The notes below the pieces were generated by a model. The model was not told where the DNA came from. It did no database searches and saw nothing but the letters and a program-made list of their open reading frames with translations. The position numbers were made by a program, and so were the translations under genes. A DNA stretch of 64,000 bases from Halosimplex rubrum (lineage in GTDB: Archaea > Halobacteriota > Halobacteria > Halobacteriales > Haloarculaceae), in NCBI RefSeq assembly GCF_013415885.1, contig NZ_CP058910.1, forward strand, positions 2,356,001-2,420,000, given 5' to 3'. This document shows positions 1 through 64,000 of the stretch, in pieces. Positions within the stretch are counted from its first letter, which is position 1; each line of letters opens with the position of its first letter.

Positions 1-689
1 GGGTCGTGGACCTCCAGCGCGGCGGCGACGGCGTCGCGGCCGCCGATCAGCGGTTCGAGCGCGCCGAGCGCGCAGGCGGTGTCGTAGGCGCGGGCGTCCT
101 CGATGGCCTCTTCGTCGACCTTCGTCGCGTCGATGAAGTACAGCTCGCCGCCGGAGACGAGGACGTTCTCCCGCTGGAGGTCGCCGTGGGCGAGGTTGTT
201 GTCGTGCATCCGCTCTAGGTTCCTGAACAGGTCGACGGCGTGGCTCCGCACCTCTTCGGGCGGCAACTCGTCGAGCGCCCGGAAGTCGGGAAGGTATTCG
301 AGGACCATCACCGCCACGTCGTCGTACTCGAAGGCCTCCTTGGGTTCGGGCGCGTTGACCCCGATCTCGCGCATCCGCTCGTTGGCCTCCAGTTCGTGCT
401 CGGCCATCTCGATGGGCGCGTCGAAGCGCTCGAAAAAGCCCTCCGTCCCCGACGAGAAGGCGCCGAGGTTGCGCCCCGCCGTCAGCAGCGCGTGGACCAG
501 CGAGTTCTGCTCGGTGACGACCTTGACGAACAGCTCGTCGTTGACGACGCAGGGCGTCGACAGCCAGTTGTCCGCGTCGAGGAAGACGACTCTGGCCGTC
601 TCCAGGTCGTAGCGGTCCATCACCTCCCGGACCGCTCCTTCGAGCGTCGGCCAGGGGACCGTCCCCCTGAGAAATCGCCGGAACGCCAT
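1..689 (-). CDS. RIO/Bud32-like serine/threonine kinase, C-terminus cut by window edge
   Basis: Translating the minus strand from the ATG at 689 gives 229 residues that run off the window start. The sequence has a kinase-like layout: a candidate ATP-binding lysine at about residue 56 (LFVKVV), a hinge-like MVLEYL near 128-133, a catalytic loop HGDLQRENVLV (His168, Asp170, Asn175) and a metal-binding Asp in YFIDATK (Asp187) where DFG would be. This is the compact RIO/Bud32-type arrangement found in archaeal protein kinases; substrates are unknown. A TATA-like box at 713-724 supports this start with an almost leaderless transcript. It is divergent from the membrane protein at 869. Confidence 0.8.
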   Translation of the reverse strand, partial: MAFRRFLRGTVPWPTLEGAVREVMDRYDLETARVVFLDADNWLSTPCVVNDELFVKVVTEQNSLVHALLTAGRNLGAFSSGTEGFFERFDAPIEMAEHELEANERMREIGVNAPEPKEAFEYDDVAVMVLEYLPDFRALDELPPEEVRSHAVDLFRNLERMHDNNLAHGDLQRENVLVSGGELYFIDATKVDEEAIEDARAYDTACALGALEPLIGGRDAVAAALEVHD

Positions 690-712
690 CTGTTCGCCGA
701 GTCGCGTCCCAC

Positions 713-724
713 GGGTTTATTGGT
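713..724 (-). promoter_or_regulatory. TATA-like box for the RIO-like kinase
   Basis: The minus strand reads ACCAATAAACCC, centred about 29 bases before the ATG at 689, the spacing expected of a leaderless haloarchaeal promoter. Confidence 0.5.
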
Positions 725-868
725 TCGGTCCCGTTCCCGAACCGCGGTCGGTCGATGTGGAATCGAGGGCCCGCGCGATTCCGTCGCGCCGCCGCAACCG
801 CCCGCCGACCCCCGCGCCCGTTCCTCTCGACGCCCACCTTTTTCAGCGAGCGGATCGTGACCTCGCGT

Positions 869-1228
869 ATGGGACTCGTCACGGGGCTGATCACGTTCGT
901 CGTCGGTGTACTGGTCGGCGGAATCGGCATCTACGTCGGCGCCGAACTGGTCGGCGGCGGCAGCAGCTACGAGAAGGCCGTCACGACGGCGATCTTCGGC
1001 TCGCTCGTCTGGGCGCTCGTGGGGACGTTCTTCGGATGGGTCCCGCTGCTGGGGCCGATTCTGACGTTCGTCGCCTACCTTGGCGTCCTGAACGTGATGT
1101 ACGACGGCGGCTGGGTCGAGGCCGCGGCCATCGCGGTGGTCGCCTGGCTGACGCTCGTCGTCGTGTTCACGGTGCTCGGGCCGCTCGGACTCGGGGTCTT
1201 CTCCGGCGTCGGCGTCCCCGGCGTGTAG
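869..1228 (+). CDS. small haloarchaeal integral membrane protein
   Basis: A 119-residue, strongly hydrophobic protein. Membrane segments are visible at about residues 3-28, 40-60, 63-75 and 83-108, with a short Gly/Ser/Lys loop (GGGSSYEKAV) between the first two. I recognise no functional family. The ATG at 869 is preferred over upstream in-frame starts because the sequence before it is Arg-rich non-membrane residue content and a T-rich box at about 836-846 lies at leaderless spacing from it. It is divergent from the kinase and followed by a DMT transporter with a separate promoter. Confidence 0.75.
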   Translation: MGLVTGLITFVVGVLVGGIGIYVGAELVGGGSSYEKAVTTAIFGSLVWALVGTFFGWVPLLGPILTFVAYLGVLNVMYDGGWVEAAAIAVVAWLTLVVVFTVLGPLGLGVFSGVGVPGV

Positions 1229-1303
1229 CTGTCGGCGTCCCCGGCCCGTCGGGGCCTCCGAGGAAGTTTCGGCTCGCTATCACGACCGAGGACGGACGGG
1301 AAC

Positions 1304-1314
1304 GCTCTTTAGCG
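1304..1314 (+). promoter_or_regulatory. TATA-like box for the EamA transporter
   Basis: GCTCTTTAGCG sits about 25 bases before the GTG at 1334 and supports that GTG as a leaderless start. Confidence 0.5.
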
Positions 1315-1333
1315 GCTGGACGAATCGTCGGCC

Positions 1334-2227
1334 GTGTTCGGGCTCGAACCGGGACTGGCCTACGCGGTCGCGGCCTCGCTGATCCTCGGCGTCTACCTGT
1401 TCTGCATCAAACGCTACTTCGACGACTACCCCTCGACGGTGTACGTCACGGTCACGTTCGCCGCGTCGCTGCTGTGGTACCTGCCGATCGCGGCGGTCGC
1501 GAGCGACGGCAGCCTCCTCCCCGCGGGCTTCGGTGCCCCGGGCGTCGGGATGTTCGTCCTCACGGTCGGCGGGTCGATACTCGCGTTCCTGGCGTCGTTC
1601 CGGGCGATCGCTGTCGGCGACGTGTCCTACGTCGCGCCGATCAGCAAGATCGTCGCGGTGTTCGTCCTCCCCATCGAACTCGTCTTCCTGAACGAGCGGC
1701 TGTCGGCGGTTCAGGCCGCCGGCGTCGTCGTCGCGACGGCGGCCGTGTACGTCGCCAACTACGAACCCGGAAAACTGCTGGACCCGTTCGTCCGGGCGGT
1801 CCACTCTCGGCCGGCCCAGTTGGCGCTGGCCAGTGCGGCGATATTCGGCGTCGTCGACGTGGGCAAGCGCGTGTTGACCCAGGAGCTCCGAGTGCCCCCG
1901 GAGACGTACAACCTCGTCATGTTCGCGGCGGTGCCGCTGGCGCTGGCGCCGCTGGCGGCGCGGCGCTGGCCCGCGTGGGAAGACGGCGGGGTGCGCTCGG
2001 ACCTGCCCCGCTTCGCCGCAGTCGGACTGTTGCTGGCCGTCGCGGAACACTTCGTGATGCTGGCGTTCTCGACGCTGTCGGCGAGCCTGGCGTCGCCGGT
2101 GGTCAACACGCAGGCCGTCGTCGCGGTGCTGCTCGGCGGGGTCGTCCTCGGCGAGGAGAACTTCCGCGTCCGGCTGGTCGCCGCGGCGTTCGCTATCGGC
2201 GGCGTGACGATGATCACCGTCGGGTGA
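1334..2227 (+). CDS. EamA/DMT-superfamily transporter
   Basis: A 297-residue protein of about ten hydrophobic helices arranged as two repeats, the layout of drug/metabolite (EamA) transporters. Around residues 95-125 the sequence ISKIVAVFVLPIELVFLNE resembles the conserved end of an EamA repeat, where helices four and five precede a short acidic turn; the second repeat ends similarly at VVLGEENF. The length matches the family. The substrate cannot be inferred. It starts with GTG, supported by the upstream TATA-like box. No neighbouring gene indicates a substrate. Confidence 0.85.
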   Translation: MFGLEPGLAYAVAASLILGVYLFCIKRYFDDYPSTVYVTVTFAASLLWYLPIAAVASDGSLLPAGFGAPGVGMFVLTVGGSILAFLASFRAIAVGDVSYVAPISKIVAVFVLPIELVFLNERLSAVQAAGVVVATAAVYVANYEPGKLLDPFVRAVHSRPAQLALASAAIFGVVDVGKRVLTQELRVPPETYNLVMFAAVPLALAPLAARRWPAWEDGGVRSDLPRFAAVGLLLAVAEHFVMLAFSTLSASLASPVVNTQAVVAVLLGGVVLGEENFRVRLVAAAFAIGGVTMITVG

Positions 2228-2254
2228 GAAGGGGTCGGCCGGCTGCGAAGGGAG

Positions 2255-2422
2255 TTACTCGGCCGGTCCGGTGGCGCGCACGTCCTCGAAGTCGATCGCG
2301 TAGCTGGCCTGGATCCAGGCGTTGGCGTTCTCCCGGTCGTAGAGCACCAGGTCGCCGTCGATGGTCTCGAAGGTCCCGCACTGTTCCGCCCCGCGCTCGG
2401 TTGGCCGCTGCGTCTCGGACAT
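2255..2422 (-). CDS. 55-residue haloarchaeal small protein (DUF7331-like)
   Basis: Read from the ATG at 2422 to the TAA at 2255, this short gene encodes 55 residues with a charged N-terminus followed by a core with LVLYDRENANAWIQASY. The Y-D-x-x-N-x-x-A-W-I-Q pattern resembles a small haloarchaeal family I recall as DUF7331, of unknown function; the family name is from memory and uncertain. The single cysteine (CGTF) makes zinc binding unlikely. A TATA-like element at about 2452-2460 is at leaderless distance, which supports expression. Confidence 0.7.
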   Translation of the reverse strand: MSETQRPTERGAEQCGTFETIDGDLVLYDRENANAWIQASYAIDFEDVRATGPAE

Positions 2423-2484
2423 CGCTCGCTTCGATAGCAGTCGTTCGGGGAGTTAAACCTTGCCGTGGGTATGGTATCCATCCT

Positions 2485-2503
2485 CAATATAGTATAAGGG
2501 AAC
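2485..2503. promoter_or_regulatory. AT-rich island between divergent genes
   Basis: CAATATAGTATAAGGG is the most AT-rich run for several kilobases and contains TATA-like cores on both strands. It lies about 105 bases upstream of the phosphotriesterase-family gene, which would give that transcript an unusually long leader, or it could serve the small gene on the other strand. Confidence 0.4.
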
Positions 2504-2605
2504 CTAGTATCGGCCGAAGCCGCGCCACCGATCGGTCCCCGGCGGGTCGTGGCCGGACTCGCCGGTTGACGAGGGGTTACGGGCCCCGCGGTCCTGTCGA
2601 GCCGC

Positions 2606-3529
2606 ATGGAGCTGCACACGACGCAGGGGGCGCTGACCCGCGAGGAGGTCGGATTGATACTCCCGCACGAGCACGTCTTCGTCGACCTCGGGCCGATGGC
2701 GGCGGGCAACTGGCGCGACGCCGACCCCGACGACGTGGTCGCGGTGATGGCGCCGGAGATCGAGCGCGCCCGCGAGTCGGGCGTCACGGCGCTCGTCGAG
2801 GCCACGCCGGAGGGCGTCGGCCGTCGCGTCGACATCGATCTGGCGGTCTCCGAGGCGACCGACTTTCCGATCGTCGTCCCGACCGGGATCTACCAGGAGC
2901 CGTCGATCCCAGAGTGGGCCCGCGAGGCGAGCGAGGACGAACTGACCGAGTGGCTCGTCGAGGACCTCACCGAAGGCGTCGACGACACGGGCGTCCGCGC
3001 GGCGTGGATCAAGGTCAGCACCGACGACGACGACCCGACCGGCCTCTCGGCCGACGAGGCGAAGATTCTGCGAGCCGCGGCCCGCGCCGGCGAGCGCACC
3101 GGTGCGGCCATCGGCAGCCACACTCTCCACGGTGACGTGGTCCACGAACAGCTCGACGTGATCGAGGACTGCGGCTACACCGCGGATCGGTTCATCTGGA
3201 TCCACGCCCAGGCCGACGACGAGCGCTACCACCGTGAAGTAGCCGAGCGCGGCGCGTACGTCGAGTTCGACTGGATCGGCGGTGACGACCAGGCCGACGC
3301 CGAGTACGTCGACCGGGTCCGGGCGCTGGTCGAAGCCGGCTACACCGACCGGGTCCTCCTGAGTCAGGACCGGGGCTGGTACGACCCCTCCGAGCCCGAC
3401 GGGGGCGAGCAGAAGCCGTACACGTATCTCACGGAGACGTTTCTGCCGAAACTCCGCGAGGCGGGCGTCGACGAGGCGACGGTCCGACGGATCGCCCGCG
3501 ACAACCCCTTCGAAGCGTACGCTCGCTGA
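2606..3529 (+). CDS. phosphotriesterase-family metal-dependent hydrolase
   Basis: A 307-residue TIM-barrel amidohydrolase of the phosphotriesterase family. All metal-site positions can be placed: the H-x-H pair in LPHEHVFVD (His21, His23), the carboxylated bridging lysine in AWIKVS (Lys136), histidines in GSHTLHGD (His172) and WIHAQAD (His200), and the terminal aspartate in LLSQDRGW (Asp255). The C-terminus RIARDNPFEAYAR matches the usual family ending. Haloarchaeal members probably act as lactonases or esterases rather than organophosphate hydrolases, but the substrate is not deducible here. Confidence 0.9.
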   Translation: MELHTTQGALTREEVGLILPHEHVFVDLGPMAAGNWRDADPDDVVAVMAPEIERARESGVTALVEATPEGVGRRVDIDLAVSEATDFPIVVPTGIYQEPSIPEWAREASEDELTEWLVEDLTEGVDDTGVRAAWIKVSTDDDDPTGLSADEAKILRAAARAGERTGAAIGSHTLHGDVVHEQLDVIEDCGYTADRFIWIHAQADDERYHREVAERGAYVEFDWIGGDDQADAEYVDRVRALVEAGYTDRVLLSQDRGWYDPSEPDGGEQKPYTYLTETFLPKLREAGVDEATVRRIARDNPFEAYAR

Positions 3530-3581
3530 GGCCCGTTCGACGACTGCGGGGCGACGCGAACGCGGATCCCCGCCGGTCGCG

Positions 3582-3848
3582 TCAGTCGCCCTCGCCCTCG
3601 GACTGGTAGGGTTCGCCGACGGCCTCGCGCGGCAGGTCGTTCTGGACGGCGGTGTAGGCGTCGTCGGCCGACTCGAAGCGGTCCGCGCTCGCGTCGGCCA
3701 GCAGCCCCCCGAGGTTCCGGTCGCCCTCCGCCAGTTCGACCTCGACGTCCTCGCAGGCGGACGCCAACTCCTCGCGGTCGACGGGGTAGTCGAACTGCTC
3801 GAGGTACTCCCCCAGTTCGGCCAGGTCCAGTTCCATGGTCGAGTCCAC
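3582..3848 (-). CDS. small haloarchaeal protein (DUF5789-like)
   Basis: An 88-residue acidic protein with a predicted helical core, ELGEYLEQFDYPVDREEL, and a C-terminal AVGEPYQSEGEGD. This resembles the haloarchaeal DUF5789 family, whose members have a YP-x-x-REEL segment and end in VG-x-x-Y; the function is unknown and the family name is from memory. A second in-frame ATG at 3836 gives MELDLAEL and may be the true start, since the first four residues look dispensable. It is convergent with the hydrolase. Confidence 0.7.
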   Translation of the reverse strand: MDSTMELDLAELGEYLEQFDYPVDREELASACEDVEVELAEGDRNLGGLLADASADRFESADDAYTAVQNDLPREAVGEPYQSEGEGD

Positions 3849-3971
3849 GACCGGCGGGCGTTAGTGTGTAGTTGCCAGGCGCCTGCGGGGAGCGTTCGCC
3901 GTCGCGACCCGACGGACGCCACTCGACGGCCGCGGCCCGACCGTCACCGCTCACCGGCGTCGTCTCTCGTC

Positions 3972-3999
3972 AGCCATTTGGTGTCGGCAGGGTAACACC
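3972..3999 (+). promoter_or_regulatory. thiD-thiN promoter with internal inverted repeat
   Basis: AGCCATTTGGTG provides a weak TATA-like core about 28 bases before the ATG at 4005. Immediately after it, GGTGT (3980-3984) and ACACC (3995-3999) form a 5-base inverted repeat with a 10-base spacer, covering the space between TATA box and start. The position suits a repressor operator; the regulator is not identified here. Confidence 0.35.
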
Positions 4000-4004
4000 C
4001 GGAC

Positions 4005-5366
4005 ATGACACGACGGGAAGCGCCGGTCTCGCCGCCGGTCGTCCTGGCCATCGCGGGCAGCGACTCCGGCGGCGGCGCCGGTATCCAGGCCGACCTGAAG
4101 ACGATCGAGGCCGGCGGCGCCTTCGGGACGACCGCGATCACCAGCGTCACCGCCCAGAACACGACGGGCGTCGAGCGCACCCACGTCCTCCCGACCGGAG
4201 AGATCGACGCCCAGTGCGAGGCCGTCCGCTCGGATTTCGACGTGGCCGCGGTCAAGACCGGAATGCTCGCCACCGCAGACGTGGTCGAACTCGTCACCGA
4301 CCGCCTCCGGGAGACCGCGGCGCCCGCGGTCGTCGACCCGGTGATGGTCGCCGCCTCGGGCGACCGCCTGCTCGCCAGCGAGGCCGAGAGCGCCTACGAG
4401 GACCTGATCGCCGAGGCGACGCTCGTGACGCCCAACGCCGACGAGGCGGCCGTCCTCACCGGGGTCGATCCCGAGAGCGAGGCCGAGGCGCGCGAGGCCG
4501 GTGAGCGGCTGATCGAGACGGGCGCCGACGCCGCGCTCGTCAAAGGGGGCCACATCTCCGGGGACGACTCGACGGACGTGGTCGACGTGCTCGTCACGGG
4601 CGACAGGGTCGAGCGGTTCCGACACCCCCGAGTCGACACCGACGCCACCCACGGCTCCGGTTGCACGCTCTCGTCGGCGATCGCCACCCGGTTGGCCCAC
4701 GGCGACGACCTCGCCGACGCCGTCGCGTCGGGTATCGACCTGCTCGCCCGTGCCGTCCGGTACAACCTCGACGTGGGCGAGGGTCCGGGTTCGGTCCACC
4801 ACGCGGTCGAACTGCGCGACCGCGCGGCCCGCGACGACACCGCCGAGGCCGTCGAGGGGGTCGTCCGCGCGTTCGTCGACAGGGATATCGGCCCGCTGGT
4901 CCCCGAGGTCGGGACGAACGTCGCCGGCGCGACCCCCTACGCCGAACGGCCGGGCGAGACGGCCGCCGTCGAGGGGCGGATCACCCGGACGCGCTCGGGG
5001 GTCGAACCGACGCGGGGCGTCCGGTTCGGCGCGTCGACCCACGTCGCGCGACTCCTGCTGGCCGCCCGCGAGCACGACCCCGACCTCCGGTACGCGGTGA
5101 ACCTCCGTCACGACGACGCGGTCGCCGACGCCCTCGCGGCCCTCGACGGCCCCGTCGCCGAGTTCGACCCGGCCGACGACCGTGCCGACTCCGTCGAGTG
5201 GGGCGTCGAGACGGCCTTCGACGCCGTCGACGGGACGCCCGTCGCCGTCGTCGACCGCGGGAGCTACGGCAACGAGCCGATCGCCTTCGTCCTCGCGCGG
5301 ACGCCCGACGCGCTCGTCGACCGGACGCTGGCGACGCTCGACGCCGTCGAGGCCGCCGACGAATAG
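4005..5366 (+). CDS. thiD: bifunctional HMP(-P) kinase / thiamine-phosphate synthase ThiDN
   Basis: A 453-residue fusion. Residues 1 to about 265 are a ThiD ribokinase-fold domain: [18 protein letters not shown] at the N-terminus, and the anion-hole/catalytic segment with [14 protein letters not shown]. This half phosphorylates hydroxymethylpyrimidine and its phosphate. Residues about 275-450 match ThiN, the archaeal enzyme joining HMP-PP to thiazole phosphate, which replaces bacterial ThiE; recognisable parts include [15 protein letters not shown] and [13 protein letters not shown]. The gene therefore covers two consecutive steps of thiamine biosynthesis. No other thiamine gene is adjacent. 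Confidence 0.92.
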
Positions 5367-5387
5367 GGAAGCGCCGGGCGCCGCGCT

Positions 5388-5441
5388 GGCCCGGTCACCC
5401 GCGCCGGCCCGGTCACCCGCGCCGGCCCGGTCACCCGCGCC
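5388..5441. repeat. three 18-bp tandem repeats over a stop codon
   Basis: The unit GGCCCGGTCACCCGCGCC occurs three times in perfect head-to-tail array (5388-5405, 5406-5423, 5424-5441). The last copy covers the C-terminal arginine codons and the TGA of the PGF-CTERM protein on the minus strand, so the array places three stop codons in the same frame between the two convergent genes. Confidence 0.9.
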
Positions 5442-7620
5442 GACGGCCGAGCAGCGCCAGCGCCGCGAGGAGTCCGGCGAGTCCCGTTACCGGGCCGAAG
5501 CCGGGACCGAACCCGGAGGTTCCGCCGTCGTCCCCGTTCCCGCCTCCGCCGCCGTCGCCGTCGCCCACGTCGCCGACGGTCACGACCAGCGGGTCGGCGC
5601 TCCCGAGCGTGAACTCGTACTCGCCGCGGTCGAGGCGGGCGACGCCGCTCAGGCTCCGGTTCTCGCCGGCGCCGAGCGCGACCCGGCGGTCGATGATCGG
5701 GCCGTCGGGGCCGCGGAGGGAGACGTTCCCGCGCGCCGGCACGCCGTGCGTGTTGGAGACCGTCGCGGTGAACGCCACCGCGCCCGGCCCGGACAACTCC
5801 GTCCGGTTGGCCGTGAGGTGGGTCACGGTCGCCCGAGGGGGTTCGTACACCTCGACGGTCACGCGGTCGCCGCCGACGGCGAGGGTGTAGTCGCCGGCCT
5901 CGTCGAACGTCCGCTCGAACCGGTAGGTCACTCGCTCGCCGGGAGCGACGGTCCCGCTCTCGGACGCTTCGACCGCGCCGTCGACGACGAACCGCGCCTC
6001 GTACCCGCCGGCCGAGCCCCCGGCGTTGGTCACCGCCCCGGTCATCGTCAGCGTCTCGCCGGTGTAGAGGGTCAACTCCGACCCCGAGCGGGTCACGTTG
6101 CGGTAGGGGCCGCTCACCGCGAGGGCGCCCGGTTCGGTCGCGACCGCGACCTCGACGAGCGCGGGCGTCGACGCGAACGCCTCGGCGTGGGTGCGGGCCG
6201 ACCACAGATCCGGCGTCCGCTCGGTGCCCGCGTAGGTGACCGCGGCCCGGCGGACCTCCGGCCCGGCGACCGTCCCCACGGACTCGAAGACGGCACGCGC
6301 GTCGACGGGACCCGAGTGGGCGTTCATCGCCGAGAAGACCGTCTGGAGCGAGCGCGTCCCGTCGGTCGCCAGCCGGATCCGCAGGTCGGTGTCGCCGGCG
6401 ACGAGGCTCCCCTTCAGGTAGTTGGCGGCGTTGACCCACGAGCGCGGTTCGGTCATGACCGCGTCGGACTGCGGGCGGACGGTCCCCGGTCGCAGCGCCT
6501 CGCGGAACGCCGCGAAGTCGACGCGGCCCTGTTCGAGCGCGAGCAGGGCGGCGTAGTAGGTGGCGAAGGCCTCGTTCGTCCACTTCGCGGAGGACGCCGC
6601 CTCGTAGCCCTGGCGGGTGTGGACGTACTCGTGGAGCCAGGTGTTCTCGGCTGTCGAAAGCGGCTCGGCGTCGCGGACCCACATGTCGCGGTCGCCGTAC
6701 TGCAGGCCGCGCACGCCCCACCGGACGGTCGTCGTCGGCGCGGCGAAGACGTTCACCACGGGGTCGCGGTCGCCGACGCGCATGCGGTCGCCGGCCGCCG
6801 CGAGCGAGTCGAGGACGGCGTCGGGCGACTCGGTCAGCGACGCCCGCTCGGGGATCACCAGTTCGAACCGCTGACCGTGGGCCGTTCGCTCGCGCGTCGC
6901 GACCTCGCCGAGGTAGGCCATCCACTCGCCGACGTACCCCTCGCCCGCGGTCCGCGTCTCGCGCGTGATGCCGACCGGCGCCGCGCCGCTCCAGGACCAG
7001 CTCGTCGGCACCGACGGGTGGCGGACGAGCGCCCACTCGCCGGCGTCGACGAAGAGATACCGCCCCTGGGCCCCCTCCGGCCCCGAGAGGTCGACCGTCT
7101 CGTTGACCGCCATCGCGAACGTGATCGACGGGCTCGACGCGTTGCCGTCCCACTCGTAGGCGGTCCCGTTGGCGCGCGAGAAGCCCGTCGTCGCGGTGAC
7201 GGTCACGTTCTCGGGCAGTTGGGGCTTCAGCGAGGACACCCGGTCGGGTACTCGGTACCGCTGGACGACGGTGATCTCACCGGGCTCGTCCGGCGTCAGC
7301 CGCAGCTCCTGGACCGCCGTGACGTTCGCCGGCGCGCTCGCGAACACCGCGTCCGTGCCCGCGGCCGACGCCGACCCGCCCGACGCGGTGACGGACTTCG
7401 TCACCCGCTCGGCGGGCTCGCCGGAAGCGCCACGTTCCCCGGAGAGAGCGGTATCGGCGGCGAATTGTCGTGGTTCGGACGCGGTCGCGTTCCCGGTCGA
7501 GTCGGCGACCGTCTCCGCGGTCGGGGAGGCGGCCGCGAGGCCGCCCCCGGCGACCGCGCTCGTGAGAAGCAACACCGCGACCGTCGCGGCGACGACTCGA
7601 CGACCGCCAGCCCGTGACAT
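5431..7620 (-). CDS. secreted gluzincin-like metalloprotease with PGF-CTERM anchor
   Basis: A 729-residue surface protein. It has an N-terminal hydrophobic signal (about residues 8-30). A gluzincin zinc site is visible: HEYVH (His330, Glu331, His334) with the third ligand in NEAFATYY (Glu350), as in M1/M61-type peptidases. After about residue 500 come two beta-rich CARDB-like segments (EVAVATEPGALAVSG; PPRATVTHLTANRTEL). The tail is a Gly/Asp linker, then GFGPGFGPVTGLAG, a hydrophobic helix and RRRG, which is a PGF-CTERM sorting signal processed by archaeosortase A. It is thus predicted to be lipid-anchored at the cell surface. Peptidase substrate unknown. Confidence 0.85.
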   Translation of the reverse strand: MSRAGGRRVVAATVAVLLLTSAVAGGGLAAASPTAETVADSTGNATASEPRQFAADTALSGERGASGEPAERVTKSVTASGGSASAAGTDAVFASAPANVTAVQELRLTPDEPGEITVVQRYRVPDRVSSLKPQLPENVTVTATTGFSRANGTAYEWDGNASSPSITFAMAVNETVDLSGPEGAQGRYLFVDAGEWALVRHPSVPTSWSWSGAAPVGITRETRTAGEGYVGEWMAYLGEVATRERTAHGQRFELVIPERASLTESPDAVLDSLAAAGDRMRVGDRDPVVNVFAAPTTTVRWGVRGLQYGDRDMWVRDAEPLSTAENTWLHEYVHTRQGYEAASSAKWTNEAFATYYAALLALEQGRVDFAAFREALRPGTVRPQSDAVMTEPRSWVNAANYLKGSLVAGDTDLRIRLATDGTRSLQTVFSAMNAHSGPVDARAVFESVGTVAGPEVRRAAVTYAGTERTPDLWSARTHAEAFASTPALVEVAVATEPGALAVSGPYRNVTRSGSELTLYTGETLTMTGAVTNAGGSAGGYEARFVVDGAVEASESGTVAPGERVTYRFERTFDEAGDYTLAVGGDRVTVEVYEPPRATVTHLTANRTELSGPGAVAFTATVSNTHGVPARGNVSLRGPDGPIIDRRVALGAGENRSLSGVARLDRGEYEFTLGSADPLVVTVGDVGDGDGGGGGNGDDGGTSGFGPGFGPVTGLAGLLAALALLGRRRG

Positions 7621-7717
7621 ACCCTCGGTTGGGAAACGCCCGACTTAATGGTTCGCCGTCGGTCGGATCGCGGGCCCGCCCGGCGGCGGTCCGCGGTCGC
7701 CCGGCCCCGGCGCTCGC

Positions 7718-8440
7718 CTACAGTTCGGCGAGGAACTCGGCGCCGGTGTCGATGGAGGCGGCCGGGTCCGCCGGCTCGTCGTGTTCGTAGACGAGCCACT
7801 CGGCGTCGACCTCGCGTGCGGCGTCTGCACAGGCCTGCATGTCGACGTCGCCGTCGCCGATCTCGCAGAACTCGCCGTCGGCCATGTCCTTCATGTGGAC
7901 GATCTCGACGCTGTCGCCGTAGCGTTCGACGATCTCGACGGGGTCGTGGCCCGCCGTCTCGATCCAGCCCACGTCGGGCTCCAGCAGGGCGTCGGTGCGG
8001 TCGGCGAACACCTCGAAGCCCGTCGTGTCGTCGAAGTCGACGAACTCGTGGTCGTGGTTGTGGTAGTGCAGGTCGAAGCCGCGGTCGAGGAGGTCCGCGG
8101 CGATGGCGTCGACGCGGTCGGCCGTCTCCAGCGTCGCCTCGCGGGACTCGAAGTGCTCGGGACCGAGCCACGGGACGACCGCGCCGTCGGCGCCGACGGT
8201 CTCGTGGAACTCGACCACTTCGGCGGGGTCCGACTCCATCTCGCCCACGTCGACGTGGGCCGCCGTCACGTCCAGACCCAGGTCGTCGAGGTGGTCGGCG
8301 AGTTCGTCGGCGGAGAGGCCGCCGAAGCCGCCGGAGAACTGCACGCCGTCGTAGCCGGCCGCCGCGCAGCGGTCGAGGATCTCGGCCATCGGCAGGTCCA
8401 GGTCGCGAACCGAGTAGAGGTTGATCGCGGTGCGTACCAT
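7718..8440 (-). CDS. sugar phosphate isomerase/epimerase family protein (AP-endonuclease-2-like TIM barrel)
   Basis: A 240-residue TIM-barrel protein. Typical markers are the start TAINLYSVRDLDLPMAEIL, the first-strand segment GYDGVQFSGG, the HYHNHDHEF metal-site loop, and DVGWIETAGHDP and VHMKDM, which carry further metal ligands. This is the xylose-isomerase-like/IolE-IolI family acting on sugars, inositols or related ketoses; the substrate is not deducible. I chose the ATG at 8440; the in-frame ATG at 8545 would add 35 Arg/Pro-rich residues that look non-coding. It shares the strand with acs downstream but has a 120-base gap. Confidence 0.88.
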   Translation of the reverse strand: MVRTAINLYSVRDLDLPMAEILDRCAAAGYDGVQFSGGFGGLSADELADHLDDLGLDVTAAHVDVGEMESDPAEVVEFHETVGADGAVVPWLGPEHFESREATLETADRVDAIAADLLDRGFDLHYHNHDHEFVDFDDTTGFEVFADRTDALLEPDVGWIETAGHDPVEIVERYGDSVEIVHMKDMADGEFCEIGDGDVDMQACADAAREVDAEWLVYEHDEPADPAASIDTGAEFLAEL

Positions 8441-8563
8441 GGTGGCCGATCGTCCGGGCGGGCTTTCAGTCCACGGGTCGGGGCGCGACTCTCCGGCTGC
8501 GAGCCGTCGACCCCGTCTCTTGCCGGGGCGTCGGCGAGAGCCCACCGGCGAAAGAGACGGTTC

Positions 8564-10567
8564 TCAGTCGTCGCCGTGGACCTGGTCGCGGATATCCTCG
8601 GGGACGGAGGGGTCGCGCAGCGTGGTGGTGTTCCCGAGTTCGTCGCCGTTGGAGATGTTCTCCAGCAGGCGGCGCATGATCTTGCCCGAGCGGGTCTTCG
8701 GGAGGTCCTCGACGAAGACGACGCGGTCGGGGCGGGCGAACTTACCGATCTCGTCCTCGACCGCCTCGATGATGCGGTCGCGGACCTCCTCGTTGCTGGC
8801 GGAGACGCCCTCGCGGACGACGACGTACACGTCGGGCACCTCGCCCTTCTCGTCGTGGTCGCGGGCGGCGACCGCGGCCTCGGCCACGTCCTGAACCTCG
8901 GAGACCGCGGATTCGAGTTCCATCGTCCCGAGGCGGTGCCCGGCGACGTTCATCACGTCGTCGAGGCGGCCCAGCACGCGGAAGTAGCCGTCGTCCTCGT
9001 GGACGGCGCCGTCGCCGGCCTTGTACACCCAGTCCTCGGGGTCGTCGCTGTCGGTGTCGGAGAAGTCCTGCCAGTACTCCTCGATGAACCGCTCGTCGTT
9101 GCCGTAGACGGTCTGGAGCATCCCCGGCCAGGGCTTCTCGATGACGAGGTTCCCCGCCTTGCCGGTGGCGGGTTCCATGGGTTCGCCGCCGTCGTCGTAC
9201 AGAGCCGGCTGGATCCCCGGCGCCGGCAGACCGGCCGACCCGGGCTTCATGTCCTTGAGCGCGGGGAGGTTCGTGATGAGGTGGCCGCCGGTCTCGGTCT
9301 GCCACCACGTGTCGACGATGACGGCGTCCTCGTCGCCGATGTGCTTGTAGTACCACAGCCACGCCTCGGGCTGGATTGGTTCCCCGACGGTGGTCATGTG
9401 GCGGAAGTCGAAGTCGTACTCGTCGACGTGCTCGGCGCCCCACTTCATGAACATGCGGACGGCGGTCGGGGAGGTGTGGAAGATGTCCACGTCGTAGCGC
9501 TCGGCGATCTCCCAGATGCGGCCCTTGTGTGGGTGGTCGGGCGTGTCCTCGTACATCACCGACGTGGTCCCGAGCGCGAGCGGGCCGTAGACGATGTAGG
9601 AGTGGCCGGTGATCCACCCGATGTCGGCGGCACACCAGTAGGTGTCCTCGGGCTCGATGTCGAGGACGTACTTGCTGGTGGCGGTGACGTAGGACATGTA
9701 GCCGCCGGTGCGGTGCTGGCAGCCCTTGGGCTGGCCGGTCGTCCCGGAGGTGTACATGAGGAACAGGGGGTCCTCGGCGTCGCGGGAGACGGGGTCGACG
9801 CGGGCGCGCTCGTTGTCGGCCAGCAGGTCGTCCGCGAGGACGTAGGGGTCGTCGCCGTCGATCTCGACGTCCTCGTGGAGTTCGTCGTGGCGGGTCCAGA
9901 GGACGACGCTGTCCACGTCGGACTCGGCGAGTTCGAGCGCCTCGTCGCATTTTTCCTTGTGGTTGAGGAACTCGCCGCGGCGGTAGTAGCCGTCGCAGGT
10001 GACGACCACGTCGGAGTCGGCGTCGTCGATGCGGTCGGCCAGCGCCTGGGCGGAGAAGCCGGCGAACACCTCCGAGTGGGGCGCGCCGATGCGGGCGCAG
10101 GCCAGCATCGTGACCGGCAGCGCCGGCAGCATCGGGAGGTGACAGGTGACGACATCGTCCTCCTCGACGCCCACGTCGCGCAGCGACGCGGCGGCCGCGT
10201 TGACGCGGTTGTACAGGTCCTGGTAGGTGATCGTCTCGCGTTCCTCGCTGTCGGTGCCTTCCCAGATGAACGCCGCCTGATTCTTGCGCTCGTCGAGGTG
10301 GCGGTCGATGCAGTTGTACGAGGCGTTGAGTTGGCCGCCGGAGAACCACTCGTAGAACGGTGGGTTCGAGTCGTCGAGCACCTCGTCCCAGTGTTCGTCC
10401 CAGTCGAGGAGTTCGGCGTACTCCTCGAAGGCCTCGGGGTAGTTCTCGTCGAAGCGGTCGTAGATGTCGGGGTCGCTGACGTTGGCCTGGCCGACGAACT
10501 CCGTCGGCGGCCGGAAGTACTCCTGTTCGGTCAGCCGCGATTCGAGGGGGGAACCCTCCTCGGACAT
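8564..10567 (-). CDS. acs: acetyl-CoA synthetase (AMP-forming)
   Basis: A 667-residue member of the ANL superfamily that activates acetate to acetyl-AMP and then acetyl-CoA. The canonical motifs are intact: the phosphate-binding loop YTSGTTGQPKGCQH, DTWWQTETGG, the hinge GRLDDVMNVAGHRLGT and the catalytic-lysine motif KTRSGKIMRRLL near the C-terminus. The length matches acetyl-CoA synthetases. The gene lies downstream of a Bat-type regulator on the same strand but has its own promoter and a roughly 60-base leader containing a palindrome, which suggests separate regulation. Confidence 0.95.
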   Translation of the reverse strand: MSEEGSPLESRLTEQEYFRPPTEFVGQANVSDPDIYDRFDENYPEAFEEYAELLDWDEHWDEVLDDSNPPFYEWFSGGQLNASYNCIDRHLDERKNQAAFIWEGTDSEERETITYQDLYNRVNAAAASLRDVGVEEDDVVTCHLPMLPALPVTMLACARIGAPHSEVFAGFSAQALADRIDDADSDVVVTCDGYYRRGEFLNHKEKCDEALELAESDVDSVVLWTRHDELHEDVEIDGDDPYVLADDLLADNERARVDPVSRDAEDPLFLMYTSGTTGQPKGCQHRTGGYMSYVTATSKYVLDIEPEDTYWCAADIGWITGHSYIVYGPLALGTTSVMYEDTPDHPHKGRIWEIAERYDVDIFHTSPTAVRMFMKWGAEHVDEYDFDFRHMTTVGEPIQPEAWLWYYKHIGDEDAVIVDTWWQTETGGHLITNLPALKDMKPGSAGLPAPGIQPALYDDGGEPMEPATGKAGNLVIEKPWPGMLQTVYGNDERFIEEYWQDFSDTDSDDPEDWVYKAGDGAVHEDDGYFRVLGRLDDVMNVAGHRLGTMELESAVSEVQDVAEAAVAARDHDEKGEVPDVYVVVREGVSASNEEVRDRIIEAVEDEIGKFARPDRVVFVEDLPKTRSGKIMRRLLENISNGDELGNTTTLRDPSVPEDIRDQVHGDD

Positions 10568-10608
10568 GGTTATCGACCCCTCCGTGTGACCCGTCGCGAC
10601 CGGTGGCA

Positions 10609-10621
10609 GTCACGCTGTGAC
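10609..10621. promoter_or_regulatory. palindrome in the acs leader, possible operator
   Basis: GTCAC-GCT-GTGAC is an inverted repeat with 5-base arms, lying between the acs TATA-like box and the acs ATG, close to the expected transcription start. The Bat-family regulator encoded next door is an obvious candidate binder, but this is inference. Confidence 0.4.
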
Positions 10622-10650
10622 ATGGTTCACTTTCGATATCACCCAGGAGA

Positions 10651-10661
10651 CTCTTAAGCCA
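10651..10661 (-). promoter_or_regulatory. TATA-like box for acs
   Basis: The minus strand reads TGGCTTAAGAG, predicting transcription from about 10630 and therefore a leader of about 60 bases, unlike the mostly leaderless genes nearby. Confidence 0.4.
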
Positions 10662-10755
10662 ACCGTCTAACTGTCTATGACGACCCGTGACACGGGGCCA
10701 GCGGACCGCCCGACGGGTCGGTGACGTTCGCGGCCCGTGTCGTCCGGCCGACCTG

Positions 10756-13053
10756 TCACTCGTCGTCGAAGAAGGCGGTGAGCAGTTTCTGCTGGGCCTT
10801 CCGGAGGTGGTTGTGGAGCGTCGGCGAGGAGACGCCGATGGAGTCGGCGAGTTCCTCGGCGGTCGACCCGCGGGGCCACTCGAAATAGCCCGCCAGATAC
10901 GCGGCCCGCAGGACCGACTGCTGTTTGTCGGTCAGGTCGTCCTCCAGCGAGCGGCGGAAGCCGTCGGTCGTCTGGACGGGCCGCTCGACCTCGTGTTTCG
11001 AGAACAGCGTCGACTCGGAGAAGGCCGACTGGAAGCCGTTGAAGACGGTCCGAACGTCCGTCTCGGTGGTGAACTCGGCGGTGACGCGCTGGGCGCCGTC
11101 CTCGACAGTGAACTCGGTGACGTGACCGCCCAGTTCCGTCAGCGTCGTCGCGGGCTCCTCGCCGGCGACGACGAACTCGACGAGGTAGCGCTCGCCGTAG
11201 TCGCGGATCAGCCGGGCGTTCTCGATGCCGTCGGCGTCGGCCGCGAAGTCGACGACCGCCTCGGGAGAGGCGCCACGCATCGTCACGAAGTACAGCAGGC
11301 TCCCGCCCTCGCCGGGGACGAGCCCCTGGAGCTCGAACGCCGCGTCGAGGGCCCGGCTGGCCCCGACGAAGAAGGCGCGGTCGCTCTCGACGCGGAACTC
11401 CAGCTCGGTGACGCTGTCGGCCAGCAGGAGGTTCCGCCGCTTGATGTCGGTGATCGCCTGGCCGACCTGCCAGCCGACGCTGCCCAGCAGCTCGCGCTCG
11501 TCGCTCCCGAAGGCGTCCTCGTCGGTCGCGCCCAGCGCGAGCAGCCCGTGGGTCGTGTCGCCGTAGGTGATCGGGACGACGGCGACGGCGTCGACGCTCG
11601 GCCCGTCGCCGTCCGTCTCGATCGGGCGAAGCGGCGCCTCGCGTTCGCCGGTCGGGAGCGTGCGGACTTCGCCCGGCTGGTCGGCGGCGACGCCGTGGAC
11701 GTCCACGTCGTCGGTCGCGGTCTCGGCCAGCGTCTCCGCGGTCGCCTCGTCGATCCCGGTCCAGGCCGTCGAGACGACGCCCCGGTCGCCGGTCGCCGAG
11801 CCGACCCACGCGAACTCGTAGCTGTCGGTCGCGGCCAGCCGGTCGCAGACCCGCGAGGCGACCTCCGTCCGCTTCGAGGCCGCCGCGAGCACCGCCGCGA
11901 CCGCTCCGAGCGCCCCGATCGTGTCCGCCACGCGGGCGGGGACCGACCCACCGGCCGGTGTCGTCCCGGTCCCGTCGGCGCCCGCGGGAGCGGACCCGTC
12001 CGCACCGTCGTCCACGGCGAGGTCGCCGCGCCCGTTCGAACCCGCCGACGCGTTCGGACCGTCGGAGGTCGGGCGCCGGCCGTTCGCGTCCGCGCGTTCG
12101 GCCGGTTCACCGACGCGCTCGGCGCTCGCCTCGCGCTCGACGAAGACGGCGATGCGGCGGCCTCGCCGCGCCGAGTCGCCGTTCAGCGGCGCCGCGACCC
12201 GGACGACCGGTACCGGGTCGCCGTCCGGACCGGCCAACCGAACTCGCGTCGGACCGCTCGACCCCGCCGGGGGGTGAGCGTCGCCGTGATAGAGCGCGGT
12301 GGCGGGGCCGCCGACCAGGTCGTCGCCCGACCGCTCGGTCAGCGCCGCGAGGCCGTCGTTGGCGAACGCGACGGCGCCGTCGGCGTCGGTGACGACGACG
12401 GGGAGGTCGGCGCTCGCGAGCGCGCGTCCGAGGTCCGCCGGCGCCCACTCGGCGGTCGGGCCACCCAGCCCCGCCCGTTCGAACGCGTCCAGGACGGTCT
12501 CGATCCCGACCGGGTCGAGGTGCCGGCAGAGCGCGTCCAGCCCGTCCCAGGGACCGATCGCGAGGACGACCCGCGGGTCGAGGCCCGCCTCGTGGACGAG
12601 CCGGCGGGCGTAGTACCCCCGGAGGTCGGTCGAGGAGACGGTCCGCAGCCGGTCGTCGCCGCTCCGCTCGGCCGCCCGCTCGCCGACCTCCCCGACGACC
12701 ATCTGGATCCGCCGCGGCGTCACGGCGACGACCCGCTCGTCGCCGCCGATCCCCCGCTCGTTCACGTACCGCTCGACGGCCGAGCGCACGTCCGCCGGGA
12801 CGTAGGCGTCCCTGACGGCGTCGCCCTCGTCGTCCACGACCGTCAGGAGGTGGTGGGTCCCCGCGCGCGTCGACACCGCCCGGAAGTCGTCGGGGCGGAC
12901 CCGCGCCACTTCCGTCGGGCTGAGGCCGACCTCGCCGCAGAGACGGACCACGACCGACTCCCGGTAGGTCGTCGCCGCCCGCCGCAGCCGCTCGTAGGCC
13001 GCGGTCGGCAGCGGTTCGGCGGCGGCGTCGGTTTCCCTGGCACGCTGTCCCAT
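10756..13053 (-). CDS. Bat-family HTH regulator with recombinase-like N-domain, PAS and GAF
   Basis: A 765-residue multidomain regulator. The C-terminus is the bacterioopsin-activator (Bat) module: a Bat-associated beta-rich domain at about 545-695, then an HTH_10 helix-turn-helix (LTDKQQSVLRAAYLAGYFEW through SSPTLHNHLRKAQQKLL). Before it are a PAS-like domain (about 225-325) and a GAF domain (about 395-540). Residues about 15-205 resemble a tyrosine-recombinase catalytic fold (LCGEVGLSPTEVARVRPDDF; STDLRGYYARRLVHEAG) but lack most catalytic residues. Sitting between two acetyl-CoA synthetase genes, it likely controls acetate metabolism in response to a small-molecule or redox signal; that role is inferred. 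Confidence 0.88.
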   Translation of the reverse strand: MGQRARETDAAAEPLPTAAYERLRRAATTYRESVVVRLCGEVGLSPTEVARVRPDDFRAVSTRAGTHHLLTVVDDEGDAVRDAYVPADVRSAVERYVNERGIGGDERVVAVTPRRIQMVVGEVGERAAERSGDDRLRTVSSTDLRGYYARRLVHEAGLDPRVVLAIGPWDGLDALCRHLDPVGIETVLDAFERAGLGGPTAEWAPADLGRALASADLPVVVTDADGAVAFANDGLAALTERSGDDLVGGPATALYHGDAHPPAGSSGPTRVRLAGPDGDPVPVVRVAAPLNGDSARRGRRIAVFVEREASAERVGEPAERADANGRRPTSDGPNASAGSNGRGDLAVDDGADGSAPAGADGTGTTPAGGSVPARVADTIGALGAVAAVLAAASKRTEVASRVCDRLAATDSYEFAWVGSATGDRGVVSTAWTGIDEATAETLAETATDDVDVHGVAADQPGEVRTLPTGEREAPLRPIETDGDGPSVDAVAVVPITYGDTTHGLLALGATDEDAFGSDERELLGSVGWQVGQAITDIKRRNLLLADSVTELEFRVESDRAFFVGASRALDAAFELQGLVPGEGGSLLYFVTMRGASPEAVVDFAADADGIENARLIRDYGERYLVEFVVAGEEPATTLTELGGHVTEFTVEDGAQRVTAEFTTETDVRTVFNGFQSAFSESTLFSKHEVERPVQTTDGFRRSLEDDLTDKQQSVLRAAYLAGYFEWPRGSTAEELADSIGVSSPTLHNHLRKAQQKLLTAFFDDE

Positions 13054-13059
13054 GATGTG

Positions 13060-13074
13060 CGTTTCGCGGAAACG
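13060..13074. promoter_or_regulatory. palindrome at the bat-like gene start, possible autoregulatory operator
   Basis: CGTTTC-GCG-GAAACG has 6-base arms and lies directly upstream of the start codon, around the expected transcription start. The position would suit repression or autoregulation. Confidence 0.45.
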
Positions 13075-13083
13075 GCCGCTTGC

Positions 13084-13093
13084 GAAATAAAAG
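13084..13093 (-). promoter_or_regulatory. TATA-like box for the Bat-family regulator
   Basis: The minus strand reads CTTTTATTTC, centred about 35 bases before the ATG at 13053, so transcription would begin within or beside the palindrome at 13060-13074. Confidence 0.5.
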
Positions 13094-13216
13094 TTCGCCA
13101 GTGTGGCGGTTCAGTATCGGATTCGATAGCAAACAGTCGCCAGTCAGCGCCTTCGGAGCGTTGAGCGGTTTCGCGGACGATACGTGCGGCGAAACAGACG
13201 GGGATCGGCGGGGCGC

Positions 13217-15133
13217 TCACTCGCGGTCGAGCGCGGAGCGGATCTCGCCGACGATCTCGGGGTTGCGGAGCGCGCTGGTGTCGCCGAGTTCGTCGTCGTC
13301 GGCGATGTCCTTGAGCAGGCGGCGCATCAGCTTGCCCGAGCGGGTCTTCGGGAGTTCGGGGGTAAACACGAACGTCTCGGGGACTGCGAAGGCCCCGATC
13401 GAGCGCTCGACGTTGTCGGTGATGCGCTCGCGCAGGTCCCGTTCGGCCTCGTGGCTGTCGTCGGTGCTGACGAACGCGAAGATGGAGCTGTCGCTGCCGT
13501 CGCGCACGTCGACGATTGCCGCCTCGGCGACGCCGGGCACGTCGGCGATGGCGCGTTCGAGTTCGGTCGTCCCGAGGCGGTGGTTGCCGACGGTGACGGT
13601 GTCGTCGATGCGGCCGAGGACGGTGACGTAGCCGTCGTCGTCGATGCGAGCGATGTCCTCGGTGGCGTAGCGCCACTCGTCGGCCCGGTCGTCGCCGTCC
13701 AGGCTCAGGGGCATGCCGGGCCAGGGCTTCGTGACGGCGAGGCGTCCGCCCTCCGCCGCCGTCGTCTCCTCGCCGTTCGGGCCGACCACCGCCACGTCGA
13801 TGCCCGGCAGCGGCGGTCCGGTCGAACCCGGCTTCATCCGGTCGACCCCGGGAAGCGTCGACAGCAGGATGGCCCCGGTCTCGGTCTGCCACCACGTGTC
13901 GACGATGGGGCACTCCCCGCCGCCGACGTGTTCGTAGTACCACCACCAGGCGCTGGGGTTGAGCGGTTCGCCGACCGACCCGAGCAGGCGCAGGCTCGAC
14001 AGGTCGTGCGAGTCGGGGTGCTCGGCGCCCCACTTCATGAACGCGCGGATGGCCGTCGGCGCCGTGTAGAACACGTCGACGGCGTTGCGCTCGATGAGCT
14101 CCCACACGCGGTCCTTCTCGGGGTGGTCGGGCGTCCCCTCGTAGAGCATCGTCGTCGTCCCCAGCGAGAGGGGGCCGTACACGAGATAGGTGTGGCCGGT
14201 GATCCACCCGATGTCGGCCGAACACCAGTAGGTGTCCGCGGGTTCGAGGTCGAGCACGGCGTGGCTCGTCCACGTCGCGTGGGCGAGATAGCCGCCCGTC
14301 GTGTGGCGCACCTCCGTCGGCTCGCCGGTCGTCCCCGAGGTGTAGATGAGAAAGAGCGGGTCGTTGGCGGCCCGGGGGACGGGCTCGACCTCGGCGCCGC
14401 GGTGGGCGGCCAGCAGGTCGTCGTAGGCGCGGTCCGCCTCGCCCAGCTGGACGCTCTCGTCGTCCAGTCGCTCGACGACGACGGTCTCGGTCACCTCGTG
14501 GGGGACCGACAGGCAGGCGTTGTCGGCCTTGTTCTTCTGGTGGATGGCGTTGCCCCGCCGGTAGTAGCCGTCGCAGGTGACCAGATACTCGGAGTCGGCC
14601 CGCTCCATGCGCTCGGCCAGCGCCGCCGCGGAGAAGCCGGCGAACACGACGTTGTGCGGCGCGCCGATGCGGGCGCAGGCCAGCATCGCGATCGGCAACT
14701 CGGGGATCGCCGGCATGTACAGCGTCACCACGTCGCCCTCGCCGATACCCAGCGACCGGAGGGCGGCGGCGAACTCGTTGACCTCGTGATAGAGGTCGAG
14801 GTAGGTGTAGGTCCGTCGCTCGCCGCGCTTGCCGATCCACTTGATCGCCGCCTGGGTCTTGCGGTCGTCGAGGTGGCGGTCGACGCAGTCGACCGAGGCG
14901 TTCAGCTCCCCGCCCGGGAACCACCGGCGGTCGCCGCCCGCCGCCTCGAACGTCGTCTCCGGCGGCTCGCTCCAGTCGAGCATCTCGCCGGCCCGCGCCC
15001 AGCAGTCGGGCCATTCGCCCTCCAACGCCGCCGCGTCCGCCGCCGAGACGTTGGCCTGCTCGGCGAACGCCGCCGACGGGTCGACCCCGTCCCGGTCGCG
15101 CGGGTTGGTCTCGACGACCGACTCGTCGTCCAT
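13217..15133 (-). CDS. second acetyl-CoA synthetase-like protein with altered phosphate loop
   Basis: A 638-residue ANL-superfamily enzyme close to the acs product in layout, including DTWWQTETGA, GRIDDTVTVGNHRLGT and the catalytic-lysine motif KTRSGKLMRRLL. The phosphate-binding loop is unusual: it reads YTSGTTGEPTEVRH, replacing the conserved Lys-Gly of the P-K-G signature with Thr-Glu. It may be a catalytically modified acyl-CoA synthetase, may use another short-chain acid, or may have reduced activity. The ATG at 15133 is preferred to the in-frame start at 15442 because a TATA-like box lies at leaderless distance and the upstream extension is Arg-rich. Confidence 0.85.
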   Translation of the reverse strand: MDDESVVETNPRDRDGVDPSAAFAEQANVSAADAAALEGEWPDCWARAGEMLDWSEPPETTFEAAGGDRRWFPGGELNASVDCVDRHLDDRKTQAAIKWIGKRGERRTYTYLDLYHEVNEFAAALRSLGIGEGDVVTLYMPAIPELPIAMLACARIGAPHNVVFAGFSAAALAERMERADSEYLVTCDGYYRRGNAIHQKNKADNACLSVPHEVTETVVVERLDDESVQLGEADRAYDDLLAAHRGAEVEPVPRAANDPLFLIYTSGTTGEPTEVRHTTGGYLAHATWTSHAVLDLEPADTYWCSADIGWITGHTYLVYGPLSLGTTTMLYEGTPDHPEKDRVWELIERNAVDVFYTAPTAIRAFMKWGAEHPDSHDLSSLRLLGSVGEPLNPSAWWWYYEHVGGGECPIVDTWWQTETGAILLSTLPGVDRMKPGSTGPPLPGIDVAVVGPNGEETTAAEGGRLAVTKPWPGMPLSLDGDDRADEWRYATEDIARIDDDGYVTVLGRIDDTVTVGNHRLGTTELERAIADVPGVAEAAIVDVRDGSDSSIFAFVSTDDSHEAERDLRERITDNVERSIGAFAVPETFVFTPELPKTRSGKLMRRLLKDIADDDELGDTSALRNPEIVGEIRSALDRE

Positions 15134-15157
15134 CCCGTGTGACTGGCGCGGGCAACG

Positions 15158-15167
15158 ACATAAATGA
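15158..15167 (-). promoter_or_regulatory. TATA-like box for the second acs-like gene
   Basis: The minus strand reads CATTTATGTC about 29 bases before the ATG at 15133, fixing that start as leaderless. Confidence 0.55.
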
Positions 15168-15412
15168 TCCGTGCGCTCTCGCCGGACCGCCCGTTCTCGG
15201 CCTCGCCGCCGTCGCTCGACCGGTGCGAGCCGCCGGCCCGGTCGCACCTCTACGGTCCGCGTTCGTCCCGGCTCGTCCGCCGCGAGTCGCGGGGGTCCCA
15301 CGCCTGGCTCCCGCCGTCCACCGGGTTTTCGCGGCCGGAACAAAGACCCGATCTTCCCGTTCAGATGGCCGAGAGAGGGGGATTCCGTTATTCGAATCGA
15401 TAATTCATGCCG

Positions 15413-15422
15413 TATATTTATG
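15413..15422 (+). promoter_or_regulatory. TATA box for the transducer gene
   Basis: TATATTTATG is one of the best TATA boxes in the window. It lies about 31 bases before the ATG at 15449 and rules out the in-frame ATG at 15407, which is upstream of it. Confidence 0.6.
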
Positions 15423-15448
15423 TAGGAAATCGTCGTTGGCACGGACAG

Positions 15449-17425
15449 ATGACCGAGCGCTCACAGGAGTCGATACTCCGTCGCCTCCGGGACCGGGTCG
15501 GCGGCGGGAGCGACGAGCCGCGGGCCGAGCCGGACGGCGGAGCGACGCTCGAGGGCGACGGAGACGGGTCGCTCGGACGGCGATACGACCCCGACCTCGA
15601 CGCCCTCGACGAGGTGTACGGCGGGACCGGACCGACCGCGGTCGGCCACCGTCACGTCCGCGACCTCTTCGAGGTGGATGGCGACGCCGTCGACGAACTC
15701 GTCGGCGAGTACCGGACCGCCGGTATCGACGCGCGGTCGTTCGGGGAGAGCCAGCGCGTCGTGACGGACGCGCTCGTCGACGCCGTCTTCGACCGGCTCC
15801 GGGCGGACCTCGACGGGGACGCGGCGGCCGCCGTCGACGACGCCCGCGAGGAACTGCGGGACGGCCTCGACCGGGCGACGGACGTGTTCGCCGCCGGTGC
15901 CGGGGCCTACGAGCGGCGGGCGGCGGAGGGAGCCGACGCGACCGAGTCGGGGTCGGATCCGGGCCCCGCGCCCGACGGGGCGCCCGGCGCGGACTCGCTG
16001 GACTACCACGACGTGCTCCACCACGTCGGGACGCCGCTCTTTGTCCTCGACGCCGAGGGGGAGATCCTGACGTGGAACGCCCAGCTCGAACGGTTGACCG
16101 GCGTGCCCGAGGCCGAGGCCCAGTCGATGGAGATGGCGAGCGTGGCCTTCTACCCGGACGGTCGACGGGGGAAGACGCTGGCCGACAAGGTGATCGACGC
16201 GCCCGAGCGGACCGACGAGGTCTACGACGTGCCGAGGGTCGACGAGGCCTCCTTTACCCTCTACCGGGACACGAGCGTGATGCAGGACCAGCACGGCGAG
16301 GAGGTCCACATCTCCTTCTCGGCGGCGCCGATCTACGAGGACGGCGAGCTGATCGCGGTCGTGGAGATGGTCCAGGACCGCACCGCCGACGTGCTCCGCC
16401 ACGAGCGCACCTCCGATCTGGTGGGCGAGCTGGAGGAGACGATGCGGGCCATCCAGGACGGGAACCTGGACGCCCGCGCGTCGTTCGACAACGCCGAGGG
16501 TCACGTCGACGCGTCGCTGCTGAACGTCGTCGACGAGCTCAACGAGATGGCGAGCGCGCTCGCGGACCTGATCGAGCGGGTCGACGGCAACGCCGGGGAC
16601 CTGGCGGCGGCCACCGACGAGTCCGCCGCCGCGGCCGACGAGATCGAGTCGGCCGTCACCGAGCAGAACCGGATCCTCGCCGAGGCGGCCGAGGACGTGC
16701 AGGACGTCAGCGCGACGATGGAGGAGATCGCGGCCACCTCCAACCAGGTGTCGGCGGCCGCCGACCGCGCCCGCGACTCCGTCGAGGCGGGCGAGCGGGC
16801 CGGCGAGACGGCCAGGGCCGTCACGGACGACCTCACCGACAGCAGCGACGATCTGGTCGACAGCGTCACCGAGCTCGAACAGCGCATGGACGAGGTCAAC
16901 GAGGTCATCGAGATCATCGCCGACGTGGCCGAACAGACGAACATGCTCGCCCTGAACGCCAACATCGAGGCGGCTCGGGCCGGCGAGTCCGGCGAGGGCT
17001 TCGCCGTCGTCGCCGACGAGGTGAAGACGCTCGCCGCCGAGACGGGCGAGTACGCCGACGAGATCTCCCGCACCGTCGCGGAGATCCAGTCCCAGGCGAC
17101 CGAGACCGTCGAGAGCGTCCGGGCGTCGAACGCCCAGATCCGGGAAGCCGAACGGGGGATCGCCGAGGCGCTCGACGCGCTCGACGAGATCGCCGACGCC
17201 GTCGACGAGACCGCCGACGGCATCGAGGAGGTCGCCGACGCCAACGACAGCCAGGCCGACGCCATCGAGGGCGTCACGACCACCATCGAGGAGGCCCGCA
17301 GCCACGCCGAGGACGCCGAGGCCGCGGCCCGCCGCATCGTCGAGACGACCGACTCCCAGACCCGGTCGGTCCGGGAACTCGTCGACAGCGTCGACCGGCT
17401 CCACAGCGCCGACGACCGCCGCTGA
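15449..17425 (+). CDS. soluble methyl-accepting taxis transducer with PAS domain
   Basis: A 658-residue cytoplasmic transducer with no membrane segment. The N-terminal 150 residues form a predominantly helical, acidic region that I cannot assign to a family. A PAS domain follows at about 180-300 (GTPLFVLDAEGEILTWNAQL). The C-terminal half is the long coiled-coil signalling domain with the conserved hairpin tip IADVAEQTNMLALNANIEAA and GFAVVADEVKTLA, which docks CheA/CheW. The ATG at 15449 is set by the TATA box. It is divergent from the second acs-like gene, so a link to acetate sensing is possible but unproven. Confidence 0.9.
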   Translation: MTERSQESILRRLRDRVGGGSDEPRAEPDGGATLEGDGDGSLGRRYDPDLDALDEVYGGTGPTAVGHRHVRDLFEVDGDAVDELVGEYRTAGIDARSFGESQRVVTDALVDAVFDRLRADLDGDAAAAVDDAREELRDGLDRATDVFAAGAGAYERRAAEGADATESGSDPGPAPDGAPGADSLDYHDVLHHVGTPLFVLDAEGEILTWNAQLERLTGVPEAEAQSMEMASVAFYPDGRRGKTLADKVIDAPERTDEVYDVPRVDEASFTLYRDTSVMQDQHGEEVHISFSAAPIYEDGELIAVVEMVQDRTADVLRHERTSDLVGELEETMRAIQDGNLDARASFDNAEGHVDASLLNVVDELNEMASALADLIERVDGNAGDLAAATDESAAAADEIESAVTEQNRILAEAAEDVQDVSATMEEIAATSNQVSAAADRARDSVEAGERAGETARAVTDDLTDSSDDLVDSVTELEQRMDEVNEVIEIIADVAEQTNMLALNANIEAARAGESGEGFAVVADEVKTLAAETGEYADEISRTVAEIQSQATETVESVRASNAQIREAERGIAEALDALDEIADAVDETADGIEEVADANDSQADAIEGVTTTIEEARSHAEDAEAAARRIVETTDSQTRSVRELVDSVDRLHSADDRR

Positions 17426-17507
17426 GGCGCCCGCTCGACCCGATTCTCCGGCGACTCTCCGGTCACGTCGGCAAAAAGTGATGTTCAGTCCGTGCTGTGA
17501 CGACCGC

Positions 17508-18227
17508 TCAGTCTCCGCCGTACAGCGCCGCGGCGCGCTCGCCGAGCGGTCCCGGTCGCTGTCGTCCGGTCACGGCGTCCAGCAGTTCGCCGTCGGCGAA
17601 GAAGGCGACCGCGGGCGCGGCGTTGACCTCGTTCTCGCGGCAGAACTCCGGACAGGCCTCGCCGTCGAGTCCGGCGACGGCGGCGTCGTCGGGCAGCGCC
17701 GCGAGTATCCCGTCGAGCTCCGACTTCGTCGCCTCGCAGGGCTCGCAGCGGCGCTTCCAGACGGTCACGACCGCGCGGTCGTGCTCGGCGACGAACTCGC
17801 GCCAGGTGTCGTCGTCGAGTTCGTCGAGCGCCTCCGGTACCGGCGACTCCGGCCCGACTTCGACGACGATCCCGGCCATCTCGGTGCGCTCGGCGACGCC
17901 GTAGCCGTCGAGGTGGGCCGACAGCGCGAGGTAGGTCGCGAACTCCTCGCGACTGATCCCGAGGTCGTCGACGCGGTCGGCGGCCGCCTCGGCCGAGGGG
18001 AGGTCGAACGCGTCGGCGACCGACTCGTGGAACTCCGCCTCGCTCAGGTCCAGGTACGTGTCGAGGTAGACGTGCCGGCGGTGCTCGAAGTCCTCCGTGG
18101 TGGTTATCCCGTCGGTCGATTCGTCGTGGTCGAGGACGCCCTCGGCGACGAGTCGGTCGATGTGGGCGTCGACGGTCGACTCGTCCATCGCGGGCGCGTC
18201 GGTCGACTCGTCGGGTGCTCCTGCCAT
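17508..18227 (-). CDS. thioredoxin-fold protein in the liv operon
   Basis: A 239-residue protein with a C-terminal thioredoxin fold (about 125-239): the active site C-E-P-C at Cys161/Cys164 within VTVWKRRCEPCE and a cis-proline segment NAAPAVAFF. The N-terminal 120 residues are acidic and mainly helical and match no family I know. There is no signal peptide, so it is likely cytoplasmic. It starts 2 bases after livF ends and is the last gene of that operon, suggesting a redox or regulatory partner for the transporter or its substrate pathway. The role is inferred from context only. Confidence 0.8.
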   Translation of the reverse strand: MAGAPDESTDAPAMDESTVDAHIDRLVAEGVLDHDESTDGITTTEDFEHRRHVYLDTYLDLSEAEFHESVADAFDLPSAEAAADRVDDLGISREEFATYLALSAHLDGYGVAERTEMAGIVVEVGPESPVPEALDELDDDTWREFVAEHDRAVVTVWKRRCEPCEATKSELDGILAALPDDAAVAGLDGEACPEFCRENEVNAAPAVAFFADGELLDAVTGRQRPGPLGERAAALYGGD

Positions 18228-18229
18228 CG

Positions 18230-18969
18230 TTAGACCCCCAGGTACCGCTCGCGCGTCTCGTCGTCCTCGCGCAGTTCGTCGGCGGTGCCCTCGAAGACGA
18301 CGCCGCCCTGGTCGACGACGTAACACCGGTCGGCGATCTTCATCGCCGCGACGGCGTTCTGCTCGACCAGCAGGACGGTCGTCCCCTCCTCGCGGATCCG
18401 CTCGATGGCGCCCTCGACGGTCTCGATGATCTGCGGGGCCAACCCCTCGTAGGGCTCGTCGAGCATCAGCAGGTCGGTGCTCTGCTTGAGCGCCCGCGCG
18501 ATGGCGAGCATCTGCTGTTCGCCGCCCGAGAGGGTGCCGGCGAGCTGGTTCTGGCGCTCGGCCAGCCGGGGGAAGTCCTCCAGGATCTGCTCGATAGACT
18601 GGCCCTCGTGTTCGAACTGCAGGTCGCGGCCGACCGTGTTCGAGCGGTTCTGGACCACGTCGGCCAGATGGAGGTTCTCCTCGACGGTGAGGTTGCCGAA
18701 CACCCGCCGCTCCTCGGGAACGTGCGAGATACCGAGCACGGAGATGTCTTCGGTCTCCATGTCGGTGATATCTCGACCCTTGTACGTGACCGTCCCCTCG
18801 CGGACTTCCGGGGGGCGGGCGCCGGCGATGCTGCGGAGCGTCGTCGTCTTGCCGGCGCCGTTGCGGCCCAGCAGCGCGCAGATCTCGCCCTCCTCGACGC
18901 GCATGGACACGTCGCGGAGGATGTGAGACTGGCCGTAGTAGCTCTCGACGCCGTCGATTTCGAGCAGGC

Positions 18970-18973
<4 letters not shown>
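18230..18973 (-). CDS. livF: ABC transporter ATPase, LivF type
   Basis: A 247-residue ATP-binding subunit of the branched-chain amino acid/amide uptake class. It carries Walker A GRNGAGKT (about 36-43), the ABC signature LSGGEQQ, Walker B LLMLDEP and the switch histidine-equivalent region LLVEQN typical of LivF, where the usual H-loop His is replaced by Gln. It starts at a GTG whose bases overlap the livG stop codon (GTGA), indicating translational coupling. The substrate class (amino acids, urea or amides) cannot be settled from the ATPase. Confidence 0.9.
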
Positions 18974-19727
<754 letters not shown>

Positions 19728-19731
<4 letters not shown>

Positions 19732-20852
19732 CGGTCGTCACCCCCCAGCGCATCGGCGACGCGCTCGCGGATCCACCCGAGCCCGCCCCAGATGCCGTCG
19801 GGCAATACGACGACGACGGCGACGAACACGAGCCCGAGGATCATGTGCCAGAAGTCGCCGATCCCCGGCATCCCGCTGACGATGTTCGCGACGTACATGT
19901 AGACGCCGGCGCCGAGCAGCGGGCCGAACAGCGAGCCGACGCCGCCCAGCACCGTCATGATGACGACCTCGCCGCTGATCGTCCAGTTGAGCGTGTTCTC
20001 GATCGGGACGAACGACCGCTGGACGACGTAGAGGCTGCCGGCGACGCCGGCGAACGCCCCCGAGATGACGAAGGCCATCAGCTTGTAGCGCCAGACGTTC
20101 AGGCCGACGAACTCCGCGCGCTGTTCGTTCTCGCGGATCGCCCGCAGGACGACGCCGTACGGGGAGTTGAGGATGCGGTTGGCGACGACGACCGCCAGGA
20201 CCGTGGCGAGGCCGACGAAGACGTACATCCAGGTCCCGACCAGCGCGTCGGGGACGACCGCGACCTCCGCACCGAGGGGCAGAAAGCCCAGCAGCGGGTC
20301 GACCGCGACCTCGTTGAACCCGTTCTCGCCGCCGGTGAGCCACCCGAGCGGCGACAGGAAGACGTAGTAGATCATCTGTCCGAACGCCAGCGTGAGGATG
20401 GCGAAGTAGATGCCGCCCCTGCGCAGGGAGATCCAGCCGATGACCCACGCGAACAGGACCGCCGTGGTCGTCCCCACGAGGATCATCGCGATGGGACTGC
20501 CGGTCACGTTCGCGCTGAGGATGCCCGCCGCGTAGGCGGCCGTCCCCCAGAAGATCGCGTGGCCGAACGACAGCAGGCCCGTAAAGCCCAGCAGGAGGTC
20601 GTAGCCGACCGCGAAGATCCCCCAGATGAGCGCCAGCGTGACCAGGCTCCGGTACCAGATGTACTGGGTCGGTACCCCGAGCATCTCGGGGACGACGACC
20701 AGGGCCAGCGGCGCGAGGAAGACGGCGAGGAACGTGATGACGGCCGTCGTCACCTCGCGCTCGCGGACGGCGTTCCAGCGGTCGTACAGCGAGGGCGAGC
20801 GGTCGACGTCGGCCGGTTCGCCCGCCTCGGCGGAGTTGACCTCGTCGCTCAT
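19728..20852 (-). CDS. livM: ABC transporter permease, LivM type
   Basis: A 374-residue permease with about ten membrane helices and the usual LivM features: GYDLLLGFTGLLSFGHAIFW in the N-terminal half and LNVWRYKLMAFVISGAFAGVAGSLY in the cytoplasmic EAA-like loop that contacts the ATPases. The first 35 residues are a charged cytoplasmic extension. The ATG at 20852 overlaps the livH stop codon (ATGA), which fixes the start. Confidence 0.92.
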
Positions 20853-21838
20853 GCCGACACCTCCTCGGATCCGAGCAGCCCCTGGGGCCGCGTGAGCAGG
20901 ACGACGACCGCGAGCGCGTAGATACCCACCTGCGCCCAGGGGGTGAAGTTGACCTGGAACCCGCCGACCCCGAGCGTCCCGAGCGAGATGAGCGTCACCT
21001 GTACCATGCCGATGAGCGTCCCGCCCAGCACGGCGCCGCGGATCGAGCCGACGCCGCCGATGACGACGGTGAGAAAGGCGGGGACGAGGATCGTCATCCC
21101 GATCTCCGGGTTGATGTTCTGCAGCGGGCCGCCGACGACGCCGGCGATGCCGGCCAGCGCCGCGCCGATGCCGAACATCACGAGGTACGGGCGCGTGATC
21201 TTGATACCGAGCAGGCGGACCATCTCGGGGTCGCGCGTCCCGGCCTTGACGACGAGGCCGAAGTCGGTGTACTCGACGATGGCGTAGACGGCGATCACCA
21301 GTGCCGCCGTGATGGCGATGACCCAGAGCCGCCAGACGTTGATCGTCACGTCCGACAGCGGGACGCCGATCGGCCCCGTCATCGGCAGGAGGCCGAACGC
21401 GGAGGTCGGCACCTCGTAGCCGTAGGTCCGGGGGCCGATCAGCGCGTGGATGACCTCCTGGACGACGATGGCCAGCCCGAAGGTGACGAGGATCTGGTCG
21501 GTGTCGGGCCGGTCGTAGAACGGTCGCGCGACGAACCGCTCCATGGCGAGGCCGACGACGAAGACGAACACGGGGACGATGACGAGCGCGGCGAAAAAGC
21601 CCCACTCCAGTCCCAGCGTGGGATACCCCCACTCGGCGAGCTTCCCGTTCGATATCGAGATCTCCTGTGTGATGAGCAAGCCGGCGTAGGCGCCGACGAC
21701 GAACAGGGCGCCGTGGGCGAAGTTGACGAACTTGAGCGTCCCGAGGATGATCGACAGCCCGATCGCCAGCAGGACGTAGATGGCGCCGGTCTGGAGGCCG
21801 TTGACGAGCAAGACGATCAGGTCGCCGACGACGCTCAC
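20849..21838 (-). CDS. livH: ABC transporter permease, LivH type
   Basis: A 329-residue permease with about eight membrane helices; LNGLQTGAIYVLLAIGLSIILG and KFVNFAHGALFVVGAY are the conserved LivH N-terminus. It forms the membrane channel with LivM. It begins at GTG 21838, whose GTGA sequence overlaps the stop codon of a short upstream ORF; this suggests translation starts by coupling, since no TATA box lies at leaderless distance from the GTG. Confidence 0.92.
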   Translation of the reverse strand: MSVVGDLIVLLVNGLQTGAIYVLLAIGLSIILGTLKFVNFAHGALFVVGAYAGLLITQEISISNGKLAEWGYPTLGLEWGFFAALVIVPVFVFVVGLAMERFVARPFYDRPDTDQILVTFGLAIVVQEVIHALIGPRTYGYEVPTSAFGLLPMTGPIGVPLSDVTINVWRLWVIAITAALVIAVYAIVEYTDFGLVVKAGTRDPEMVRLLGIKITRPYLVMFGIGAALAGIAGVVGGPLQNINPEIGMTILVPAFLTVVIGGVGSIRGAVLGGTLIGMVQVTLISLGTLGVGGFQVNFTPWAQVGIYALAVVVLLTRPQGLLGSEEVSA

Positions 21839-21942
21839 TCGCCGGTCACCTCGGTTGGGACCGGCCGTTCGGGGCGCCGTTGGTCTCCGCTCGGCGCCCG
21901 ACGGCGGTGGCGGTCGGTGTTTTGGGTGTGATTGTCACTCAT
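21835..21942 (-). CDS. 35-codon leader ORF coupled to livH
   Basis: From the ATG at 21942 the frame encodes MSDNHTQNTDRHRRR and a further 20 polar residues, then stops in the four bases GTGA that also start livH. A TATA-like box at about 21967-21978 puts the transcription start only a few bases before this ATG. The peptide is hydrophilic, His/Arg/Pro-rich and resembles no family I know. It may be a small protein, or simply a leader whose translation delivers ribosomes to livH. The evidence is positional, not homology. Confidence 0.55.
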   Translation of the reverse strand: MSDNHTQNTDRHRRRAPSGDQRRPERPVPTEVTGE

Positions 21943-21966
21943 TCTGTGTAGAGGGTCCGGGAATCA

Positions 21967-21978
21967 CGTACATAACTG
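21967..21978 (-). promoter_or_regulatory. TATA-like box for the leader ORF and livHMGF
   Basis: The minus strand reads CAGTTATGTACG, about 30 bases before the leader ATG at 21942. It makes livHMGF a transcription unit separable from livK upstream. Confidence 0.45.
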
Positions 21979-22000
21979 TAGGGCCTAGTCGCGCGGGGGC

Positions 22001-23371
22001 TCACTCCTCGTCGCCGTAGTCGCCGAGTTCGCACTCCGCGGCGGGGCCCTCGTCGCAGCCGTAGCCCACGTCCTCGCGCGGGGTGATGTCGACGATCTCG
22101 AAGAACTGGCCGTCGCCCTGTTCGGACTCGGGGAGTCCGCGGACGACCGGGATCGCCCGCTGGGCCTGGTGGTCGCAGGCGCGCATCGTCTCCTCGTTCA
22201 TGCCGATGTTGTCGTACTCGTACCCTTCGAGCTCGCGGATGACCTCCGGCGGGTAGAACGTGCCCGCCCGTTCGACGGCGGCGGCGTACTGGAGCGTCCC
22301 GGAGTAGGCGAGCTGTGCCGGTCCCGAGGGGACCCGGCCGTCGTACTCCTCGCCGAAGAACTCCGTGAAGGTGTTCGAGGGCTCGTTGTCGATCTGGGAG
22401 TCCCACGCGATGGTCCCGAAGATCCCGCCGATCGCGTTGCTCGCGGCCTCGGCCATCGGCCGGTTGTACAGCGGCATCACGATCTCCATGTCCTCGTCGA
22501 TACCGGCGTCGATGGCGTCGGTCAGCGAGTTCGCCCCGTCGAGGCCGTAGTGGTCGAGGAACAGCACGTCCGCCCCGGAACTCTGGGCCTCCGAGAGGTA
22601 CGACGAGAAGTCGCTGGTGTCCAGCGGCGTCGCGACGCTGTCGACCTCCTCCCAGCCGGCGTCCTCGAGGAACATCCGCATCGACGACTGGACCGTCTGG
22701 CCCCACGAGTAGTCCGCGTACAGCTGGTAGAACGTCAGGTCGTCGCCGTACTCGTCGGTGAGGACCGGCGTCAGCGCCTGGCCGGTCATGTAGGCGTTGA
22801 ACATCTCCCGGAAGCTGTAGCGGACGCAGTCCCCGCCGGTCGTGTCGTCCGAGTGGGTGAGACAGCAGGTGAACATCACCTTCTCGCGCTGGGCGAGCCC
22901 CTGCTGGGCGATGGCGACCGCCGAGGAGGAGCCGCCCGCGAACATGATAACGCCGTCGCGGTCGATCATCCGGGAGGCCGACTGCTCGGCGGTCGAGGCG
23001 TCGGTCGCGGTGTCGCCCTCGACGTAGTCGATCTCGTAGCCGAGGACGCCGTCGCCCGACAGGTCGTCCCACTCGTCGACCCAGCCGCCGCCGTTGTTGA
23101 GGTGGTCGACCGCGAGCTCGTAGGCGCGCAGTTCGTCCTCCCCTTCCGAGGAGTACGGTCCCGACGTGGGGACGTTGAACCCGAACGTCGCGGTGTCGCC
23201 CTCGATCGGGAAGTTCCCGAGCGAGGGGTAGTCGGTACCGTCACCGCCACCGCCGTCGCCGCCGTCGCCGCCTTCGGTACACCCCGCCAGCCCGGTGAGA
23301 CCGACGGCACCCGCCGCGCCCGCTCGTTTCATCAACCCACGCCGCGACACTGTACTGTCATCGTGTGACAT
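22001..23371 (-). CDS. livK: substrate-binding lipoprotein of the liv-type ABC transporter
   Basis: A 456-residue periplasmic-binding-type protein. The N-terminus has a twin-arginine signal (SRRGLMKRAG) and a lipobox LTGLAGC, so it is exported folded and lipid-anchored, then a Gly/Asp-rich linker. The body has the two-lobe Leu/Ile/Val-binding fold: FGFNVPTSGPYSSEGEDELR at the start, GVIMFAGGSSSAVA and DVLFLDHYGLDGAN. The ligand is unknown; the family also binds amides, urea and aromatic acids. It precedes livHMGF on the same strand and has a strong promoter of its own, consistent with extra binding protein being needed. Confidence 0.9.
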   Translation of the reverse strand: MSHDDSTVSRRGLMKRAGAAGAVGLTGLAGCTEGGDGGDGGGGDGTDYPSLGNFPIEGDTATFGFNVPTSGPYSSEGEDELRAYELAVDHLNNGGGWVDEWDDLSGDGVLGYEIDYVEGDTATDASTAEQSASRMIDRDGVIMFAGGSSSAVAIAQQGLAQREKVMFTCCLTHSDDTTGGDCVRYSFREMFNAYMTGQALTPVLTDEYGDDLTFYQLYADYSWGQTVQSSMRMFLEDAGWEEVDSVATPLDTSDFSSYLSEAQSSGADVLFLDHYGLDGANSLTDAIDAGIDEDMEIVMPLYNRPMAEAASNAIGGIFGTIAWDSQIDNEPSNTFTEFFGEEYDGRVPSGPAQLAYSGTLQYAAAVERAGTFYPPEVIRELEGYEYDNIGMNEETMRACDHQAQRAIPVVRGLPESEQGDGQFFEIVDITPREDVGYGCDEGPAAECELGDYGDEE

Positions 23372-23408
23372 GCTCTATCAGGGGATGACCTCCCTCATAA
23401 TAGTTGTG

Positions 23409-23422
23409 CATAATTATAAAAA
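23409..23422 (-). promoter_or_regulatory. strong TATA box for livK
   Basis: The minus strand reads TTTTTATAATTATG, the most AT-rich promoter core in the window, predicting transcription about 15-20 bases before the livK ATG at 23371. Confidence 0.6.
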
Positions 23423-23428
23423 GTGACA

Positions 23429-23450
23429 GGCGAACGGCGTTCGGTTCGCC
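23429..23450. promoter_or_regulatory. inverted repeat just upstream of the livK TATA box
   Basis: GGCGAAC and GTTCGCC form perfect 7-base arms around an 8-base centre. It lies directly upstream of the TATA box on the coding strand of livK, where archaeal activators usually bind. Confidence 0.4.
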
Positions 23451-23661
23451 GTGTTCGGACCGATCGATACCTTCGTGGGAAAGTGTACCGACGGCGCCGC
23501 TGGCCGGTGTCTCGAACCGGATCCGTCGCCGCCGAGGAAGGCGTCCCGGGGTCGTCCCGCCCGGTCCGTCGCGGGTGCAGACGGCGAGCCGGGCGGTACG
23601 TTTATCAGTCGCCCGCCGGAGCCACCGGTAGGACGCGGTTCCCGCCGTCCACCCTCCACGC

Positions 23662-24630
23662 ATGTCCGCCATCGAGATATCGAACCTGACCAAGCGATTC
23701 GGTGACGTGACCGCCCTCGACGACCTGTCCTTCTCGGTCCCGGAGGGCGAGATATTCGGCTTTCTCGGCCCGAACGGCGCCGGCAAGTCGACGACGATCA
23801 ACATCCTGCTCGGGTTCACCCAGCCCTCCGCCGGGTCGACCCGCGTGTTCGGCCACGACGCCCGGGCCGAGAGCAAGGCGATCCGCCAGCGCACCGGCGC
23901 CCTGCTGGAGGGCTACGGCGTCTACGAGCGGATCACCGCCCGCGAACACGTCGAGCGGGCCATCCGCGCGAAGGGCGCCGACGACGACCCCGACGCGGTC
24001 CTCGAACGCGTCGGCATCCCCGAGGCCGCCGACCGGAAGGCCGGCGGCTTCTCGAAGGGGATGCGCCAGCGGATGGCCATCGGCATGGCGCTGGTCGGCG
24101 ACCCCGACCTGCTCGTGCTCGACGAGCCGTCGACGGGACTGGACCCCAACGGCACCCGCGAGCTGCGCGACGTGATCCGCGAGGAGAACAGACGGGGCGC
24201 GACCGTCTTCTTCTCCAGCCACCTCATCGACCAGGTCGAGGCCGTCTGCGACCGCGTCGGCATCCTCAAGGACGGGAAGATGGTCACCGAGGGCAGCGTC
24301 GCCGACCTCCGAGCGCAACTGGACGCCGCGACCGTCACCGTCACCGTCGAGCGGGCGGCCCCCGAGTCGCTGCTCTCCGAGATCCGCGGGATCGACGGCG
24401 TCGAGGAGGTCGAGGCGACCGACAACCAGGTCCTCGTCTCGGCCCGGGGCGGCGACGCGAAGCTCCGGGCGCTCAACGCGGTAGAGCGGGCCGGCGTCGG
24501 CTTCGCGGACTTCACCACCGACGACCCCTCGCTGGAGGAGATATTCGAGGTGGCGACGCTCGGCCCGCGGGAGGGCCGGGGGGACGGAAACCGGGACAGG
24601 GCCGAGGCGCCCGCGGAGGGAGAGGCATGA
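23662..24630 (+). CDS. ABC-2 type exporter ATPase
   Basis: A 322-residue ATPase of the DrrA/CcmA/NosF-like class. It has Walker A GPNGAGKS (about 36-43), the signature FSKGMRQRM, Walker B LLVLDEPSTGLDPNG and the H-loop FFSSHL. About 90 residues after the ATPase core form the small C-terminal regulatory domain common in this class. The gene overlaps the permease by four bases (ATGA), so the pair makes a simple two-gene exporter. A TATA-like CGTTTATC at about 23598-23605 would give a leader of roughly 30 bases. Confidence 0.9.
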   Translation: MSAIEISNLTKRFGDVTALDDLSFSVPEGEIFGFLGPNGAGKSTTINILLGFTQPSAGSTRVFGHDARAESKAIRQRTGALLEGYGVYERITAREHVERAIRAKGADDDPDAVLERVGIPEAADRKAGGFSKGMRQRMAIGMALVGDPDLLVLDEPSTGLDPNGTRELRDVIREENRRGATVFFSSHLIDQVEAVCDRVGILKDGKMVTEGSVADLRAQLDAATVTVTVERAAPESLLSEIRGIDGVEEVEATDNQVLVSARGGDAKLRALNAVERAGVGFADFTTDDPSLEEIFEVATLGPREGRGDGNRDRAEAPAEGEA

Positions 24631-25484
24631 CCTGGCGAACCGTCATGAACGACGACCTGCTGGGCGTCCGCCGGTCGCGGTTGGGCCAGGGCGTCGCGGC
24701 GACGATGTTCGCGTTCACCGCCGGTATCGCCATCCTCGTCGCGCTGGCGCACGTCTCGTCGCCGGGCGGCCAGGCGCCGACGTTCGACACCATCATGCTA
24801 CTCGTCGGCAGCATCCTCTCGGTGATCCTCCCGTTCATCGCGATGCTCGGCAGCTACGGGGCGATCATCCAGGAACGCGAGAGCGGGTCGGTCCGCTTTC
24901 TCCTCGGCCTGCCGAACTCCCGGTTCGACGCCTACCTGGGGAAGTACCTGAGTCGGTCGGTGCTGCTCTCGGCCGCGACGGCGCTCGGCCTCCTCGTCGT
25001 CGGCGCCGTCGGCTTCGGGGTCCTCCGCGAACCCGACGCCGTCGCCTTCCTCCTGTTCGTCGTCGCGACGCTGGCCTTTGGACTGCTGTTCGTCGGCGTC
25101 GGCCTCGCGCTCTCGGCGGTGCTGGACTCCGAGACGCAGGTCACGACCGGGATCATCAGCACCTACGTCCTCTTCCGCGGCCTGTGGCCCGTCATGCAGT
25201 GGGGCGGTCTCTACCTCACCCGCCCCGACGGCGAGCTGGGCCTTCGGCCGTACCCCGAGTGGTACTTCTACCTCGGCCGGCTCGACCCGCTGAACGCCTA
25301 CGTGAAGGTCGTGAACGTGCTGTTCAACGAGAACCTGTTCCACCCGCTGATCACCAACCCGCAGGGCGCCGAGGTCGACTACCTCGCCGTCTCGGAGTGG
25401 TACGCCGTCGCCGCGCTGGCCGTCTGGCTGGTCGTCGTCCCCGTCGTCGGCTATCTGCTGTTCGTGAACAAGGACGTGCTGTAG
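24627..25484 (+). CDS. ABC-2 type exporter permease
   Basis: A 285-residue membrane protein with about six helices, partner of the preceding ATPase. The sequence MNDDLLGVRRSRLGQG forms a cytoplasmic N-terminus. IIQERESGSVRFLLGLPNSR after the second helix is the amphipathic coupling motif seen in NosY/ABC-2 permeases, followed by YLGKYLSRS. Substrate unknown. The ATG overlaps the ATPase stop. The large external loop around DGELGLRPYPEWYFYLGRLD is unusual in length but seen in haloarchaeal homologues. Confidence 0.88.
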   Translation: MTWRTVMNDDLLGVRRSRLGQGVAATMFAFTAGIAILVALAHVSSPGGQAPTFDTIMLLVGSILSVILPFIAMLGSYGAIIQERESGSVRFLLGLPNSRFDAYLGKYLSRSVLLSAATALGLLVVGAVGFGVLREPDAVAFLLFVVATLAFGLLFVGVGLALSAVLDSETQVTTGIISTYVLFRGLWPVMQWGGLYLTRPDGELGLRPYPEWYFYLGRLDPLNAYVKVVNVLFNENLFHPLITNPQGAEVDYLAVSEWYAVAALAVWLVVVPVVGYLLFVNKDVL

Positions 25485-25521
25485 GGGACCCGACCACCCG
25501 ATCGCCGCCCGAGCGGTCCGG

Positions 25522-27222
25522 TCAGGCGACGCCGATCGACTCCCGGTAGCTCCCGTGGTGGCGCTCGAAGCGATCCATGATCTCGCCCATCGTCGCGTAG
25601 ACCTCGACCGCGTCGACGAGAGCGGGCATGACGTTCTCGTCGCTCTCGATGGCGTCGTCCAGCGCCGCGAGCGCGTCCTCGACCGCTTCGTCGTCGCGCT
25701 CGGCTTTCACTTCGGCGAGCCGCTCGCGCTGTCGCTCCTGGACTTCCTCGTCGACCCTGAGGGTCTCCGGTTCGGTGTCCTCCGCGACCGTGTAGGCGTT
25801 GACGCCGACGACGACCTCCGCCTCGGTCTCGACGCGCTCCTGGTACTCGTAGGCCGCGTCCCCGATCTCCCGGTGGAAGTACCCCTCGTCGATACCCGTC
25901 AGGACGCCCTCCCGCATCGACCCGTCGCCCATCTCCCTGATCGCCTCGATGTACTCCATGGCCTCGGCCTCGACCTCGTCGGTCAGCGCCTCGACGGCGA
26001 AGCTGCCGCCCAGCGGGTCGACGATGTCGGCGGCGCCCGACTCCTCGGCGATGATCTGCTGGGTGCGCAGGGCGACCCGCACCGCGTCCTCGCTGGGCAG
26101 CGCCAGCGCCTCGTCGAAGCTGTTGGTGTGGAGGCTCTGGGTCCCGCCCAGCACGCCCGCCAGCGCCTGGATCGTCACCCGGACGACGTTGTTCAGCGGC
26201 TGCTGGGCGGTCAGCGACTGCCCCGCCGTCTGGGTGTGGAACTTCATCGCCTTGCTGGCGTCGGCCTCGGCGCCGTACCACTCCGCCAGCAGGTTCGCCC
26301 AGATCCGTCGGCCGGCGCGGAACTTCGCGACCTCCTCGAAGATGGAGTTGTGGGAGTTGAAGAAAAAGGAGAGCTGGGGGGCGAACTCGTCGACGGCCAG
26401 CCCGCGCTCGCGGCAGGCCTCGACGTAGGCCAGCCCGTCGGCCAGCGTGAAGGCCAGTTCCTGAATCGCCGTCGATCCGGCCTCGCGGATGTGATAGCCC
26501 GAGACCGAGATCGGTTTGAACTTCGGCGTCTCCTCGACGGCGAACTCGACGGTGTCGACGACGATATCCAGCGAGGGACGGGGCGGGACGACCCACTCCT
26601 TCTGGGCGATGAACTCCTTGAGCATGTCGTTCTGGAGGGTGCCGCGGATCTCCTCGCGGGGGACGCCCTGCTGGTCGGCGATGGCGACGTACATCGCGTA
26701 GATCACCGGTGCGCTGGGGTTGATCGTGAACGAGGTGGAGACCTCCCCCACGTCGATGCCGTCGAAGATGATCTCCATGTCCCGCAGCGTGTCGACGGCG
26801 ACGCCCTCCCGGCCGACCTCGCCGTCGCTCATCGGGTCGTCCGAGTCGAGCCCCATCAGCGACGGCATGTCGAAGGCCGTCGACAGGCCGGTCTGGCCCT
26901 CCTCGATGAGATAGTGAAACCGCTCGTTGGTCTCGCTCGGCGTCCCGAAGCCGGCGAACTGCCGCATCGTCCACGTGCGCCCGCGGTACATCGTCGGGTA
27001 GACGCCGCGAGTGTAGGGCGGCTCGCCCGGGAACCCCAGGTCCGCCTCGTAGTCCAGGTCCGCCACGTCCTCGGGGGTGTAGAGGCGGTCGACCTCGTGG
27101 TTCGACACCGTCGCGAACCGCTCGGCGCGCTCGCCGTAGCCGTCGAGGGCGGGTTCGAGTCGCTCGGCTTCCCACTCCTCGCGGGACTCTCGGATCGCGG
27201 CGAGGTCCTCGTCGTCGAACAT
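25522..27222 (-). CDS. mcmA: methylmalonyl-CoA mutase, catalytic subunit without B12 domain
   Basis: A 566-residue TIM-barrel subunit of methylmalonyl-CoA mutase, interconverting methylmalonyl-CoA and succinyl-CoA. Substrate-barrel motifs are clear: YRGRTWTMRQFAGFGTPSET, STAFDMPSLMGLDSDDP and GTQSLHTNSFDEAL. It ends after the linker and lacks the D-x-H-x-x-G cobalamin-binding domain, so a separate small subunit, not in this window, must supply it; this split is usual in archaea. The ATG at 27222 is chosen over 27249 because the TATA-like box at 27246-27255 overlaps the longer start. Confidence 0.93.
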   Translation of the reverse strand: MFDDEDLAAIRESREEWEAERLEPALDGYGERAERFATVSNHEVDRLYTPEDVADLDYEADLGFPGEPPYTRGVYPTMYRGRTWTMRQFAGFGTPSETNERFHYLIEEGQTGLSTAFDMPSLMGLDSDDPMSDGEVGREGVAVDTLRDMEIIFDGIDVGEVSTSFTINPSAPVIYAMYVAIADQQGVPREEIRGTLQNDMLKEFIAQKEWVVPPRPSLDIVVDTVEFAVEETPKFKPISVSGYHIREAGSTAIQELAFTLADGLAYVEACRERGLAVDEFAPQLSFFFNSHNSIFEEVAKFRAGRRIWANLLAEWYGAEADASKAMKFHTQTAGQSLTAQQPLNNVVRVTIQALAGVLGGTQSLHTNSFDEALALPSEDAVRVALRTQQIIAEESGAADIVDPLGGSFAVEALTDEVEAEAMEYIEAIREMGDGSMREGVLTGIDEGYFHREIGDAAYEYQERVETEAEVVVGVNAYTVAEDTEPETLRVDEEVQERQRERLAEVKAERDDEAVEDALAALDDAIESDENVMPALVDAVEVYATMGEIMDRFERHHGSYRESIGVA

Positions 27223-27245
27223 GCTCGCAAATATTGCCGGAGTGC

Positions 27246-27255
27246 GCATAAGGGT
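27246..27255 (-). promoter_or_regulatory. TATA-like box for mcmA
   Basis: The minus strand reads ACCCTTATGC, about 28 bases before the ATG at 27222 and overlapping the alternative upstream ATG, which argues against the longer protein. Confidence 0.5.
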
Positions 27256-27378
27256 TCGGGCGACGGCGACCCCGCGGTCGTGCGCTCGAATCGTCGGCGG
27301 CGCTCAGTAGTGACCCATCAGCCCCTGCTGGCGGGCGCGCGGCGGAGTGACGACGGCGCGAAAACGGCGCCGACCCGC

Positions 27379-28170
27379 TCAGTCCTGCAGTCGCTTGGTC
27401 TTCTGGACGAGCGGGTGGTGGGCGTAGTCGACGACCTCGATGTCGTCGATCGAGTACAGATCCTCTTTCTCGGCGGTCTTGGCCATCCCCAGGTCCACCG
27501 GTTCGGAGAGGACGATGACGTAGGCGTCCATCTCCTCGATGCCGAGGCGCGCGGCGGCCTTGACGCGGTGGTGGCCGTCGGCCAGCAGCAGGTCGCCGTC
27601 GTTGTCGATGACGACGAGCGGTTCGGCCAGTCCGCGGTCGAGTTCGTACCGCCGCCCCTCCAGTTCGTCGGCGTACACCTTCGATTGGGTCGGCGTCAAC
27701 TCGGCGAGCGCCACGTCACGACGTTCCTGGGAGACGGCGACGCCGTGGATGTTCTCCAGGGTCTGCATCAGGTTGTCGACCTTCCCCGGGGTCGCCCGCT
27801 CGATCTGCGAGCGGATCACGTCGGCGTTGGAGATGATGCCGACGAGGTTGCCCGCGTCGTCGACGACGGGGAGCTTCTGGATGCCCGACCGGAGGATGAC
27901 GCGGGCGGCGTCGTCGATGTCCATCTCGGGGTGAGCCACCAGCAGGTCGTCGCTCATCACCTTGAAGATGGGCTCGTGGTCCGGCTGTTGCAGCAGGTCC
28001 CGGGCGCTGACGAACCCCTCGACGTGGCGACCGTCGGTGACCGGGAACCCGCTGTGTTCCGTGCTCCCGGCGATGCGCGCGGCCACGTCGCCGACCGTAT
28101 CGTCCGGCGACACGGTTTCGACTTCGCGAGTCATGTAGTCTTTCACCGTCAGTGCTCCCTCCTCGACCAT
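27379..28170 (-). CDS. CBS-pair protein with ParB-like domain
   Basis: A 263-residue protein. Residues about 8-125 are two CBS motifs (DYMTREVETVSPDDTVGDVA; AARVILRSGIQKLPVVDDAG), which bind adenine nucleotides as an energy or ligand sensor. Residues about 150-230 form a ParB/sulfiredoxin-like domain with the signature DGHHRVKAAARLG (198-210). ParB-like folds can be nucleases, CTPases or DNA-binding proteins. It is not linked to a ParA here, so chromosome segregation is unlikely from context. It is a known haloarchaeal domain combination of undetermined function. A TATA-like box near 28195-28205 supports the start. Confidence 0.85.
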   Translation of the reverse strand: MVEEGALTVKDYMTREVETVSPDDTVGDVAARIAGSTEHSGFPVTDGRHVEGFVSARDLLQQPDHEPIFKVMSDDLLVAHPEMDIDDAARVILRSGIQKLPVVDDAGNLVGIISNADVIRSQIERATPGKVDNLMQTLENIHGVAVSQERRDVALAELTPTQSKVYADELEGRRYELDRGLAEPLVVIDNDGDLLLADGHHRVKAAARLGIEEMDAYVIVLSEPVDLGMAKTAEKEDLYSIDDIEVVDYAHHPLVQKTKRLQD

Positions 28171-28256
28171 TGCACGGGAATCGGCGTCCGTCGCTCAAAA
28201 ACACACCGGCTCCGGCCCGGTGTCGGCGCCGCCAGCCGTCGGCGCTCGACCCGCCC

Positions 28257-29846
28257 TCAGCGCCGGCCGTCGTCGCCGGTCGTACCCTCGTCGGTCGCGT
28301 CCCCGTCGTCCGGGCCGCCGTCCTCGGGGTCTCCGACCCGGTCGTCCCGGGCCGCGGCGCCGGCGATGCGGTCGAGCGACAGCGGCTCGTCCGGACTGGT
28401 GCCGTGGTAGTCGTCGGGGTAGACGCCCGTCAGGACCCGGTGACTCCGCGAGCCCATGGCGTCGAGGAAGCGGTCGGTGACGATCGCCGAGAGGATCTCC
28501 GACAGCGACTCGTCGTCGGCGTCGATAGCGTCCAGCAACCCCAGCGAGATCTGCGCGCCAGCCATGTCGGCGTGGCCGCCGGCGCTGCCGATCTGCCCGA
28601 AGGCGTCCCGGAGCGTCTCGCCCAGGTCGAGGTCGGTCCCTCGCGCCCGCGCCGAGACGTAGATGGTGCCGTCCATGATCCCGTAGACGAGCGTCGTCGT
28701 CACGTCCTCGAGGTCGAGCAGGCGGTCGGCCGCCTGCGCGAGCGCGTCGCGGTCCGTCAGCTCCCCGACGCCCGACAGCAGCGCCGGCCCGTGGCGTTCC
28801 CGGTCGCGGATCGCCCGTGCGATGGTGTCCAGCGTGTCCGCGCTCATGCTCGGCGACTCGATGCGGTCGAGCGTCCCCGCGTCGGCGTGAGGGACCAGAT
28901 ACGCCGTCGCCTCGAAGTCCGCGACGCTCACCTCGCGCGTGTACTCGTCGGTGTCGACCCGGATCCCGAACAGCAGCCCCGTCGCCACCTCTCGGCTGGG
29001 CGTGATGTCGAGTTTGCGGAGGTAGTCGACCAGCAGCGTGCTCGTCGCACCCACCTCGCTGCGCAGGTCGACGAACCGCGCCTCGACGGGGTATCGGGGC
29101 GGGTGGTGGTCGATCACGACATCGACCGGCGTGTCCTCGGCCAGCCCGTCGTTGACGCCCGGCCGCGAGTGGTCGACCAGCGCGACGCCGCCGTACTCCG
29201 ACAGCTCCGCGCCCGGTTCGAGTCGCCGCAGGTCGAACTCCAGCAGGTTGACGAACGCGCGGTTCTCCTGGTGGGTGATACTCCCGAAGTAACACACGTC
29301 GGCTTCGACGCCGGTCGCCGCCGCGACCCGCGCCAGCGCGACCGCGCTGGCGATGGCGTCCGGGTCGGGGTTGTCGTGCGTGACGATCGCGAGCCGTCCC
29401 TCGACATCACGGAGCGTCGCCGTCAGCTTCCGCGTCCGGAGGCCGTCGTCGCCGATCCGTTCGTCCAGCCAGTCGGTCGCGGCGGCCCGCGCGTCGACCA
29501 GTTCGTCGGCGGCCGCCGCCAGCGCCGCCCGCTGGTCGTCGGTCGACTCGGCGGGCGCGTACGCCAGCACGAACGCCCCGGGGTAGACCGACGCCACCGC
29601 CTCCGCGGCCGCCAGGTTCGTCGCGGCGTCGGCCGTCGCCACGGCGACCGTGTCCGGCCTCTCGCGTTCTCGAAGCGTGGCCTCGTCGGTCGGGTCGCCC
29701 ACCTCGGCGACGACGCCCTCCTCGCGCAGCGTCCGGACCGCGTTCTCGTCGTCGGCCAGCACCGCCAGCCGGCCGCACCGCTCGCGCAGCTCCGTGACGA
29801 GCGACCCCGCCAGCGATCCGGTCCCCAGCACCAGGCGGGCGGTCAT
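28257..29846 (-). CDS. DHH phosphoesterase with TrkA-N-like N-terminal domain
   Basis: A 529-residue protein. Residues 1-110 form a Rossmann-like TrkA-N/RCK domain (LVLGTGSLAGSLVTELRE). The DHH catalytic domain follows with metal ligands in THDNPDPDA (about 156-164), VDHSRPG (225) and the name-giving DHH in VVIDHHPP (246-248). A DHHA1-type substrate domain with GGHADMAGAQI lies near 430-440. Similar proteins hydrolyse cyclic dinucleotides or nanoRNA; the TrkA-N part could sense nucleotides. The ATG at 29846 is chosen because TATA-like GGATTTTTACG at about 29870-29880 lies at leaderless spacing. The last 40 residues are acidic and disordered. Confidence 0.87.
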   Translation of the reverse strand: MTARLVLGTGSLAGSLVTELRERCGRLAVLADDENAVRTLREEGVVAEVGDPTDEATLRERERPDTVAVATADAATNLAAAEAVASVYPGAFVLAYAPAESTDDQRAALAAAADELVDARAAATDWLDERIGDDGLRTRKLTATLRDVEGRLAIVTHDNPDPDAIASAVALARVAAATGVEADVCYFGSITHQENRAFVNLLEFDLRRLEPGAELSEYGGVALVDHSRPGVNDGLAEDTPVDVVIDHHPPRYPVEARFVDLRSEVGATSTLLVDYLRKLDITPSREVATGLLFGIRVDTDEYTREVSVADFEATAYLVPHADAGTLDRIESPSMSADTLDTIARAIRDRERHGPALLSGVGELTDRDALAQAADRLLDLEDVTTTLVYGIMDGTIYVSARARGTDLDLGETLRDAFGQIGSAGGHADMAGAQISLGLLDAIDADDESLSEILSAIVTDRFLDAMGSRSHRVLTGVYPDDYHGTSPDEPLSLDRIAGAAARDDRVGDPEDGGPDDGDATDEGTTGDDGRR

Positions 29847-29969
29847 ACCGTCTCCTCGGGGAACGGCGCGTAAAAATCCACCCCTACTGTCCGTTCGTTC
29901 GCCGGTCACCTCGTGGCCCCGCGACGCGCGGGCACTACCGGACGGCCGAACCGATCGGAACGGTCGCGA

Positions 29970-30365
29970 TCAGTCCTGTGCCCACTCGATCGCCGTCTCG
30001 AGGTCGCTGAATGCGTCGACTTCCGCACCGGGCACGTCCACGTTCGCCGTCACCGCCATGGCCGTGGTGCCCCCGGAGACGAACCCGATCCGGTCGACGC
30101 CGGTGTACTCGCCGTTGGTCGACCACTCCCGACCCATGTACTCCTGTGTATCTCCTGCGAGGTTCGTCTCGTCGCCGAAGACCGCGATCGTCGCGTCGAT
30201 GTCCGCGCGCGCGCCGCGTTCGCGGTAGTGTGTGCTTGCGGCTTCGAGGTCCTCGTCCGCGAATCCGCGCCAGCCGTCCATGAACCAGATTCCGACGCTG
30301 TCGACCTGTTCGAACTCCCACTCGTAGTCGGTCGGGTCCGGAACCGAATCAGTTGTGTTCGACAT
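29970..30365 (-). CDS. hypothetical acidic protein
   Basis: A 131-residue protein I cannot assign. It alternates predicted strands and helices, beginning with YEWEFEQVDSVGIWFMDGWR and ending AEVDAFSDLETAIEWAQD. The alpha/beta pattern and the ending with helix DLETAIEWAQ are reminiscent of SpoIIAA/STAS-like folds, but no diagnostic motif is present. There is no signal or membrane segment. A clear TATA-like box (GCTATTTTTACAC on the minus strand, about 30383-30395) supports expression as a leaderless single gene. Confidence 0.65.
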   Translation of the reverse strand: MSNTTDSVPDPTDYEWEFEQVDSVGIWFMDGWRGFADEDLEAASTHYRERGARADIDATIAVFGDETNLAGDTQEYMGREWSTNGEYTGVDRIGFVSGGTTAMAVTANVDVPGAEVDAFSDLETAIEWAQD

Positions 30366-30444
30366 ATCTCACCCGACGGACGGTGTAAAAATAGCAGGTG
30401 TCCCTAACTGCGTAGGTGTCGGTCGCGACTGGCCAGCCACCGAC

Positions 30445-30873
30445 TTACTTCAGACGTTCCTGGAGAAAGGAGGGATGGGCGGCGGTGACGCCCTCGATGT
30501 CCTTGATCGTCGACTCGATCACGTCGCCGACGGCGTCGCCGTCCGGGGCGCGCACCTCGGCCATCAGCATGTGGTCGCCGCTGGAGGTGTACAGCTTCTC
30601 GATCTCCGGGATCCCCTTCAACTCGCGGACGGCCTCGACGTAGCGACCGCTGTCGACGTCCATGCCGACGAGAGCGATCGACTGGCCGGGCAGCTTCTTC
30701 GGGTCCACGTCGGCGGAGTAACCGACGATGACCTCCTCGTCCTCGAGGCGCTGGATGTACTTGCGGACGGTCGGCTTGGACACCTCGACCCGGTCCGCGA
30801 TCTCGGCGTAGGAGGCCTGGGCGTCCTCCTCCAGCACGGAGAGGATGCGTTCCTCCGTCGATTCGGCGCTCAT
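30445..30873 (-). CDS. Lrp/AsnC-family transcriptional regulator
   Basis: A 142-residue regulator with an N-terminal winged HTH (EERILSVLEEDAQASYAEIA then SKPTVRKYIQRLEDEEVI) and a C-terminal RAM ligand-binding domain (GQSIALVGMDVDSGRYVEAV). These feast/famine regulators respond to amino acids. It lies on the same strand just downstream of korAB but has its own TATA box (minus strand GATATTTTTCG, about 30897-30906) at leaderless spacing, so it can be transcribed alone. Targets may include korAB or other amino-acid and oxoacid genes; this is inferred from position. Confidence 0.9.
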   Translation of the reverse strand: MSAESTEERILSVLEEDAQASYAEIADRVEVSKPTVRKYIQRLEDEEVIVGYSADVDPKKLPGQSIALVGMDVDSGRYVEAVRELKGIPEIEKLYTSSGDHMLMAEVRAPDGDAVGDVIESTIKDIEGVTAAHPSFLQERLK

Positions 30874-30991
30874 ACTCCGTAATTTGCTACCGCGCGAAAA
30901 ATATCTTCCGAAACCACAAACGCGTCGCGAACGGGTCGGAACGGCCGCCGCGCGCCCCTAGAGACCGGCTACCGGCGCGGTGAGCCGGTAC

Positions 30992-31927
30992 TTACGTGTG
31001 TTTGTCGATGAGCTGCTCGGCGCAGCGCTCCCACTCGGCGTCCTCGTCGTAGTAGCGCTCGGCGAGCGGTTCCTCGGGCATCTCGCCGGTCGAGCGCTTC
31101 TCCTGGCCGTAGGAGGGACGGTCGTCCTTGTAGAAGCGACCGGTCAGCACCTCGCCCTCGTAGAGCTTCGACTCGACCTCGTACATCATCTCCCCGGCCT
31201 CCTGGCGGTTCGTCACGTCGAAGTCGTAGTCGTCGGAGTCCTGCACGTCCGTGTAGGGGACGTACTGGCGCGCGTCCTTGTTCCAGGTCGGACACTGCGT
31301 GAGGAAGTCGATGTGGGCGAACCCGTCGTGTTCGACCGCCTCGGCGATAATTTCGGCGGCCTGATTGGGGTTGACCGCCGCCGTGCGGGCGACGTAGGAC
31401 GCGCCCGACGCCAGCGACAGCGAGAGCGGCCGGACGGGGTCCTTGGCCGACCCGCTGGGCTGGGTCTTGGACTTGTGACCTTTCGGGCTCGTCGGCGAGG
31501 TCTGGCCCTTCGTGAGGCCGAAGATCTCGTTGTTGAACACGATGTAGGTCATGTCGTGGTTCTCGCGGGCGGTGTGCATGAAGTGGTTCCCGCCGATCCC
31601 GTAGCCGTCGCCGTCGCCGCCCGCCGCGACGACCTCGACGCCCGGGTTGGCGAGCTTGGCCGCCCGCGCCACGGGCAGCGAGCGCCCGTGGATGGTGTGG
31701 AAGCCGTAGCTCTCGAAGTAGCTGTTCAGCTTGCCCGAACAGCCGATGCCGGTACACAGCAGGACCTCGTCGGGGTTCTTCCCGAGGTTGGCCATCGCCT
31801 TCTTGAGGGCGTTGTTCACCGCGAAGTCGCCACAGCCCGGACACCACGTCGGCTGGGGCTCGATCCCGGGTGTGAACTCGTCTTCCTCCGCTTCTTCCGG
31901 ATCGCCGATCGCGCTGAATGCACTCAT
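30992..31927 (-). CDS. korB: 2-oxoacid:ferredoxin oxidoreductase, beta subunit
   Basis: A 311-residue thiamine-diphosphate subunit. WCPGCGDFAV carries Cys29/Cys32 and CTGIGCSGK adds another conserved cysteine for the iron-sulfur cluster; GGDGDGYGIGGNH is the ThDP/Mg-binding motif. With KorA it oxidatively decarboxylates a 2-oxoacid to an acyl-CoA and reduces ferredoxin, replacing the NAD-linked dehydrogenase in haloarchaea. I favour 2-oxoglutarate over pyruvate from remembered similarity to halobacterial KorB, but this is uncertain. It follows korA by 3 bases in an operon. Confidence 0.88.
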   Translation of the reverse strand: MSAFSAIGDPEEAEEDEFTPGIEPQPTWCPGCGDFAVNNALKKAMANLGKNPDEVLLCTGIGCSGKLNSYFESYGFHTIHGRSLPVARAAKLANPGVEVVAAGGDGDGYGIGGNHFMHTARENHDMTYIVFNNEIFGLTKGQTSPTSPKGHKSKTQPSGSAKDPVRPLSLSLASGASYVARTAAVNPNQAAEIIAEAVEHDGFAHIDFLTQCPTWNKDARQYVPYTDVQDSDDYDFDVTNRQEAGEMMYEVESKLYEGEVLTGRFYKDDRPSYGQEKRSTGEMPEEPLAERYYDEDAEWERCAEQLIDKHT

Positions 31928-31930
31928 TGG

Positions 31931-33832
31931 TTAGTCACCTGCCGCTGGGACGTACTTCATGTTGTTCACGGCCAGCTCCTCGCCGTCGATGCTGGACTCG
32001 AAGCCCTCGACGATCTCGGCCGGTTCGAACGGGTTCCCGTTGTACTTCAGCAGGCTGGAGAGCTTCGGCCCGAAGCGACCGAGTTCCTTCTGGGTGAGCC
32101 CGCGGAACTGCGCGGTCGCGTTCATCTCGACGACGAGACACTCCTCGACGGATTCGAGGAACTCGCTGACCTCGGCCTCGGGGTAGGGCATCAGGTCGCT
32201 GACGCCGATGGCCTTGACCGAGCGGCCCGCGTCGTTGAGCCGGTCGACGGCCTCGAAGACCGTCCCCTGGTGGCTCCCCCAGCACATGATCCCGTACTCG
32301 GCCTCGTCGGGACCGTGGTGGGTCTGGTTGCCCTTCGCGTCCAGTTCCTCGCGGATGCTCTCGAGCTTGCCGAGCCGCCGGTCCATCTGCAGGACGCGAT
32401 TCGTGGGGTCCTCGCTGATGTGGCCGGCCTCGTTGTGCTCGTTGCCGGTCGCGAGGAAACGGCCGCCCTTCTGGCCGGGCACCGAGCGGGGGCTGACGCC
32501 CTCCTTGCCGTCGTCGGCGTCGTACTGGAAGCGCTTGAACTTGCCCGCGTGGTGTTCGGCGGCCTCGGCGATCTCCTCCTCGGAGACGACCGAGCCGGGG
32601 TCGCCGTCGGCCTCGCGGTCGAAGAAGCTCGCGTCGACGTTCCGGAGCTCGCCCTGGAGCTTCTGGTCGTAGACGAGGATCGCCGGGATCTGGTAGTCGT
32701 AGGCCAGCTCGAAGGCGGTCCGGATCTGCTCGTAACACTCCTGCTGGTCGCCCGGCGCGAAGACGACGCGACTGGAGTCGCCCTGGCTCGTGTAGAGGAC
32801 GTGTTCGAGGTCGGCCTGCTCGGGCTTGGTCGGCATCCCGGTCGAGGGGCCGGCGCGCATCGCCTCGACGAGCACGACCGGCGTCTCGGACATCTCCGCG
32901 AGCCCGAGCGGTTCGCTCATCAGGGCGAAGCCGCCGCCCGACGACCCGGACATCGACTTGACGCCAGCGTGACTGGCGCCGAGCGCCAGCGACGCGGCTG
33001 CGATCTCGTCCTCGACCTGCTCGGAGATCCCGCCGAACTTCGGCAGGTTCTGGGACATGATCGTGAACACGTCCGTCCACGGGGTCATCGGGTAGCCGGC
33101 GATGAACCGACAGCCGGCGTCGAGCGCCCCGTAGGCGATGGCGTCGCTACCCGAGACCAGCGCCTGGGCCTCCTCGGGCTCGCCGTGGTCGGGCATCTCC
33201 AGGTCGTGGGTCTGGTCGAACTCCTGGGCCCGCTCGAAGCCGTCCTGGATGACCGCGAGGTTGGCTTCGAGGATGTCGTCGTTCCACATCTCGTCCATGA
33301 TCCCCTCGTACTCGGAGGTGTCCATGTCGAGCAGCGCGGCGGTGACGCCGATCCCGGCGTTGTTGCGCATGATCTCGCGGCCGTGTTCCTTCGCGATGCC
33401 GCGCAGATCGACCGGGTAGACGTGCCAGCCGTTCTCCTCGGCGCGCTCCTCCAGATTGATCTCCGCGACCTGCTCGTCGTCGATGAGCCCCGAGTCGTAG
33501 ACGATGATGCCGCCCTCGCGGAGGTCGTCCAGGTTCTCCGAGAGCGGTTTCAGTTCCTCGTTGCCGTAGTAGGCCTCTTCCGAGGGGTTCCGCGCGAAAC
33601 TGTCGCCGAGCGCGAGGAGGAAGTTGTACCCGTCCCCGCGCGAGGCCGCCCCGTCGGGCGCCGCTCGTACCTCCACGTACGTGTGGCCGCCCCGAATCCG
33701 GGACGGGTAGTGTCGGTGTGTGAATACGTCGAGCCCCGATCGCATGAGGGCCTTGGCGAAGTACCGACTGTTGCTGTCGATACCGTCGCCGGAACCACCC
33801 GCGATCCGCCATATTAGTTCCTGATCTGTCAT
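31931..33832 (-). CDS. korA: 2-oxoacid:ferredoxin oxidoreductase, fused gamma-alpha subunit
   Basis: A 633-residue fusion. Residues 1 to about 195 are the gamma domain (WRIAGGSGDGIDSNSRYFAK, YPSRIRGGHTYVEVR), and the rest is the alpha domain that binds substrate and CoA, with GSDAIAYGALDAGCRFIAGYPMTP's core and SGSSGGGFALMSEPLGLAEM. Fusion of gamma to alpha is the standard haloarchaeal arrangement of KorA/PorA. Oxidative decarboxylation here feeds the TCA cycle and low-potential ferredoxin. It is the first gene of the korAB operon. Confidence 0.88.
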   Translation of the reverse strand: MTDQELIWRIAGGSGDGIDSNSRYFAKALMRSGLDVFTHRHYPSRIRGGHTYVEVRAAPDGAASRGDGYNFLLALGDSFARNPSEEAYYGNEELKPLSENLDDLREGGIIVYDSGLIDDEQVAEINLEERAEENGWHVYPVDLRGIAKEHGREIMRNNAGIGVTAALLDMDTSEYEGIMDEMWNDDILEANLAVIQDGFERAQEFDQTHDLEMPDHGEPEEAQALVSGSDAIAYGALDAGCRFIAGYPMTPWTDVFTIMSQNLPKFGGISEQVEDEIAAASLALGASHAGVKSMSGSSGGGFALMSEPLGLAEMSETPVVLVEAMRAGPSTGMPTKPEQADLEHVLYTSQGDSSRVVFAPGDQQECYEQIRTAFELAYDYQIPAILVYDQKLQGELRNVDASFFDREADGDPGSVVSEEEIAEAAEHHAGKFKRFQYDADDGKEGVSPRSVPGQKGGRFLATGNEHNEAGHISEDPTNRVLQMDRRLGKLESIREELDAKGNQTHHGPDEAEYGIMCWGSHQGTVFEAVDRLNDAGRSVKAIGVSDLMPYPEAEVSEFLESVEECLVVEMNATAQFRGLTQKELGRFGPKLSSLLKYNGNPFEPAEIVEGFESSIDGEELAVNNMKYVPAAGD

Positions 33833-34147
33833 GGATACATCGATCGGCCCCGATTCGGGTGCCGTGAACGAAACGAGGACTGGACCCGACTAAAGCGTTT
33901 TCACTCCGTCACCGCTTAATAATCGTGAAGGTTGGATACGGGCCGTCTCGCGCCTGAACTCGGCCGGGGGTGACAACGGCATGCATAGCGCGTCTCCCTC
34001 GTATGTCTGCCTCCGAACCGATTTGAGGAGAACTCCGTTCTCTATATCCGAACCGGCGGCATATGTCGACACCTCGTCATTCGGTGGCGCTTTCAGCGTC
34101 GATTCTCGGGCGACCAGACTTTTGTAACGGTCGACCAACCGACGTGT
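33833..34147. other. divergent promoter region between korA and a histidine kinase
   Basis: 315 bases without a gene. A TATA-like AACGCTTTAGTC on the minus strand (about 33889-33900) is the best korA promoter candidate, with a leader of about 35 bases. AGACTTTTGTAA (about 34117-34128) serves the kinase gene at leaderless spacing. The middle holds further AT-rich spots (TCTATATCCG near 34041) but no recognisable gene. Confidence 0.5.
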
Positions 34148-35182
34148 ATGATTCGACGAACGCTCGCGGTCGGAAGCGTCGCGCTGACCGGTGTGGCGCT
34201 GGTCGTCGGGGCGGTGTCGAACGCCGCCGGGGCGGAGGGAAACGGCGTCGCGCTCGCGCTGGTGGCGCTCGGGGCGGTGCTGGGCGTCGCCATCCTCGCC
34301 GGCGCGGCGTACCTCTACCGCAGCGACGTGGCCACCGCGCACACGGCGCGGATCGCCGGGTGGAACCTCCTCGGAGTCGCGCTGCTGGGCGTGATCCTCG
34401 CGCTCGCCCGCGCGGCGCCCGGGGTCTCGATCCCGGCCTACGTCGTCGTCGACGTGCTCGGCGTGAGTTCTGTCGCGCACCTGCTCATCGGGTACAACGA
34501 CGTGCGCCGCATCCGGGCGGAGGAACTCGCCCGCCAGCGCCGTACGCTCGCGGTCGTCAACCGGCTCACGCGCCACAACCTCCGCAACCGGACCCAGATC
34601 CTCACCGGCCACGCCGTGGCGCTCGCCGAGGAACTGGACGACCCCGCCCACCGGCGAGCCGCCGAGACCATCCGCGACACCGCCCGCGACCTCGCGGAGA
34701 TGGACGGGGAACTGGAGACCATCCAGACCGCGCTCAACGGCGACTCGCCGGACCGATCGGTCGGCCTCTCCGCCATCGTCGAGGACGTGCTCGGCCCCTA
34801 CCGCGAGTCCCACCCCGACGGCACTTTCCAGGCCGACGTGCCCGACGGGTTTACCGTCTACGGCGACGAGCAGCTGCGGACCGCGGTCGAACACCTCGTC
34901 GAGAACGCGGTCGAACACGGCGGGTCGGACCGGCCGTACGTCCGCGTCGCCGCCGAGACCGACGGCGACAGCGCCGAGATCCGCGTCTCGGACCGCGGTC
35001 CCGGGGTCCCCGACGACGAGGTCGCCGTCCTCGACGGCGACCGCGAGATCTCCCAGCTCGAACACGGGTCCGGGCTGGGCCTGTGGGTCGCGAAAACGGT
35101 CGCCGAACGCCACGGTGGCGACCTCACCATCGAGAACGGCGACCGCGGCGCGACCGTCTCGCTCAGCGTCCGGGCCGCGTGA
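34148..35182 (+). CDS. membrane-bound sensor histidine kinase
   Basis: A 344-residue kinase. The N-terminal 110 residues contain about four membrane helices and no extracellular domain of note. The dimerisation/phosphoacceptor segment VVNRLTRHNLRNRTQI (about 137-152) has the haloarchaeal H-box with the candidate His in RHNLRN. A GHKL ATPase domain follows: the N-box HLVENAVEHG, the G1 box VSDRGPGVPDDE and the G2 region GSGLGLWVAK. It is an orphan kinase: no response regulator gene is adjacent. The signal is unknown; sensing within the membrane is plausible. Confidence 0.88.
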   Translation: MIRRTLAVGSVALTGVALVVGAVSNAAGAEGNGVALALVALGAVLGVAILAGAAYLYRSDVATAHTARIAGWNLLGVALLGVILALARAAPGVSIPAYVVVDVLGVSSVAHLLIGYNDVRRIRAEELARQRRTLAVVNRLTRHNLRNRTQILTGHAVALAEELDDPAHRRAAETIRDTARDLAEMDGELETIQTALNGDSPDRSVGLSAIVEDVLGPYRESHPDGTFQADVPDGFTVYGDEQLRTAVEHLVENAVEHGGSDRPYVRVAAETDGDSAEIRVSDRGPGVPDDEVAVLDGDREISQLEHGSGLGLWVAKTVAERHGGDLTIENGDRGATVSLSVRAA

Positions 35183-35250
35183 CTGGGCGTCCGGGTGTCG
35201 CGCCCCACCGTTCGTGCGGGCGGCAGAAACGTTCGGTATCGGGAAAGGCG

Positions 35251-36405
35251 CTACTTCGGCGCCTGGTTGTACACGAGGTTGCGCTGGATGTCGTTGGCTC
35301 CCTCGTAGATGACCGGCACGCGCACGTCGCGGTAGACTCGCGCCACCCGGCGTTCGGTGAGCACGGACCGACCGCCGTGGAGCTGCATCGCCTTCTGGGC
35401 GCAGTCGTTGGCCGTCTCCGTCGCCTTGAGCTTCGCCATCGCCGCCCAGAAGCCGGCGTCGTCGCTCCCGGCCACCTGGTCGGCGGCCCGCCAGGTCAGC
35501 GCCCGAGCGGCCTCGAACTCCGTCCGCATGTCCGCGAGCTTGTGCTGGACGGCCTGGAACTCGTCGACCGAGCGGCCGAACGCCTCGCGGTCGTGGACGA
35601 ACTCCCACGCCTCCTCGATGGCCGCCGCCGCCATGCCGATACCGTGGCCGCCGACGATCACGCGACCGTGGTTGAAGAACTCCGCGAGCATGTAGAAGCC
35701 CGCGCCCTCGACGCCGATCAGGTACTCCTCGGGGACCCGACAGTCCTCCAGCGTGAGATGGGCCTGCTTCGACGCCCGGAAGGCCATCTTCTCGGGGATG
35801 TGCTCGGCGTTGTATCCGTCGGTGTCGGTCGGGACGACGAACAGCGAGTAGTTGCCGTACCGGTTGTCCTCGTCGTCACCGGTCTTCGCGTAGACGGTCA
35901 CCCAGTCGGCCTCGACGCCGTTGCCGATCCAGTACTTCTCGCCGTTCAAGACGTACTCGTCGCCGTCTCTCTCGGCGGTCGTCGCCATCCCGGCGAGGTC
36001 GCTGCCCGTCTCGGGCTCGGAGACGGCGAGACCGGTGATCTCCTCGTTCTCGGCGACGGGCCGGAGGAACTCCTCCTTGAGGTCGTCGTCGCCGTGCTCC
36101 TCGAGGATCTCGGCGCCGAAACTCGCCAGCTGGAGCGTCAGCGCGATGCCGGCGTCGGCGCGGTAGAACTCTTCGGCGATGGCCAGCACCTGCTCCAGCG
36201 AGAAGCCCTTCCCGCCGTACTCCTCGCCGATGTCCTGGGCGACCAGCCCGGCGTCCATCCCCGCCTCCAGTACCTCCGTCGGGTACTCGCCGGACTCGAA
36301 GTACGCCTGGGCGTTCGGTGCGATGTGCTCGGCCGCGAACTCCCGGGCCTGCCGTTTCACGTCGTGCGCTTCCTCGGGGACCGGCCGTTCGTCAAGCAGT
36401 TCCAT
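35251..36405 (-). CDS. acyl-CoA dehydrogenase
   Basis: A 384-residue FAD enzyme of the short/medium-chain acyl-CoA dehydrogenase family, introducing the alpha-beta double bond in fatty acyl or branched acyl-CoA. Signatures are the FAD segment GLAVSEPETGSDLAGM and KYWIGNG, AFGRSVDEFQAVQHKLADM and the C-terminal catalytic-base motif IYEGANDIQRN. The length is typical. The ATG at 36405 is set by a TATA box at leaderless distance; the longer open frame to 37020 is ruled out by its Arg/Pro-rich sequence. The redox partner and substrate are not indicated by neighbours. Confidence 0.92.
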   Translation of the reverse strand: MELLDERPVPEEAHDVKRQAREFAAEHIAPNAQAYFESGEYPTEVLEAGMDAGLVAQDIGEEYGGKGFSLEQVLAIAEEFYRADAGIALTLQLASFGAEILEEHGDDDLKEEFLRPVAENEEITGLAVSEPETGSDLAGMATTAERDGDEYVLNGEKYWIGNGVEADWVTVYAKTGDDEDNRYGNYSLFVVPTDTDGYNAEHIPEKMAFRASKQAHLTLEDCRVPEEYLIGVEGAGFYMLAEFFNHGRVIVGGHGIGMAAAAIEEAWEFVHDREAFGRSVDEFQAVQHKLADMRTEFEAARALTWRAADQVAGSDDAGFWAAMAKLKATETANDCAQKAMQLHGGRSVLTERRVARVYRDVRVPVIYEGANDIQRNLVYNQAPK

Positions 36406-36427
36406 ACCCGCGTCACGGACCGCGAAC

Positions 36428-36437
36428 GCATATACCC
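36428..36437 (-). promoter_or_regulatory. TATA box for the acyl-CoA dehydrogenase
   Basis: The minus strand reads GGGTATATGC about 27 bases before the ATG at 36405, which decides between this and the longer open frame. Confidence 0.55.
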
Positions 36438-36534
36438 AGTGGCACGACGATAAACGAGTTGAGAGTTTCTCCCCCGGTCGGACCGCGGACCCGCGTCCAC
36501 GGGGACTTTTGCCGAGGGACCACAACGGGCGGGC

Positions 36535-37488
36535 GTGACTCCGTCGCTCGGTCCCGTCGTCGGTAGTCGTCGGGCGATACGGCCGGTCGAAGTCGTGGTG
36601 GTGGGGCAGTCGCGAGGCGTCGGCGACTGGTTCGCGACGATGTTCAGCCAGCCCCTGGAGGTCCACGCATTCGTGCTCGGGGCGTTCGTCGGCGGCATCC
36701 TCGCGACGGTGTCGACCAGCGGGCGCCCGCGGACGGCGCTGGTGGCGACGCTGGGGGTGTTGCTGTTCACCTTCGGCGCCTTCGAGACGGTGTTGTGCCG
36801 GGGGACGTTCGCCGCCTGTCGCCACGTCCGGTTCAAGCCGTGGTACTTCCTGGCCGGCGTCTTCCTCGCGCAGTCCGTGGGGCTCGGCGTCCTGCGACGA
36901 GCGGTCGCGGAGCGACCCGACCTGCGGACCGAGCGGGGCGCGACGACGCTCGCGGGCGCGATCGTCGCCGTCTTGCTCGTGCTCGCGACCACCTCGCTCG
37001 CGGCCGGCCGACCCGCCCACCCGGTCACCGGGCTCGCGACGGTCGGCGGGTTCGCGGGGTCGGTCCTCGGGTTCAGCGCCTACCAGTGGAGCCGCCCGGG
37101 GGGCGGGACGGGCGGCTACGTCGCGGCGGTCCGGCGAGTGGTCGGTCGCGACGTCGAGGCGTCGGCACTGTTCGTCGCCGCGGGGACCGTCTTCGGGTTC
37201 GGCTACCCTCGGCTGTTCTGGGAGGTCGGCCGGGCGTTCGGCCCCGGCGGCTTCCCGCTCGGCCCGGTCACCTGGGTCCGGTCCGGCGTGGCCTCGGTCG
37301 CGCTGTACGTCCTCCCCGCGCTCGCGGCGACGGTCGCCGCCGCCTGGCTCCGCGACCGCCGCGACGAGCGGCTCGACGGCGGGCTGGTCGCGGCCGTCGT
37401 CTTCGGCTACGCGACCTACGCGGCGTGTCTCGCCCTCGCGACCGGGCTGGCGGCGACCGTCTGGTTCCGGGTCGTCCCGGTCTGGTAA
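36535..37488 (+). CDS. polytopic membrane protein, family unknown
   Basis: A 317-residue protein with about eight hydrophobic segments from residue 40 onwards, among them LGAFVGGILATVSTSG and GVASVALYVLPALAATVAAAW. It has two cysteines in VLCRGTFAACRHV in an extramembrane loop, which may form a disulfide. I recognise no transporter or enzyme motif. The GTG at 36535 is supported by a TATA-like GGACTTTTGCC at about 36502-36512. The first 35 residues are polar and could alternatively be untranslated, with a start at an internal codon. Confidence 0.7.
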   Translation: MTPSLGPVVGSRRAIRPVEVVVVGQSRGVGDWFATMFSQPLEVHAFVLGAFVGGILATVSTSGRPRTALVATLGVLLFTFGAFETVLCRGTFAACRHVRFKPWYFLAGVFLAQSVGLGVLRRAVAERPDLRTERGATTLAGAIVAVLLVLATTSLAAGRPAHPVTGLATVGGFAGSVLGFSAYQWSRPGGGTGGYVAAVRRVVGRDVEASALFVAAGTVFGFGYPRLFWEVGRAFGPGGFPLGPVTWVRSGVASVALYVLPALAATVAAAWLRDRRDERLDGGLVAAVVFGYATYAACLALATGLAATVWFRVVPVW

Positions 37489-37555
37489 GCGCCCGCGAGC
37501 GCCGCGAGGGAGGGCAGCCGCTCGACCGGCCGAACCGGTCGGACGACCGGGCGGG

Positions 37556-38158
37556 TCAGACCTCGATCTGCTGCATCAACTCGACGAGTTCGTCGAGTTC
37601 GGGGAAGGTGTACACCTTCACGTCGACGTTGGAGTCGGGCGCCTGGACGTGCGAGTCGAACATCAGGGCCATGTCGCTCTCGCGGTCGCCGACGAGGTCG
37701 TCGACCATCCCGGACCCGGGACCGAAGATGAACGAGGGCGGACCGATGTCGATAGTGGTGTCGAGGACGTTCGCCCAGCCGTCGATGAAGCCGCTGGTCA
37801 TGATGTTGCCGATCTCCTGGATCGCCGACCGCTCCATGTCGGTGAACCCGCTCGCGTTCGGGTCCGTCTCGCCCATGTCGCCGATCATCCCGTGGGAGAG
37901 TTCCTTCGCGCTCCCGGCTTCGAGCAGAAAGAGGATGTGGCCGTGGGGCGGTTCGACCATCTCGATGCTGATGCCGATCTGCTCGGCGTGGCCCACGTGG
38001 GTCTTGATGTCCGGGATGTCGATGAAGTTGATCTTGGTGATCTCCATCTCCGTCTCCATCCCCGTCATCTGGCTGAGGTGGTCCGCGACCGTGTTCCCGC
38101 CCTCCTTGGCCATCTTGTTGAACAACCCGAGTTTCCGGATATCTATCTTCAGACTCAT
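37556..38158 (-). CDS. cheC: chemotaxis protein CheC
   Basis: A 200-residue CheC/CheX/FliY-family phosphatase that dephosphorylates CheY-P and, in archaea and Bacillus, partners CheD. The two family repeats are visible: KEGGNTVADHLSQMTG near residue 20 and AIQEIGNIMTSGFIDGWANV near residue 110, the latter with the conserved Glu and Asn of the active site (E-x-x-N). The ATG at 38158 gives the expected MSLKIDIRKLGLFNKM start. No other che or flagellar gene is adjacent, so this is an outlying copy. The upstream TATA-like GCTTATGTGG is near 38198-38207. Confidence 0.9.
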   Translation of the reverse strand: MSLKIDIRKLGLFNKMAKEGGNTVADHLSQMTGMETEMEITKINFIDIPDIKTHVGHAEQIGISIEMVEPPHGHILFLLEAGSAKELSHGMIGDMGETDPNASGFTDMERSAIQEIGNIMTSGFIDGWANVLDTTIDIGPPSFIFGPGSGMVDDLVGDRESDMALMFDSHVQAPDSNVDVKVYTFPELDELVELMQQIEV

Positions 38159-38289
38159 TGGCGACCCTGCGAGGTGGGCAGGCGTTTCGACCCGACCCAC
38201 ATAAGCGGTCCCCCCCGATTTTCGCGAGCGAGACTCGGCGGCCGTCGCCGATGGACGAACGGCCGATACGGCGTCCCGGCCGCGTCGGT

Positions 38290-38979
38290 TCAGTGCTCGC
38301 GCTGGCTGACCGCGACGCCCTCGCCGAGCGGCAACAGCGTCGTCTCGAAGGCGTCGTCGTCGGCGACCGTATCGAGGTAGTCCGCGATCCCCTCCGTCAT
38401 GCCGTCCATCGCCGACCGGTCCGCCCCATCCGCGGCCCCGCCGTCCTCGAAGTACGCTCGCAGGTCGCCGGCGTCGATCGAGCCGCCGGCGACGGCGTTG
38501 TCGGCGGCGACGATCCCGCCCGGCGCCACCTTCTCGCGGACGGCCTCGAACGCCTCGGCGTAGCGCTCCTTCTGGCAGTCGATCAGCACCACGTCGAACG
38601 GGCCGTCGTACGCATCGACCGTCTCGATGGCGTCGCCGTGTTCGAAGGCCGCGCGGTCGGCGAGGCCACCGCGGTCGAGGTACTCCCGGGCTTGGTCGAG
38701 CTCGTCTTCGTCGATCTCGGTGAGGACGACCTCGCCGTCGGCGGGCAGTTCGCGCGCGAACCAGTACGCCGAGTAGCCGAAGCCCGAGCCGAACTCGAAG
38801 ACCCGCTCGGCGTCGGCGAAGCGGGCCAGCATCGCCAGCCAGCCGCCGACGGCCGGCCCGACGTAGGGGAACCCCTCGTCGCGGGCCTGCGCGCCCATCT
38901 CGTCGAGTGTCTCGTCGGACTCCGGACCCAGCGCGGTCGCGTACGATTCGAGGAACTCCGATATCACGTAATCGGCCAT
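38290..38979 (-). CDS. SAM-dependent O-methyltransferase (class I, catechol-type)
   Basis: A 229-residue methyltransferase of the O-methyltransferase/caffeoyl-CoA type. The SAM-binding motif is VFEFGSGFGYSAYWFA, followed by VVLTEIDEDELDQARE for the ribose-binding acidic residue, FDVVLIDCQKERY for motif IV with metal-ligand Asp, and VAPGGIVAADNA. The acceptor is unknown. The ATG at 38979 is set by a TATA-like box near 39001-39010 on the minus strand and by the usual MADYVISEFL beginning. It is divergent from the P450 gene. Confidence 0.9.
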   Translation of the reverse strand: MADYVISEFLESYATALGPESDETLDEMGAQARDEGFPYVGPAVGGWLAMLARFADAERVFEFGSGFGYSAYWFARELPADGEVVLTEIDEDELDQAREYLDRGGLADRAAFEHGDAIETVDAYDGPFDVVLIDCQKERYAEAFEAVREKVAPGGIVAADNAVAGGSIDAGDLRAYFEDGGAADGADRSAMDGMTEGIADYLDTVADDDAFETTLLPLGEGVAVSQREH

Positions 38980-39128
38980 AGTTCGGCTTCGACCGCCGCT
39001 CGGATAAAGCGCCGCCGCCGCGGCCAGACGTTCCGGGATCGCCCGTCGGGCGCCTCGCCTCCGCCGCGGGACCGGCACGGTCCCTCGGTCGTCGAGAGAT
39101 TCATACCGATCCGACCGTAACCTCGGAC

Positions 39129-40502
39129 ATGTCAGACACTCCGCCGGGACCCAAGGGCGAGCCGCTGTTCGGGAGCAGTCGGCGCTACGCCCGGGACCCG
39201 TTCTCGTTCATCTCCGCGCTCGAGGAGACCTACGACGACGTGGTCAACTTCGATATGGGGCCGATGGAGACGTACATGGTCACCGACCCCACAGACGTCG
39301 AGCGGATCCTCGTCTCCGAGGCCGATTCCTACCGCAAGCCGGACTTCCAGAACGACGCGCTGGGCGACCTGCTCGGCGACGGACTCCTCCTGAGCGAGGG
39401 CGAGACCTGGGAACGCCAGCGCGAACTCGCGAATCCGGCGTTCCGGATGTCACGACTGATGGGGATGGCCGACCGCGTCACGAACCACGCCGAGTCGATG
39501 GTCGACGCGTGGGAGCCGGGCGACACCGTCGACGCCGAGACGGAGATGGCCCGCGTGACCCTGAACGTCATCCTCGATCTGATGATGGGCGTCGAGCTCT
39601 CCGCGTCGCGGGTCGACACCGTCCAGAACCAGCTCGACCCGCTCGGGCGGCGCTTCGAGCCCGACCCGCTCAGATTCGCGATGCCCGACTGGGTGCCGAT
39701 GCCCGGCGACGAGGAGTTCGAGACGGCGGTCGCCGAACTCGATTCGGTGCTCGACGACATCGTCGCGGCGCGGCGGGGCGACGGCGGGGTCCGCGGCGTC
39801 TCGACGGTGGTCGACTCGCCAGCGGCGGACGACGGCCCGCCGATGGACTTCCTGTCGGTCCTCCTGCGCGCGCAGGACCGCGGCGAGCAGTCCGCCGAGC
39901 TGCTCCGCGACGAGATGATGACGATGCTGCTCGCGGGCCACGACACCACCGCGCTGACGCTCACCTACACGTGGTTCCTGCTCTCGGAACACCCCGAGGC
40001 CGAACGCCGCGTCCAGGCGGAAGTCGACGAGGTCCTCGACGGGGACCGTCCGAGCATGGACCACGTCCGGGAGTTCGAGTACCTTGACTGGGTGATCAAC
40101 GAGGCGATGCGGCTGTACCCGCCCGTGTTTACGATCTTCCGTGAGCCCACCGAGCCCGTGGAACTCGGCGGCTACCGCGTCGACGCGGGGTCGACGCTCA
40201 TGCTCCCCCAGTGGGGCGTCCACCGTTCGGGCCGGTACTGGGACGACCCGGAGGCGTTCGACCCCGGGCGGTTCAGTCCCGAGCGCCGCGACGATCGGCC
40301 GCGGTTCGCCTTCTTCCCGTTCGGCGGCGGCCCGCGCCACTGCATCGGCAAGCACCTCTCGCTGCTGGAGGCCAAACTCATCGTCGCCACCGTCGTCTCC
40401 GAGTACGAACTCGACTTTCAGGGGGAGACGCCGCTGGAACTGATGCCGTCGCTGACGATGCATCCCCGGCAGACGATGGAGATGGAACTCGTCGAGCGCT
40501 GA
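39129..40502 (+). CDS. cytochrome P450
   Basis: A 457-residue soluble P450 monooxygenase. It has the oxygen-activating helix I motif LLAGHDTTALT, the E-x-x-R pair in NEAMRLYPP, and the heme-thiolate loop FFPFGGGPRHCIGKH with Cys405. The sequence resembles fatty-acid or terpenoid hydroxylases of the CYP102/CYP174-like haloarchaeal group, but the substrate cannot be stated. No ferredoxin or reductase gene is adjacent, so electrons must come from elsewhere. A TATA-like GATTCATACC at about 39096-39105 gives a leaderless start. Confidence 0.93.
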   Translation: MSDTPPGPKGEPLFGSSRRYARDPFSFISALEETYDDVVNFDMGPMETYMVTDPTDVERILVSEADSYRKPDFQNDALGDLLGDGLLLSEGETWERQRELANPAFRMSRLMGMADRVTNHAESMVDAWEPGDTVDAETEMARVTLNVILDLMMGVELSASRVDTVQNQLDPLGRRFEPDPLRFAMPDWVPMPGDEEFETAVAELDSVLDDIVAARRGDGGVRGVSTVVDSPAADDGPPMDFLSVLLRAQDRGEQSAELLRDEMMTMLLAGHDTTALTLTYTWFLLSEHPEAERRVQAEVDEVLDGDRPSMDHVREFEYLDWVINEAMRLYPPVFTIFREPTEPVELGGYRVDAGSTLMLPQWGVHRSGRYWDDPEAFDPGRFSPERRDDRPRFAFFPFGGGPRHCIGKHLSLLEAKLIVATVVSEYELDFQGETPLELMPSLTMHPRQTMEMELVER

Positions 40503-40526
40503 CGCGGTCCGCCGAGCCGCACCGGG

Positions 40527-40578
40527 CGCCTACTCCGTGCGGTCGAGCGCAGGTCGCCTACTCCGTGCGGTCGAGCGC
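40527..40578. repeat. 24-bp direct repeat over the Nudix stop codon
   Basis: The 24 bases beginning CGCCTACTCCGTGCGG occur identically at 40527-40550 and 40555-40578, four bases apart. The right copy contains the last codons and TAG of the Nudix gene (minus strand), so the left copy is a duplicated, untranslated gene end. Confidence 0.9.
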
Positions 40579-41121
40579 CGCCCGCCCCTCCTCGACCCAC
40601 CACTCCGGACGCTTGTACGACTCCGGCCAACTGGTCAGCAACCGGTCGTCGGCCGCCGCGAGTTCGGCGGGCGTCCAGAAGCGGGCTTCGGCCACCTCGT
40701 CGTCCGCCTCGGGGGTCCCGGACACGTCTCCGTCGTCGACGGCGTAGCAGAGATACGTCTTCTGCACGTCGCCGAACTTCGCGAACGTCCGCGCGTCGAA
40801 CAGCACGAGGTCCCCGGGGTCGACAGTCAGCGTCGTCTCCTCCGCCAGTTCGCGAGCCCCAGCCACGTCGGGGTCTTCGCCCGCTTCGACCATCCCGCCG
40901 GGCGTTCCCCACAGGTCCCGGTCGGCCGCGTCGACCTTCACGAGGAGGAGGCTCGCGCGTTCCCCCTCGCTCGCGCCGTCGAGGACCGCGACCCGCGCGG
41001 TCGGGATCGGGTTGTAGAACTCGTACTCGCCGCAGTCGCCGCAGTGCTGGACCGCCGGCGGGTCGACCGGCTCCAGTCGCCCGCCGCAGTTCGGGCAGTA
41101 GTCGGGCGGCGTGTTCGGCAC
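40558..41121 (-). CDS. Nudix hydrolase with N-terminal zinc ribbon
   Basis: A 187-residue protein. Four cysteines in YCPNCGGRLE and HCGDCGEYEF (about residues 8-35) form a zinc ribbon. The Nudix box is GGMVEAGEDPDVAGARELAEET with the catalytic R-E-x-x-E-E, hydrolysing nucleoside diphosphate derivatives; the zinc ribbon resembles NADH pyrophosphatase-like members. The start is GTG 41121; a TATA-like GCGTTAGGTGG (about 41145-41155, minus strand) fits it. The C-terminus lies within a direct repeat that duplicates its stop region. Confidence 0.88.
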   Translation of the reverse strand: MPNTPPDYCPNCGGRLEPVDPPAVQHCGDCGEYEFYNPIPTARVAVLDGASEGERASLLLVKVDAADRDLWGTPGGMVEAGEDPDVAGARELAEETTLTVDPGDLVLFDARTFAKFGDVQKTYLCYAVDDGDVSGTPEADDEVAEARFWTPAELAAADDRLLTSWPESYKRPEWWVEEGRAALDRTE

Positions 41122-41189
41122 AGGGGGATCTCCGGCGGCCGTCCACCTAACGCTACGGGGTCGGGCGCGCGGGCGGCGACCGCCCCGGT

Positions 41190-42140
41190 TCACCGGTTGC
41201 GGCTCACCGGGAACTTCACGCGGTCGGGATGCTCGTTGAACTCGGCGAGGATCCGCTCGTAGAGCTCGTTTTTCGTCCGCTGGCCCCGCCGCGGGTGGAC
41301 GATGTACCGCAGGCGGAGTTTCACCCACGACCCCTCCTGGGAGACGTTGACCGTCGGCTGGGACTGGACTTCGAGTTCCACGGGCGTCTCGGCCAGTCGC
41401 TCGCGGTAGCGTTCGACGCTGCGGGCCATCCCCTCGCCGACCACGTCCTCGGCGACCGCGACCATCCGCTCGCGGGCAAAGGCGAGGTCGGTCTCGTAGG
41501 CCACCTCGACGGCCACCTCGTTCCAGACGAACGGGAACTCCTCGCGGGTGAAGTTCGTCACGTGCGCCGAGAGGACGACGGAGTTCGGGACGGTGATCGT
41601 CCGGCCCGACGGCTGGTTCGAGGAGACCAGATCGCCGTTTATCTCCCACAGCGTCGTCACGAGGAAGTTCACCTCGACCACGTCGCCCTTCGAGTCCTCG
41701 ATGGCGACCCGGTCGCCGACCTGGTAGGGGCGGTTGACCATGATGTACACCCAGCCGATCAGCGAGAAGAGCGGCTGCTGGAGCGCGAAGGTGACCGCGA
41801 ACCCGACGACGCCCAGCGAGAAGAGGACGCCGACCCACTGTTCGGTGACGACGCCGGCCAGTCCGACGGTCCCGATCAGCCCGAAGGCCAACCGGAGGAC
41901 GTTGCGCAGGTCGTGGCGGCGGCGTTTGCTCTCCGCCCGATCGGTGAGCCAGCCGCCGACCACGCGGTAGGCGCCGTAGGTCGCGAGGACGACCGCGGCC
42001 GCCAGCAACCCGGTGACCGCCGCCCGCTCGACCGAGACGCCCCAGACGCTGCCGAACTCGACCGTCGCGGCCGCCACGAACCGACTCGCCACCCCTGCGA
42101 CCGCCGCAGCGGCCAGCGAGGCCTGCCCGACCCGTCGCAT
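41190..42140 (-). CDS. mscS: mechanosensitive ion channel, MscS family
   Basis: A 316-residue small-conductance mechanosensitive channel. Two to three N-terminal helices are followed by the pore-lining helix region LFSLGVVGFAVTFALQQPLF and the start of the beta domain with YQVGDRVAIEDSKGDVVEVN and ITVPNSVVLSAHVTNFT, all typical of MscS. It would release solutes on osmotic downshift, relevant to a salt-in organism. The ATG at 42140 is favoured by a TATA-like GAACTTAGTGA at about 42165-42175 and by hydrophobicity beginning soon after it. Confidence 0.9.
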   Translation of the reverse strand: MRRVGQASLAAAAVAGVASRFVAAATVEFGSVWGVSVERAAVTGLLAAAVVLATYGAYRVVGGWLTDRAESKRRRHDLRNVLRLAFGLIGTVGLAGVVTEQWVGVLFSLGVVGFAVTFALQQPLFSLIGWVYIMVNRPYQVGDRVAIEDSKGDVVEVNFLVTTLWEINGDLVSSNQPSGRTITVPNSVVLSAHVTNFTREEFPFVWNEVAVEVAYETDLAFARERMVAVAEDVVGEGMARSVERYRERLAETPVELEVQSQPTVNVSQEGSWVKLRLRYIVHPRRGQRTKNELYERILAEFNEHPDRVKFPVSRNR

Positions 42141-42257
42141 CTGCCAGTCCGCTCGCGGCCCCGTCACTAAGTTCCCAGGGGTCGGCCGCGTCGCCGCGCG
42201 CTCGCGGCAGTGCCCGGCTCGCTCCGTCGCGCCGTCGTCGGTAACCCGTTCGGTACG

Positions 42258-42267
42258 CCTTTTATTC
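42258..42267 (+). promoter_or_regulatory. TATA-like box for the peroxiredoxin gene
   Basis: CCTTTTATTC lies about 29 bases before the ATG at 42292, so the promoter of this interrupted gene still looks intact. Confidence 0.5.
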
Positions 42268-42291
42268 CGCCGGCGTTCCAACCGTCGAGCG

Positions 42292-42765
42292 ATGGTTTCC
42301 ACTGGCGAATCCGCACCCACGTTCACCGCGACGCTCGGCACGAGCGACCACGAGGACTTCGATCTCGCCGACCACCTCGGCGACGGCCCGGTCGTCCTCG
42401 CCTTCTTCCCCGGCGCGTTCACGCCGCCGTGTACCAACGAGATGGTCGCCTTCCAGGAGCGACTCGACGACTTCCGGGGCGCCGGCGCGAAGCTCTTCGG
42501 CGTCAGCGCCGACTCGCCGTTCTCCTAGGGCGCGTTCCGCGAGGAGCACGGCATCGAGTTCGACCTCGTCAGCGACATGGACGGCGACACCATCGAGGCC
42601 TACGGCCTGACGATGGACATCCCCGACCTGGGCCTGTACGGCAACGCCAACCGCGCCGTCTTCGTGATCGACGACGGGGGGACCGTCGTCTACGACTGGG
42701 TCGCCGACGACCCGACCGACGAGCCCGACTACGACGCCGTCCTCGACGCCGTCGAATCGGCCTGA
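42292..42765 (+). pseudogene. peroxiredoxin interrupted by an in-frame TAG
   Basis: The reading frame encodes an AhpC/Bcp-type peroxiredoxin: MVSTGESAPTFTATLG at the start and the peroxidatic motif PGAFTPPCT (Cys47). Codon 79 is TAG (42526-42528), directly after VSADSPFS. The same frame then continues as GAFREEHGIEFDLVSDMDGD and ends normally at 42763-42765. Homologues usually have glutamine here, so a single C-to-T change (CAG to TAG) explains it. The two halves are otherwise undamaged and the promoter is intact, pointing to recent loss, a sequencing error, or rare readthrough. A normal length would be about 157 residues. Confidence 0.85.
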
Positions 42766-42805
42766 GAACCGCCAAACCCTTTCTCGTCGCCGCCCCGATC
42801 GCCGG

Positions 42806-43114
42806 TCACACCCGCTCGCGCGCCGCCGGCCCGACCACCGGGAACTCGAACGCCGTCCCGTTGTACGCCGTCAGCATCGCCACCACCCAGACGACCGGCA
42901 CCACGTCGAAGTACAGGAACGGGACGAACAGCGCTGTCGGGAACAGCGCGACAAGCGCGATTCCCAGATAGATGCTCTGGAGCGTGTGGAACGGATCGCG
43001 CTCGGCCGGGTCGGTGACGTATCGGATCACGAGCCCGCTCACCGGCATCGCGAGATACGACAGCGCCGCCAGCGTGCGCCTGCTCCGCGCCCGCTGGTCG
43101 GCCGCCTCACTCAT
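42806..43114 (-). CDS. DUF4870-like small membrane protein
   Basis: A 102-residue protein with a charged N-terminus and three hydrophobic helices: LAALSYLAMPVSGLVIRYV, IYLGIALVALFPTALFVPFL and VWVVAMLTAYNG. The H-x-x-Q-S segment FHTLQSIYLG is the hallmark of the DUF4870/Tic20-like family of membrane proteins of unknown function. It lies downstream of nuoN on the same strand with a 135-base gap, so it may share the nuo transcript or have its own promoter. Confidence 0.75.
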   Translation of the reverse strand: MSEAADQRARSRRTLAALSYLAMPVSGLVIRYVTDPAERDPFHTLQSIYLGIALVALFPTALFVPFLYFDVVPVVWVVAMLTAYNGTAFEFPVVGPAARERV

Positions 43115-43249
43115 CGGTCGTCACCTCGGCGCTGGCCAGTTCTGTCACTGGAGAGATCGTTTCGTCCGAAATCGGAAAATTGCTCGGGTTCGGCGGTCGG
43201 CGAACGGCGGAGAAGTCGATTGGGAGCCGTCGACCGACGCGCGCGGCGG

Positions 43250-44785
43250 TCAGCCGAACAGGACGCTCGCGGCGTCGAAGGCGCTCGGCGAGAGGAGGCC
43301 GAACGCGGGCAGCAGCGCGAACGTGACGAACGCGGCGATGACGACGGCGGCGTACAGCGAACTCGGGTAGCCGCCCAGGTCGAACTCGCCGTCGGGCTCC
43401 TCGATCCACATCGCCTTGACGACCCGGCTGTAGTAGTACAGCGACAGGGCGCTGTTGACGATGAGCGAGGCGGCCAGCAGCCAGGCGCCGCCGTTGACCG
43501 TTCCCAGCAGCAGGTAGAGCTTCGAGATGAAGCCGCCGCCGACCGGCAGGCCGGCGAGGCTGAACAGGAAGATGGTCATCGCGGCGCAGGCCAGCGGCGC
43601 CTGCTTCGAGAGGCCGTTGAAGTCCTGGAAGGTGCGGCCGACGCCCCAGTACTCGGTGAGCGCGAGGAACAGGAACGCGCCGGTGTTCATGAACCCGTAG
43701 ACGAGCAGGTGCATCATGCTCGCGCCGAGGACGAGTCCGTTGTCGACGCCCGGCGTGAGCGCGGCCAGTCCGATGAGGACGTAGCCGGCGTGGCCGATCG
43801 AGGAGTAGGCGAGCATCCGCTTGACCTTCTCCTGGGTGGCGGCGGCGAAGTTCCCGACGGTCATCGTGACGACCGCGAGGACGGTGACGGCGGTGACCCA
43901 GTCGACCATGGGGTCGCCGCCCGCCAGCCCGCCGACCTCGGGGAACGCGGTGAGGAACACGCGGAAGGCGACGACGAACCCGGCGGCCTTCGAGGCCGAC
44001 GAGAGGAACGCCGACACCGGCGCCGGCGCGCCCTCGTACGCCTCGGGCGCCCAGAAGTGGAACGGCACGCTCGCGGTCTTGTAGGCGAACCCGAGCAGCA
44101 TCATGATGACGCCGACGCCGAGGATGCCGGTCGGAATCGACGAGCCCGCGGCCAGTGCCTCTGCGACGGCGTCGAGCTGGAGGCTCCCCGTCGCGGCGTA
44201 GACGAGGCTGATCCCGTAGGCGAGCACCGACGACGACAGCGCGCCGACGAGGAAGTACTTCAGGCCGCCCTCGACGCTGCCGCGGTCCGTCTTGAGGAAC
44301 GCGACCAGCGCGAACGACGGCAGGCTGGCGAGTTCGAGGCTGACGAACACCGTCGCGAGGCTGTTGGCCGAGGCCATCAGCGACATGCCCGTCGCGGCCA
44401 TGATGACCAGCCCGTAGTACTCGGCCTGGTACTCCTGGCCGTCGAGGTAGTCGTAGCTTGCCAGCGTCACCAGCGCGGTCACGCTGCCGACGATGACGAC
44501 GAAGAACAGGCTCATCCCGTCGACGATCAGCGCGCCGCCGTACAGGTCGATCGCGCCCGAGCCCCGCGGTTGACCGACGCCGAGCACGAGGAAGTACCCG
44601 GCGACGAGGAACGACGCGAGCGCGCCGACCGTCGACACGCCCGCGAGGACGGCGTTGGAACTCGTCCCCGGCTGGGGATCGATGCTGTCCACGATGAACA
44701 GCAGCATGGCGGTCGCGCCGAAGAGGATCGCCGGCGTCAGCGCGACCCAGTCGGCCACCTGAAAGCCCGCGATGTCGACTACCAT
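43250..44785 (-). CDS. nuoN: NADH-quinone oxidoreductase subunit N
   Basis: A 511-residue antiporter-like subunit of complex I with about fourteen helices. It has the proton-channel signature LKYFLVGALSSSVLAYGISL (conserved Lys and surrounding residues) and RMLAYSSIGHAGYVLIGL with the second-half lysine region KVKRMLAYSS. It forms the membrane proton-pumping arm with L and M. In haloarchaea complex I lacks the NADH-oxidising module, so the electron donor is not NADH. It is the last gene of the nuo run and overlaps nuoM by seven bases. Confidence 0.93.
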   Translation of the reverse strand: MVVDIAGFQVADWVALTPAILFGATAMLLFIVDSIDPQPGTSSNAVLAGVSTVGALASFLVAGYFLVLGVGQPRGSGAIDLYGGALIVDGMSLFFVVIVGSVTALVTLASYDYLDGQEYQAEYYGLVIMAATGMSLMASANSLATVFVSLELASLPSFALVAFLKTDRGSVEGGLKYFLVGALSSSVLAYGISLVYAATGSLQLDAVAEALAAGSSIPTGILGVGVIMMLLGFAYKTASVPFHFWAPEAYEGAPAPVSAFLSSASKAAGFVVAFRVFLTAFPEVGGLAGGDPMVDWVTAVTVLAVVTMTVGNFAAATQEKVKRMLAYSSIGHAGYVLIGLAALTPGVDNGLVLGASMMHLLVYGFMNTGAFLFLALTEYWGVGRTFQDFNGLSKQAPLACAAMTIFLFSLAGLPVGGGFISKLYLLLGTVNGGAWLLAASLIVNSALSLYYYSRVVKAMWIEEPDGEFDLGGYPSSLYAAVVIAAFVTFALLPAFGLLSPSAFDAASVLFG

Positions 44786-46395
44786 AGCCCGACACCTCCC
44801 TGGAACAGCGCGCCCGCAGCGTCACCGACCGCCCCGTACGGGACCGCGATGGTAGCCGCTCCGGGCGGGAGGATCGGGTTGACGGCGTCCTGGATCATCT
44901 GGTACACCAGCCCGGGGTCCACGCCCAGGGCGATGACCAGCGCCAGGAGCACGACGAGCGGCGCCACGTCGTGGACCGGCGCCCGCGACACGTCGTAGTC
45001 CGTGGCGAGGCTGTACTCGCCGAACAGCGTCCGCTGCATCGCCCACAGCAGGTAGCCCGCCACGATGACGATGCCGAACATGCCGGCGGCTGTCACCAGC
45101 GGCGCCGCGGGGATGTACGGCGAGGCGAACGCGCCCTGGAAGATGAGGTACTCGGCGGCGAAGCCGGCCATCAGCGGCAGGCCCATGTAGCCGAACGCGG
45201 CGGCGACGAGGATGCCGACCGTCCAGGGCATCCGGTCGGCGATCCCGGAGATGTCGCCCACCATCCGGGTGTGGGTCTCGTTGTAGATGACGCCGACCGT
45301 CATGAACATCAGCCCCGAGATGAGGCCGTGGGCGACCATCTGGAAGGTCGCGCCGCCGAAGCCGTGCGGCGTGAACGCGACCAGACCCAGGATGACGTAG
45401 CCCATCGACGAGATAGAGGAGTAGGCGACGATGCGCTTGAGGTCCTGTTGGGCCAGCGCGAGCATCGCGCCGTAGACGATGCTGAGAACGCCGAAGGCGA
45501 CGATGATCGCCGCGTACTCGCGCGCGATGTCCTGGAGCATCGTGAAGTTGAACCGCAGCAGGGCGTAGGTCCCCATCTTCAGGAGGACGCCCGCCAGCAT
45601 GACCGACACCGGCGTCGGCGCCTCGACGTGGGCGTCGGGCAGCCACGTGTGGACGGGGAAGACGGGCACCTTCACCGCGAACCCGGCGAACATCAGCGCG
45701 AACGCGACCACCCGGAGCGTCCCGGGCGCGATGCCGGCGACGCTCCCGAGGGCGCCGTCGGTGCGGAGCGCCTGCGCGATGGCGGGCATGTCGAACGTCG
45801 AGATGGAGTCGCCCAGCCCGAACACGAGCGCCATGAAGCCGACGAACATGACCAGCGTCGCCACGTTCGTGTAGACGAAGAACTTGATGGCGGCGTACTT
45901 CCGGCGCGGGCCGCCCCAGACGCCGATGAGGAAGTACATCGGGACGAGCACGGCCTCCCAGAACACCAGCCACAGCAGGAAGTCCAGCGCGGTGAACACG
46001 CCGATGAGACTGGCCTCCATCAGCAGCATCAGCCCGTAGAACTGCGACTGGCGCTCGTCGATGGGCGTCCACGAGCTGACGAGCGCGAGCGTCGTCAGCA
46101 CGGTCGCCAGCACGAGCAGCGGCAGACTGATGCCGTCCAGGCCGACGTGCCATGCGAGGTCGTAGCGGCCGAGACTCAGCCAGCCGATCGTCGACTCGAA
46201 GGCGATATCGCCGTCGGCCATCAGCGCGTTGCCGACGCCGTCGAAGGCCGTGTACATCCACAGCGAGATGCCGACGGGGACGAGGCTCACCGCGGCGGCG
46301 AGCTTGCCCGCCCACTCGTCGGGCGAGAGGAAGACCACCAGTGCGCCCAGCAGCGTGGCGCCCAGCAGAGCCTCGACAGGTCCGGCGATGGGCAT
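44779..46395 (-). CDS. nuoM: NADH-quinone oxidoreductase subunit M
   Basis: A 538-residue antiporter-like proton-pumping subunit with about fourteen helices. The key glutamate region FWEAVLVPMYFLIGVWG, the lysine helix KVPVFPVHTWLPDAHVEAPT and DLKRIVAYSSISSMGYVILG are the conserved NuoM markers. It overlaps nuoN downstream and touches nuoL upstream by one base, indicating one coupled transcript. Confidence 0.94.
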   Translation of the reverse strand: MPIAGPVEALLGATLLGALVVFLSPDEWAGKLAAAVSLVPVGISLWMYTAFDGVGNALMADGDIAFESTIGWLSLGRYDLAWHVGLDGISLPLLVLATVLTTLALVSSWTPIDERQSQFYGLMLLMEASLIGVFTALDFLLWLVFWEAVLVPMYFLIGVWGGPRRKYAAIKFFVYTNVATLVMFVGFMALVFGLGDSISTFDMPAIAQALRTDGALGSVAGIAPGTLRVVAFALMFAGFAVKVPVFPVHTWLPDAHVEAPTPVSVMLAGVLLKMGTYALLRFNFTMLQDIAREYAAIIVAFGVLSIVYGAMLALAQQDLKRIVAYSSISSMGYVILGLVAFTPHGFGGATFQMVAHGLISGLMFMTVGVIYNETHTRMVGDISGIADRMPWTVGILVAAAFGYMGLPLMAGFAAEYLIFQGAFASPYIPAAPLVTAAGMFGIVIVAGYLLWAMQRTLFGEYSLATDYDVSRAPVHDVAPLVVLLALVIALGVDPGLVYQMIQDAVNPILPPGAATIAVPYGAVGDAAGALFQGGVGLW

Positions 46396-48491
46396 CAGAC
46401 ACCACCTCCGAGCACGACGAAGACGACCAGCAACAGTGCGAGCGACAGCGTCATCAGCGCCGCGTAGTTCGAGACGACGCCCGACTGGATGCGGCGGAAG
46501 CGCGAGCCGGTGAAGAGGCTCACGCTACTGACGCCGTTGACGACGCCGTCGACGACGCCCTGGTCGAACTTGTCCGCGGCCCGCGCGATCGGGACCGTCA
46601 CGCCCTGTGCCAGCCACACCTGATACTCGTCCTGGTAGTAGTTGTGCATGAGCAGCGTCTTCGCGCCTCCCAGCTTGTCCGTGTGCTCGACCGGCTCGTC
46701 GACGCCGTAGAGGCTGCGCGCGAAGAGCACGCCGGCCAGTGCCAGCCCCAGCGAGACAGCCGCCGAAGCGAGCAACGTCGTCGTCTCGCCCAGCGGGTAG
46801 CCCGCGGTGACGTGGGCCACGTCGTGCAGCAGTCCCTCGTAGTGGTGCAGCCCCGTCGACAGCGCTTCCGGCCAGCCGCCCTCCTCCGGCCCGTTGACCC
46901 ACTTGTGGAGGAAGTCGATGTGCAGTCCGGTCAGCTCCGCGACCGGCTTCATGTTGATGAACCCGACCGTCGCGGCGCCGATACCGAGCACGGCCAGCGG
47001 CGCCTTGACGTTCCAGCGCACCGGCTCGGGGTCCCGAGCCGTCTCGGAGCGGGCGTCCCCGTGGAAGGTCAGGTAGACCATCCGGAACGTGTAGAAGCCC
47101 GTGAAGAACACGGCGAGCAGCCCCATCGCGTACGCGAGGAGATACATCGTCCCGAGCATCCCCTGGCTCCCGAAGCCGTGGATGAGCGCCTCGTAGAGCA
47201 CCTCGTCTTTGGACCAGAAGCCCGCGAACGGGACGATCCCGGCCAGCGCGAGCGAGCCCGAGAGGAACGTCCAGTAGGTGACGGGCATCTTGTCCTTGAG
47301 CCCGCCCATGTCCCACATGTTCTCGTTGTGGTGCATCGCGATGATGACCGACCCGGCGCCGAGGAACAGCAGCGCCTTGAAGATCGCGTGGGTGGTCAGG
47401 TGGAAGACCGCCGCGACGTACCCGCCGGAGCCCAGCGCGAGCATCATGTAGCCGTACTGGGAGATGGTCGAGTACGCGAGCACCTGCTTGAGTTCCTGCT
47501 TGACGACGCCCATCGTCGCCGCGAACAGCGCGGTGAACCCGCCGATGAGCGCGATGATCGCGAGTGCGGTCGGCGAGAGCAGGTAGAAGCCGTACATGCG
47601 TGCGACGAGGTAGACGCCGGCCGCGACCATCGTCGCCGCGTGGATGAGCGCCGAAACCGGCGTCGGGCCCTCCATCGCGTCGGGCAGCCACGTGTGCAGC
47701 GGGAACTGGGCGGACTTGCCCACCACGCCGCCGAGCACGAGCAGTCCGAGGATCGTCATCCAGGTCTGGGCGCCGTAGCCGGCGGTGAAGATGTCGGCCT
47801 CGCCGTTGAGCGCCATCTCGGCGATCTGCGGGAAGCTCTGCATCGTGCCCGAGGCGGTCTCGACGGGGGCGAACAGGCCCGTGCCGAACGTGGCGAAGAT
47901 GCCGACCACGCCGACGAGGAAGAAGTAGTCACCGAAGCGGGTGACCAGGAACGCCTTCTTCGCGGCCGACGGCGGGCCGTCCTCGCGGAACCAGAAGCCG
48001 ATCAGGAGATACGAACAGAGCCCGACCAGCTCGAAGAACATGAACGCCATCAGGATGTTGTTCGAGAAGACAAAGGCGAGCATGCTCGCCGTGAACAGGC
48101 CGAGCCCGGCGTAGTAGCGGGGCAGGCCGGTCTCGCCCTCGTCGTTCATGTAGCCCAGCGAGAAGACGTGGACCAGCAGGGCGATGAGCGAGACGATGAC
48201 GAGCATGAGCGCCGTCAGCGGGTCGACCAGGATACCGAACCGCAGCGTGAGCGCGCCGTCGGCGACGCCGGCGACCCACGTGTAGAGGTTCTCGTTGTAG
48301 TACGTCGCCGTGCCGGTGATCCCGGCGACGGTCAGCGCCGTCCAGATCGAGAGGACGAGCGAGCCGGCGGTCGCGAGGATACCGGCCTCGGCGCCGCGCT
48401 TCGGCATGTACTGCCCGGCGAACAACGAGACGACGAACGCCAGGAACGGGAGCGCTGCGATCGCGGGAACGAAGTCGAATGCACCTGCCAT
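46395..48491 (-). CDS. nuoL: NADH-quinone oxidoreductase subunit L
   Basis: A 698-residue antiporter-like subunit, the longest of the membrane arm. FFELVGLCSYLLIGFWFRED, KSAQFPLHTWLPDAMEGPTPVS's conserved core and ELKQVLAYSTISQYGYMMLA are typical NuoL motifs. The extended C-terminus from about residue 560, with GAKTLLMHNYYQDEYQVWLAQ, matches the lateral helix region. A two-base gap separates it from nuoK. Confidence 0.94.
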   Translation of the reverse strand: MAGAFDFVPAIAALPFLAFVVSLFAGQYMPKRGAEAGILATAGSLVLSIWTALTVAGITGTATYYNENLYTWVAGVADGALTLRFGILVDPLTALMLVIVSLIALLVHVFSLGYMNDEGETGLPRYYAGLGLFTASMLAFVFSNNILMAFMFFELVGLCSYLLIGFWFREDGPPSAAKKAFLVTRFGDYFFLVGVVGIFATFGTGLFAPVETASGTMQSFPQIAEMALNGEADIFTAGYGAQTWMTILGLLVLGGVVGKSAQFPLHTWLPDAMEGPTPVSALIHAATMVAAGVYLVARMYGFYLLSPTALAIIALIGGFTALFAATMGVVKQELKQVLAYSTISQYGYMMLALGSGGYVAAVFHLTTHAIFKALLFLGAGSVIIAMHHNENMWDMGGLKDKMPVTYWTFLSGSLALAGIVPFAGFWSKDEVLYEALIHGFGSQGMLGTMYLLAYAMGLLAVFFTGFYTFRMVYLTFHGDARSETARDPEPVRWNVKAPLAVLGIGAATVGFINMKPVAELTGLHIDFLHKWVNGPEEGGWPEALSTGLHHYEGLLHDVAHVTAGYPLGETTTLLASAAVSLGLALAGVLFARSLYGVDEPVEHTDKLGGAKTLLMHNYYQDEYQVWLAQGVTVPIARAADKFDQGVVDGVVNGVSSVSLFTGSRFRRIQSGVVSNYAALMTLSLALLLVVFVVLGGGV

Positions 48492-48492
48492 C

Positions 48493-48798
48493 TTACCACC
48501 TCATCGTAGCCGCTTTGGTCACGTCGACGCCCTCGAAGTTGCGATACAGCACGAGGATGATACCGATACCGACCGCCACTTCGGCGGCCGCCAGCGCCAT
48601 CACGAACAGCGAGAACACCTGCCCCGTGAGGTTCCCGTAGTGGAACGAGAACGCGACGAGGTTGATGTTCGCCGCGTTGAGCATCAGCTCGACGGACATC
48701 AGGAATATCAGGGCGTTGCGCCGCGTCAGGATGCCGTAGACGCCGATGCAGAACACCGCCGCCGACAGCAGGAGGTAGTACTGGGTCGCGATCGCCAT
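48493..48798 (-). CDS. nuoK: NADH-quinone oxidoreductase subunit K
   Basis: A 101-residue, three-helix subunit. It has [20 protein letters not shown] at the start, the conserved glutamate in [18 protein letters not shown] and a second in [19 protein letters not shown]; both are essential for proton movement in complex I. Its start overlaps the end of the preceding nuoJ2-like gene by one base. Confidence 0.94.
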
Positions 48799-49202
48799 CA
48801 GTCGTCACCTCCGTCGGTCGTCGCCCGGTCGTCGCCGGTCGCCTCGTCGGTCCGGTCGTCGCCCGTCCGACCGGGGATCCGACGCCCGCCGTCCGTGAGC
48901 GCGGTGACGACGCTCTCGTCGTCCTCGCGGCGGGCGAGCATCACGGCCCCGTCCAGCGCCGCGTCGAGCACCAGGGCGATGAGGATAAAGGCGACCAGGA
49001 AGCTCTCCGCCGGGATCGCGGCCTGGTCGACCATGTTGAACATCGCGTAGCCGATGCTCGCGACGATGCTACCGTCGGCGAACCCTTCCGGCCGGCCCAG
49101 CTCCGCCATGAAGAACACGTAGGCCATGACGGCGAACAGGGCCAGCGCGGCCAGCCCGTTGACGTAGTTCACGTCGGTCGCCAGCCGCGGACGGGAGGTC
49201 AT
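48798..49202 (-). CDS. nuoJ2: NADH-quinone oxidoreductase subunit J, second half (NuoJ2)
   Basis: A 134-residue protein with two or three hydrophobic helices ([40 protein letters not shown]) and an acidic tail of about 45 residues rich in Asp, Thr and Gly. In haloarchaea subunit J is encoded by two genes and this corresponds to the second. Its identification rests on position between J1 and K and on the size of the helical segment. The start overlaps nuoJ1 by four bases. Confidence 0.8.
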
Positions 49203-49468
49203 GTCGCCACCTCGTCGGGCTGGGTGTCTTTGTCCGTGAGCATGATGGCGAACGTGATGAGGATGAGTACCCCACCGACGTACACCAGTATCTGCATCGC
49301 GGCGATGAACTCGGCGCGGAGCATGACGTAGTACACTGCCACCGACAGCAGCGAGACGCCGAGCATCAGCGCCGAGTGCCAGACGTCGCGCACTAACACG
49401 ACGCCCAGGCTGCTCCCCAGTGTGACTATGGCGAACAGCGCAAACGCGATTGACTCGAGCAATGCCAT
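49199..49468 (-). CDS. nuoJ1: NADH-quinone oxidoreductase subunit J, first half (NuoJ1)
   Basis: An 89-residue protein with three helices; LGSSLGVVLVRDVWHSALML and FIAAMQILVYVGGVLILITF are the conserved NuoJ segments around the flexible helix. It is the first gene of the nuo run here: upstream there is no nuoI, H, CD, B or A, only a promoter region and an unrelated small membrane protein. The remaining complex I genes must lie elsewhere. Confidence 0.9.
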   Translation of the reverse strand: MALLESIAFALFAIVTLGSSLGVVLVRDVWHSALMLGVSLLSVAVYYVMLRAEFIAAMQILVYVGGVLILITFAIMLTDKDTQPDEVAT

Positions 49469-49494
49469 CGTTGTCTCGAATCTCCTACCGGACG

Positions 49495-49508
49495 CCCTTT
49501 GAAGATTT
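49495..49508 (-). promoter_or_regulatory. weak TATA-like element for nuoJ1
   Basis: The minus strand reads AAATCTTCAAAGGG, roughly 33 bases before the ATG at 49468; the core is poor, so activation by a bound regulator would be expected. Confidence 0.35.
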
Positions 49509-49520
49509 CTGTATCGTCCC

Positions 49521-49558
49521 GCGCGTGGCCGCTCACGCGCCCGAAATCGTTAACGATT
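49521..49558. promoter_or_regulatory. two adjacent inverted repeats upstream of nuoJ1
   Basis: GCGCGTG-GCCGCT-CACGCGC (49521-49540) has perfect 7-base arms. Five bases further, AATCGTTAACGATT (49545-49558) is a perfect 14-base palindrome. Both lie upstream of the nuoJ1 promoter core and would suit regulator binding. Confidence 0.45.
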
Positions 49559-49732
49559 CGACGCAAACCCCCGGACGACCCCTGTCGAGCCCCCTATCGA
49601 CGCCCGACGTGTTCGGGTCGCGCCGCTCTCGGCCCCGTTCGGTCGTCCGAGTCGCGCGCCGCGTCGCTCGCGCGCGCTCGAACCCCGTCCGGAGCCGCGT
49701 TCGGTCGGCCTGGGTACGCGGCCCGCGCCGGC

Positions 49733-50017
49733 CTACTCGATCCGGCTCTCGTCGTACCGGGAGACGTACTGGACCGCCAGCAGTAGCACGCCCAGCCCGA
49801 CGCCGACGGTGGCGACGCCGAACGTCGCCATCCCGAGCGGCGACGCCGGCAGGTCGACGACGAAGAACAGGGTCGGGTCCATGCCCTCGGGGTTGACGTA
49901 GCCCAGCAGGGCGCCCATCGTGCCCGCCACGCCCAGCACGGCCAGATACACCGCCAAGACGACGCGCGAGCCCGCGACCCGCCCGCCGAGCGCCAGTCGA
50001 TCGGTGTTGGCTGTCAC
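49733..50017 (-). CDS. small haloarchaeal membrane protein, oxidase-cluster type
   Basis: A 94-residue protein with two hydrophobic helices (VVLAVYLAVLGVAGTMGALL and GVATVGVGLGVLLLAVQYVS) joined by a loop with PEGMDPTLFFVVDLPASPLG. I recall a similar haloarchaeal family (DUF7520) near cytochrome oxidase genes, but the name is from memory. It lies between the nuo and cox genes and may assist either complex; the function is unknown. It shares a divergent promoter with the 38-residue gene at 50077. Confidence 0.65.
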   Translation of the reverse strand: MTANTDRLALGGRVAGSRVVLAVYLAVLGVAGTMGALLGYVNPEGMDPTLFFVVDLPASPLGMATFGVATVGVGLGVLLLAVQYVSRYDESRIE

Positions 50018-50038
50018 GACCGGCGGTTGGGACCGCGG

Positions 50039-50055
50039 GTGGTTAGCCTTTTCAC
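50039..50055. promoter_or_regulatory. overlapping divergent promoters
   Basis: GGTTAGCC read on the minus strand and CCTTTTCAC on the plus strand give TATA-like cores at leaderless distance from the genes at 50017 and 50077, so the two small membrane proteins are probably co-regulated. Confidence 0.45.
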
Positions 50056-50076
50056 ATCGCGGCCGCTAGGTCGGGT

Positions 50077-50193
50077 ATGAGCGATTTCGACGACGACTCC
50101 GGCTTCTCGGAGAAGGAACTCCTCCTGTTCGTCCTCACCGCCATCGCGCTGCTGATGGGCGCCTCGACGTTCGTCCTCGTCATGGGCGGGTAG
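50077..50193 (+). CDS. 38-residue single-helix membrane microprotein
   Basis: The short frame encodes MSDFDDDSGFSEKELLLFVL then a hydrophobic helix ending VLVMGG. It has an acidic N-terminus and one membrane span, like the tiny accessory subunits of cytochrome oxidases. The gene is supported by a promoter at leaderless spacing and by its position in the oxidase neighbourhood. I know no named family with confidence. Confidence 0.65.
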   Translation: MSDFDDDSGFSEKELLLFVLTAIALLMGASTFVLVMGG

Positions 50194-50284
50194 ACGACTC
50201 CCCGGCGTCCCCGCCTCCCGGTTCGCGGCGCCCGCGCTCGGTAGTGACCGTGTACTTTTCGTCCGAGTGACCCTATCTGGGCCG

Positions 50285-50685
50285 ATGAAACCCGAGAGAA
50301 CGCTGGTGACGCTCGGCGTCGACGATATCGACGAATCGATCCGGTTCTATCGGGACGGACTCGGGTTCCCGATTCGGGACCGGGAGGCGGACGGCGACGC
50401 GGCTTTCTTCGAACTCGACGGCGCGTGGCTCTCGCTGTACCCGCGGGACGCGCTCGCGGGAGACGCCGCCGTCCCCGACGACGGAAGCGGCTTCTCCGGG
50501 GTCACGCTCGCCCACAACGTCCCGAACGAAGCCGAGGTCGACGGGGTCCTCACGGAGGCGGACGCCGCGGGTGGCCGGGTCGTCAAGCCGGCTGGAGAGA
50601 CGTTCTGGGGCGGATACTCGGGGGACTTCGAGATCCCGACGGCCACCTGTGGGAGGTCGCGTCCCCGGAGCTCACCGACGAGTAA
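50285..50685 (+). pseudogene. VOC-superfamily protein disrupted by a frameshift
   Basis: From the ATG at 50285 the frame reads as a vicinal-oxygen-chelate (glyoxalase-like) protein: RTLVTLGVDDIDESIRFYRD through ETFWGGYSGDFE. It then goes out of frame (IPTATCGRSR). The next frame, from about 50631, gives exactly the expected ending DPDGHLWEVASPELTDE with TAA at 50683-50685. Restoring one G in GAGATCCC (GAGGATCCC) joins DFE to DPDGHLWEV. So one base is missing near 50630, either a true frameshift or a sequencing error. The intact protein would have about 133 residues. Confidence 0.85.
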
Positions 50686-50741
50686 GGGGCTCGGTCGCGT
50701 TCGAAACGCTCCGGAAAACGGTCGTTCGGTCGCGGTCGCGC

Positions 50742-52592
50742 TCAGTTCTCGGCGCCGGTGGAGCCGTCCTCGTCGACGACCTCGCCGCCGCCGGAGCGAG
50801 GCTCCGACGAGGTGTCGTTCGCGTCACTCACGACGCCGCCGTCGGTGACGGCTTCCTCCGCCTCACCGCCGTCGGCCAGCGCAGTCGTGATGCGCCGTTC
50901 GTGCCACTGGAACTCGCGGCCGTGCTGGTCGGTCTCCTTGAGGTCCCACGGGTCGGGGTCCTCGAGCTTGGGGCCTTCCAGCCAGGACTGCAGCAGGTTC
51001 CAGACGAAGATGATCTGGCCGAGCAGCAGGATGATGGCGCCGACGGAGGCGGCCTGGTGCATCAGCGTCACCATGTCCAGCGGCGCGATGGCGTTGTTGA
51101 AGTCGTAGGTCGCGTACCGGCGGGGCATGCCGAGGTAGCCGAGGAACAGCATCGCGAAGAACGTGATGTTGGTCCCGATCATCGACAGCCAGAAGTGGGC
51201 CTTGCCGAGCGTGCGCTGGTACATCCGGCCCGTGAAGATGGGGAACCAGTAGTAGATGCCGGCGAACCCGGCAAACGCGATGGCGCCCATCACGACGTAG
51301 TGGAAGTGACCGACCACGTAGTAGGTGTCGTGGAGGATCTGGTCGACGGGGACCGAGGCGAGGAAGACGCCGGTCACGCCGCCGATGATGAAGTTCGCGA
51401 CGAAGCCGATACAGAACAGCATCGGCGTCGTCAGTCGGATGCGGCCGTTCCACATCGTCGTGATCCAGTTGAACGTCTTGACCGCGGAGGGTATCGCGAT
51501 CGCGAGCGAGACGGCCATGAACGAGGCCCGGAGACGCGGGTCGATCCCCGTCGTGAACATGTGGTGGGCCCAGACGCCGAAGGAGAGGACCCCGATGGCC
51601 AGCGTCGAGTAGACGACGAACTTGAACCCGAACAGCTTCCGACCGGAGAACTTCGGGATGACGTAGCTGACGATCCCCATCGGCGGGAGGACGAGGATGT
51701 ACACCTCGGGGTGGCCGAAGAACCAGAAGAGATGTTGCCAGAGGATGGGGCCGCCGCCCTCGCCGACCGCGTAGAACGTCGTCGCGAGGTTGCGGTCGAG
51801 CAGCAGCATGACGATGGCGCTCCCCAGCAGCGGGAACGCGAAGAGGATGAGCGCCGACTGGGTGAGGATGGTCCACGAGAAGATGTCGAGGTTCGCCCAG
51901 TTGACGTCGTCGTCGCGCTCGGTGAAGATGGTCGCGATGAAGTTGATGGCGCCCATCGTCGCCGAGACCCCCGTCAGATGCAGCCCGAGCAGCATGAGGT
52001 CGACGCCGGGGTTGGCCTGTTCGACCGACAGCGGCGTGTACATCGTCCAGGCGGTCTGGGCGCCGGTCATTCCGGGGAGGAAGAAGCCGGCCCAGATGAG
52101 GAGGGCGCCCGGCGGGAGCAGCCAGAAGGCGATGGCGTTGATCCGCGGGAACGCCATGTCGTCGGCGCCGATCAGCAGCGGGATGAAGTAGTTCGAGAAC
52201 GCCGCGATGATGGGCGTCCCGAACAGGAACAGCATCGTGATCCCGTGACTCGTCAGGATAGCGTTGTAGAACCCGTTCTCGAAGACCGCGCCGGTCGGCG
52301 CGATGAGCTGCATCCGGATGCCGAACGCCATCAGGCCGCCGACGGCGAACGCGATGACGGCGTAGGTGCCGTAGAGGATGCCGATGTCCTTGTGGTCGAC
52401 CGTCGTCAGCCAGCGAGTGATACCGGCCGGCTTCTCGCGGTGGACGGTGGCACCGGCGTCGCCGTAGCCGCCGCCACCACCGCTCACCAGCGGCGTATAC
52501 GAGCGCCAGTCCTCGACCCGTGAGAGAAACGCCGCGACGCCGACGAGGAAAACCCCCATCAACACCGTCAGCGTGAGCTGCGCTGATACCAT
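50742..52592 (-). CDS. coxA: cytochrome c oxidase subunit I (heme-copper, type A)
   Basis: A 616-residue subunit I. Heme and copper ligands are all present: ILTSHGITMLFLFG (low-spin heme His), FFGHPEVYILVLPP (CuB His, cross-linked Tyr and the channel Glu of A1-type oxidases), WAHHMFTTG (the other two CuB His) and VVGHFHYVVMGA (heme ligands). It extracts electrons for oxygen reduction and pumps protons. The C-terminal 60 residues are acidic and cytoplasmic. No subunit II or III gene lies beside it in this window. A TATA-like box overlaps 52615-52625. Confidence 0.95.
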   Translation of the reverse strand: MVSAQLTLTVLMGVFLVGVAAFLSRVEDWRSYTPLVSGGGGGYGDAGATVHREKPAGITRWLTTVDHKDIGILYGTYAVIAFAVGGLMAFGIRMQLIAPTGAVFENGFYNAILTSHGITMLFLFGTPIIAAFSNYFIPLLIGADDMAFPRINAIAFWLLPPGALLIWAGFFLPGMTGAQTAWTMYTPLSVEQANPGVDLMLLGLHLTGVSATMGAINFIATIFTERDDDVNWANLDIFSWTILTQSALILFAFPLLGSAIVMLLLDRNLATTFYAVGEGGGPILWQHLFWFFGHPEVYILVLPPMGIVSYVIPKFSGRKLFGFKFVVYSTLAIGVLSFGVWAHHMFTTGIDPRLRASFMAVSLAIAIPSAVKTFNWITTMWNGRIRLTTPMLFCIGFVANFIIGGVTGVFLASVPVDQILHDTYYVVGHFHYVVMGAIAFAGFAGIYYWFPIFTGRMYQRTLGKAHFWLSMIGTNITFFAMLFLGYLGMPRRYATYDFNNAIAPLDMVTLMHQAASVGAIILLLGQIIFVWNLLQSWLEGPKLEDPDPWDLKETDQHGREFQWHERRITTALADGGEAEEAVTDGGVVSDANDTSSEPRSGGGEVVDEDGSTGAEN

Positions 52593-52614
52593 GCAGGGAA
52601 CTCGGGACTGGTGC

Positions 52615-52625
52615 CATATGAATGG
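52615..52625 (-). promoter_or_regulatory. TATA-like box for coxA
   Basis: The minus strand reads CCATTCATATG about 28 bases before the ATG at 52592. Confidence 0.5.
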
Positions 52626-52758
52626 TTAGGAAACCCTTCCGCCGAACCTGTTCGCGTGTCCGGATATCGCGTGGAGAATCGTGACGTTCCGTTCGACCGG
52701 GTCGGGCGGATTCGCCCGGATGAACGCGGTGGTTCGGGAGCGTACCGAGCGCGAGAAC

Positions 52759-52798
52759 GGACCGTACTCGACGGGAAGGGACCGTACTCGACGGGAAG
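52759..52798. repeat. 20-bp perfect tandem duplication
   Basis: GGACCGTACTCGACGGGAAG occurs twice head-to-tail (52759-52778 and 52779-52798) in the 263-base gap between coxA and the next small gene. It is not part of a coding region. Confidence 0.9.
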
Positions 52799-52855
52799 CG
52801 GAGAGCGGTCGGACGACGGTCGGGCGGGGCCGATGCAGCGCGGCCGACGCCGGCT

Positions 52856-53101
52856 TCACTCGTGGTCGACGTCCATCTCGTTCTCGGCGGTGGAGATGGC
52901 CTTGCCGGCGTAGTAGGTGAGGATCACGAGCAGGATCGCCGTGACGCCGACGATGGCGAACTGCAGTCCGGTGACGAGCGGGTCGACGCCCCAGGTCGGG
53001 AACAGAACGAACGCGCCGATGAAGAACACGAGGATGCCGAGCGGGATGAAGTTGACCGTCAGGTCCAAGAGCGTCTCGCGGTCGAAGACCTTCTCTGTCA
53101 T
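52856..53101 (-). CDS. small two-helix membrane protein (DUF6684-like)
   Basis: An 81-residue protein beginning EKVFDRETLLDLTVNFIPLG with two helices (LGILVFFIGAFVLFPTWGV and LQFAIVGVTAILLVILTYYA) and a charged C-terminus. It matches a haloarchaeal family (DUF6684, from memory) that usually lies beside coxA, so an accessory or assembly role in the oxidase is likely but unproven. It has a strong TATA-like box (AGTATATTTAGCC on the minus strand, about 53125-53137) at leaderless distance. Confidence 0.75.
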   Translation of the reverse strand: MTEKVFDRETLLDLTVNFIPLGILVFFIGAFVLFPTWGVDPLVTGLQFAIVGVTAILLVILTYYAGKAISTAENEMDVDHE

Positions 53102-53221
53102 ACCACGGGGTTCGGTCAGGCGGCTAAATATACTGTCGGTTCGCGCCGGCGAGCGCGCGATTGTACGGCGAATCCGTTCGGCCCGGTCGGCGACGGCGAA
53201 CTGGGCCCGGTGGCCGTCCGT

Positions 53222-53629
53222 TCAGACGCCCTGCTGGGTCCGTCCGACGGCCTGGCTGACGACGCCCGCGGCGACGAGCATCACGCCGGCGACGGCGATC
53301 GCGAGGCCGCGGCCGACGACGCCGTTGGGGTCGGTGACGACTTCGAGGAGGCTCACGGACGAGCCGGGGACCTGCGTCGCGACGAGGACGCCGCCGAGCG
53401 CCGCGAACCCGACCCCGAGCAGCGCGAGCGTCCGCCAGGGGCGGCGGGCGTAGCCCGACTCGCCGAGGATGCCCGCGACGCTGCCGCCGAGCAGGAGGAC
53501 CCCGCCGACCGCGAGCGGGAAGATGCCGAGGAAGACGCCCACCTCCGCGAGGGCGAACCCCACCGCCACGAGGAGCGGCCACGGACTGGCCGTCCGATAC
53601 TGGTCCGACAGTCCCGGTTGCTCTTCCAT
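53222..53629 (-). CDS. haloarchaeal oxidase-cluster membrane protein (DUF7541-like)
   Basis: A 135-residue protein with four hydrophobic helices: VAVGFALAEVGVFLGIFPLA, LLGVGFAALGGVLVATQV and GRGLAIAVAGVMLVAAGVV among them. The N-terminus PGLSDQYRTASPWPLLVAVG is typical of a haloarchaeal family found beside coxA (DUF7541, from memory). The ATG at 53629 fits a TATA-like element near 53654-53664; the in-frame ATG at 53656 would overlap it. Confidence 0.7.
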   Translation of the reverse strand: MEEQPGLSDQYRTASPWPLLVAVGFALAEVGVFLGIFPLAVGGVLLLGGSVAGILGESGYARRPWRTLALLGVGFAALGGVLVATQVPGSSVSLLEVVTDPNGVVGRGLAIAVAGVMLVAAGVVSQAVGRTQQGV

Positions 53630-53710
53630 ACCCGCGCTTTGGCCCCGGTCCGTCATAGGTACACCGAACTCCCGCGCACCCGTGCCCGAATATGGTCGGC
53701 CGCCCCTCCA

Positions 53711-53784
53711 GAGGATGCAGTCGGTCGCCGTCCGGAGGGGCGCAATCGGTCGCCGTCCGGAGAGGTGCAATCGGTCGCGCCGGG
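53711..53784. repeat. three imperfect ~25-bp tandem repeats
   Basis: Units of 24-25 bases with the shared core CAATCGGTCGCCGTCCGGAG start near 53711, 53735 and 53760; the first differs at a few positions and the last is truncated. They lie between the divergent small membrane gene and the 980-residue protein. Confidence 0.8.
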
Positions 53785-53809
53785 GGGTCGACGCGCCGGC
53801 CGTGGGCGC

Positions 53810-53820
53810 AAAGTATTTGG
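53810..53820 (+). promoter_or_regulatory. TATA-like box for the coiled-coil protein
   Basis: AAAGTATTTGG is centred about 30 bases before the ATG at 53845 and excludes the upstream in-frame start at 53692. Confidence 0.5.
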
Positions 53821-53844
53821 TCCGCATGGGGCTTGTCAAACACA

Positions 53845-56787
53845 ATGACCACGCGCGCTGTGGAGCAGTTCGACGAGTGGGAGTCGTCGCCGTTCCGCGA
53901 CGGCTATCGCGGCCTGCACGACCTGGCCGATTCGGATTTCTCCGGCATCGTGGAGGTCGGCGGCGCCAAGCTCTGTATGCTCAACGGGACGGCGGTCGGC
54001 ATCCTCGGGGGCGACATCGACGACTTCGAGGGGGCGTCGGGGACCGCCTACGAGGCGCCCTCGCCCGCGCTCCCCCTGCTCGCGCTCATGCAGGAGCGCT
54101 CCGAGGAGGTCCGGGGGAAGTACTACTCGGAGGACACGCCGCTCTCCGAGGTCGACGACACGCTCTCCGACGGGGGGTTCACCGGCTTCGTCGAACTCTC
54201 GGAGAACGTCCTCAGCGGCGACTACTACGTCGTCTACCACCGCGGCCGCTCGATGGCCGTCGCCTGGGTCGGCAACAGCGGCCAGCTGCTCACCGACGAC
54301 GAGGCCTTCGAGCGCGCCGACGACGAGGTCGGCATCTTCGCGGTCCACCCCGCGGAGATCGACCCCGTCGAGATCCCCGCGGTCGACGACGGCGACGACG
54401 CCGCGGTCGACGACGGTGACACCGCGGCCGCCGCGGGGGGCACTGCCGCAGGAGGCGCGGCCGCGGCCGACGAACCCGAACCCGAAGCCGGCGACGCCGC
54501 CGCCTCCGAGGAGCCAGCGACCGGAGCGGAGCCGGGCGGATCGGCGCCGACCACGGGGACAGAACCCGCCGAGACCGACCCCGTCGACACGGATCCGACC
54601 CCGGAACCCGGTTCGACCGGCTCCGAACCCGCCTCGGACGGGACGACGGCGGACGCCCCGGACGCGGGGGACGAACGCGCCCGAGACACGGACGGCGTGA
54701 CGGACGACGAGTCCGGCGGGGGCGCCGCGAACCCGACCGGCGCCGACGGGGACGCGGGCGTCGACGCCGCGGCGACCGACACGGGGGGCGAACCCGCCGA
54801 GGGGTCGACGGATCGACGCGAGGCGACCGACCGACGGGACCGGACCGGACGGTCCGACGATCGGGATCGCGCGGGAGAGTCGGCCGGCTCCGACCGCCCA
54901 CGCGAGAGTGGGCGGTCGGGAGCGACCGACGCGGACCGCGCGGGCGGGACCGACGGGCACGCGACCGACCGGGAGGAGGAGGGTCGTACCTCGTCCGACC
55001 GGGAGGCCGACCGACGAGAGCGGACCGGCCGATCCGAGGAACGGCGGGACCGGACCGACCGGACGAGGGACCGAAACGGCGCCGGCGACGGCCGGGCCTC
55101 CGAACGTGACTCCTCCGCGCGCAGCGCCGACGCGCGGACGGACCGCGAACCGGACCGCGAGTCGGGCGGCCGCGCGACCCGTGAACCGGACGCCGCGGCG
55201 GACCGCGAGGCCGAGGCGAGTTCCGGCCGCGAGGAGTCACCGGACCGCCGGCAACGCGACTCGACGGAGGCGCGGACGGGCGACGCGCGGTCGGGCGCGA
55301 CCGGTCGGGACCGTGTTCGCGACCGGTCCGGCGGCGCGGCCGATTCGGGCGGTCGGCCGGAGGAGTCGCGCGCGGTCGGCCGGAGCGCCGATTCCGGCGG
55401 CTCGGCGGGGGCCGCCGGTAGCCCCGACCAGCTGGAGACCCACTCGATCCCGTCGCTCGACCCCTCGCGGACGACGACGCGCGAGTCCGACGACGGGGGC
55501 GCCGCGGCGGCGTCGCCATCGGACGGCTCGCCGGAGACCGCCGCGGCGTCGGCGGTTGAGGACCGCGCGGACGGGTCCGCTTCGCCCGGTCGCGAGCCCG
55601 ACGACCGGGGGAGCGGTCGAGCCGAGAGCCGGAACCAGGGGGCTTCGACGGGCTCGCCGGAGACCCGCTCGGAGTCCGCGCCGGCCGAACCGCGGACGAC
55701 GGAGGCGGCGCCGACCGAGTCGCGAGCGAGCGAGCCCGATCCCGGCCGGACCGACGAGCGGGTGGCCGACCTCGAAGACGAGCTCGCCGAACGCGAGAGC
55801 GAGATCGACCGCCTGGAGGCGGACCTGGCCGCGGCCGAGTCAGAGCGCGACGACCTGCGCTCGCAGCTGGAGGAGGTGCGCGCCGAGCGCGACGACCTGC
55901 AGTCGCGCATCGAGCGCGTCGAGTCCGAGCGCGACGAGCTGGAACGCGAGCGCGACGGGCTGGAGTCGGAGGTCGCGGACCTGCAGTCCGAGGTCGAGCG
56001 GCTGGAGACCCAGCTCGCCGACATCGAGGAGGAGTTCGGGGCCGCGGTCGACGCCGAACAGCGGCTCAGCCCGGGCGAGGCGCTCGACCAGACCAACCTC
56101 TTCGTCCGCTACGAGTCCAAGGGCAAGCCGACCCTGGAGACGGCCCACGCCGGCGAGGCGAGCCGCCAGGAGGTCGGCGAGAACCTCGGCCTGGAGTACC
56201 ACACCCAGTTCGACAGCGCGACGGCCTCGGTCGGCGGCCGACCGTTCGACGAGTTCCTCCGCGACACGATGCAGTTCCGCTTCGTCACCTGGGTGATCAA
56301 CGACCTGCTCTACGAGATCCGCGACACCGGCAAGGTGTCGGCGCTGCAGGATCTGTACGACGCGATCCCGAAGATCGACCGCGCCGAACTCAACGGCTCG
56401 GTCAGCACCGAGTACACCGAGGACGGTCAGGAGCGCCGGAGTCAGGAGTCGTTCGACGTGGTGATGCGCGACCGGATGGGCAACGCTCTGCTGGCCGCGA
56501 ACATGAACGACTCCCGGCAGGCCGCCAGCGAGAGCATGATGTCCGCGCTCGTGACGGCCTCCTCGCACGTCGGCGAGTCCACGGAATCGCTCGGCGCTTC
56601 CTTCCTCGTCACGTCGAGTTTCTTCGAGCCGGAGGCGCTGGAGACGGCCGCCGAGGCGACCAGCGGCGGGCTGCTCAGCCGCGACAAACGCGAGAGCTTC
56701 GTGAAACTGACCCGCAAACAGGGGTATCACCTCTGTCTCGTCGAGGCGCGAGAGGAGAAGTTCCACCTGGCCGTTCCCGAACTCTAG
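53845..56787 (+). CDS. large protein with long Arg/Asp-rich linker and coiled coil (DUF7527-like)
   Basis: A 980-residue protein. Residues 1 to about 165 form a globular domain (FDEWESSPFRDGYRGLHDLA; GFTGFVELSENVLSGDYYVV). About 165-655 is low complexity: first Asp/Glu/Pro/Gly-rich, then a polyampholyte in which DR, RT and RD pairs recur. About 660-755 is a long coiled coil of E/R/L heptads. The last 225 residues form a conserved domain (TNLFVRYESKGKPTLETAHA; FLRDTMQFRFVTWVINDLLY). I recall the ends as a haloarchaeal family (DUF7527) of unknown function. No enzyme motif, signal or membrane segment is visible. A structural or nucleoid-related role is possible but unproven. Confidence 0.75.
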   Translation: MTTRAVEQFDEWESSPFRDGYRGLHDLADSDFSGIVEVGGAKLCMLNGTAVGILGGDIDDFEGASGTAYEAPSPALPLLALMQERSEEVRGKYYSEDTPLSEVDDTLSDGGFTGFVELSENVLSGDYYVVYHRGRSMAVAWVGNSGQLLTDDEAFERADDEVGIFAVHPAEIDPVEIPAVDDGDDAAVDDGDTAAAAGGTAAGGAAAADEPEPEAGDAAASEEPATGAEPGGSAPTTGTEPAETDPVDTDPTPEPGSTGSEPASDGTTADAPDAGDERARDTDGVTDDESGGGAANPTGADGDAGVDAAATDTGGEPAEGSTDRREATDRRDRTGRSDDRDRAGESAGSDRPRESGRSGATDADRAGGTDGHATDREEEGRTSSDREADRRERTGRSEERRDRTDRTRDRNGAGDGRASERDSSARSADARTDREPDRESGGRATREPDAAADREAEASSGREESPDRRQRDSTEARTGDARSGATGRDRVRDRSGGAADSGGRPEESRAVGRSADSGGSAGAAGSPDQLETHSIPSLDPSRTTTRESDDGGAAAASPSDGSPETAAASAVEDRADGSASPGREPDDRGSGRAESRNQGASTGSPETRSESAPAEPRTTEAAPTESRASEPDPGRTDERVADLEDELAERESEIDRLEADLAAAESERDDLRSQLEEVRAERDDLQSRIERVESERDELERERDGLESEVADLQSEVERLETQLADIEEEFGAAVDAEQRLSPGEALDQTNLFVRYESKGKPTLETAHAGEASRQEVGENLGLEYHTQFDSATASVGGRPFDEFLRDTMQFRFVTWVINDLLYEIRDTGKVSALQDLYDAIPKIDRAELNGSVSTEYTEDGQERRSQESFDVVMRDRMGNALLAANMNDSRQAASESMMSALVTASSHVGESTESLGASFLVTSSFFEPEALETAAEATSGGLLSRDKRESFVKLTRKQGYHLCLVEAREEKFHLAVPEL

Positions 56788-56806
56788 AACGGCGGATCCG
56801 AAAGAA

Positions 56807-57112
56807 TCAGTTCTCGACTTCGGCCGCTTCCTCGATTTTCATCCCTTCGAGCTTCTCGATGATGTGGTCGATCTTGCCGTCCAGGTCCTCGACGAACTCA
56901 CCTGTCTGTTCGGTCGTGATGGCGCCCTGGCTCGACGGCTCGATGAGGTTCTCCTCCTCGAGGACGCGCAGCGAGTAGCGGACCTTGTGGTGGGGGTAGC
57001 CCGTCTCGTTGGACATCTTGACGATCCCGATCGGTTCGTTCTGGATCACCATCCGCAGAACCTGCAGATGACGCTCCAGCATGTCTACTTCCTTCTCAAG
57101 TCTGTCTATCAT
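56807..57112 (-). CDS. winged-helix transcriptional regulator
   Basis: A 101-residue protein. An N-terminal helix (IDRLEKEVDMLERHLQVLRM) suited to dimerisation precedes a winged HTH: GIVKMSNETGYPHHKVRYSL as the recognition segment, then RVLEEENLIEPSS as the wing. The acidic C-terminus ends EEAAEVEN. It is convergent with the large coiled-coil protein and divergent from purA, making purA or itself likely targets. A TATA-like CCTTTAAAACCC on the minus strand (57136-57147) gives a nearly leaderless start. Confidence 0.82.
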   Translation of the reverse strand: MIDRLEKEVDMLERHLQVLRMVIQNEPIGIVKMSNETGYPHHKVRYSLRVLEEENLIEPSSQGAITTEQTGEFVEDLDGKIDHIIEKLEGMKIEEAAEVEN

Positions 57113-57135
57113 GGCAATTGTTAACTTGTGTTTGA

Positions 57136-57147
57136 GGGTTTTAAAGG
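57136..57147 (-). promoter_or_regulatory. TATA-like box for the winged-helix regulator
   Basis: The minus strand reads CCTTTAAAACCC, about 29 bases before the ATG at 57112. Confidence 0.55.
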
Positions 57148-57370
57148 TTGCTGTCGGACCGGGAATCGAAGGAGGGCGGACCGGCTTCGGGTGCCGCGGT
57201 ATCGTCGAGCGGCCGCGCGACGAGCCACCAGTTTCGAGCTTTACCGTGGTAGCAGTTAACGATTCCGGTCACCGGGGCGGTCGGTCACCGGCGCGAGGTC
57301 GGGCGTGCGTCGCAACGACGTACGCGTTCGGTGTCGTCGCCCCCTGCGGCCGGGGCGAGCGCCGGACCGT

Positions 57371-57382
57371 AATCTGTTTACA
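57371..57382 (+). promoter_or_regulatory. TATA-like box for purA
   Basis: AATCTGTTTACA lies about 29 bases before the ATG at 57406, consistent with a leaderless purA transcript. Confidence 0.5.
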
Positions 57383-57405
57383 CCGGCCCACGGAATCTCG
57401 GGTGT

Positions 57406-58791
57406 ATGACCGTCACCATCGTCGGTTCGCAGCTCGGCGACGAGGGGAAGGGTGGCATCGTCGACGTGTACGGCGCCGAGGCCGACGTCGTCGTTCGCTA
57501 CCAGGGCGGCGACAACGCCGGCCACACCGTCGTCCACGAGGGCGAGGAGTACAAGCTCTCGCTCGTGCCGAGCGGCGCGATCCGCGGCAAGGTCAACGTG
57601 CTCGGCAACGGCTGCGTCGTCAACCCCCGCACGCTGTTCGACGAACTCGACGCCCTCCGCGAGCGCGGTCTCGACCCCGACGTGCGCGTCGCGGAACGCG
57701 CCCACGTCATCCTGCCGTACCACCGCCTGCTCGACGGCATCGAGGAGGAAGTCAAGAGCGAGGACGACGACGAGATCGGGACCACCGGCCGCGGCATCGG
57801 CCCGACCTACGAGGACAAGGCCGGCCGCCGCGGCGTCCGCGTCGGCGACCTGCTCGACCCCGAGGTGCTCCGCGACCGCCTGGAGTACGCCGTCCCGCAG
57901 AAGCGGGCCTTAGTCGAGGACGTGTACGGCCTCGACGTCGAGGACATCGAGGACCCCGAGGCGCTAAATCTGGAGGCGCTGTACGATGAGTTCGCCGGCC
58001 ACGGCGAGCGCCTCGCCGAGGAGGACATGACCGTCAACGCCGGCGACTTCCTCGCCGACCGGCGGGCCGACGGCGACAACATCATGTTCGAGGGCGCGCA
58101 GGGCACCGTCCTCGACATCGACCACGGTAACTACCCGTTCGTCACCTCCTCGAACCCGACCGCGGGCGGCGCCGCCGTCGGCTCCGGCGTCGCCCCGAGC
58201 GTCGTCGGCGACGGCGAGGTCGTCGGCATCGTCAAGGCCTACCTCTCGCGGGTCGGCAGCGGCCCGATGCCGACCGAACTCGGCGGCGTCCCCGGGGACA
58301 CCCCCGGCTACGACGGCGACCCCGACGACCCCGAGACCGAGCGCGAGGAACTGGCGACCTACATCCGCGAGGCCGGCGGCGAGTACGGTACCGTCACCGG
58401 CCGTCCGCGCCGCGTGGGCTGGCTCGACGTGCCGATGCTGCGCCACGCCGCCCGCGTCAACGGCTTCACCGGTCTGGCCGTCAACCACGTCGACACCCTC
58501 GCCGGACTCGACGAGGTGAAGGTCGGCCACACCTACCGACTCGACGGCGAGGAGCTCGACACGATGCCTCCGACCACGGAGCGGTGGGCCGACTGCGAGG
58601 CCGAGTTCCGCACGTTCGACGGCTGGGAAGAGTGCGACTGGACCGCCGTGGCCGACGAGGGCTACGGCGCGCTGCCCGAGAACGCGAAGACCTACCTGGA
58701 GTACCTCGAAGCCGAACTCGACGCCGACGTGTACGCCGTCGGTGTCGGCCCCGGTCGCGAGGAGACCGTCGTCCGCGAACACCCCTTCTGA
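57406..58791 (+). CDS. purA: adenylosuccinate synthase
   Basis: A 461-residue enzyme that joins IMP and aspartate using GTP, the first step from IMP to AMP. The N-terminal GTP loop VGSQLGDEGKGGIVDVY, GGDNAGHTVVHEGEEYKL, GTTGRGIGPTYEDKAGRRGV and GAQGTVLDIDHGNYPFVTSS are signature segments, and TGRPRRVGWLDVPMLRHA the base-recognition region. It is slightly longer than bacterial PurA because of insertions near residues 110-125 and 300-315. It is a single-gene unit with its own promoter. Confidence 0.96.
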   Translation: MTVTIVGSQLGDEGKGGIVDVYGAEADVVVRYQGGDNAGHTVVHEGEEYKLSLVPSGAIRGKVNVLGNGCVVNPRTLFDELDALRERGLDPDVRVAERAHVILPYHRLLDGIEEEVKSEDDDEIGTTGRGIGPTYEDKAGRRGVRVGDLLDPEVLRDRLEYAVPQKRALVEDVYGLDVEDIEDPEALNLEALYDEFAGHGERLAEEDMTVNAGDFLADRRADGDNIMFEGAQGTVLDIDHGNYPFVTSSNPTAGGAAVGSGVAPSVVGDGEVVGIVKAYLSRVGSGPMPTELGGVPGDTPGYDGDPDDPETEREELATYIREAGGEYGTVTGRPRRVGWLDVPMLRHAARVNGFTGLAVNHVDTLAGLDEVKVGHTYRLDGEELDTMPPTTERWADCEAEFRTFDGWEECDWTAVADEGYGALPENAKTYLEYLEAELDADVYAVGVGPGREETVVREHPF

Positions 58792-58994
58792 GTCGGTTCG
58801 GCTCCGGACTCCTCGGTCGGTCGGGGCCGGGCTGGACCCGTGCAATATTTTCCGCTCCGCGAAAGCTACTTGTTCCGTCGCGCCGGCGTGCGTATGTGTA
58901 GCAAAGGCACACGGAGTCCCGCCGGAGTACCGGACGCCAGAGCACCGACCGGTCGGGCAGTGGTGGGCCGCGACCGGAGTCACGCGAGGATACA

Positions 58995-60104
58995 GTGTCA
59001 GCACACGACTCACCGATACGGCGGAGCGTCGAGGTCGAGTACTGGGTGATAGACGAGGCGGGCCGGCTGACGACGCCGGGGTCGCTCGTCGAGGCGACAC
59101 CGGGTGCCGAACGCGAGTTCGTCGAGCCGCTGCTGGAGATCAAGACGACGCCCTGCGAGACGACGGCGGCGCTGCGCGACGAGCTCCGCGAGCGCGTGAC
59201 CGCGGTCCTCGACCGCGCCGACGAGGTCGGGAAGGGGCTCGTCCCGCTCGCGACGCCGGTCCACGCCGAGGAGATCGCGGAGATCCCGTCCGACCGCACG
59301 CGCGTCCAGAACCGGGTCGTCGGCTCGGACTTCGAGTACGTCCGCCACTGCGCCGGCACGCACGTCCACGTCGAGCAGCAGCCGGGACTCGCGGTCGACC
59401 AGCACAACGCCTTCGTCGCGCTCGACCCCGCGCTGGCGCTGGTCAACTCCTCGCCGTACTTCCGGGGCCAGCGCCTCGCCGCGGGCGCCCGGTCGAAGCT
59501 CTACCGCTGGATGGCCTACGACGACCTGCCCCACCAGGGGCGGCTGTGGCCGTACGTCGACGACCGCGAGGAGTACACCCGCCGGCTGGAGCGGCGCTAC
59601 GAGGACTTCGAGACGGCGGCCATCGACGCGGGCGTCGAACGCCGCGCGGTCGCCCGGCACTTCGACCCCGAGAGCGCCGTCTGGACGCCCGTCCAGTTCC
59701 GCGAGGCGTTCTCGACCGTCGAGTGGCGCTCGCCCGACGCCGCGCTCCCCAGCGACGTGGTCCGCCTGGCCGACAGGCTCGCCGCGCTCGTCGGCCGCCT
59801 CGACGAGGTCGACGTGCGGATCGAGGGCGACCGCGGCCGGGTCGGTCACGACGAGATCGTCCTGCCGGAGTTCGACGCCGTCATCGGCTACGTCAACGAC
59901 GCGATCCGGGACGGGATGGCCTCGGAGTCGGTCCGGGCGTACCTCGCCCGGATGGGCTTCGACGTCTCCGCCTACGACCCGGTGGCCCACGAGATAGACG
60001 GCCGGGCGACGGTCTCGCGGGACGCGACCCGTGATATCAGGCTCGAACACGCCGACCGACTCGCGGCCGACGTTCGCCGGGTCGGACCGCTCGTCGGCGA
60101 CTGA
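58995..60104 (+). CDS. gshA: glutamate-cysteine ligase (gamma-glutamylcysteine synthesis)
   Basis: A 369-residue member of the carboxylate-amine ligase GCS2-like family. The start RRSVEVEYWVIDEAGRL and CAGTHVHVEQQPG carry the metal/ATP-binding glutamate and histidines, and SSPYFRGQRLAAGARSKLYRW is typical. Haloarchaea make gamma-glutamylcysteine instead of glutathione, so this is probably GshA. The GTG at 58995 gives the expected N-terminus, but no TATA box lies at leaderless spacing; the TATA-like CAATATTTTCC near 58843-58853 would give a leader of about 120 bases. The stop lies in a tandem repeat array. Confidence 0.85.
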   Translation: MSAHDSPIRRSVEVEYWVIDEAGRLTTPGSLVEATPGAEREFVEPLLEIKTTPCETTAALRDELRERVTAVLDRADEVGKGLVPLATPVHAEEIAEIPSDRTRVQNRVVGSDFEYVRHCAGTHVHVEQQPGLAVDQHNAFVALDPALALVNSSPYFRGQRLAAGARSKLYRWMAYDDLPHQGRLWPYVDDREEYTRRLERRYEDFETAAIDAGVERRAVARHFDPESAVWTPVQFREAFSTVEWRSPDAALPSDVVRLADRLAALVGRLDEVDVRIEGDRGRVGHDEIVLPEFDAVIGYVNDAIRDGMASESVRAYLARMGFDVSAYDPVAHEIDGRATVSRDATRDIRLEHADRLAADVRRVGPLVGD

Positions 60105-60185
60105 CCGGGCTGCCGCGGACGACCGACCGCACTGCCGCGGGCGACTGACCGCACTGCCGCGGGCGACTGACCGCACTGCCGCGGA
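60098..60185. repeat. four 22-bp tandem repeats starting at the gshA stop codon
   Basis: Units of CGACTGACCGCACTGCCGCG plus two bases lie head-to-tail at 60098-60119, 60120-60141, 60142-60163 and 60164-60185; copies three and four differ only at the last base and the first two at a few positions. The first copy contains the final codons and TGA of gshA. Confidence 0.9.
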
Positions 60186-60216
60186 CGACCGCGCCGTTCG
60201 ACCGGCGGACGCCCGC

Positions 60217-60396
60217 CTACGCGTGGTGGTGGACCCAGTCGGTGAACTCGACGAACGACGAGCCGCCGCAGCCGCCGCAGGACGCCGGCGGCTCGAAGCT
60301 GTGGTCGCCGCCGGACTCGTGGATCGGGGTTCCGGCGTGGACGACCTGACACCGCTCGCAGACGTATCGTCTCGGTTCCTCGGGGACGTGTACCAT
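60217..60396 (-). CDS. 59-residue zinc-ribbon protein
   Basis: A short gene encoding MVHVPEEPRRYVCERCQVVH and a further 39 residues. Cys13 and Cys16 (YVCERC) with a second pair in SCGGCGG form a rubredoxin-like zinc ribbon; the C-terminus is FTDWVHHHA. Small haloarchaeal zinc-finger microproteins of this type are common and mostly uncharacterised. It was assigned from the cysteine pattern and an in-frame ATG at 60396. Confidence 0.75.
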   Translation of the reverse strand: MVHVPEEPRRYVCERCQVVHAGTPIHESGGDHSFEPPASCGGCGGSSFVEFTDWVHHHA

Positions 60397-60524
60397 ACGA
60401 GACCTACCGACGTGAGTGCGATAGCGTTGTTGCCGGCACCTCCCGGTCGGTCGAACGCGACGGGTTCGGGGCCGCTCGCCGTCCGTCCGGCACGCTTTTT
60501 TGCTCCCGTTCCGGAGAGACGTGC

Positions 60525-60719
60525 ATGAAAGGGGACCTGCTGGACATCGTCTGCTGCCCGCTGGACAAACACGACCTCGAACTCGACGCGACCGAGCGCG
60601 AGGACGGCGAGATCGTCACGGGGACGCTCACCTGCACCGAGTGCGGCGAGGTCTACCCGATCGAGGACGGCATCCCGAACCTGCTGCCGCCGGACATGCG
60701 CGACGAGGCGCCGGCCTGA
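60525..60719 (+). CDS. Trm112-like zinc protein, methyltransferase activator family
   Basis: A 64-residue Trm112-type protein: DLLDIVCCPLDKHDLELDA supplies one cysteine pair side and TLTCTECGEVYPIEDGIPNL the other, followed by the conserved LLPPDMR ending. In archaea Trm112 binds and activates several rRNA/tRNA and protein methyltransferases. The start ATG at 60525 follows a T-rich box (ACGCTTTTTTGC, about 60491-60502) at leaderless spacing. Confidence 0.88.
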   Translation: MKGDLLDIVCCPLDKHDLELDATEREDGEIVTGTLTCTECGEVYPIEDGIPNLLPPDMRDEAPA

Positions 60720-60769
60720 GCGCGCGACGGCCCTGAACCTTTTTCTACCGGCCGCGCCGACTGACGGAC

Positions 60770-61348
60770 GTGCCAGGGGATACGCTGCCCGTCCACGTCA
60801 ACCGGGACTCGCTCCACGCGGTTGAGGTGCCCGACGCCTTCGAGACGGACGGGTCGTTCGACATCGGCGTGGTCAACCACGGCGGGTCGGTCCACGTCCA
60901 CCTCCACCTCGACGACGACCTCTCCGAGATCGCGTCGGTCGAGGCCAGTAACCACTTCGTCGACAGCGAGAGCCAGCGGACGGTCCACGTCAGCGTTCGG
61001 GGCGCGGGCGAAGCGACCGGAACCCTGAAGATCGCCTCCGCCTACGGCGCCGAGACCCGCTACGTCACCGTCCGGATCACCGAACCCGACGAGGAGGAGT
61101 CCACCGTCGAGGTCGACGAGTCCCTCTCACAGCCCCAGCCCCGCGAGCCCGACTCCGGCGGCGACGGCGCCGCGGGCGCCGCGCTCGCCGCCAGCCCGCA
61201 GCTGGTCGTCCTCGCGCTCGGCGTCGTCGCGCTGGGCGTCGCCGCGGCCGTGGCCCTGCTCGTGGACGAGATCGTCGTCGTCGCCGGCGCGCTCGCGGTG
61301 CTGGTCGGCGTCGTCGTCGCCGTCTACATCGCGCTCGCCGGCGACTAA
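60770..61348 (+). CDS. haloarchaeal protein with C-terminal membrane anchor (DUF7524-like)
   Basis: A 192-residue protein. The first 115 residues are a beta-rich domain (VHVNRDSLHAVEVPDAFETD; VNHGGSVHVHLHLDDDLSEI) resembling an immunoglobulin-like fold. A polar, Pro/Gly-rich linker follows, then two membrane helices at about 140-165 and 168-190. It has no signal peptide, so the soluble part may be cytoplasmic with a C-terminal hairpin anchor. I recall a haloarchaeal family (DUF7524), function unknown. It starts with GTG, supported by ACCTTTTTCTAC near 60736-60747. Confidence 0.72.
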   Translation: MPGDTLPVHVNRDSLHAVEVPDAFETDGSFDIGVVNHGGSVHVHLHLDDDLSEIASVEASNHFVDSESQRTVHVSVRGAGEATGTLKIASAYGAETRYVTVRITEPDEEESTVEVDESLSQPQPREPDSGGDGAAGAALAASPQLVVLALGVVALGVAAAVALLVDEIVVVAGALAVLVGVVVAVYIALAGD

Positions 61349-61373
61349 CTACCGGAGTCGGCCGAGCGCGCGG

Positions 61374-62552
61374 CTATCCGCTCGCTTCCTCGTCCGCTTC
61401 GTCCTCGTCGGCCGACCGCTCCTCGGCCCCGCCGGCGTCCGCACTCCCGGCGTCGTCGTCCGGCTCGGTCGGGACGCCCGAGAGGTTCCCCTCGTCGTCG
61501 AAGCGCTTGGCGCGCAGGAATCGCGCGCGGTAGCGGTTGGCGTCGTCTTTCACGTCGGCCTCGCGGATATCGTCGCTCCGCCCGTCGGCGACGGCGCCGA
61601 CGATCTCCTCGATCTGTTCCTTCTCGCTCGGCGTGAGTTCGAACTCGTACGTCCGGGACTCCTCGCCCTCCAGTTTCGTCCAGCGGCGGGCCGCGGAGAT
61701 GACGACCGAACAGGGCTCGCGGCAGGGGAACTCGCCGTCGCCGCCGTCGACGTCGAGGTCGGTCTCCTCGTCGTACTGCCACTCCCGACGCTTGAGACAC
61801 TGGGAGTCGTCACAGCAGGCCTCGGCGACCCAGTCGACGTGTTCGTGGCCCTCGCCGCGGTCCCAGGTCCTGACGACGCCGTAGATGCCGCTCTGCCGGT
61901 CGACGGTGTCGCGCCAGTGGGAGACATCGAGCGCGCCTTCCCGCTCGCGGTGCCAGTTGGCGACCGTCGCCGGGTAGACGTACTCGACGGCGGTGACCAG
62001 ATCGGCCGGCCCCAGACCGGAGAAACGCCACCCGGTCTGCAGGGTCGGCGCGGTCTTGAGCGGGCGGTAGCGGCCCCGGTCGTCGTGTTTGGTGATCTCC
62101 CGGGCGTCCAGCGGGTCGTCGTGGTCGTCGAGGTCGGCAGGGTCGGCGTCCGCGTCGTCGACGTGTCGGAGGTCGTAGCGGCGACTCCCGGTGTCGTCGG
62201 CGGTCGCGGTGATCCGCAGCTGGCCCCACTCGCGGGTGACGCCCGCCGCCAGCGCGTCGTAGCGGTCGGGGACGCGCTCGTCGTCGGCGCGTTCGAGCCA
62301 GCGGAGAAAGGCCCACCGCTCGGCCGCCTGGGGCGCCTCGGCGTGCCAGAAGTACCAGTTGGTGACGTGGGCGGCGTAGTCGGCGGCGGCGTCGTCGATG
62401 TCGTCGCCGTGGACGACCCGCTTCGACCCCTCGTCGGTGGCGAGGACGTACCCCTCGCCCTCCGTCTCGGCCGCGAACCCGTCGAACTCGATGCCGTCCG
62501 CGGCGGCCTCGGCGACCGCCGACACCTGTGCCGGGTCCACCTGCGCGTTCAT
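61374..62552 (-). CDS. DR2241-family iron-sulfur protein
   Basis: A 392-residue protein related to the DR2241 family, which occurs fused to or beside CbiX sirohydrochlorin chelatases. The C-terminal half has a cysteine cluster, EACCDDSQCLKRREW and FPCREPCSVV, that fits a 4Fe-4S centre. The N-terminal half is rich in Trp and His (AHVTNWYFWHAEAPQAAERW). The last 60 residues are acidic and disordered. Since a CbiX-like gene ends at 63623 on the same strand, the two probably act together in cobalamin or siroheme biosynthesis. The ATG at 62552 is set by a TATA-like GGCTTTATTCC near 62573-62583. Confidence 0.85.
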   Translation of the reverse strand: MNAQVDPAQVSAVAEAAADGIEFDGFAAETEGEGYVLATDEGSKRVVHGDDIDDAAADYAAHVTNWYFWHAEAPQAAERWAFLRWLERADDERVPDRYDALAAGVTREWGQLRITATADDTGSRRYDLRHVDDADADPADLDDHDDPLDAREITKHDDRGRYRPLKTAPTLQTGWRFSGLGPADLVTAVEYVYPATVANWHREREGALDVSHWRDTVDRQSGIYGVVRTWDRGEGHEHVDWVAEACCDDSQCLKRREWQYDEETDLDVDGGDGEFPCREPCSVVISAARRWTKLEGEESRTYEFELTPSEKEQIEEIVGAVADGRSDDIREADVKDDANRYRARFLRAKRFDDEGNLSGVPTEPDDDAGSADAGGAEERSADEDEADEEASG

Positions 62553-62671
62553 ACGCGAAGCGAGGGACCGGCTCGGAATAAAGCCCTCCGTCTGCGACGA
62601 TCGGTGCCGGGTCCGATCGCGGGCTTCGGTGCGGTCGGCGCGCGGTCGGAGTCGGGTGCGGTCGGGACCGG

Positions 62672-63010
62672 TCACCGACGCGGCACCCACAGCCCGTAGA
62701 GGATACAACAGAGGCCGACGATCGTCGCCAGATCGGCGGCCAGCGCCAGCGCGGTCCGGACGGTCGACCGCAGGCCGGGCGCGAACGTCGCGACCGCGTC
62801 GAGGGCGGCGAAGCCGCCGAACAGGACGCCCGGCGTCCAGAACGCGACGAGGAAGCCCGCGGCGACGAACAGCATCGGAAGGCTCTCGTTGCGGCGATAT
62901 CCGCGGTAGGCGACGTAGCCGACGGCGAACCCGAGGACGGCGATGACGGCGGTCGTGACTCCCGGAACCAGCCCGTCCGCGGTCGCCGCGAAGTGTAGTG
63001 GTGCGGTCAT
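62672..63010 (-). CDS. small membrane protein paired with an HTH regulator (DUF7521-like)
   Basis: A 112-residue protein with three or four hydrophobic helices: TAVIAVLGFAVGYVAYRGYR, LPMLFVAAGFLVAFWTPGVL and LATIVGLCCILYGLWV. The pairing with an adjacent winged-helix regulator is typical of a haloarchaeal family (DUF7521, from memory), possibly a membrane sensor for the regulator. It overlaps the regulator's stop by four bases (ATGA), a clear two-gene operon. Confidence 0.75.
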   Translation of the reverse strand: MTAPLHFAATADGLVPGVTTAVIAVLGFAVGYVAYRGYRRNESLPMLFVAAGFLVAFWTPGVLFGGFAALDAVATFAPGLRSTVRTALALAADLATIVGLCCILYGLWVPRR

Positions 63011-63399
63011 CTCAGGTCCTCCACGAACTCGGTGAAGCGGTCGGCCATCCGCCCGCGGCGGGTGAGCCGTATCTCGAAGCCCTCGTCGGTGAGGTCGACG
63101 ACGGCGCGGTCGAGCGTCGCGGTGTACACCTTGTAGTGGTGGCCCTCGGCGTCGGCGCGGGTCTGCTCGGCGACCAGGTCGGCCTCGCGCAGCGTCTCCA
63201 GCCGGCGGTAGACCGTCGGGCCGGACACCGAACAGCGCTCGGCGAGGTCCTCCGCCGAGAGCGCCTCGGCGGCCGTGGCTTCGAGGATCGTCCGCGCGCA
63301 GTCGTCGCCGAGCAGCGACGCCACGGTGTCGACGTCGGTGTCCTCATCCACACGTATCCACCGTCCCCTCGGAGTGTCAAGCCAGTGGCTCGACTTCAC
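63007..63399 (-). CDS. ArsR-type winged-helix regulator
   Basis: A 130-residue winged-helix protein: DCARTILEATAAEALSAEDL and SVSGPTVYRRLETLREADLV form the HTH, and HHYKVYTATLDRAVVDL the beta wing, as in haloarchaeal ArsR-like regulators. A GTG at 63399 gives the longest start and fits the shared TATA-like core at 63418-63430; GTG 63351 (VDEDTDVDTVASLL) is also possible. It is the first gene of a unit with the membrane protein downstream. Confidence 0.82.
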   Translation of the reverse strand: MKSSHWLDTPRGRWIRVDEDTDVDTVASLLGDDCARTILEATAAEALSAEDLAERCSVSGPTVYRRLETLREADLVAEQTRADAEGHHYKVYTATLDRAVVDLTDEGFEIRLTRRGRMADRFTEFVEDLR

Positions 63400-63417
63400 T
63401 CGATGAAGCCGCGGCTA

Positions 63418-63430
63418 CCCCCTTAACTGG
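63418..63430. promoter_or_regulatory. shared TATA-like core for two divergent genes
   Basis: CCCCCTTAACTGG contains CTTAAC/GTTAAG readable on both strands. It lies about 30 bases from both the ATG at 63455 (plus) and the GTG at 63399 (minus), so a single AT-rich core may serve both. Confidence 0.4.
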
Positions 63431-63454
63431 TTCGGCCCGGTAGGTGAGAGCGCA

Positions 63455-63613
63455 ATGGTCGCAATCGACGAAACCACCCTCGGCCTCGCGTTCGCCGTCC
63501 TCGGCGTCGTGTTCTCGATCGCGTGGCTCGCGCTCGGGCTGTACGGCATCAACTCCCTCCGGGAGATCCGGTCGGCGCTCGCCGACGACGACGCGGACGG
63601 TAACGGCTCGTAG
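63455..63613 (+). CDS. 52-residue single-span membrane protein
   Basis: The gene encodes MVAIDETTLGLAFAVLGVVF and a further 32 residues: a membrane helix (about 9-30), then a short positively charged segment NSLREIRSALADDD and an acidic tail. No family is recognised. It is divergent from the HTH regulator, sharing its promoter core, and convergent with the CbiX-like gene. Confidence 0.68.
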   Translation: MVAIDETTLGLAFAVLGVVFSIAWLALGLYGINSLREIRSALADDDADGNGS

Positions 63614-63622
63614 TCCGTCCGC

Positions 63623-64000
63623 TCAGTCGTCCGCGGGCTCCGCGCTCCCGGTCTCGTTCCGCACGCGCTCGACGGCGTCGGCCACGTCGGCGCCGGCGTC
63701 GGCGGCCCGTTCGAGCACCACGTCGGCCATCAGCGGTTCGGTCCCCACGGCCCCGGAGTACCAGATCCGGTGGCCGTCGACCTCGGCCGGAGTCGACCAG
63801 CCCTCGCGGTAGTCGTCGGTCAGCCCCATGTCCTCGGGGATGTCCTCCTGGGTGTGGTAGCCGTCGGCGATGAAGAGCGGAACGACGACCACGTCCTCGC
63901 TCTCGAAGAAATCGGTCACGTCGTCGACCTCCGGGTCTTCATCCATGAACAGCGCCTTCACCTCGTCGAACCGGTCCATCTCGCGGATGCGGTCGGCGTG
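63623..64000 (-). CDS. cbiX: CbiX-type sirohydrochlorin chelatase, C-terminal part, cut by window edge
   Basis: The frame runs open to the right edge of the window (HADRIREMDRFDEVKAL...), so only the last 125 residues are seen. VVVPLFIADGYHTQEDIPED has the P-L-F-x-A-x-G-x-H pattern of the CbiX/SirB chelatase active site, with the His in GYHT as metal ligand. It inserts cobalt or iron into sirohydrochlorin. Being next to a DR2241-family gene on the same strand strongly supports this. The ATG visible at 63979 is internal. Confidence 0.82.
   Translation of the reverse strand, partial: HADRIREMDRFDEVKALFMDEDPEVDDVTDFFESEDVVVVPLFIADGYHTQEDIPEDMGLTDDYREGWSTPAEVDGHRIWYSGAVGTEPLMADVVLERAADAGADVADAVERVRNETGSAEPADD

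Follow-up and report, generated by a model that had tools for sequence, protein, structure and literature searches.

The locus and its acetate-gene neighbourhood

The window, the whole 64,000-nucleotide stretch of Halosimplex rubrum DNA that was analyzed, carries a gene, here called Int-BAT, which ORF analysis found at the predicted coordinates, 10756-13053, but on the minus strand, with its ATG at 13053 (Table 1). At the C terminus, both BAT (PF15915) and HTH_10 (PF04967) exceed their curated Pfam cut-offs, which identifies a Bat-type regulator. GAF_2 also exceeds its cut-off, and the PAS match (residues 210-260) is weak and falls below it, the topology of the full-length structure model being compatible with PAS. 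This model is of moderate confidence (pLDDT 79, pTM 0.46), and the packing of its domains was left uninterpreted. Of the domains predicted to follow the N-terminal region, GAF and HTH_10 were recovered and PAS stayed at the level of a weak match, while BAT was found in addition to those named. A Pfam scan of the whole 765-aa protein matched nothing within the N-terminal 200 residues.

Table 1. Coordinates of genes, domains, residues and repeats at the Int-BAT locus
Feature	Position in window	Strand	Evidence
Int-BAT regulator gene, 765 aa	10756..13053	-	ORF and Pfam scan
Tyrosine-recombinase-like domain, residues 16-195	12469..13008	-	AF2, Foldseek against PDB, fused-only profile against PDB, PF00589 in homologues
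PAS-like domain, residues ~206-310	12124..12438	-	Weak Pfam PAS/PAS_9, strand/helix order of full-length model
GAF domain, residues 396-534	11452..11868	-	Pfam GAF_2, E=1e-9
BAT domain, residues 546-701	10951..11418	-	Pfam BAT, E=2.4e-43
HTH_10 DNA-binding domain, residues 707-758	10780..10935	-	Pfam HTH_10, E=5.2e-21
Upstream acetyl-CoA synthetase gene (acsB here)	13217..15133	-	Co-directional upstream neighbour in 77/81 fused loci
Downstream acetyl-CoA synthetase gene (acsA here)	8564..10567	-	Co-directional downstream neighbour in 77/81 fused loci
S45, replacing catalytic Arg-I	12919..12921	-	Alignment
T142, replacing box-II His	12628..12630	-	Alignment
R145, Arg-II, kept (86/86 fused proteins)	12619..12621	-	Alignment
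W169, box-III Trp, kept (83/86 fused)	12547..12549	-	Alignment
H178, replacing nucleophilic Tyr (W+9)	12520..12522	-	Alignment
Proximal operator-like repeat TTTCG-N16-CGAAA	13062..13087	-	Between TATA-like TTTTATTTCG and ATG
Distal operator-like repeat TTTCG-N16-CGAAA	13169..13194	-	Just past upstream acs stop, 107 bp from proximal copy

How widespread the fusion is had been left open by the prediction. It occurs in ten family-level groups of our Halobacteriales sample and is tied to acetate-activation genes, the order acs, Int-BAT, acs on one strand throughout being found in 75 of 81 loci, a figure that describes a sample picked mainly as best search matches. DUF4212 and SSF symporter genes follow the fused locus in 63-64 of the 81 and a universal stress protein (USP) gene in 59, and the rest of the window's neighbourhood had no further gene conserved beside the fused gene across the sampled loci. 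The downstream symporter genes are absent from the window and Halosimplex pelagicum loci; a symporter query returned one distant match only (25% identity) in the window genome, which seems to have no close copy of the acetate symporter. In 20 genomes with no or a weak match to the N-terminal domain, BAT homologues are missing from the 1.5 kb on either side of the best acsA homologue.

Plasmid records of Haloferax, Halocatena and Haladaptatus carry between two acs genes a gene annotated 'bacterio-opsin activator domain-containing protein', and in Haloferax lucentense Int-BAT is located between the matching acs genes. From the gene numbering, which puts HVO_A0157 between acs8 (HVO_A0158) and acs7 (HVO_A0156), and from the H. 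lucentense record it follows that HVO_A0157 and HFX_5130 are putative Int-BAT genes. The acs7-HVO_A0155-ssf-uspA28 unit of H. volcanii gives a Northern blot signal on acetate and none on glucose or casamino acids, and ssf is a characterised acetate transporter (PMC7746861). In H. mediterranei, acetate raises the expression of HFX_5129 and HFX_5131, the acs pair of the corresponding cluster, by 3.5- and 3.1-fold (PMC11784441).

On the downstream side, a consensus TTxGCATARTTAG begins about 56 bp ahead of the acsA start in most loci (regulator-acsA gaps of L032-L111), with a log-likelihood of 10.8 per sequence against 4.9 for shuffled sequences, and this element may be the true activation site. 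In the window, acsA seems to differ from most of its relatives in having a long leader (10568-10755) that includes an additional ATG upstream, and a related ACAGTTAG lies at ~10640-10680, farther upstream of acsA than the usual position of the element.

The N-terminal domain has a tyrosine-recombinase fold

Taken alone, the window sequence gave little: NCBIfam XerA_Arch matched residues 8-162 weakly and below threshold (E=0.016), PF00589 (Phage_integrase) had no match, a PDB search with the domain as a single sequence returned chance matches only, and a single-protein scan of genome contigs returned only Halosimplex pelagicum, the nearest named relative found (92% identity across the domain). 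Family alignments were therefore used. Homologues of residues 1-195 were found in 146 of 195 Halobacteriales genomes, either fused to regulators or as free-standing proteins of ~200 aa, the latter, which share 32-40% identity with the window domain (hhalign E 3.7e-57), being its closest relatives among those found. Among 54 aligned homologous domains, 51 matched PF00589 individually and 52 matched a phage integrase PHROG.

A profile built from fused proteins only, with the catalytic relatives excluded, matched XerA in the PDB (4a8e, 5.5e-18; 5hxy, 1.3e-10), and the profile matches of the domain comprised XerA, IntI, XerD and Cre. AF2 returned the recombinase catalytic fold with a mean pLDDT of 93.8. 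The top 50 Foldseek matches listed from the PDB were all tyrosine recombinases, among them Cre with its variants, XerA and Tn1549 Int (these three at E 3e-7 to 2e-4), XerH, IntI4 and a Staphylococcus aureus integrase; TM-scores were moderate (0.56-0.67 by query), as is to be expected for a single domain compared with two-domain enzymes. In the AF2 model, the N-terminal core-binding domain of usual recombinases is absent. No DUF3504 match appeared in Pfam scans of the window protein and its homologues. The profile search and the structure prediction could each have overturned the predicted recombinase-like order of the N-terminal region, and both bore it out, confirming that residues ~16-195 are a tyrosine-recombinase catalytic domain by fold and homology.

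Strand-cleaving residues tend to be lost and phosphate-contacting residues to be kept

The free-standing relatives have the full R-K-H-R-W-Y set in 19 of 19 Halobacteriales proteins, with the motifs GLR, hairpin GGKPR, SSHDLRR, GGW and EPYL and the Tyr nine residues after the Trp. The boxes of the window protein match these relatives column by column, and the alignment agreed with the prediction that the box-I Arg, the box-II His and the final Tyr had been lost and that the second-box Arg had been kept. The hairpin Lys is a further loss beyond the residues predicted, so that four catalytic residues (Arg-I, Lys, His and Tyr) are gone and Arg-II and Trp remain, in the window protein as in that of H. 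pelagicum. Across the 86 fused proteins, Lys is present in none, His in 5, Tyr in 54, Arg-I in 78, Trp in 83 and Arg-II in all. Neither the window protein nor the fused family has the catalytic set R-K-H-R-H/W-Y, and the contrast with 19 intact free-standing proteins sustains the idea of an integrase converted away from catalysis. Phosphate-holding residues tend to stay and chemistry residues tend to go; when fused proteins alone are aligned, 10 columns are invariant, and five of these are Arg (R31, R81, R114, R115 and R145).

Arg-I, Arg-II, Trp and Tyr are found together in 44 of the 86 fused proteins, and five more, of the R-H-R-W-Y type such as L046 and L063, have His too. Together with a sister group of catalytic-domain-only ~200-aa recombinases and a promoter flanked by two inverted-repeat sites, this could mean that some fused proteins remain active as recombinases and invert or relocate DNA at the acs locus, as a FimB/FimE-like genetic switch. 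We consider this very improbable: the hairpin Lys is missing throughout and His in 81 of 86, gene order and orientation are constant over the ten family-level groups, and the window protein is without Arg-I, Lys, His and Tyr. Conversely, a uniformly dead site does not account well for the persistence of Tyr in 54 of 86 fused proteins.

Two deviations were observed within the fused set. Box-III GGW is replaced by TAY in a small Halocatena-type lineage (L084, L095 and L153), the sole clear departures from Trp among fused proteins. One Int-BAT copy beside acs (L112 of G151, 7001-7495) has an open frame of only 216 aa that ends short of the Tyr region, so that it may be broken or frameshifted.

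Evolutionary history and selection

In a tree of 104 domains, a single branch parts the free-standing from the fused proteins (SH-aLRT 97, quick method), and a single fusion event would be the simplest reading of this unrooted tree, which is no proof of it. The His-keeping fused proteins are placed nearest the free-standing side, where the deep branches are weak, and few lineages are as degenerate as that of the window protein. By parsimony on this tree, the minimum number of changes is 2 for His, 6 for Arg-I, 10 for Tyr and 1 for Trp. The free-standing catalytic-domain-only proteins with a complete catalytic set (L113-L131; NC_001869.1) are common on Halobacterium and Haloarcula plasmids; they are FimB/FimE-like in size, and some overlap an annotated hypothetical protein.

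Between the window protein and that of H. pelagicum, dN/dS is 0.27 for the Int-like domain, 0.30 for PAS, 0.30 for GAF, 0.14 for BAT and 0.74 for the linker. The value of 0.27 indicates purifying selection and rules out pseudogene decay of the Int-like domain. A fixed host locus, lost catalytic residues and purifying selection, the criteria of domestication, are all found here.

A paired inverted repeat ahead of the regulator gene

TTTCG-N15/16-CGAAA recurs in the gaps that separate the regulator gene from the acs gene upstream of it (acsB-bat gaps): 55 of 79 contain the exact repeat, and 73 of 79 do so once the pattern is relaxed. Many loci have two copies. These raw counts are no independent test, the repeat having been discovered by inspecting the same regions. 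In the window there are two copies, against 0.02 expected by shuffling. Better evidence comes from flanking-DNA and gap-length controls and from the records of other genera. Copies with a spacer of 15 or 16 number 58 in the acsB-bat gaps versus 5 in the 1.08 Mb of remaining locus DNA, and other spacer lengths are rare in gaps and flanking DNA alike; the Haloferax lucentense, Halocatena and Haladaptatus records likewise show paired repeats. The sequence CGAAAC reaches a density of 9.5/kb in the acsB-bat gap versus 1.05 and 0.69/kb in two neighbouring regions.

The exact repeat occurs four times in the 4.48-Mb genome, two of these being the candidate operators, and the strict motif therefore points to autoregulation. 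The other two copies, of which one falls within an ORF and the other close to a nucleoside-phosphorylase-like gene, were taken as chance, and a wider regulon defined by the exact motif was not found. Helical phasing of the two operators was set aside, as spacings of 97 or 107 bp hold in close groups but others occur. Neither of the acs promoter regions contains the exact repeat, and control of the acs genes would therefore need read-through or another element, for which TTxGCATARTTAG ahead of acsA is a candidate.

The repeat could instead be bound by another factor, or be a core-promoter feature, with no relation to the Int-BAT protein. The proximal copy overlaps the TATA-like box, and CGAAA-like sequences resemble haloarchaeal BRE elements. 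A search beside the free-standing integrase genes found no repeat, and the exact pattern occurs elsewhere at a low and variable 1-12 copies per genome across the family. On the other hand, a fixed gap of 15/16, an inverted layout and a second copy ~100 bp upstream by the acs stop are not features of a core promoter, and the local excess of CGAAAC also counts against this explanation. We regard this explanation as unlikely.

The centres of the half-sites are separated by 21-22 bp. This exceeds the usual span of one HTH dimer and is near the half-site distance of recombinase sites; it suits two recombinase-like protomers (lox-type) but also two DNA turns for an HTH protein. The Int-like domain may instead be purely structural, mediate protein-protein contacts (dimer or tetramer) or sense a ligand, with all DNA contact made via HTH_10. 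HTH_10 is near-invariant and has a dN of 0 when the window protein is compared with that of H. pelagicum, the Int-like domain is without the core-binding half of a usual recombinase, and some lineages lost Arg-I yet kept the gene, all of which would fit such a role. The five Arg, Arg-II included, among the ten invariant residues of the domain and the distance between half-sites argue otherwise, and we hold HTH_10-only contact to be a real possibility, if somewhat doubtful.

Proposed role of the Int-BAT protein

The interpretation we favour is that an integrase domain was joined to GAF, BAT and HTH_10 domains and lost its ability to cut DNA, that the product probably acts as an acetate regulator, and that its Int-like domain is likely to serve in DNA binding or pairing. 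The ancestor would have been a tyrosine recombinase made up of the catalytic domain alone, such as haloarchaeal plasmids carry to this day, fused ahead of a GAF/BAT/HTH_10 regulator. The fused domain would then have lost strand-cleaving chemistry while keeping the fold and part of the phosphate-contacting surface. In the present-day protein, PAS and GAF would read a signal and modulate the regulator, which would bind its own promoter through the paired TTTCG-N15/16-CGAAA repeats for autocontrol and adjust the surrounding acs genes (in most species, acs, DUF4212, acetate symporter and USP). The recombinase-derived domain would assist HTH_10 in gripping the operators, as a second module that binds or pairs DNA without cutting it. 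Points against this reading are that the exact repeat is absent from the acs promoter regions and from beside the free-standing integrase genes, that Tyr persists in 54 of 86 fused proteins, and that the window and H. pelagicum loci are without the downstream symporter genes.

A bolder version, which we put forward as speculative and rather improbable, is that the Int-like domain still recognizes a recombination-site-like operator and pairs both copies around the promoter in a non-cutting 'synapse' loop. If true, a mobile-element integrase would have become the DNA-looping half of a haloarchaeal acetate switch.

Int-BAT is nominated here as a regulator of haloarchaeal acetate utilisation, for which the papers found on acetate genes name none, and the transition from recombinase to regulator becomes testable in genetically tractable Haloferax. 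Counts of archaeal integrases based on PF00589 include proteins that are probably unable to cut DNA.

Comparison with known systems

The fusion itself is already published as fam30-04, which the 2021 review by Badel et al. (PMC8371274) describes as larger proteins with Phage_integrase, BAT and HTH_10 domains, some with GAF_2. The window protein has the same domain set, a match made by composition and not by clustering with listed members at 30% identity over 60% of the protein. The portion of the review that treats fam30-04 lists it among recombinase families and is silent on catalytic residues, neighbours, operator and function (PMC8371274). For the catalytic-loss pattern, the acetate-gene linkage and the operator, no report was found in the literature searched, which is weak evidence, subscription papers being scarcely covered.

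Bat, the bacterio-opsin activator of Halobacterium, and other GAF-BAT-HTH_10 regulators have the same domains in the same order, but Int-BAT has a recombinase-derived N-terminal domain and acetate genes in place of bop. The free-standing 'site-specific integrases' of haloarchaeal plasmids differ in having the catalytic set intact, no regulator domains and no acs genes beside them. Archaeal XerA has the catalytic-domain fold and profile similarity in common with Int-BAT but is an active two-domain recombinase. The nearest conceptual precedent is the well-described domestication of Cryptons in animal transcription regulators, where the DUF3504 genes (KCTD1, ZMYM2-4 and QRICH1) contain a recombinase that lost most catalytic residues (PMC3212892). 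Those genes are eukaryotic, of independent origin and without Arg-II, whereas Arg-II is invariant in Int-BAT, which offers an archaeal case of domestication where catalytic relatives still exist, the loss of catalytic residues can be followed by degrees, the metabolic locus is fixed and there is a candidate operator.

Follow-up and report, generated by a model that had tools for sequence, protein, structure and literature searches.

The window, i.e., the whole stretch of 64,000 nucleotides analysed here, carries a peroxiredoxin gene whose reading frame begins with an ATG at position 42292, meets a TAG at codon 79 and runs on in the same frame to a TGA at 42763-42765, as is evident from both the sequence and its translation. 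This TAG is the only stop within the frame, the remainder of which is open. The host is a member of Halosimplex whose genome comprises 4,480,147 bases in a single contig. The features of the locus are the following, where "other rows" refers to the 104 homologues aligned with this gene:

42292..42765, + strand: AhpC-TSA/BCP-type peroxiredoxin gene, 157 codons plus stop, with an in-frame TAG; one frame, both halves matching Pfam AhpC-TSA, genus orthologues open in 7/7 cases
42526..42528, + strand: premature TAG, codon 79; CAG (Gln) in 7/7 genus orthologues and Q, L or H in the 104 homologues
42430..42432, + strand: codon 47, putative peroxidatic Cys, 5' of the stop; C in 104/104 other rows
42652..42654, + strand: codon 121, conserved Arg, 3' of the stop and absent from the truncated product; R in 104/104 other rows
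42248..42266, + strand: conserved upstream box GTTCGGTACGCCTTTTATT, promoter candidate; GTTCGGT in 8/8 and TTTAT in 7/8 genus upstream regions (by eye)
42806..43114, - strand: neighbouring gene, function unassigned, 102 codons, open here, with a separate TAG, at a Gln codon, in the orthologue of genome G004

On the 5' side, at about 40500-42240 of the window, lie a frame with a NUDIX domain and the gene of a mechanosensitive channel; G004 has no match there, and genome G003 matches from 41190 on.

Taken separately, the two halves of the peroxiredoxin frame score 68.1 bits (N-terminal) and 32.2 bits (C-terminal) against AhpC-TSA (PF00578), each above the Pfam gathering cut-off of 26 bits, and in the alignment used for the tree all 157 codons correspond to alignment columns, with no homologue requiring an insertion. 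Therefore, the second half of the frame is not there by chance, and the preliminary description of this gene, which reported an in-frame TAG at codon 79 with both halves intact and a frame continuing to a normal end, was correct in both respects. It had also called the promoter intact, which holds in so far as the upstream box is conserved, and no further: the box (GTTCGGT...TTTAT) begins 44 bases 5' of the ATG and is common to the genus by eye, and we take it to be BRE/TATA-like. The cysteine at codon 47, presumably the peroxidatic one, is preserved as had been stated. The arginine at codon 121 has a putative catalytic role.

Comparison with orthologues and homologues

Codon 79 is CAG in the orthologues of all seven other genus genomes, each of which is open and terminates with TGA, TAA or TAG. 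Among the 18 matches in the eight genus genomes (E 1e-40 or better), an internal stop was found in one, the copy at 42292-42765. The same was observed at the family level, where a search with the second peroxiredoxin copy of the host genome (2,890,316-2,890,783) as the query at E 1e-60 or better retrieved 91 matches (the sum of the matches column) in 86 of 146 genomes, with an internal stop only in this copy. Likewise, none of the 104 other homologues in a 105-row alignment contains an internal stop; these rows retain repeats and paralogues, and the alignment leaves out two of 11 family loci (whose match lay elsewhere than expected), the three weakest peroxiredoxin-like places of the host genome and four loci repeating genus genomes. 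Of the 104 rows, 76 have Q at column 79, 26 have L and two have H, in agreement with the earlier remark that homologues typically have Gln at this position. Further conserved positions are P40 (103 rows), T44 (102), C47 and R121 (104 each), and a single cysteine is present in 103 of the 105 aligned rows. The premature stop thus falls where close relatives carry a sense codon, which is the pattern of a nonsense pseudogene. In contrast, the pattern of readthrough, a stop conserved among orthologues, is absent, the TAG being confined to one of the 91 family matches and to none of the seven genus orthologues.

Regarding the protein family, the intact G003 orthologue best matches the archaeal BCP-type peroxiredoxin structures 3hjp, 2ywn and 2cx3 (E 2.7e-33 to 6e-32), which, together with the PF00578 match in each half, gives a whole-gene match to AhpC-TSA/BCP. 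The relatedness to the archaeal BCP-type proteins (PDB 3hjp, Bcp-4; 2ywn/4g2e; 2cx3/4gqc) extends over nearly the full length of the orthologue, and the conservation of C47 and R121 and the predominance of a single cysteine are further points of likeness. The differences are that the copy at 42292-42765 is broken at codon 79, and that the G003 orthologue reaches the cut-off of no NCBIfam model.

Age of the lesion and the possibility of a sequencing error

To estimate how long the gene has been broken, a site was counted as private where a copy differs both from its tree neighbour and from each of the remaining six, with at least four of these six agreeing with the neighbour. G004 was taken as the tree neighbour with moderate support (SH-aLRT 93, not starred, in a quick tree). 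By this rule, the copy at 42292-42765 has three private derived sites, namely the stop, E129G and one synonymous change (codon 130), while the G004 orthologue has seven, five synonymous and two nonsynonymous. The copy departs from positions conserved at 90% or more only at residues 6 and 67, and a few relatives share both of these states. Three private changes are too few to gauge relaxed selection after the stop, and with no more than these the gene shows little decay. Judged from these comparisons, the lesion would be either very recent or an assembly error.

An error of sequencing or assembly, in which case the cell would have CAG and an intact gene, is the main rival to the reading as a pseudogene, and we regard it as unlikely without dismissing it. 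It would account for a single disruptive base in an otherwise barely diverged gene, and the search turned up no further strain of the species. A weak hint in the same direction is that the change creates the tetramer CTAG (window 42525-42528), which is rare in the window: it occurs seven times, where base composition would predict about 179. However, the assembly consists of one contig, with a listed completeness of 100% and a contamination of 1.08. Moreover, errors of long-read sequencing are mostly indels, whereas the change at codon 79 is a substitution. A comparison of the window with G004 and G003, in which 33 of 93 and 29 of 113 open frames, respectively, had a match, revealed no further conserved gene that was convincingly broken in the comparable part (about 31-64 kb), the other half of the window being without match in the compared stretches of these two genomes. 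The other hits of this comparison were judged to be shadow frames or start extensions, and candidate frameshifts, near 53.7 and 58.9 kb, seem to be open frames extended at their upstream ends rather than broken.

Readthrough and truncated products

If the TAG is real, the encoded product would be an incomplete peroxiredoxin, barring readthrough of the UAG. Amber suppression or programmed readthrough, by which UAG would be read as an amino acid to yield the full-length enzyme, is consistent with the conservation of the downstream half and with a column 79 that tolerates Q, L and H. Nevertheless, we consider it highly improbable because the machinery was not detected. Among 57 tRNA hits in the host genome, 56 typed by ARAGORN and one, located in a tRNA array, read as UGU by eye, none has a CTA anticodon (the input to ARAGORN was the hit loci rather than the whole genome, so that a very odd tRNA might escape), and the same is true of G004, in which 45 of 45 tRNA hits were typed. 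The pyrrolysyl-tRNA synthetase model (PylS_Cterm, TIGR02367) gave no hit in the host genome and none over the cut-off in the eight genus genomes, with a weak match of 20.4 bits in G007 against a cut-off of 178 bits; in this search, one of 14 controls passed the cut-off, presumably Methanosarcina. The search proposed in the preliminary description for a suppressor tRNA and pylS thus returned neither. Separately, we observed an array of 14 tRNAs identified by ARAGORN, plus one Thr-like tRNA identified by an Rfam hit, at C1:2,778,897-2,785,042, which looks virus- or plasmid-borne and whose anticodons are also present elsewhere in the genome.

TAG also serves as a working stop in this genome, which argues against its reassignment. 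Over 384 kb that take in the window and its surroundings, 59 of 299 genes from a crude call end with it. Two frames of the window close with TAG at a place where a relative uses TGA, namely the DUF7527 gene (TGA in G003) and a small open frame at 63407-63610 (TGA in G004). Against G004, a census over 244 and 237 gene comparisons found 21 stops with conserved flanks, 13 TGA, seven TAG and one TAA, from a crude gene caller and without curation, many of the hits being judged shadow frames or wrong starts. Three of these seven TAGs, including one in the G004 orthologue of the neighbouring gene, lie opposite Q, a point in favour of suppression in a census that shows only that TAG does not dominate. 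According to a review (PMC8211752), readthrough of stops in archaea has been demonstrated for selenocysteine and pyrrolysine only. The pyrrolysine genes of methanogenic archaea covered there resemble the present case in having an in-frame UAG within a conserved frame, but here there is no PylS hit and no CTA tRNA, and the stop is not conserved between species.

An initial hint of recoding came from the very next gene (42806..43114), which has no Pfam match and was found in four of the eight genus loci within the stretches compared. In the tree neighbour, an in-frame TAG stands at a Gln codon of its orthologue (G004:C1:875,011), and the sequence on either side of this stop is conserved. We rejected this as a sign of amber recoding on account of the missing CTA tRNA in G004 and the presence of the gene in only four of eight loci, and take it as a second ordinary loss. 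Moreover, a nonsense change from CAG to TAG would arise easily where GC content is high.

Another option raised in the preliminary description was a useful short product. The stop would then yield a functional N-terminal protein of 78 residues or, in a variant of this idea, a downstream start would yield a functional C-terminal one. P40, T44 and C47 do precede the stop and the upstream box is conserved. However, C47 and R121 no longer lie in one polypeptide: the N-terminal product lacks R121, invariant in the other rows, together with the second half of the domain, and the next in-frame ATG is codon 96, so that a product starting there would lack C47. A function of either piece is therefore unlikely as far as the sequence can tell, and such a truncated architecture is absent from all other matches examined (those of the family search and the 104 rows). 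We give this explanation very little weight.

The acquired second copy and the probable loss of the resident gene

Besides the gene in the window, the host genome contains seven further peroxiredoxin-like places, none with a stop. The second copy (2,890,316-2,890,783) is open, is 67% identical to the window copy and branches within its large clade. At the thresholds applied, the seven other genus genomes (of which G007 is only 71% complete) gave no counterpart, and their next best places reach 49-52% identity and cluster with copy 3. In contrast to the 69% GC of the window copy, the second copy has 54% and sits in a 60-kb region of 55-62% GC, adjoining a universal stress protein (USP) gene and a DDE transposase. 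By eye, a similar GTTCGG...TTTA box lies upstream of it. A nearly identical copy is encoded on a 138-kb contig of G060, a genome from another genus of the same family, with 99% protein identity and 455 of 468 identical bases. The shared segment is arranged as follows:

C1:2,889,511-2,893,336: USP-peroxiredoxin cassette, then about 1.6 kb with the DDE transposase, then an 820-base block; shared with G060 contig 4

The DNA common to the two genomes spans about 1.4 kb including the USP gene, at 91-95% identity. The 820-base block, 99% identical, follows directly in G060, whereas in the host about 1.6 kb with the DDE transposase intervenes. Given the 99% protein identity to a copy in another genus, the second copy is a recent horizontal acquisition. 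None of 24 viral contig stretches matching a pattern encodes a relative of it. A literature search by titles found no paper on the gene at 42292-42765 or on the sequencing of this genome, and the intact second copy beside a USP gene and a transposase is a new observation here.

Taken together, we interpret 42292-42765 as a very young nonsense pseudogene of ordinary cause, with a probability of about 0.8. Of the four options that had been listed without a choice among them, recent pseudogenisation is the best supported by the stop, the intact orthologues and the little decay, and both amber suppression and a useful N-terminal product are disfavoured. Under this interpretation, a resident, vertically inherited peroxiredoxin gene would have been inactivated very recently by one C-to-T transition, changing Gln79 from CAG to TAG. 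The broken gene would presumably still be transcribed, and the 78-residue fragment, unable to form the active site after the loss of R121, would probably be degraded. The cell presumably tolerates the loss thanks to its other peroxiredoxins, chiefly the acquired copy, whose upstream box is similar and which can plausibly stand in for the window copy.

Point mutations to in-frame stops have been listed as one way in which haloarchaeal genes are disrupted (PMC4500146), and disrupted genes number over 300 per genome in Haloquadratum walsbyi (PMC3119063). Our case resembles those described there in that a conserved gene is broken, its homologues are intact and an in-frame stop is a listed process, and differs in being very young, with one lesion only.

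The acquired copy may have made the old one redundant and so caused the relaxation, although this causal link is a hypothesis. In G060, which has this cassette too, three further stop-free copies are retained; therefore, the cassette need not lead to loss, which speaks against such a link. A fuller version of the idea is xenologous replacement, in which a mobile cassette of USP and peroxiredoxin genes, equipped with a similar promoter box, arrived from another genus and took over the role of the resident peroxiredoxin, and the resident gene was just lost by its first nonsense mutation, before any other decay. We propose this only tentatively, as it is possible but doubtful.

The significance of the pseudogene reading is mostly one of annotation: 42292-42765 should be flagged as a probable pseudogene, and its TAG should not be cited in support of haloarchaeal recoding. 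If the replacement scenario were true, this locus would illustrate, cleanly and on a small scale, how a resident stress gene is lost right after the arrival of its mobile equivalent.
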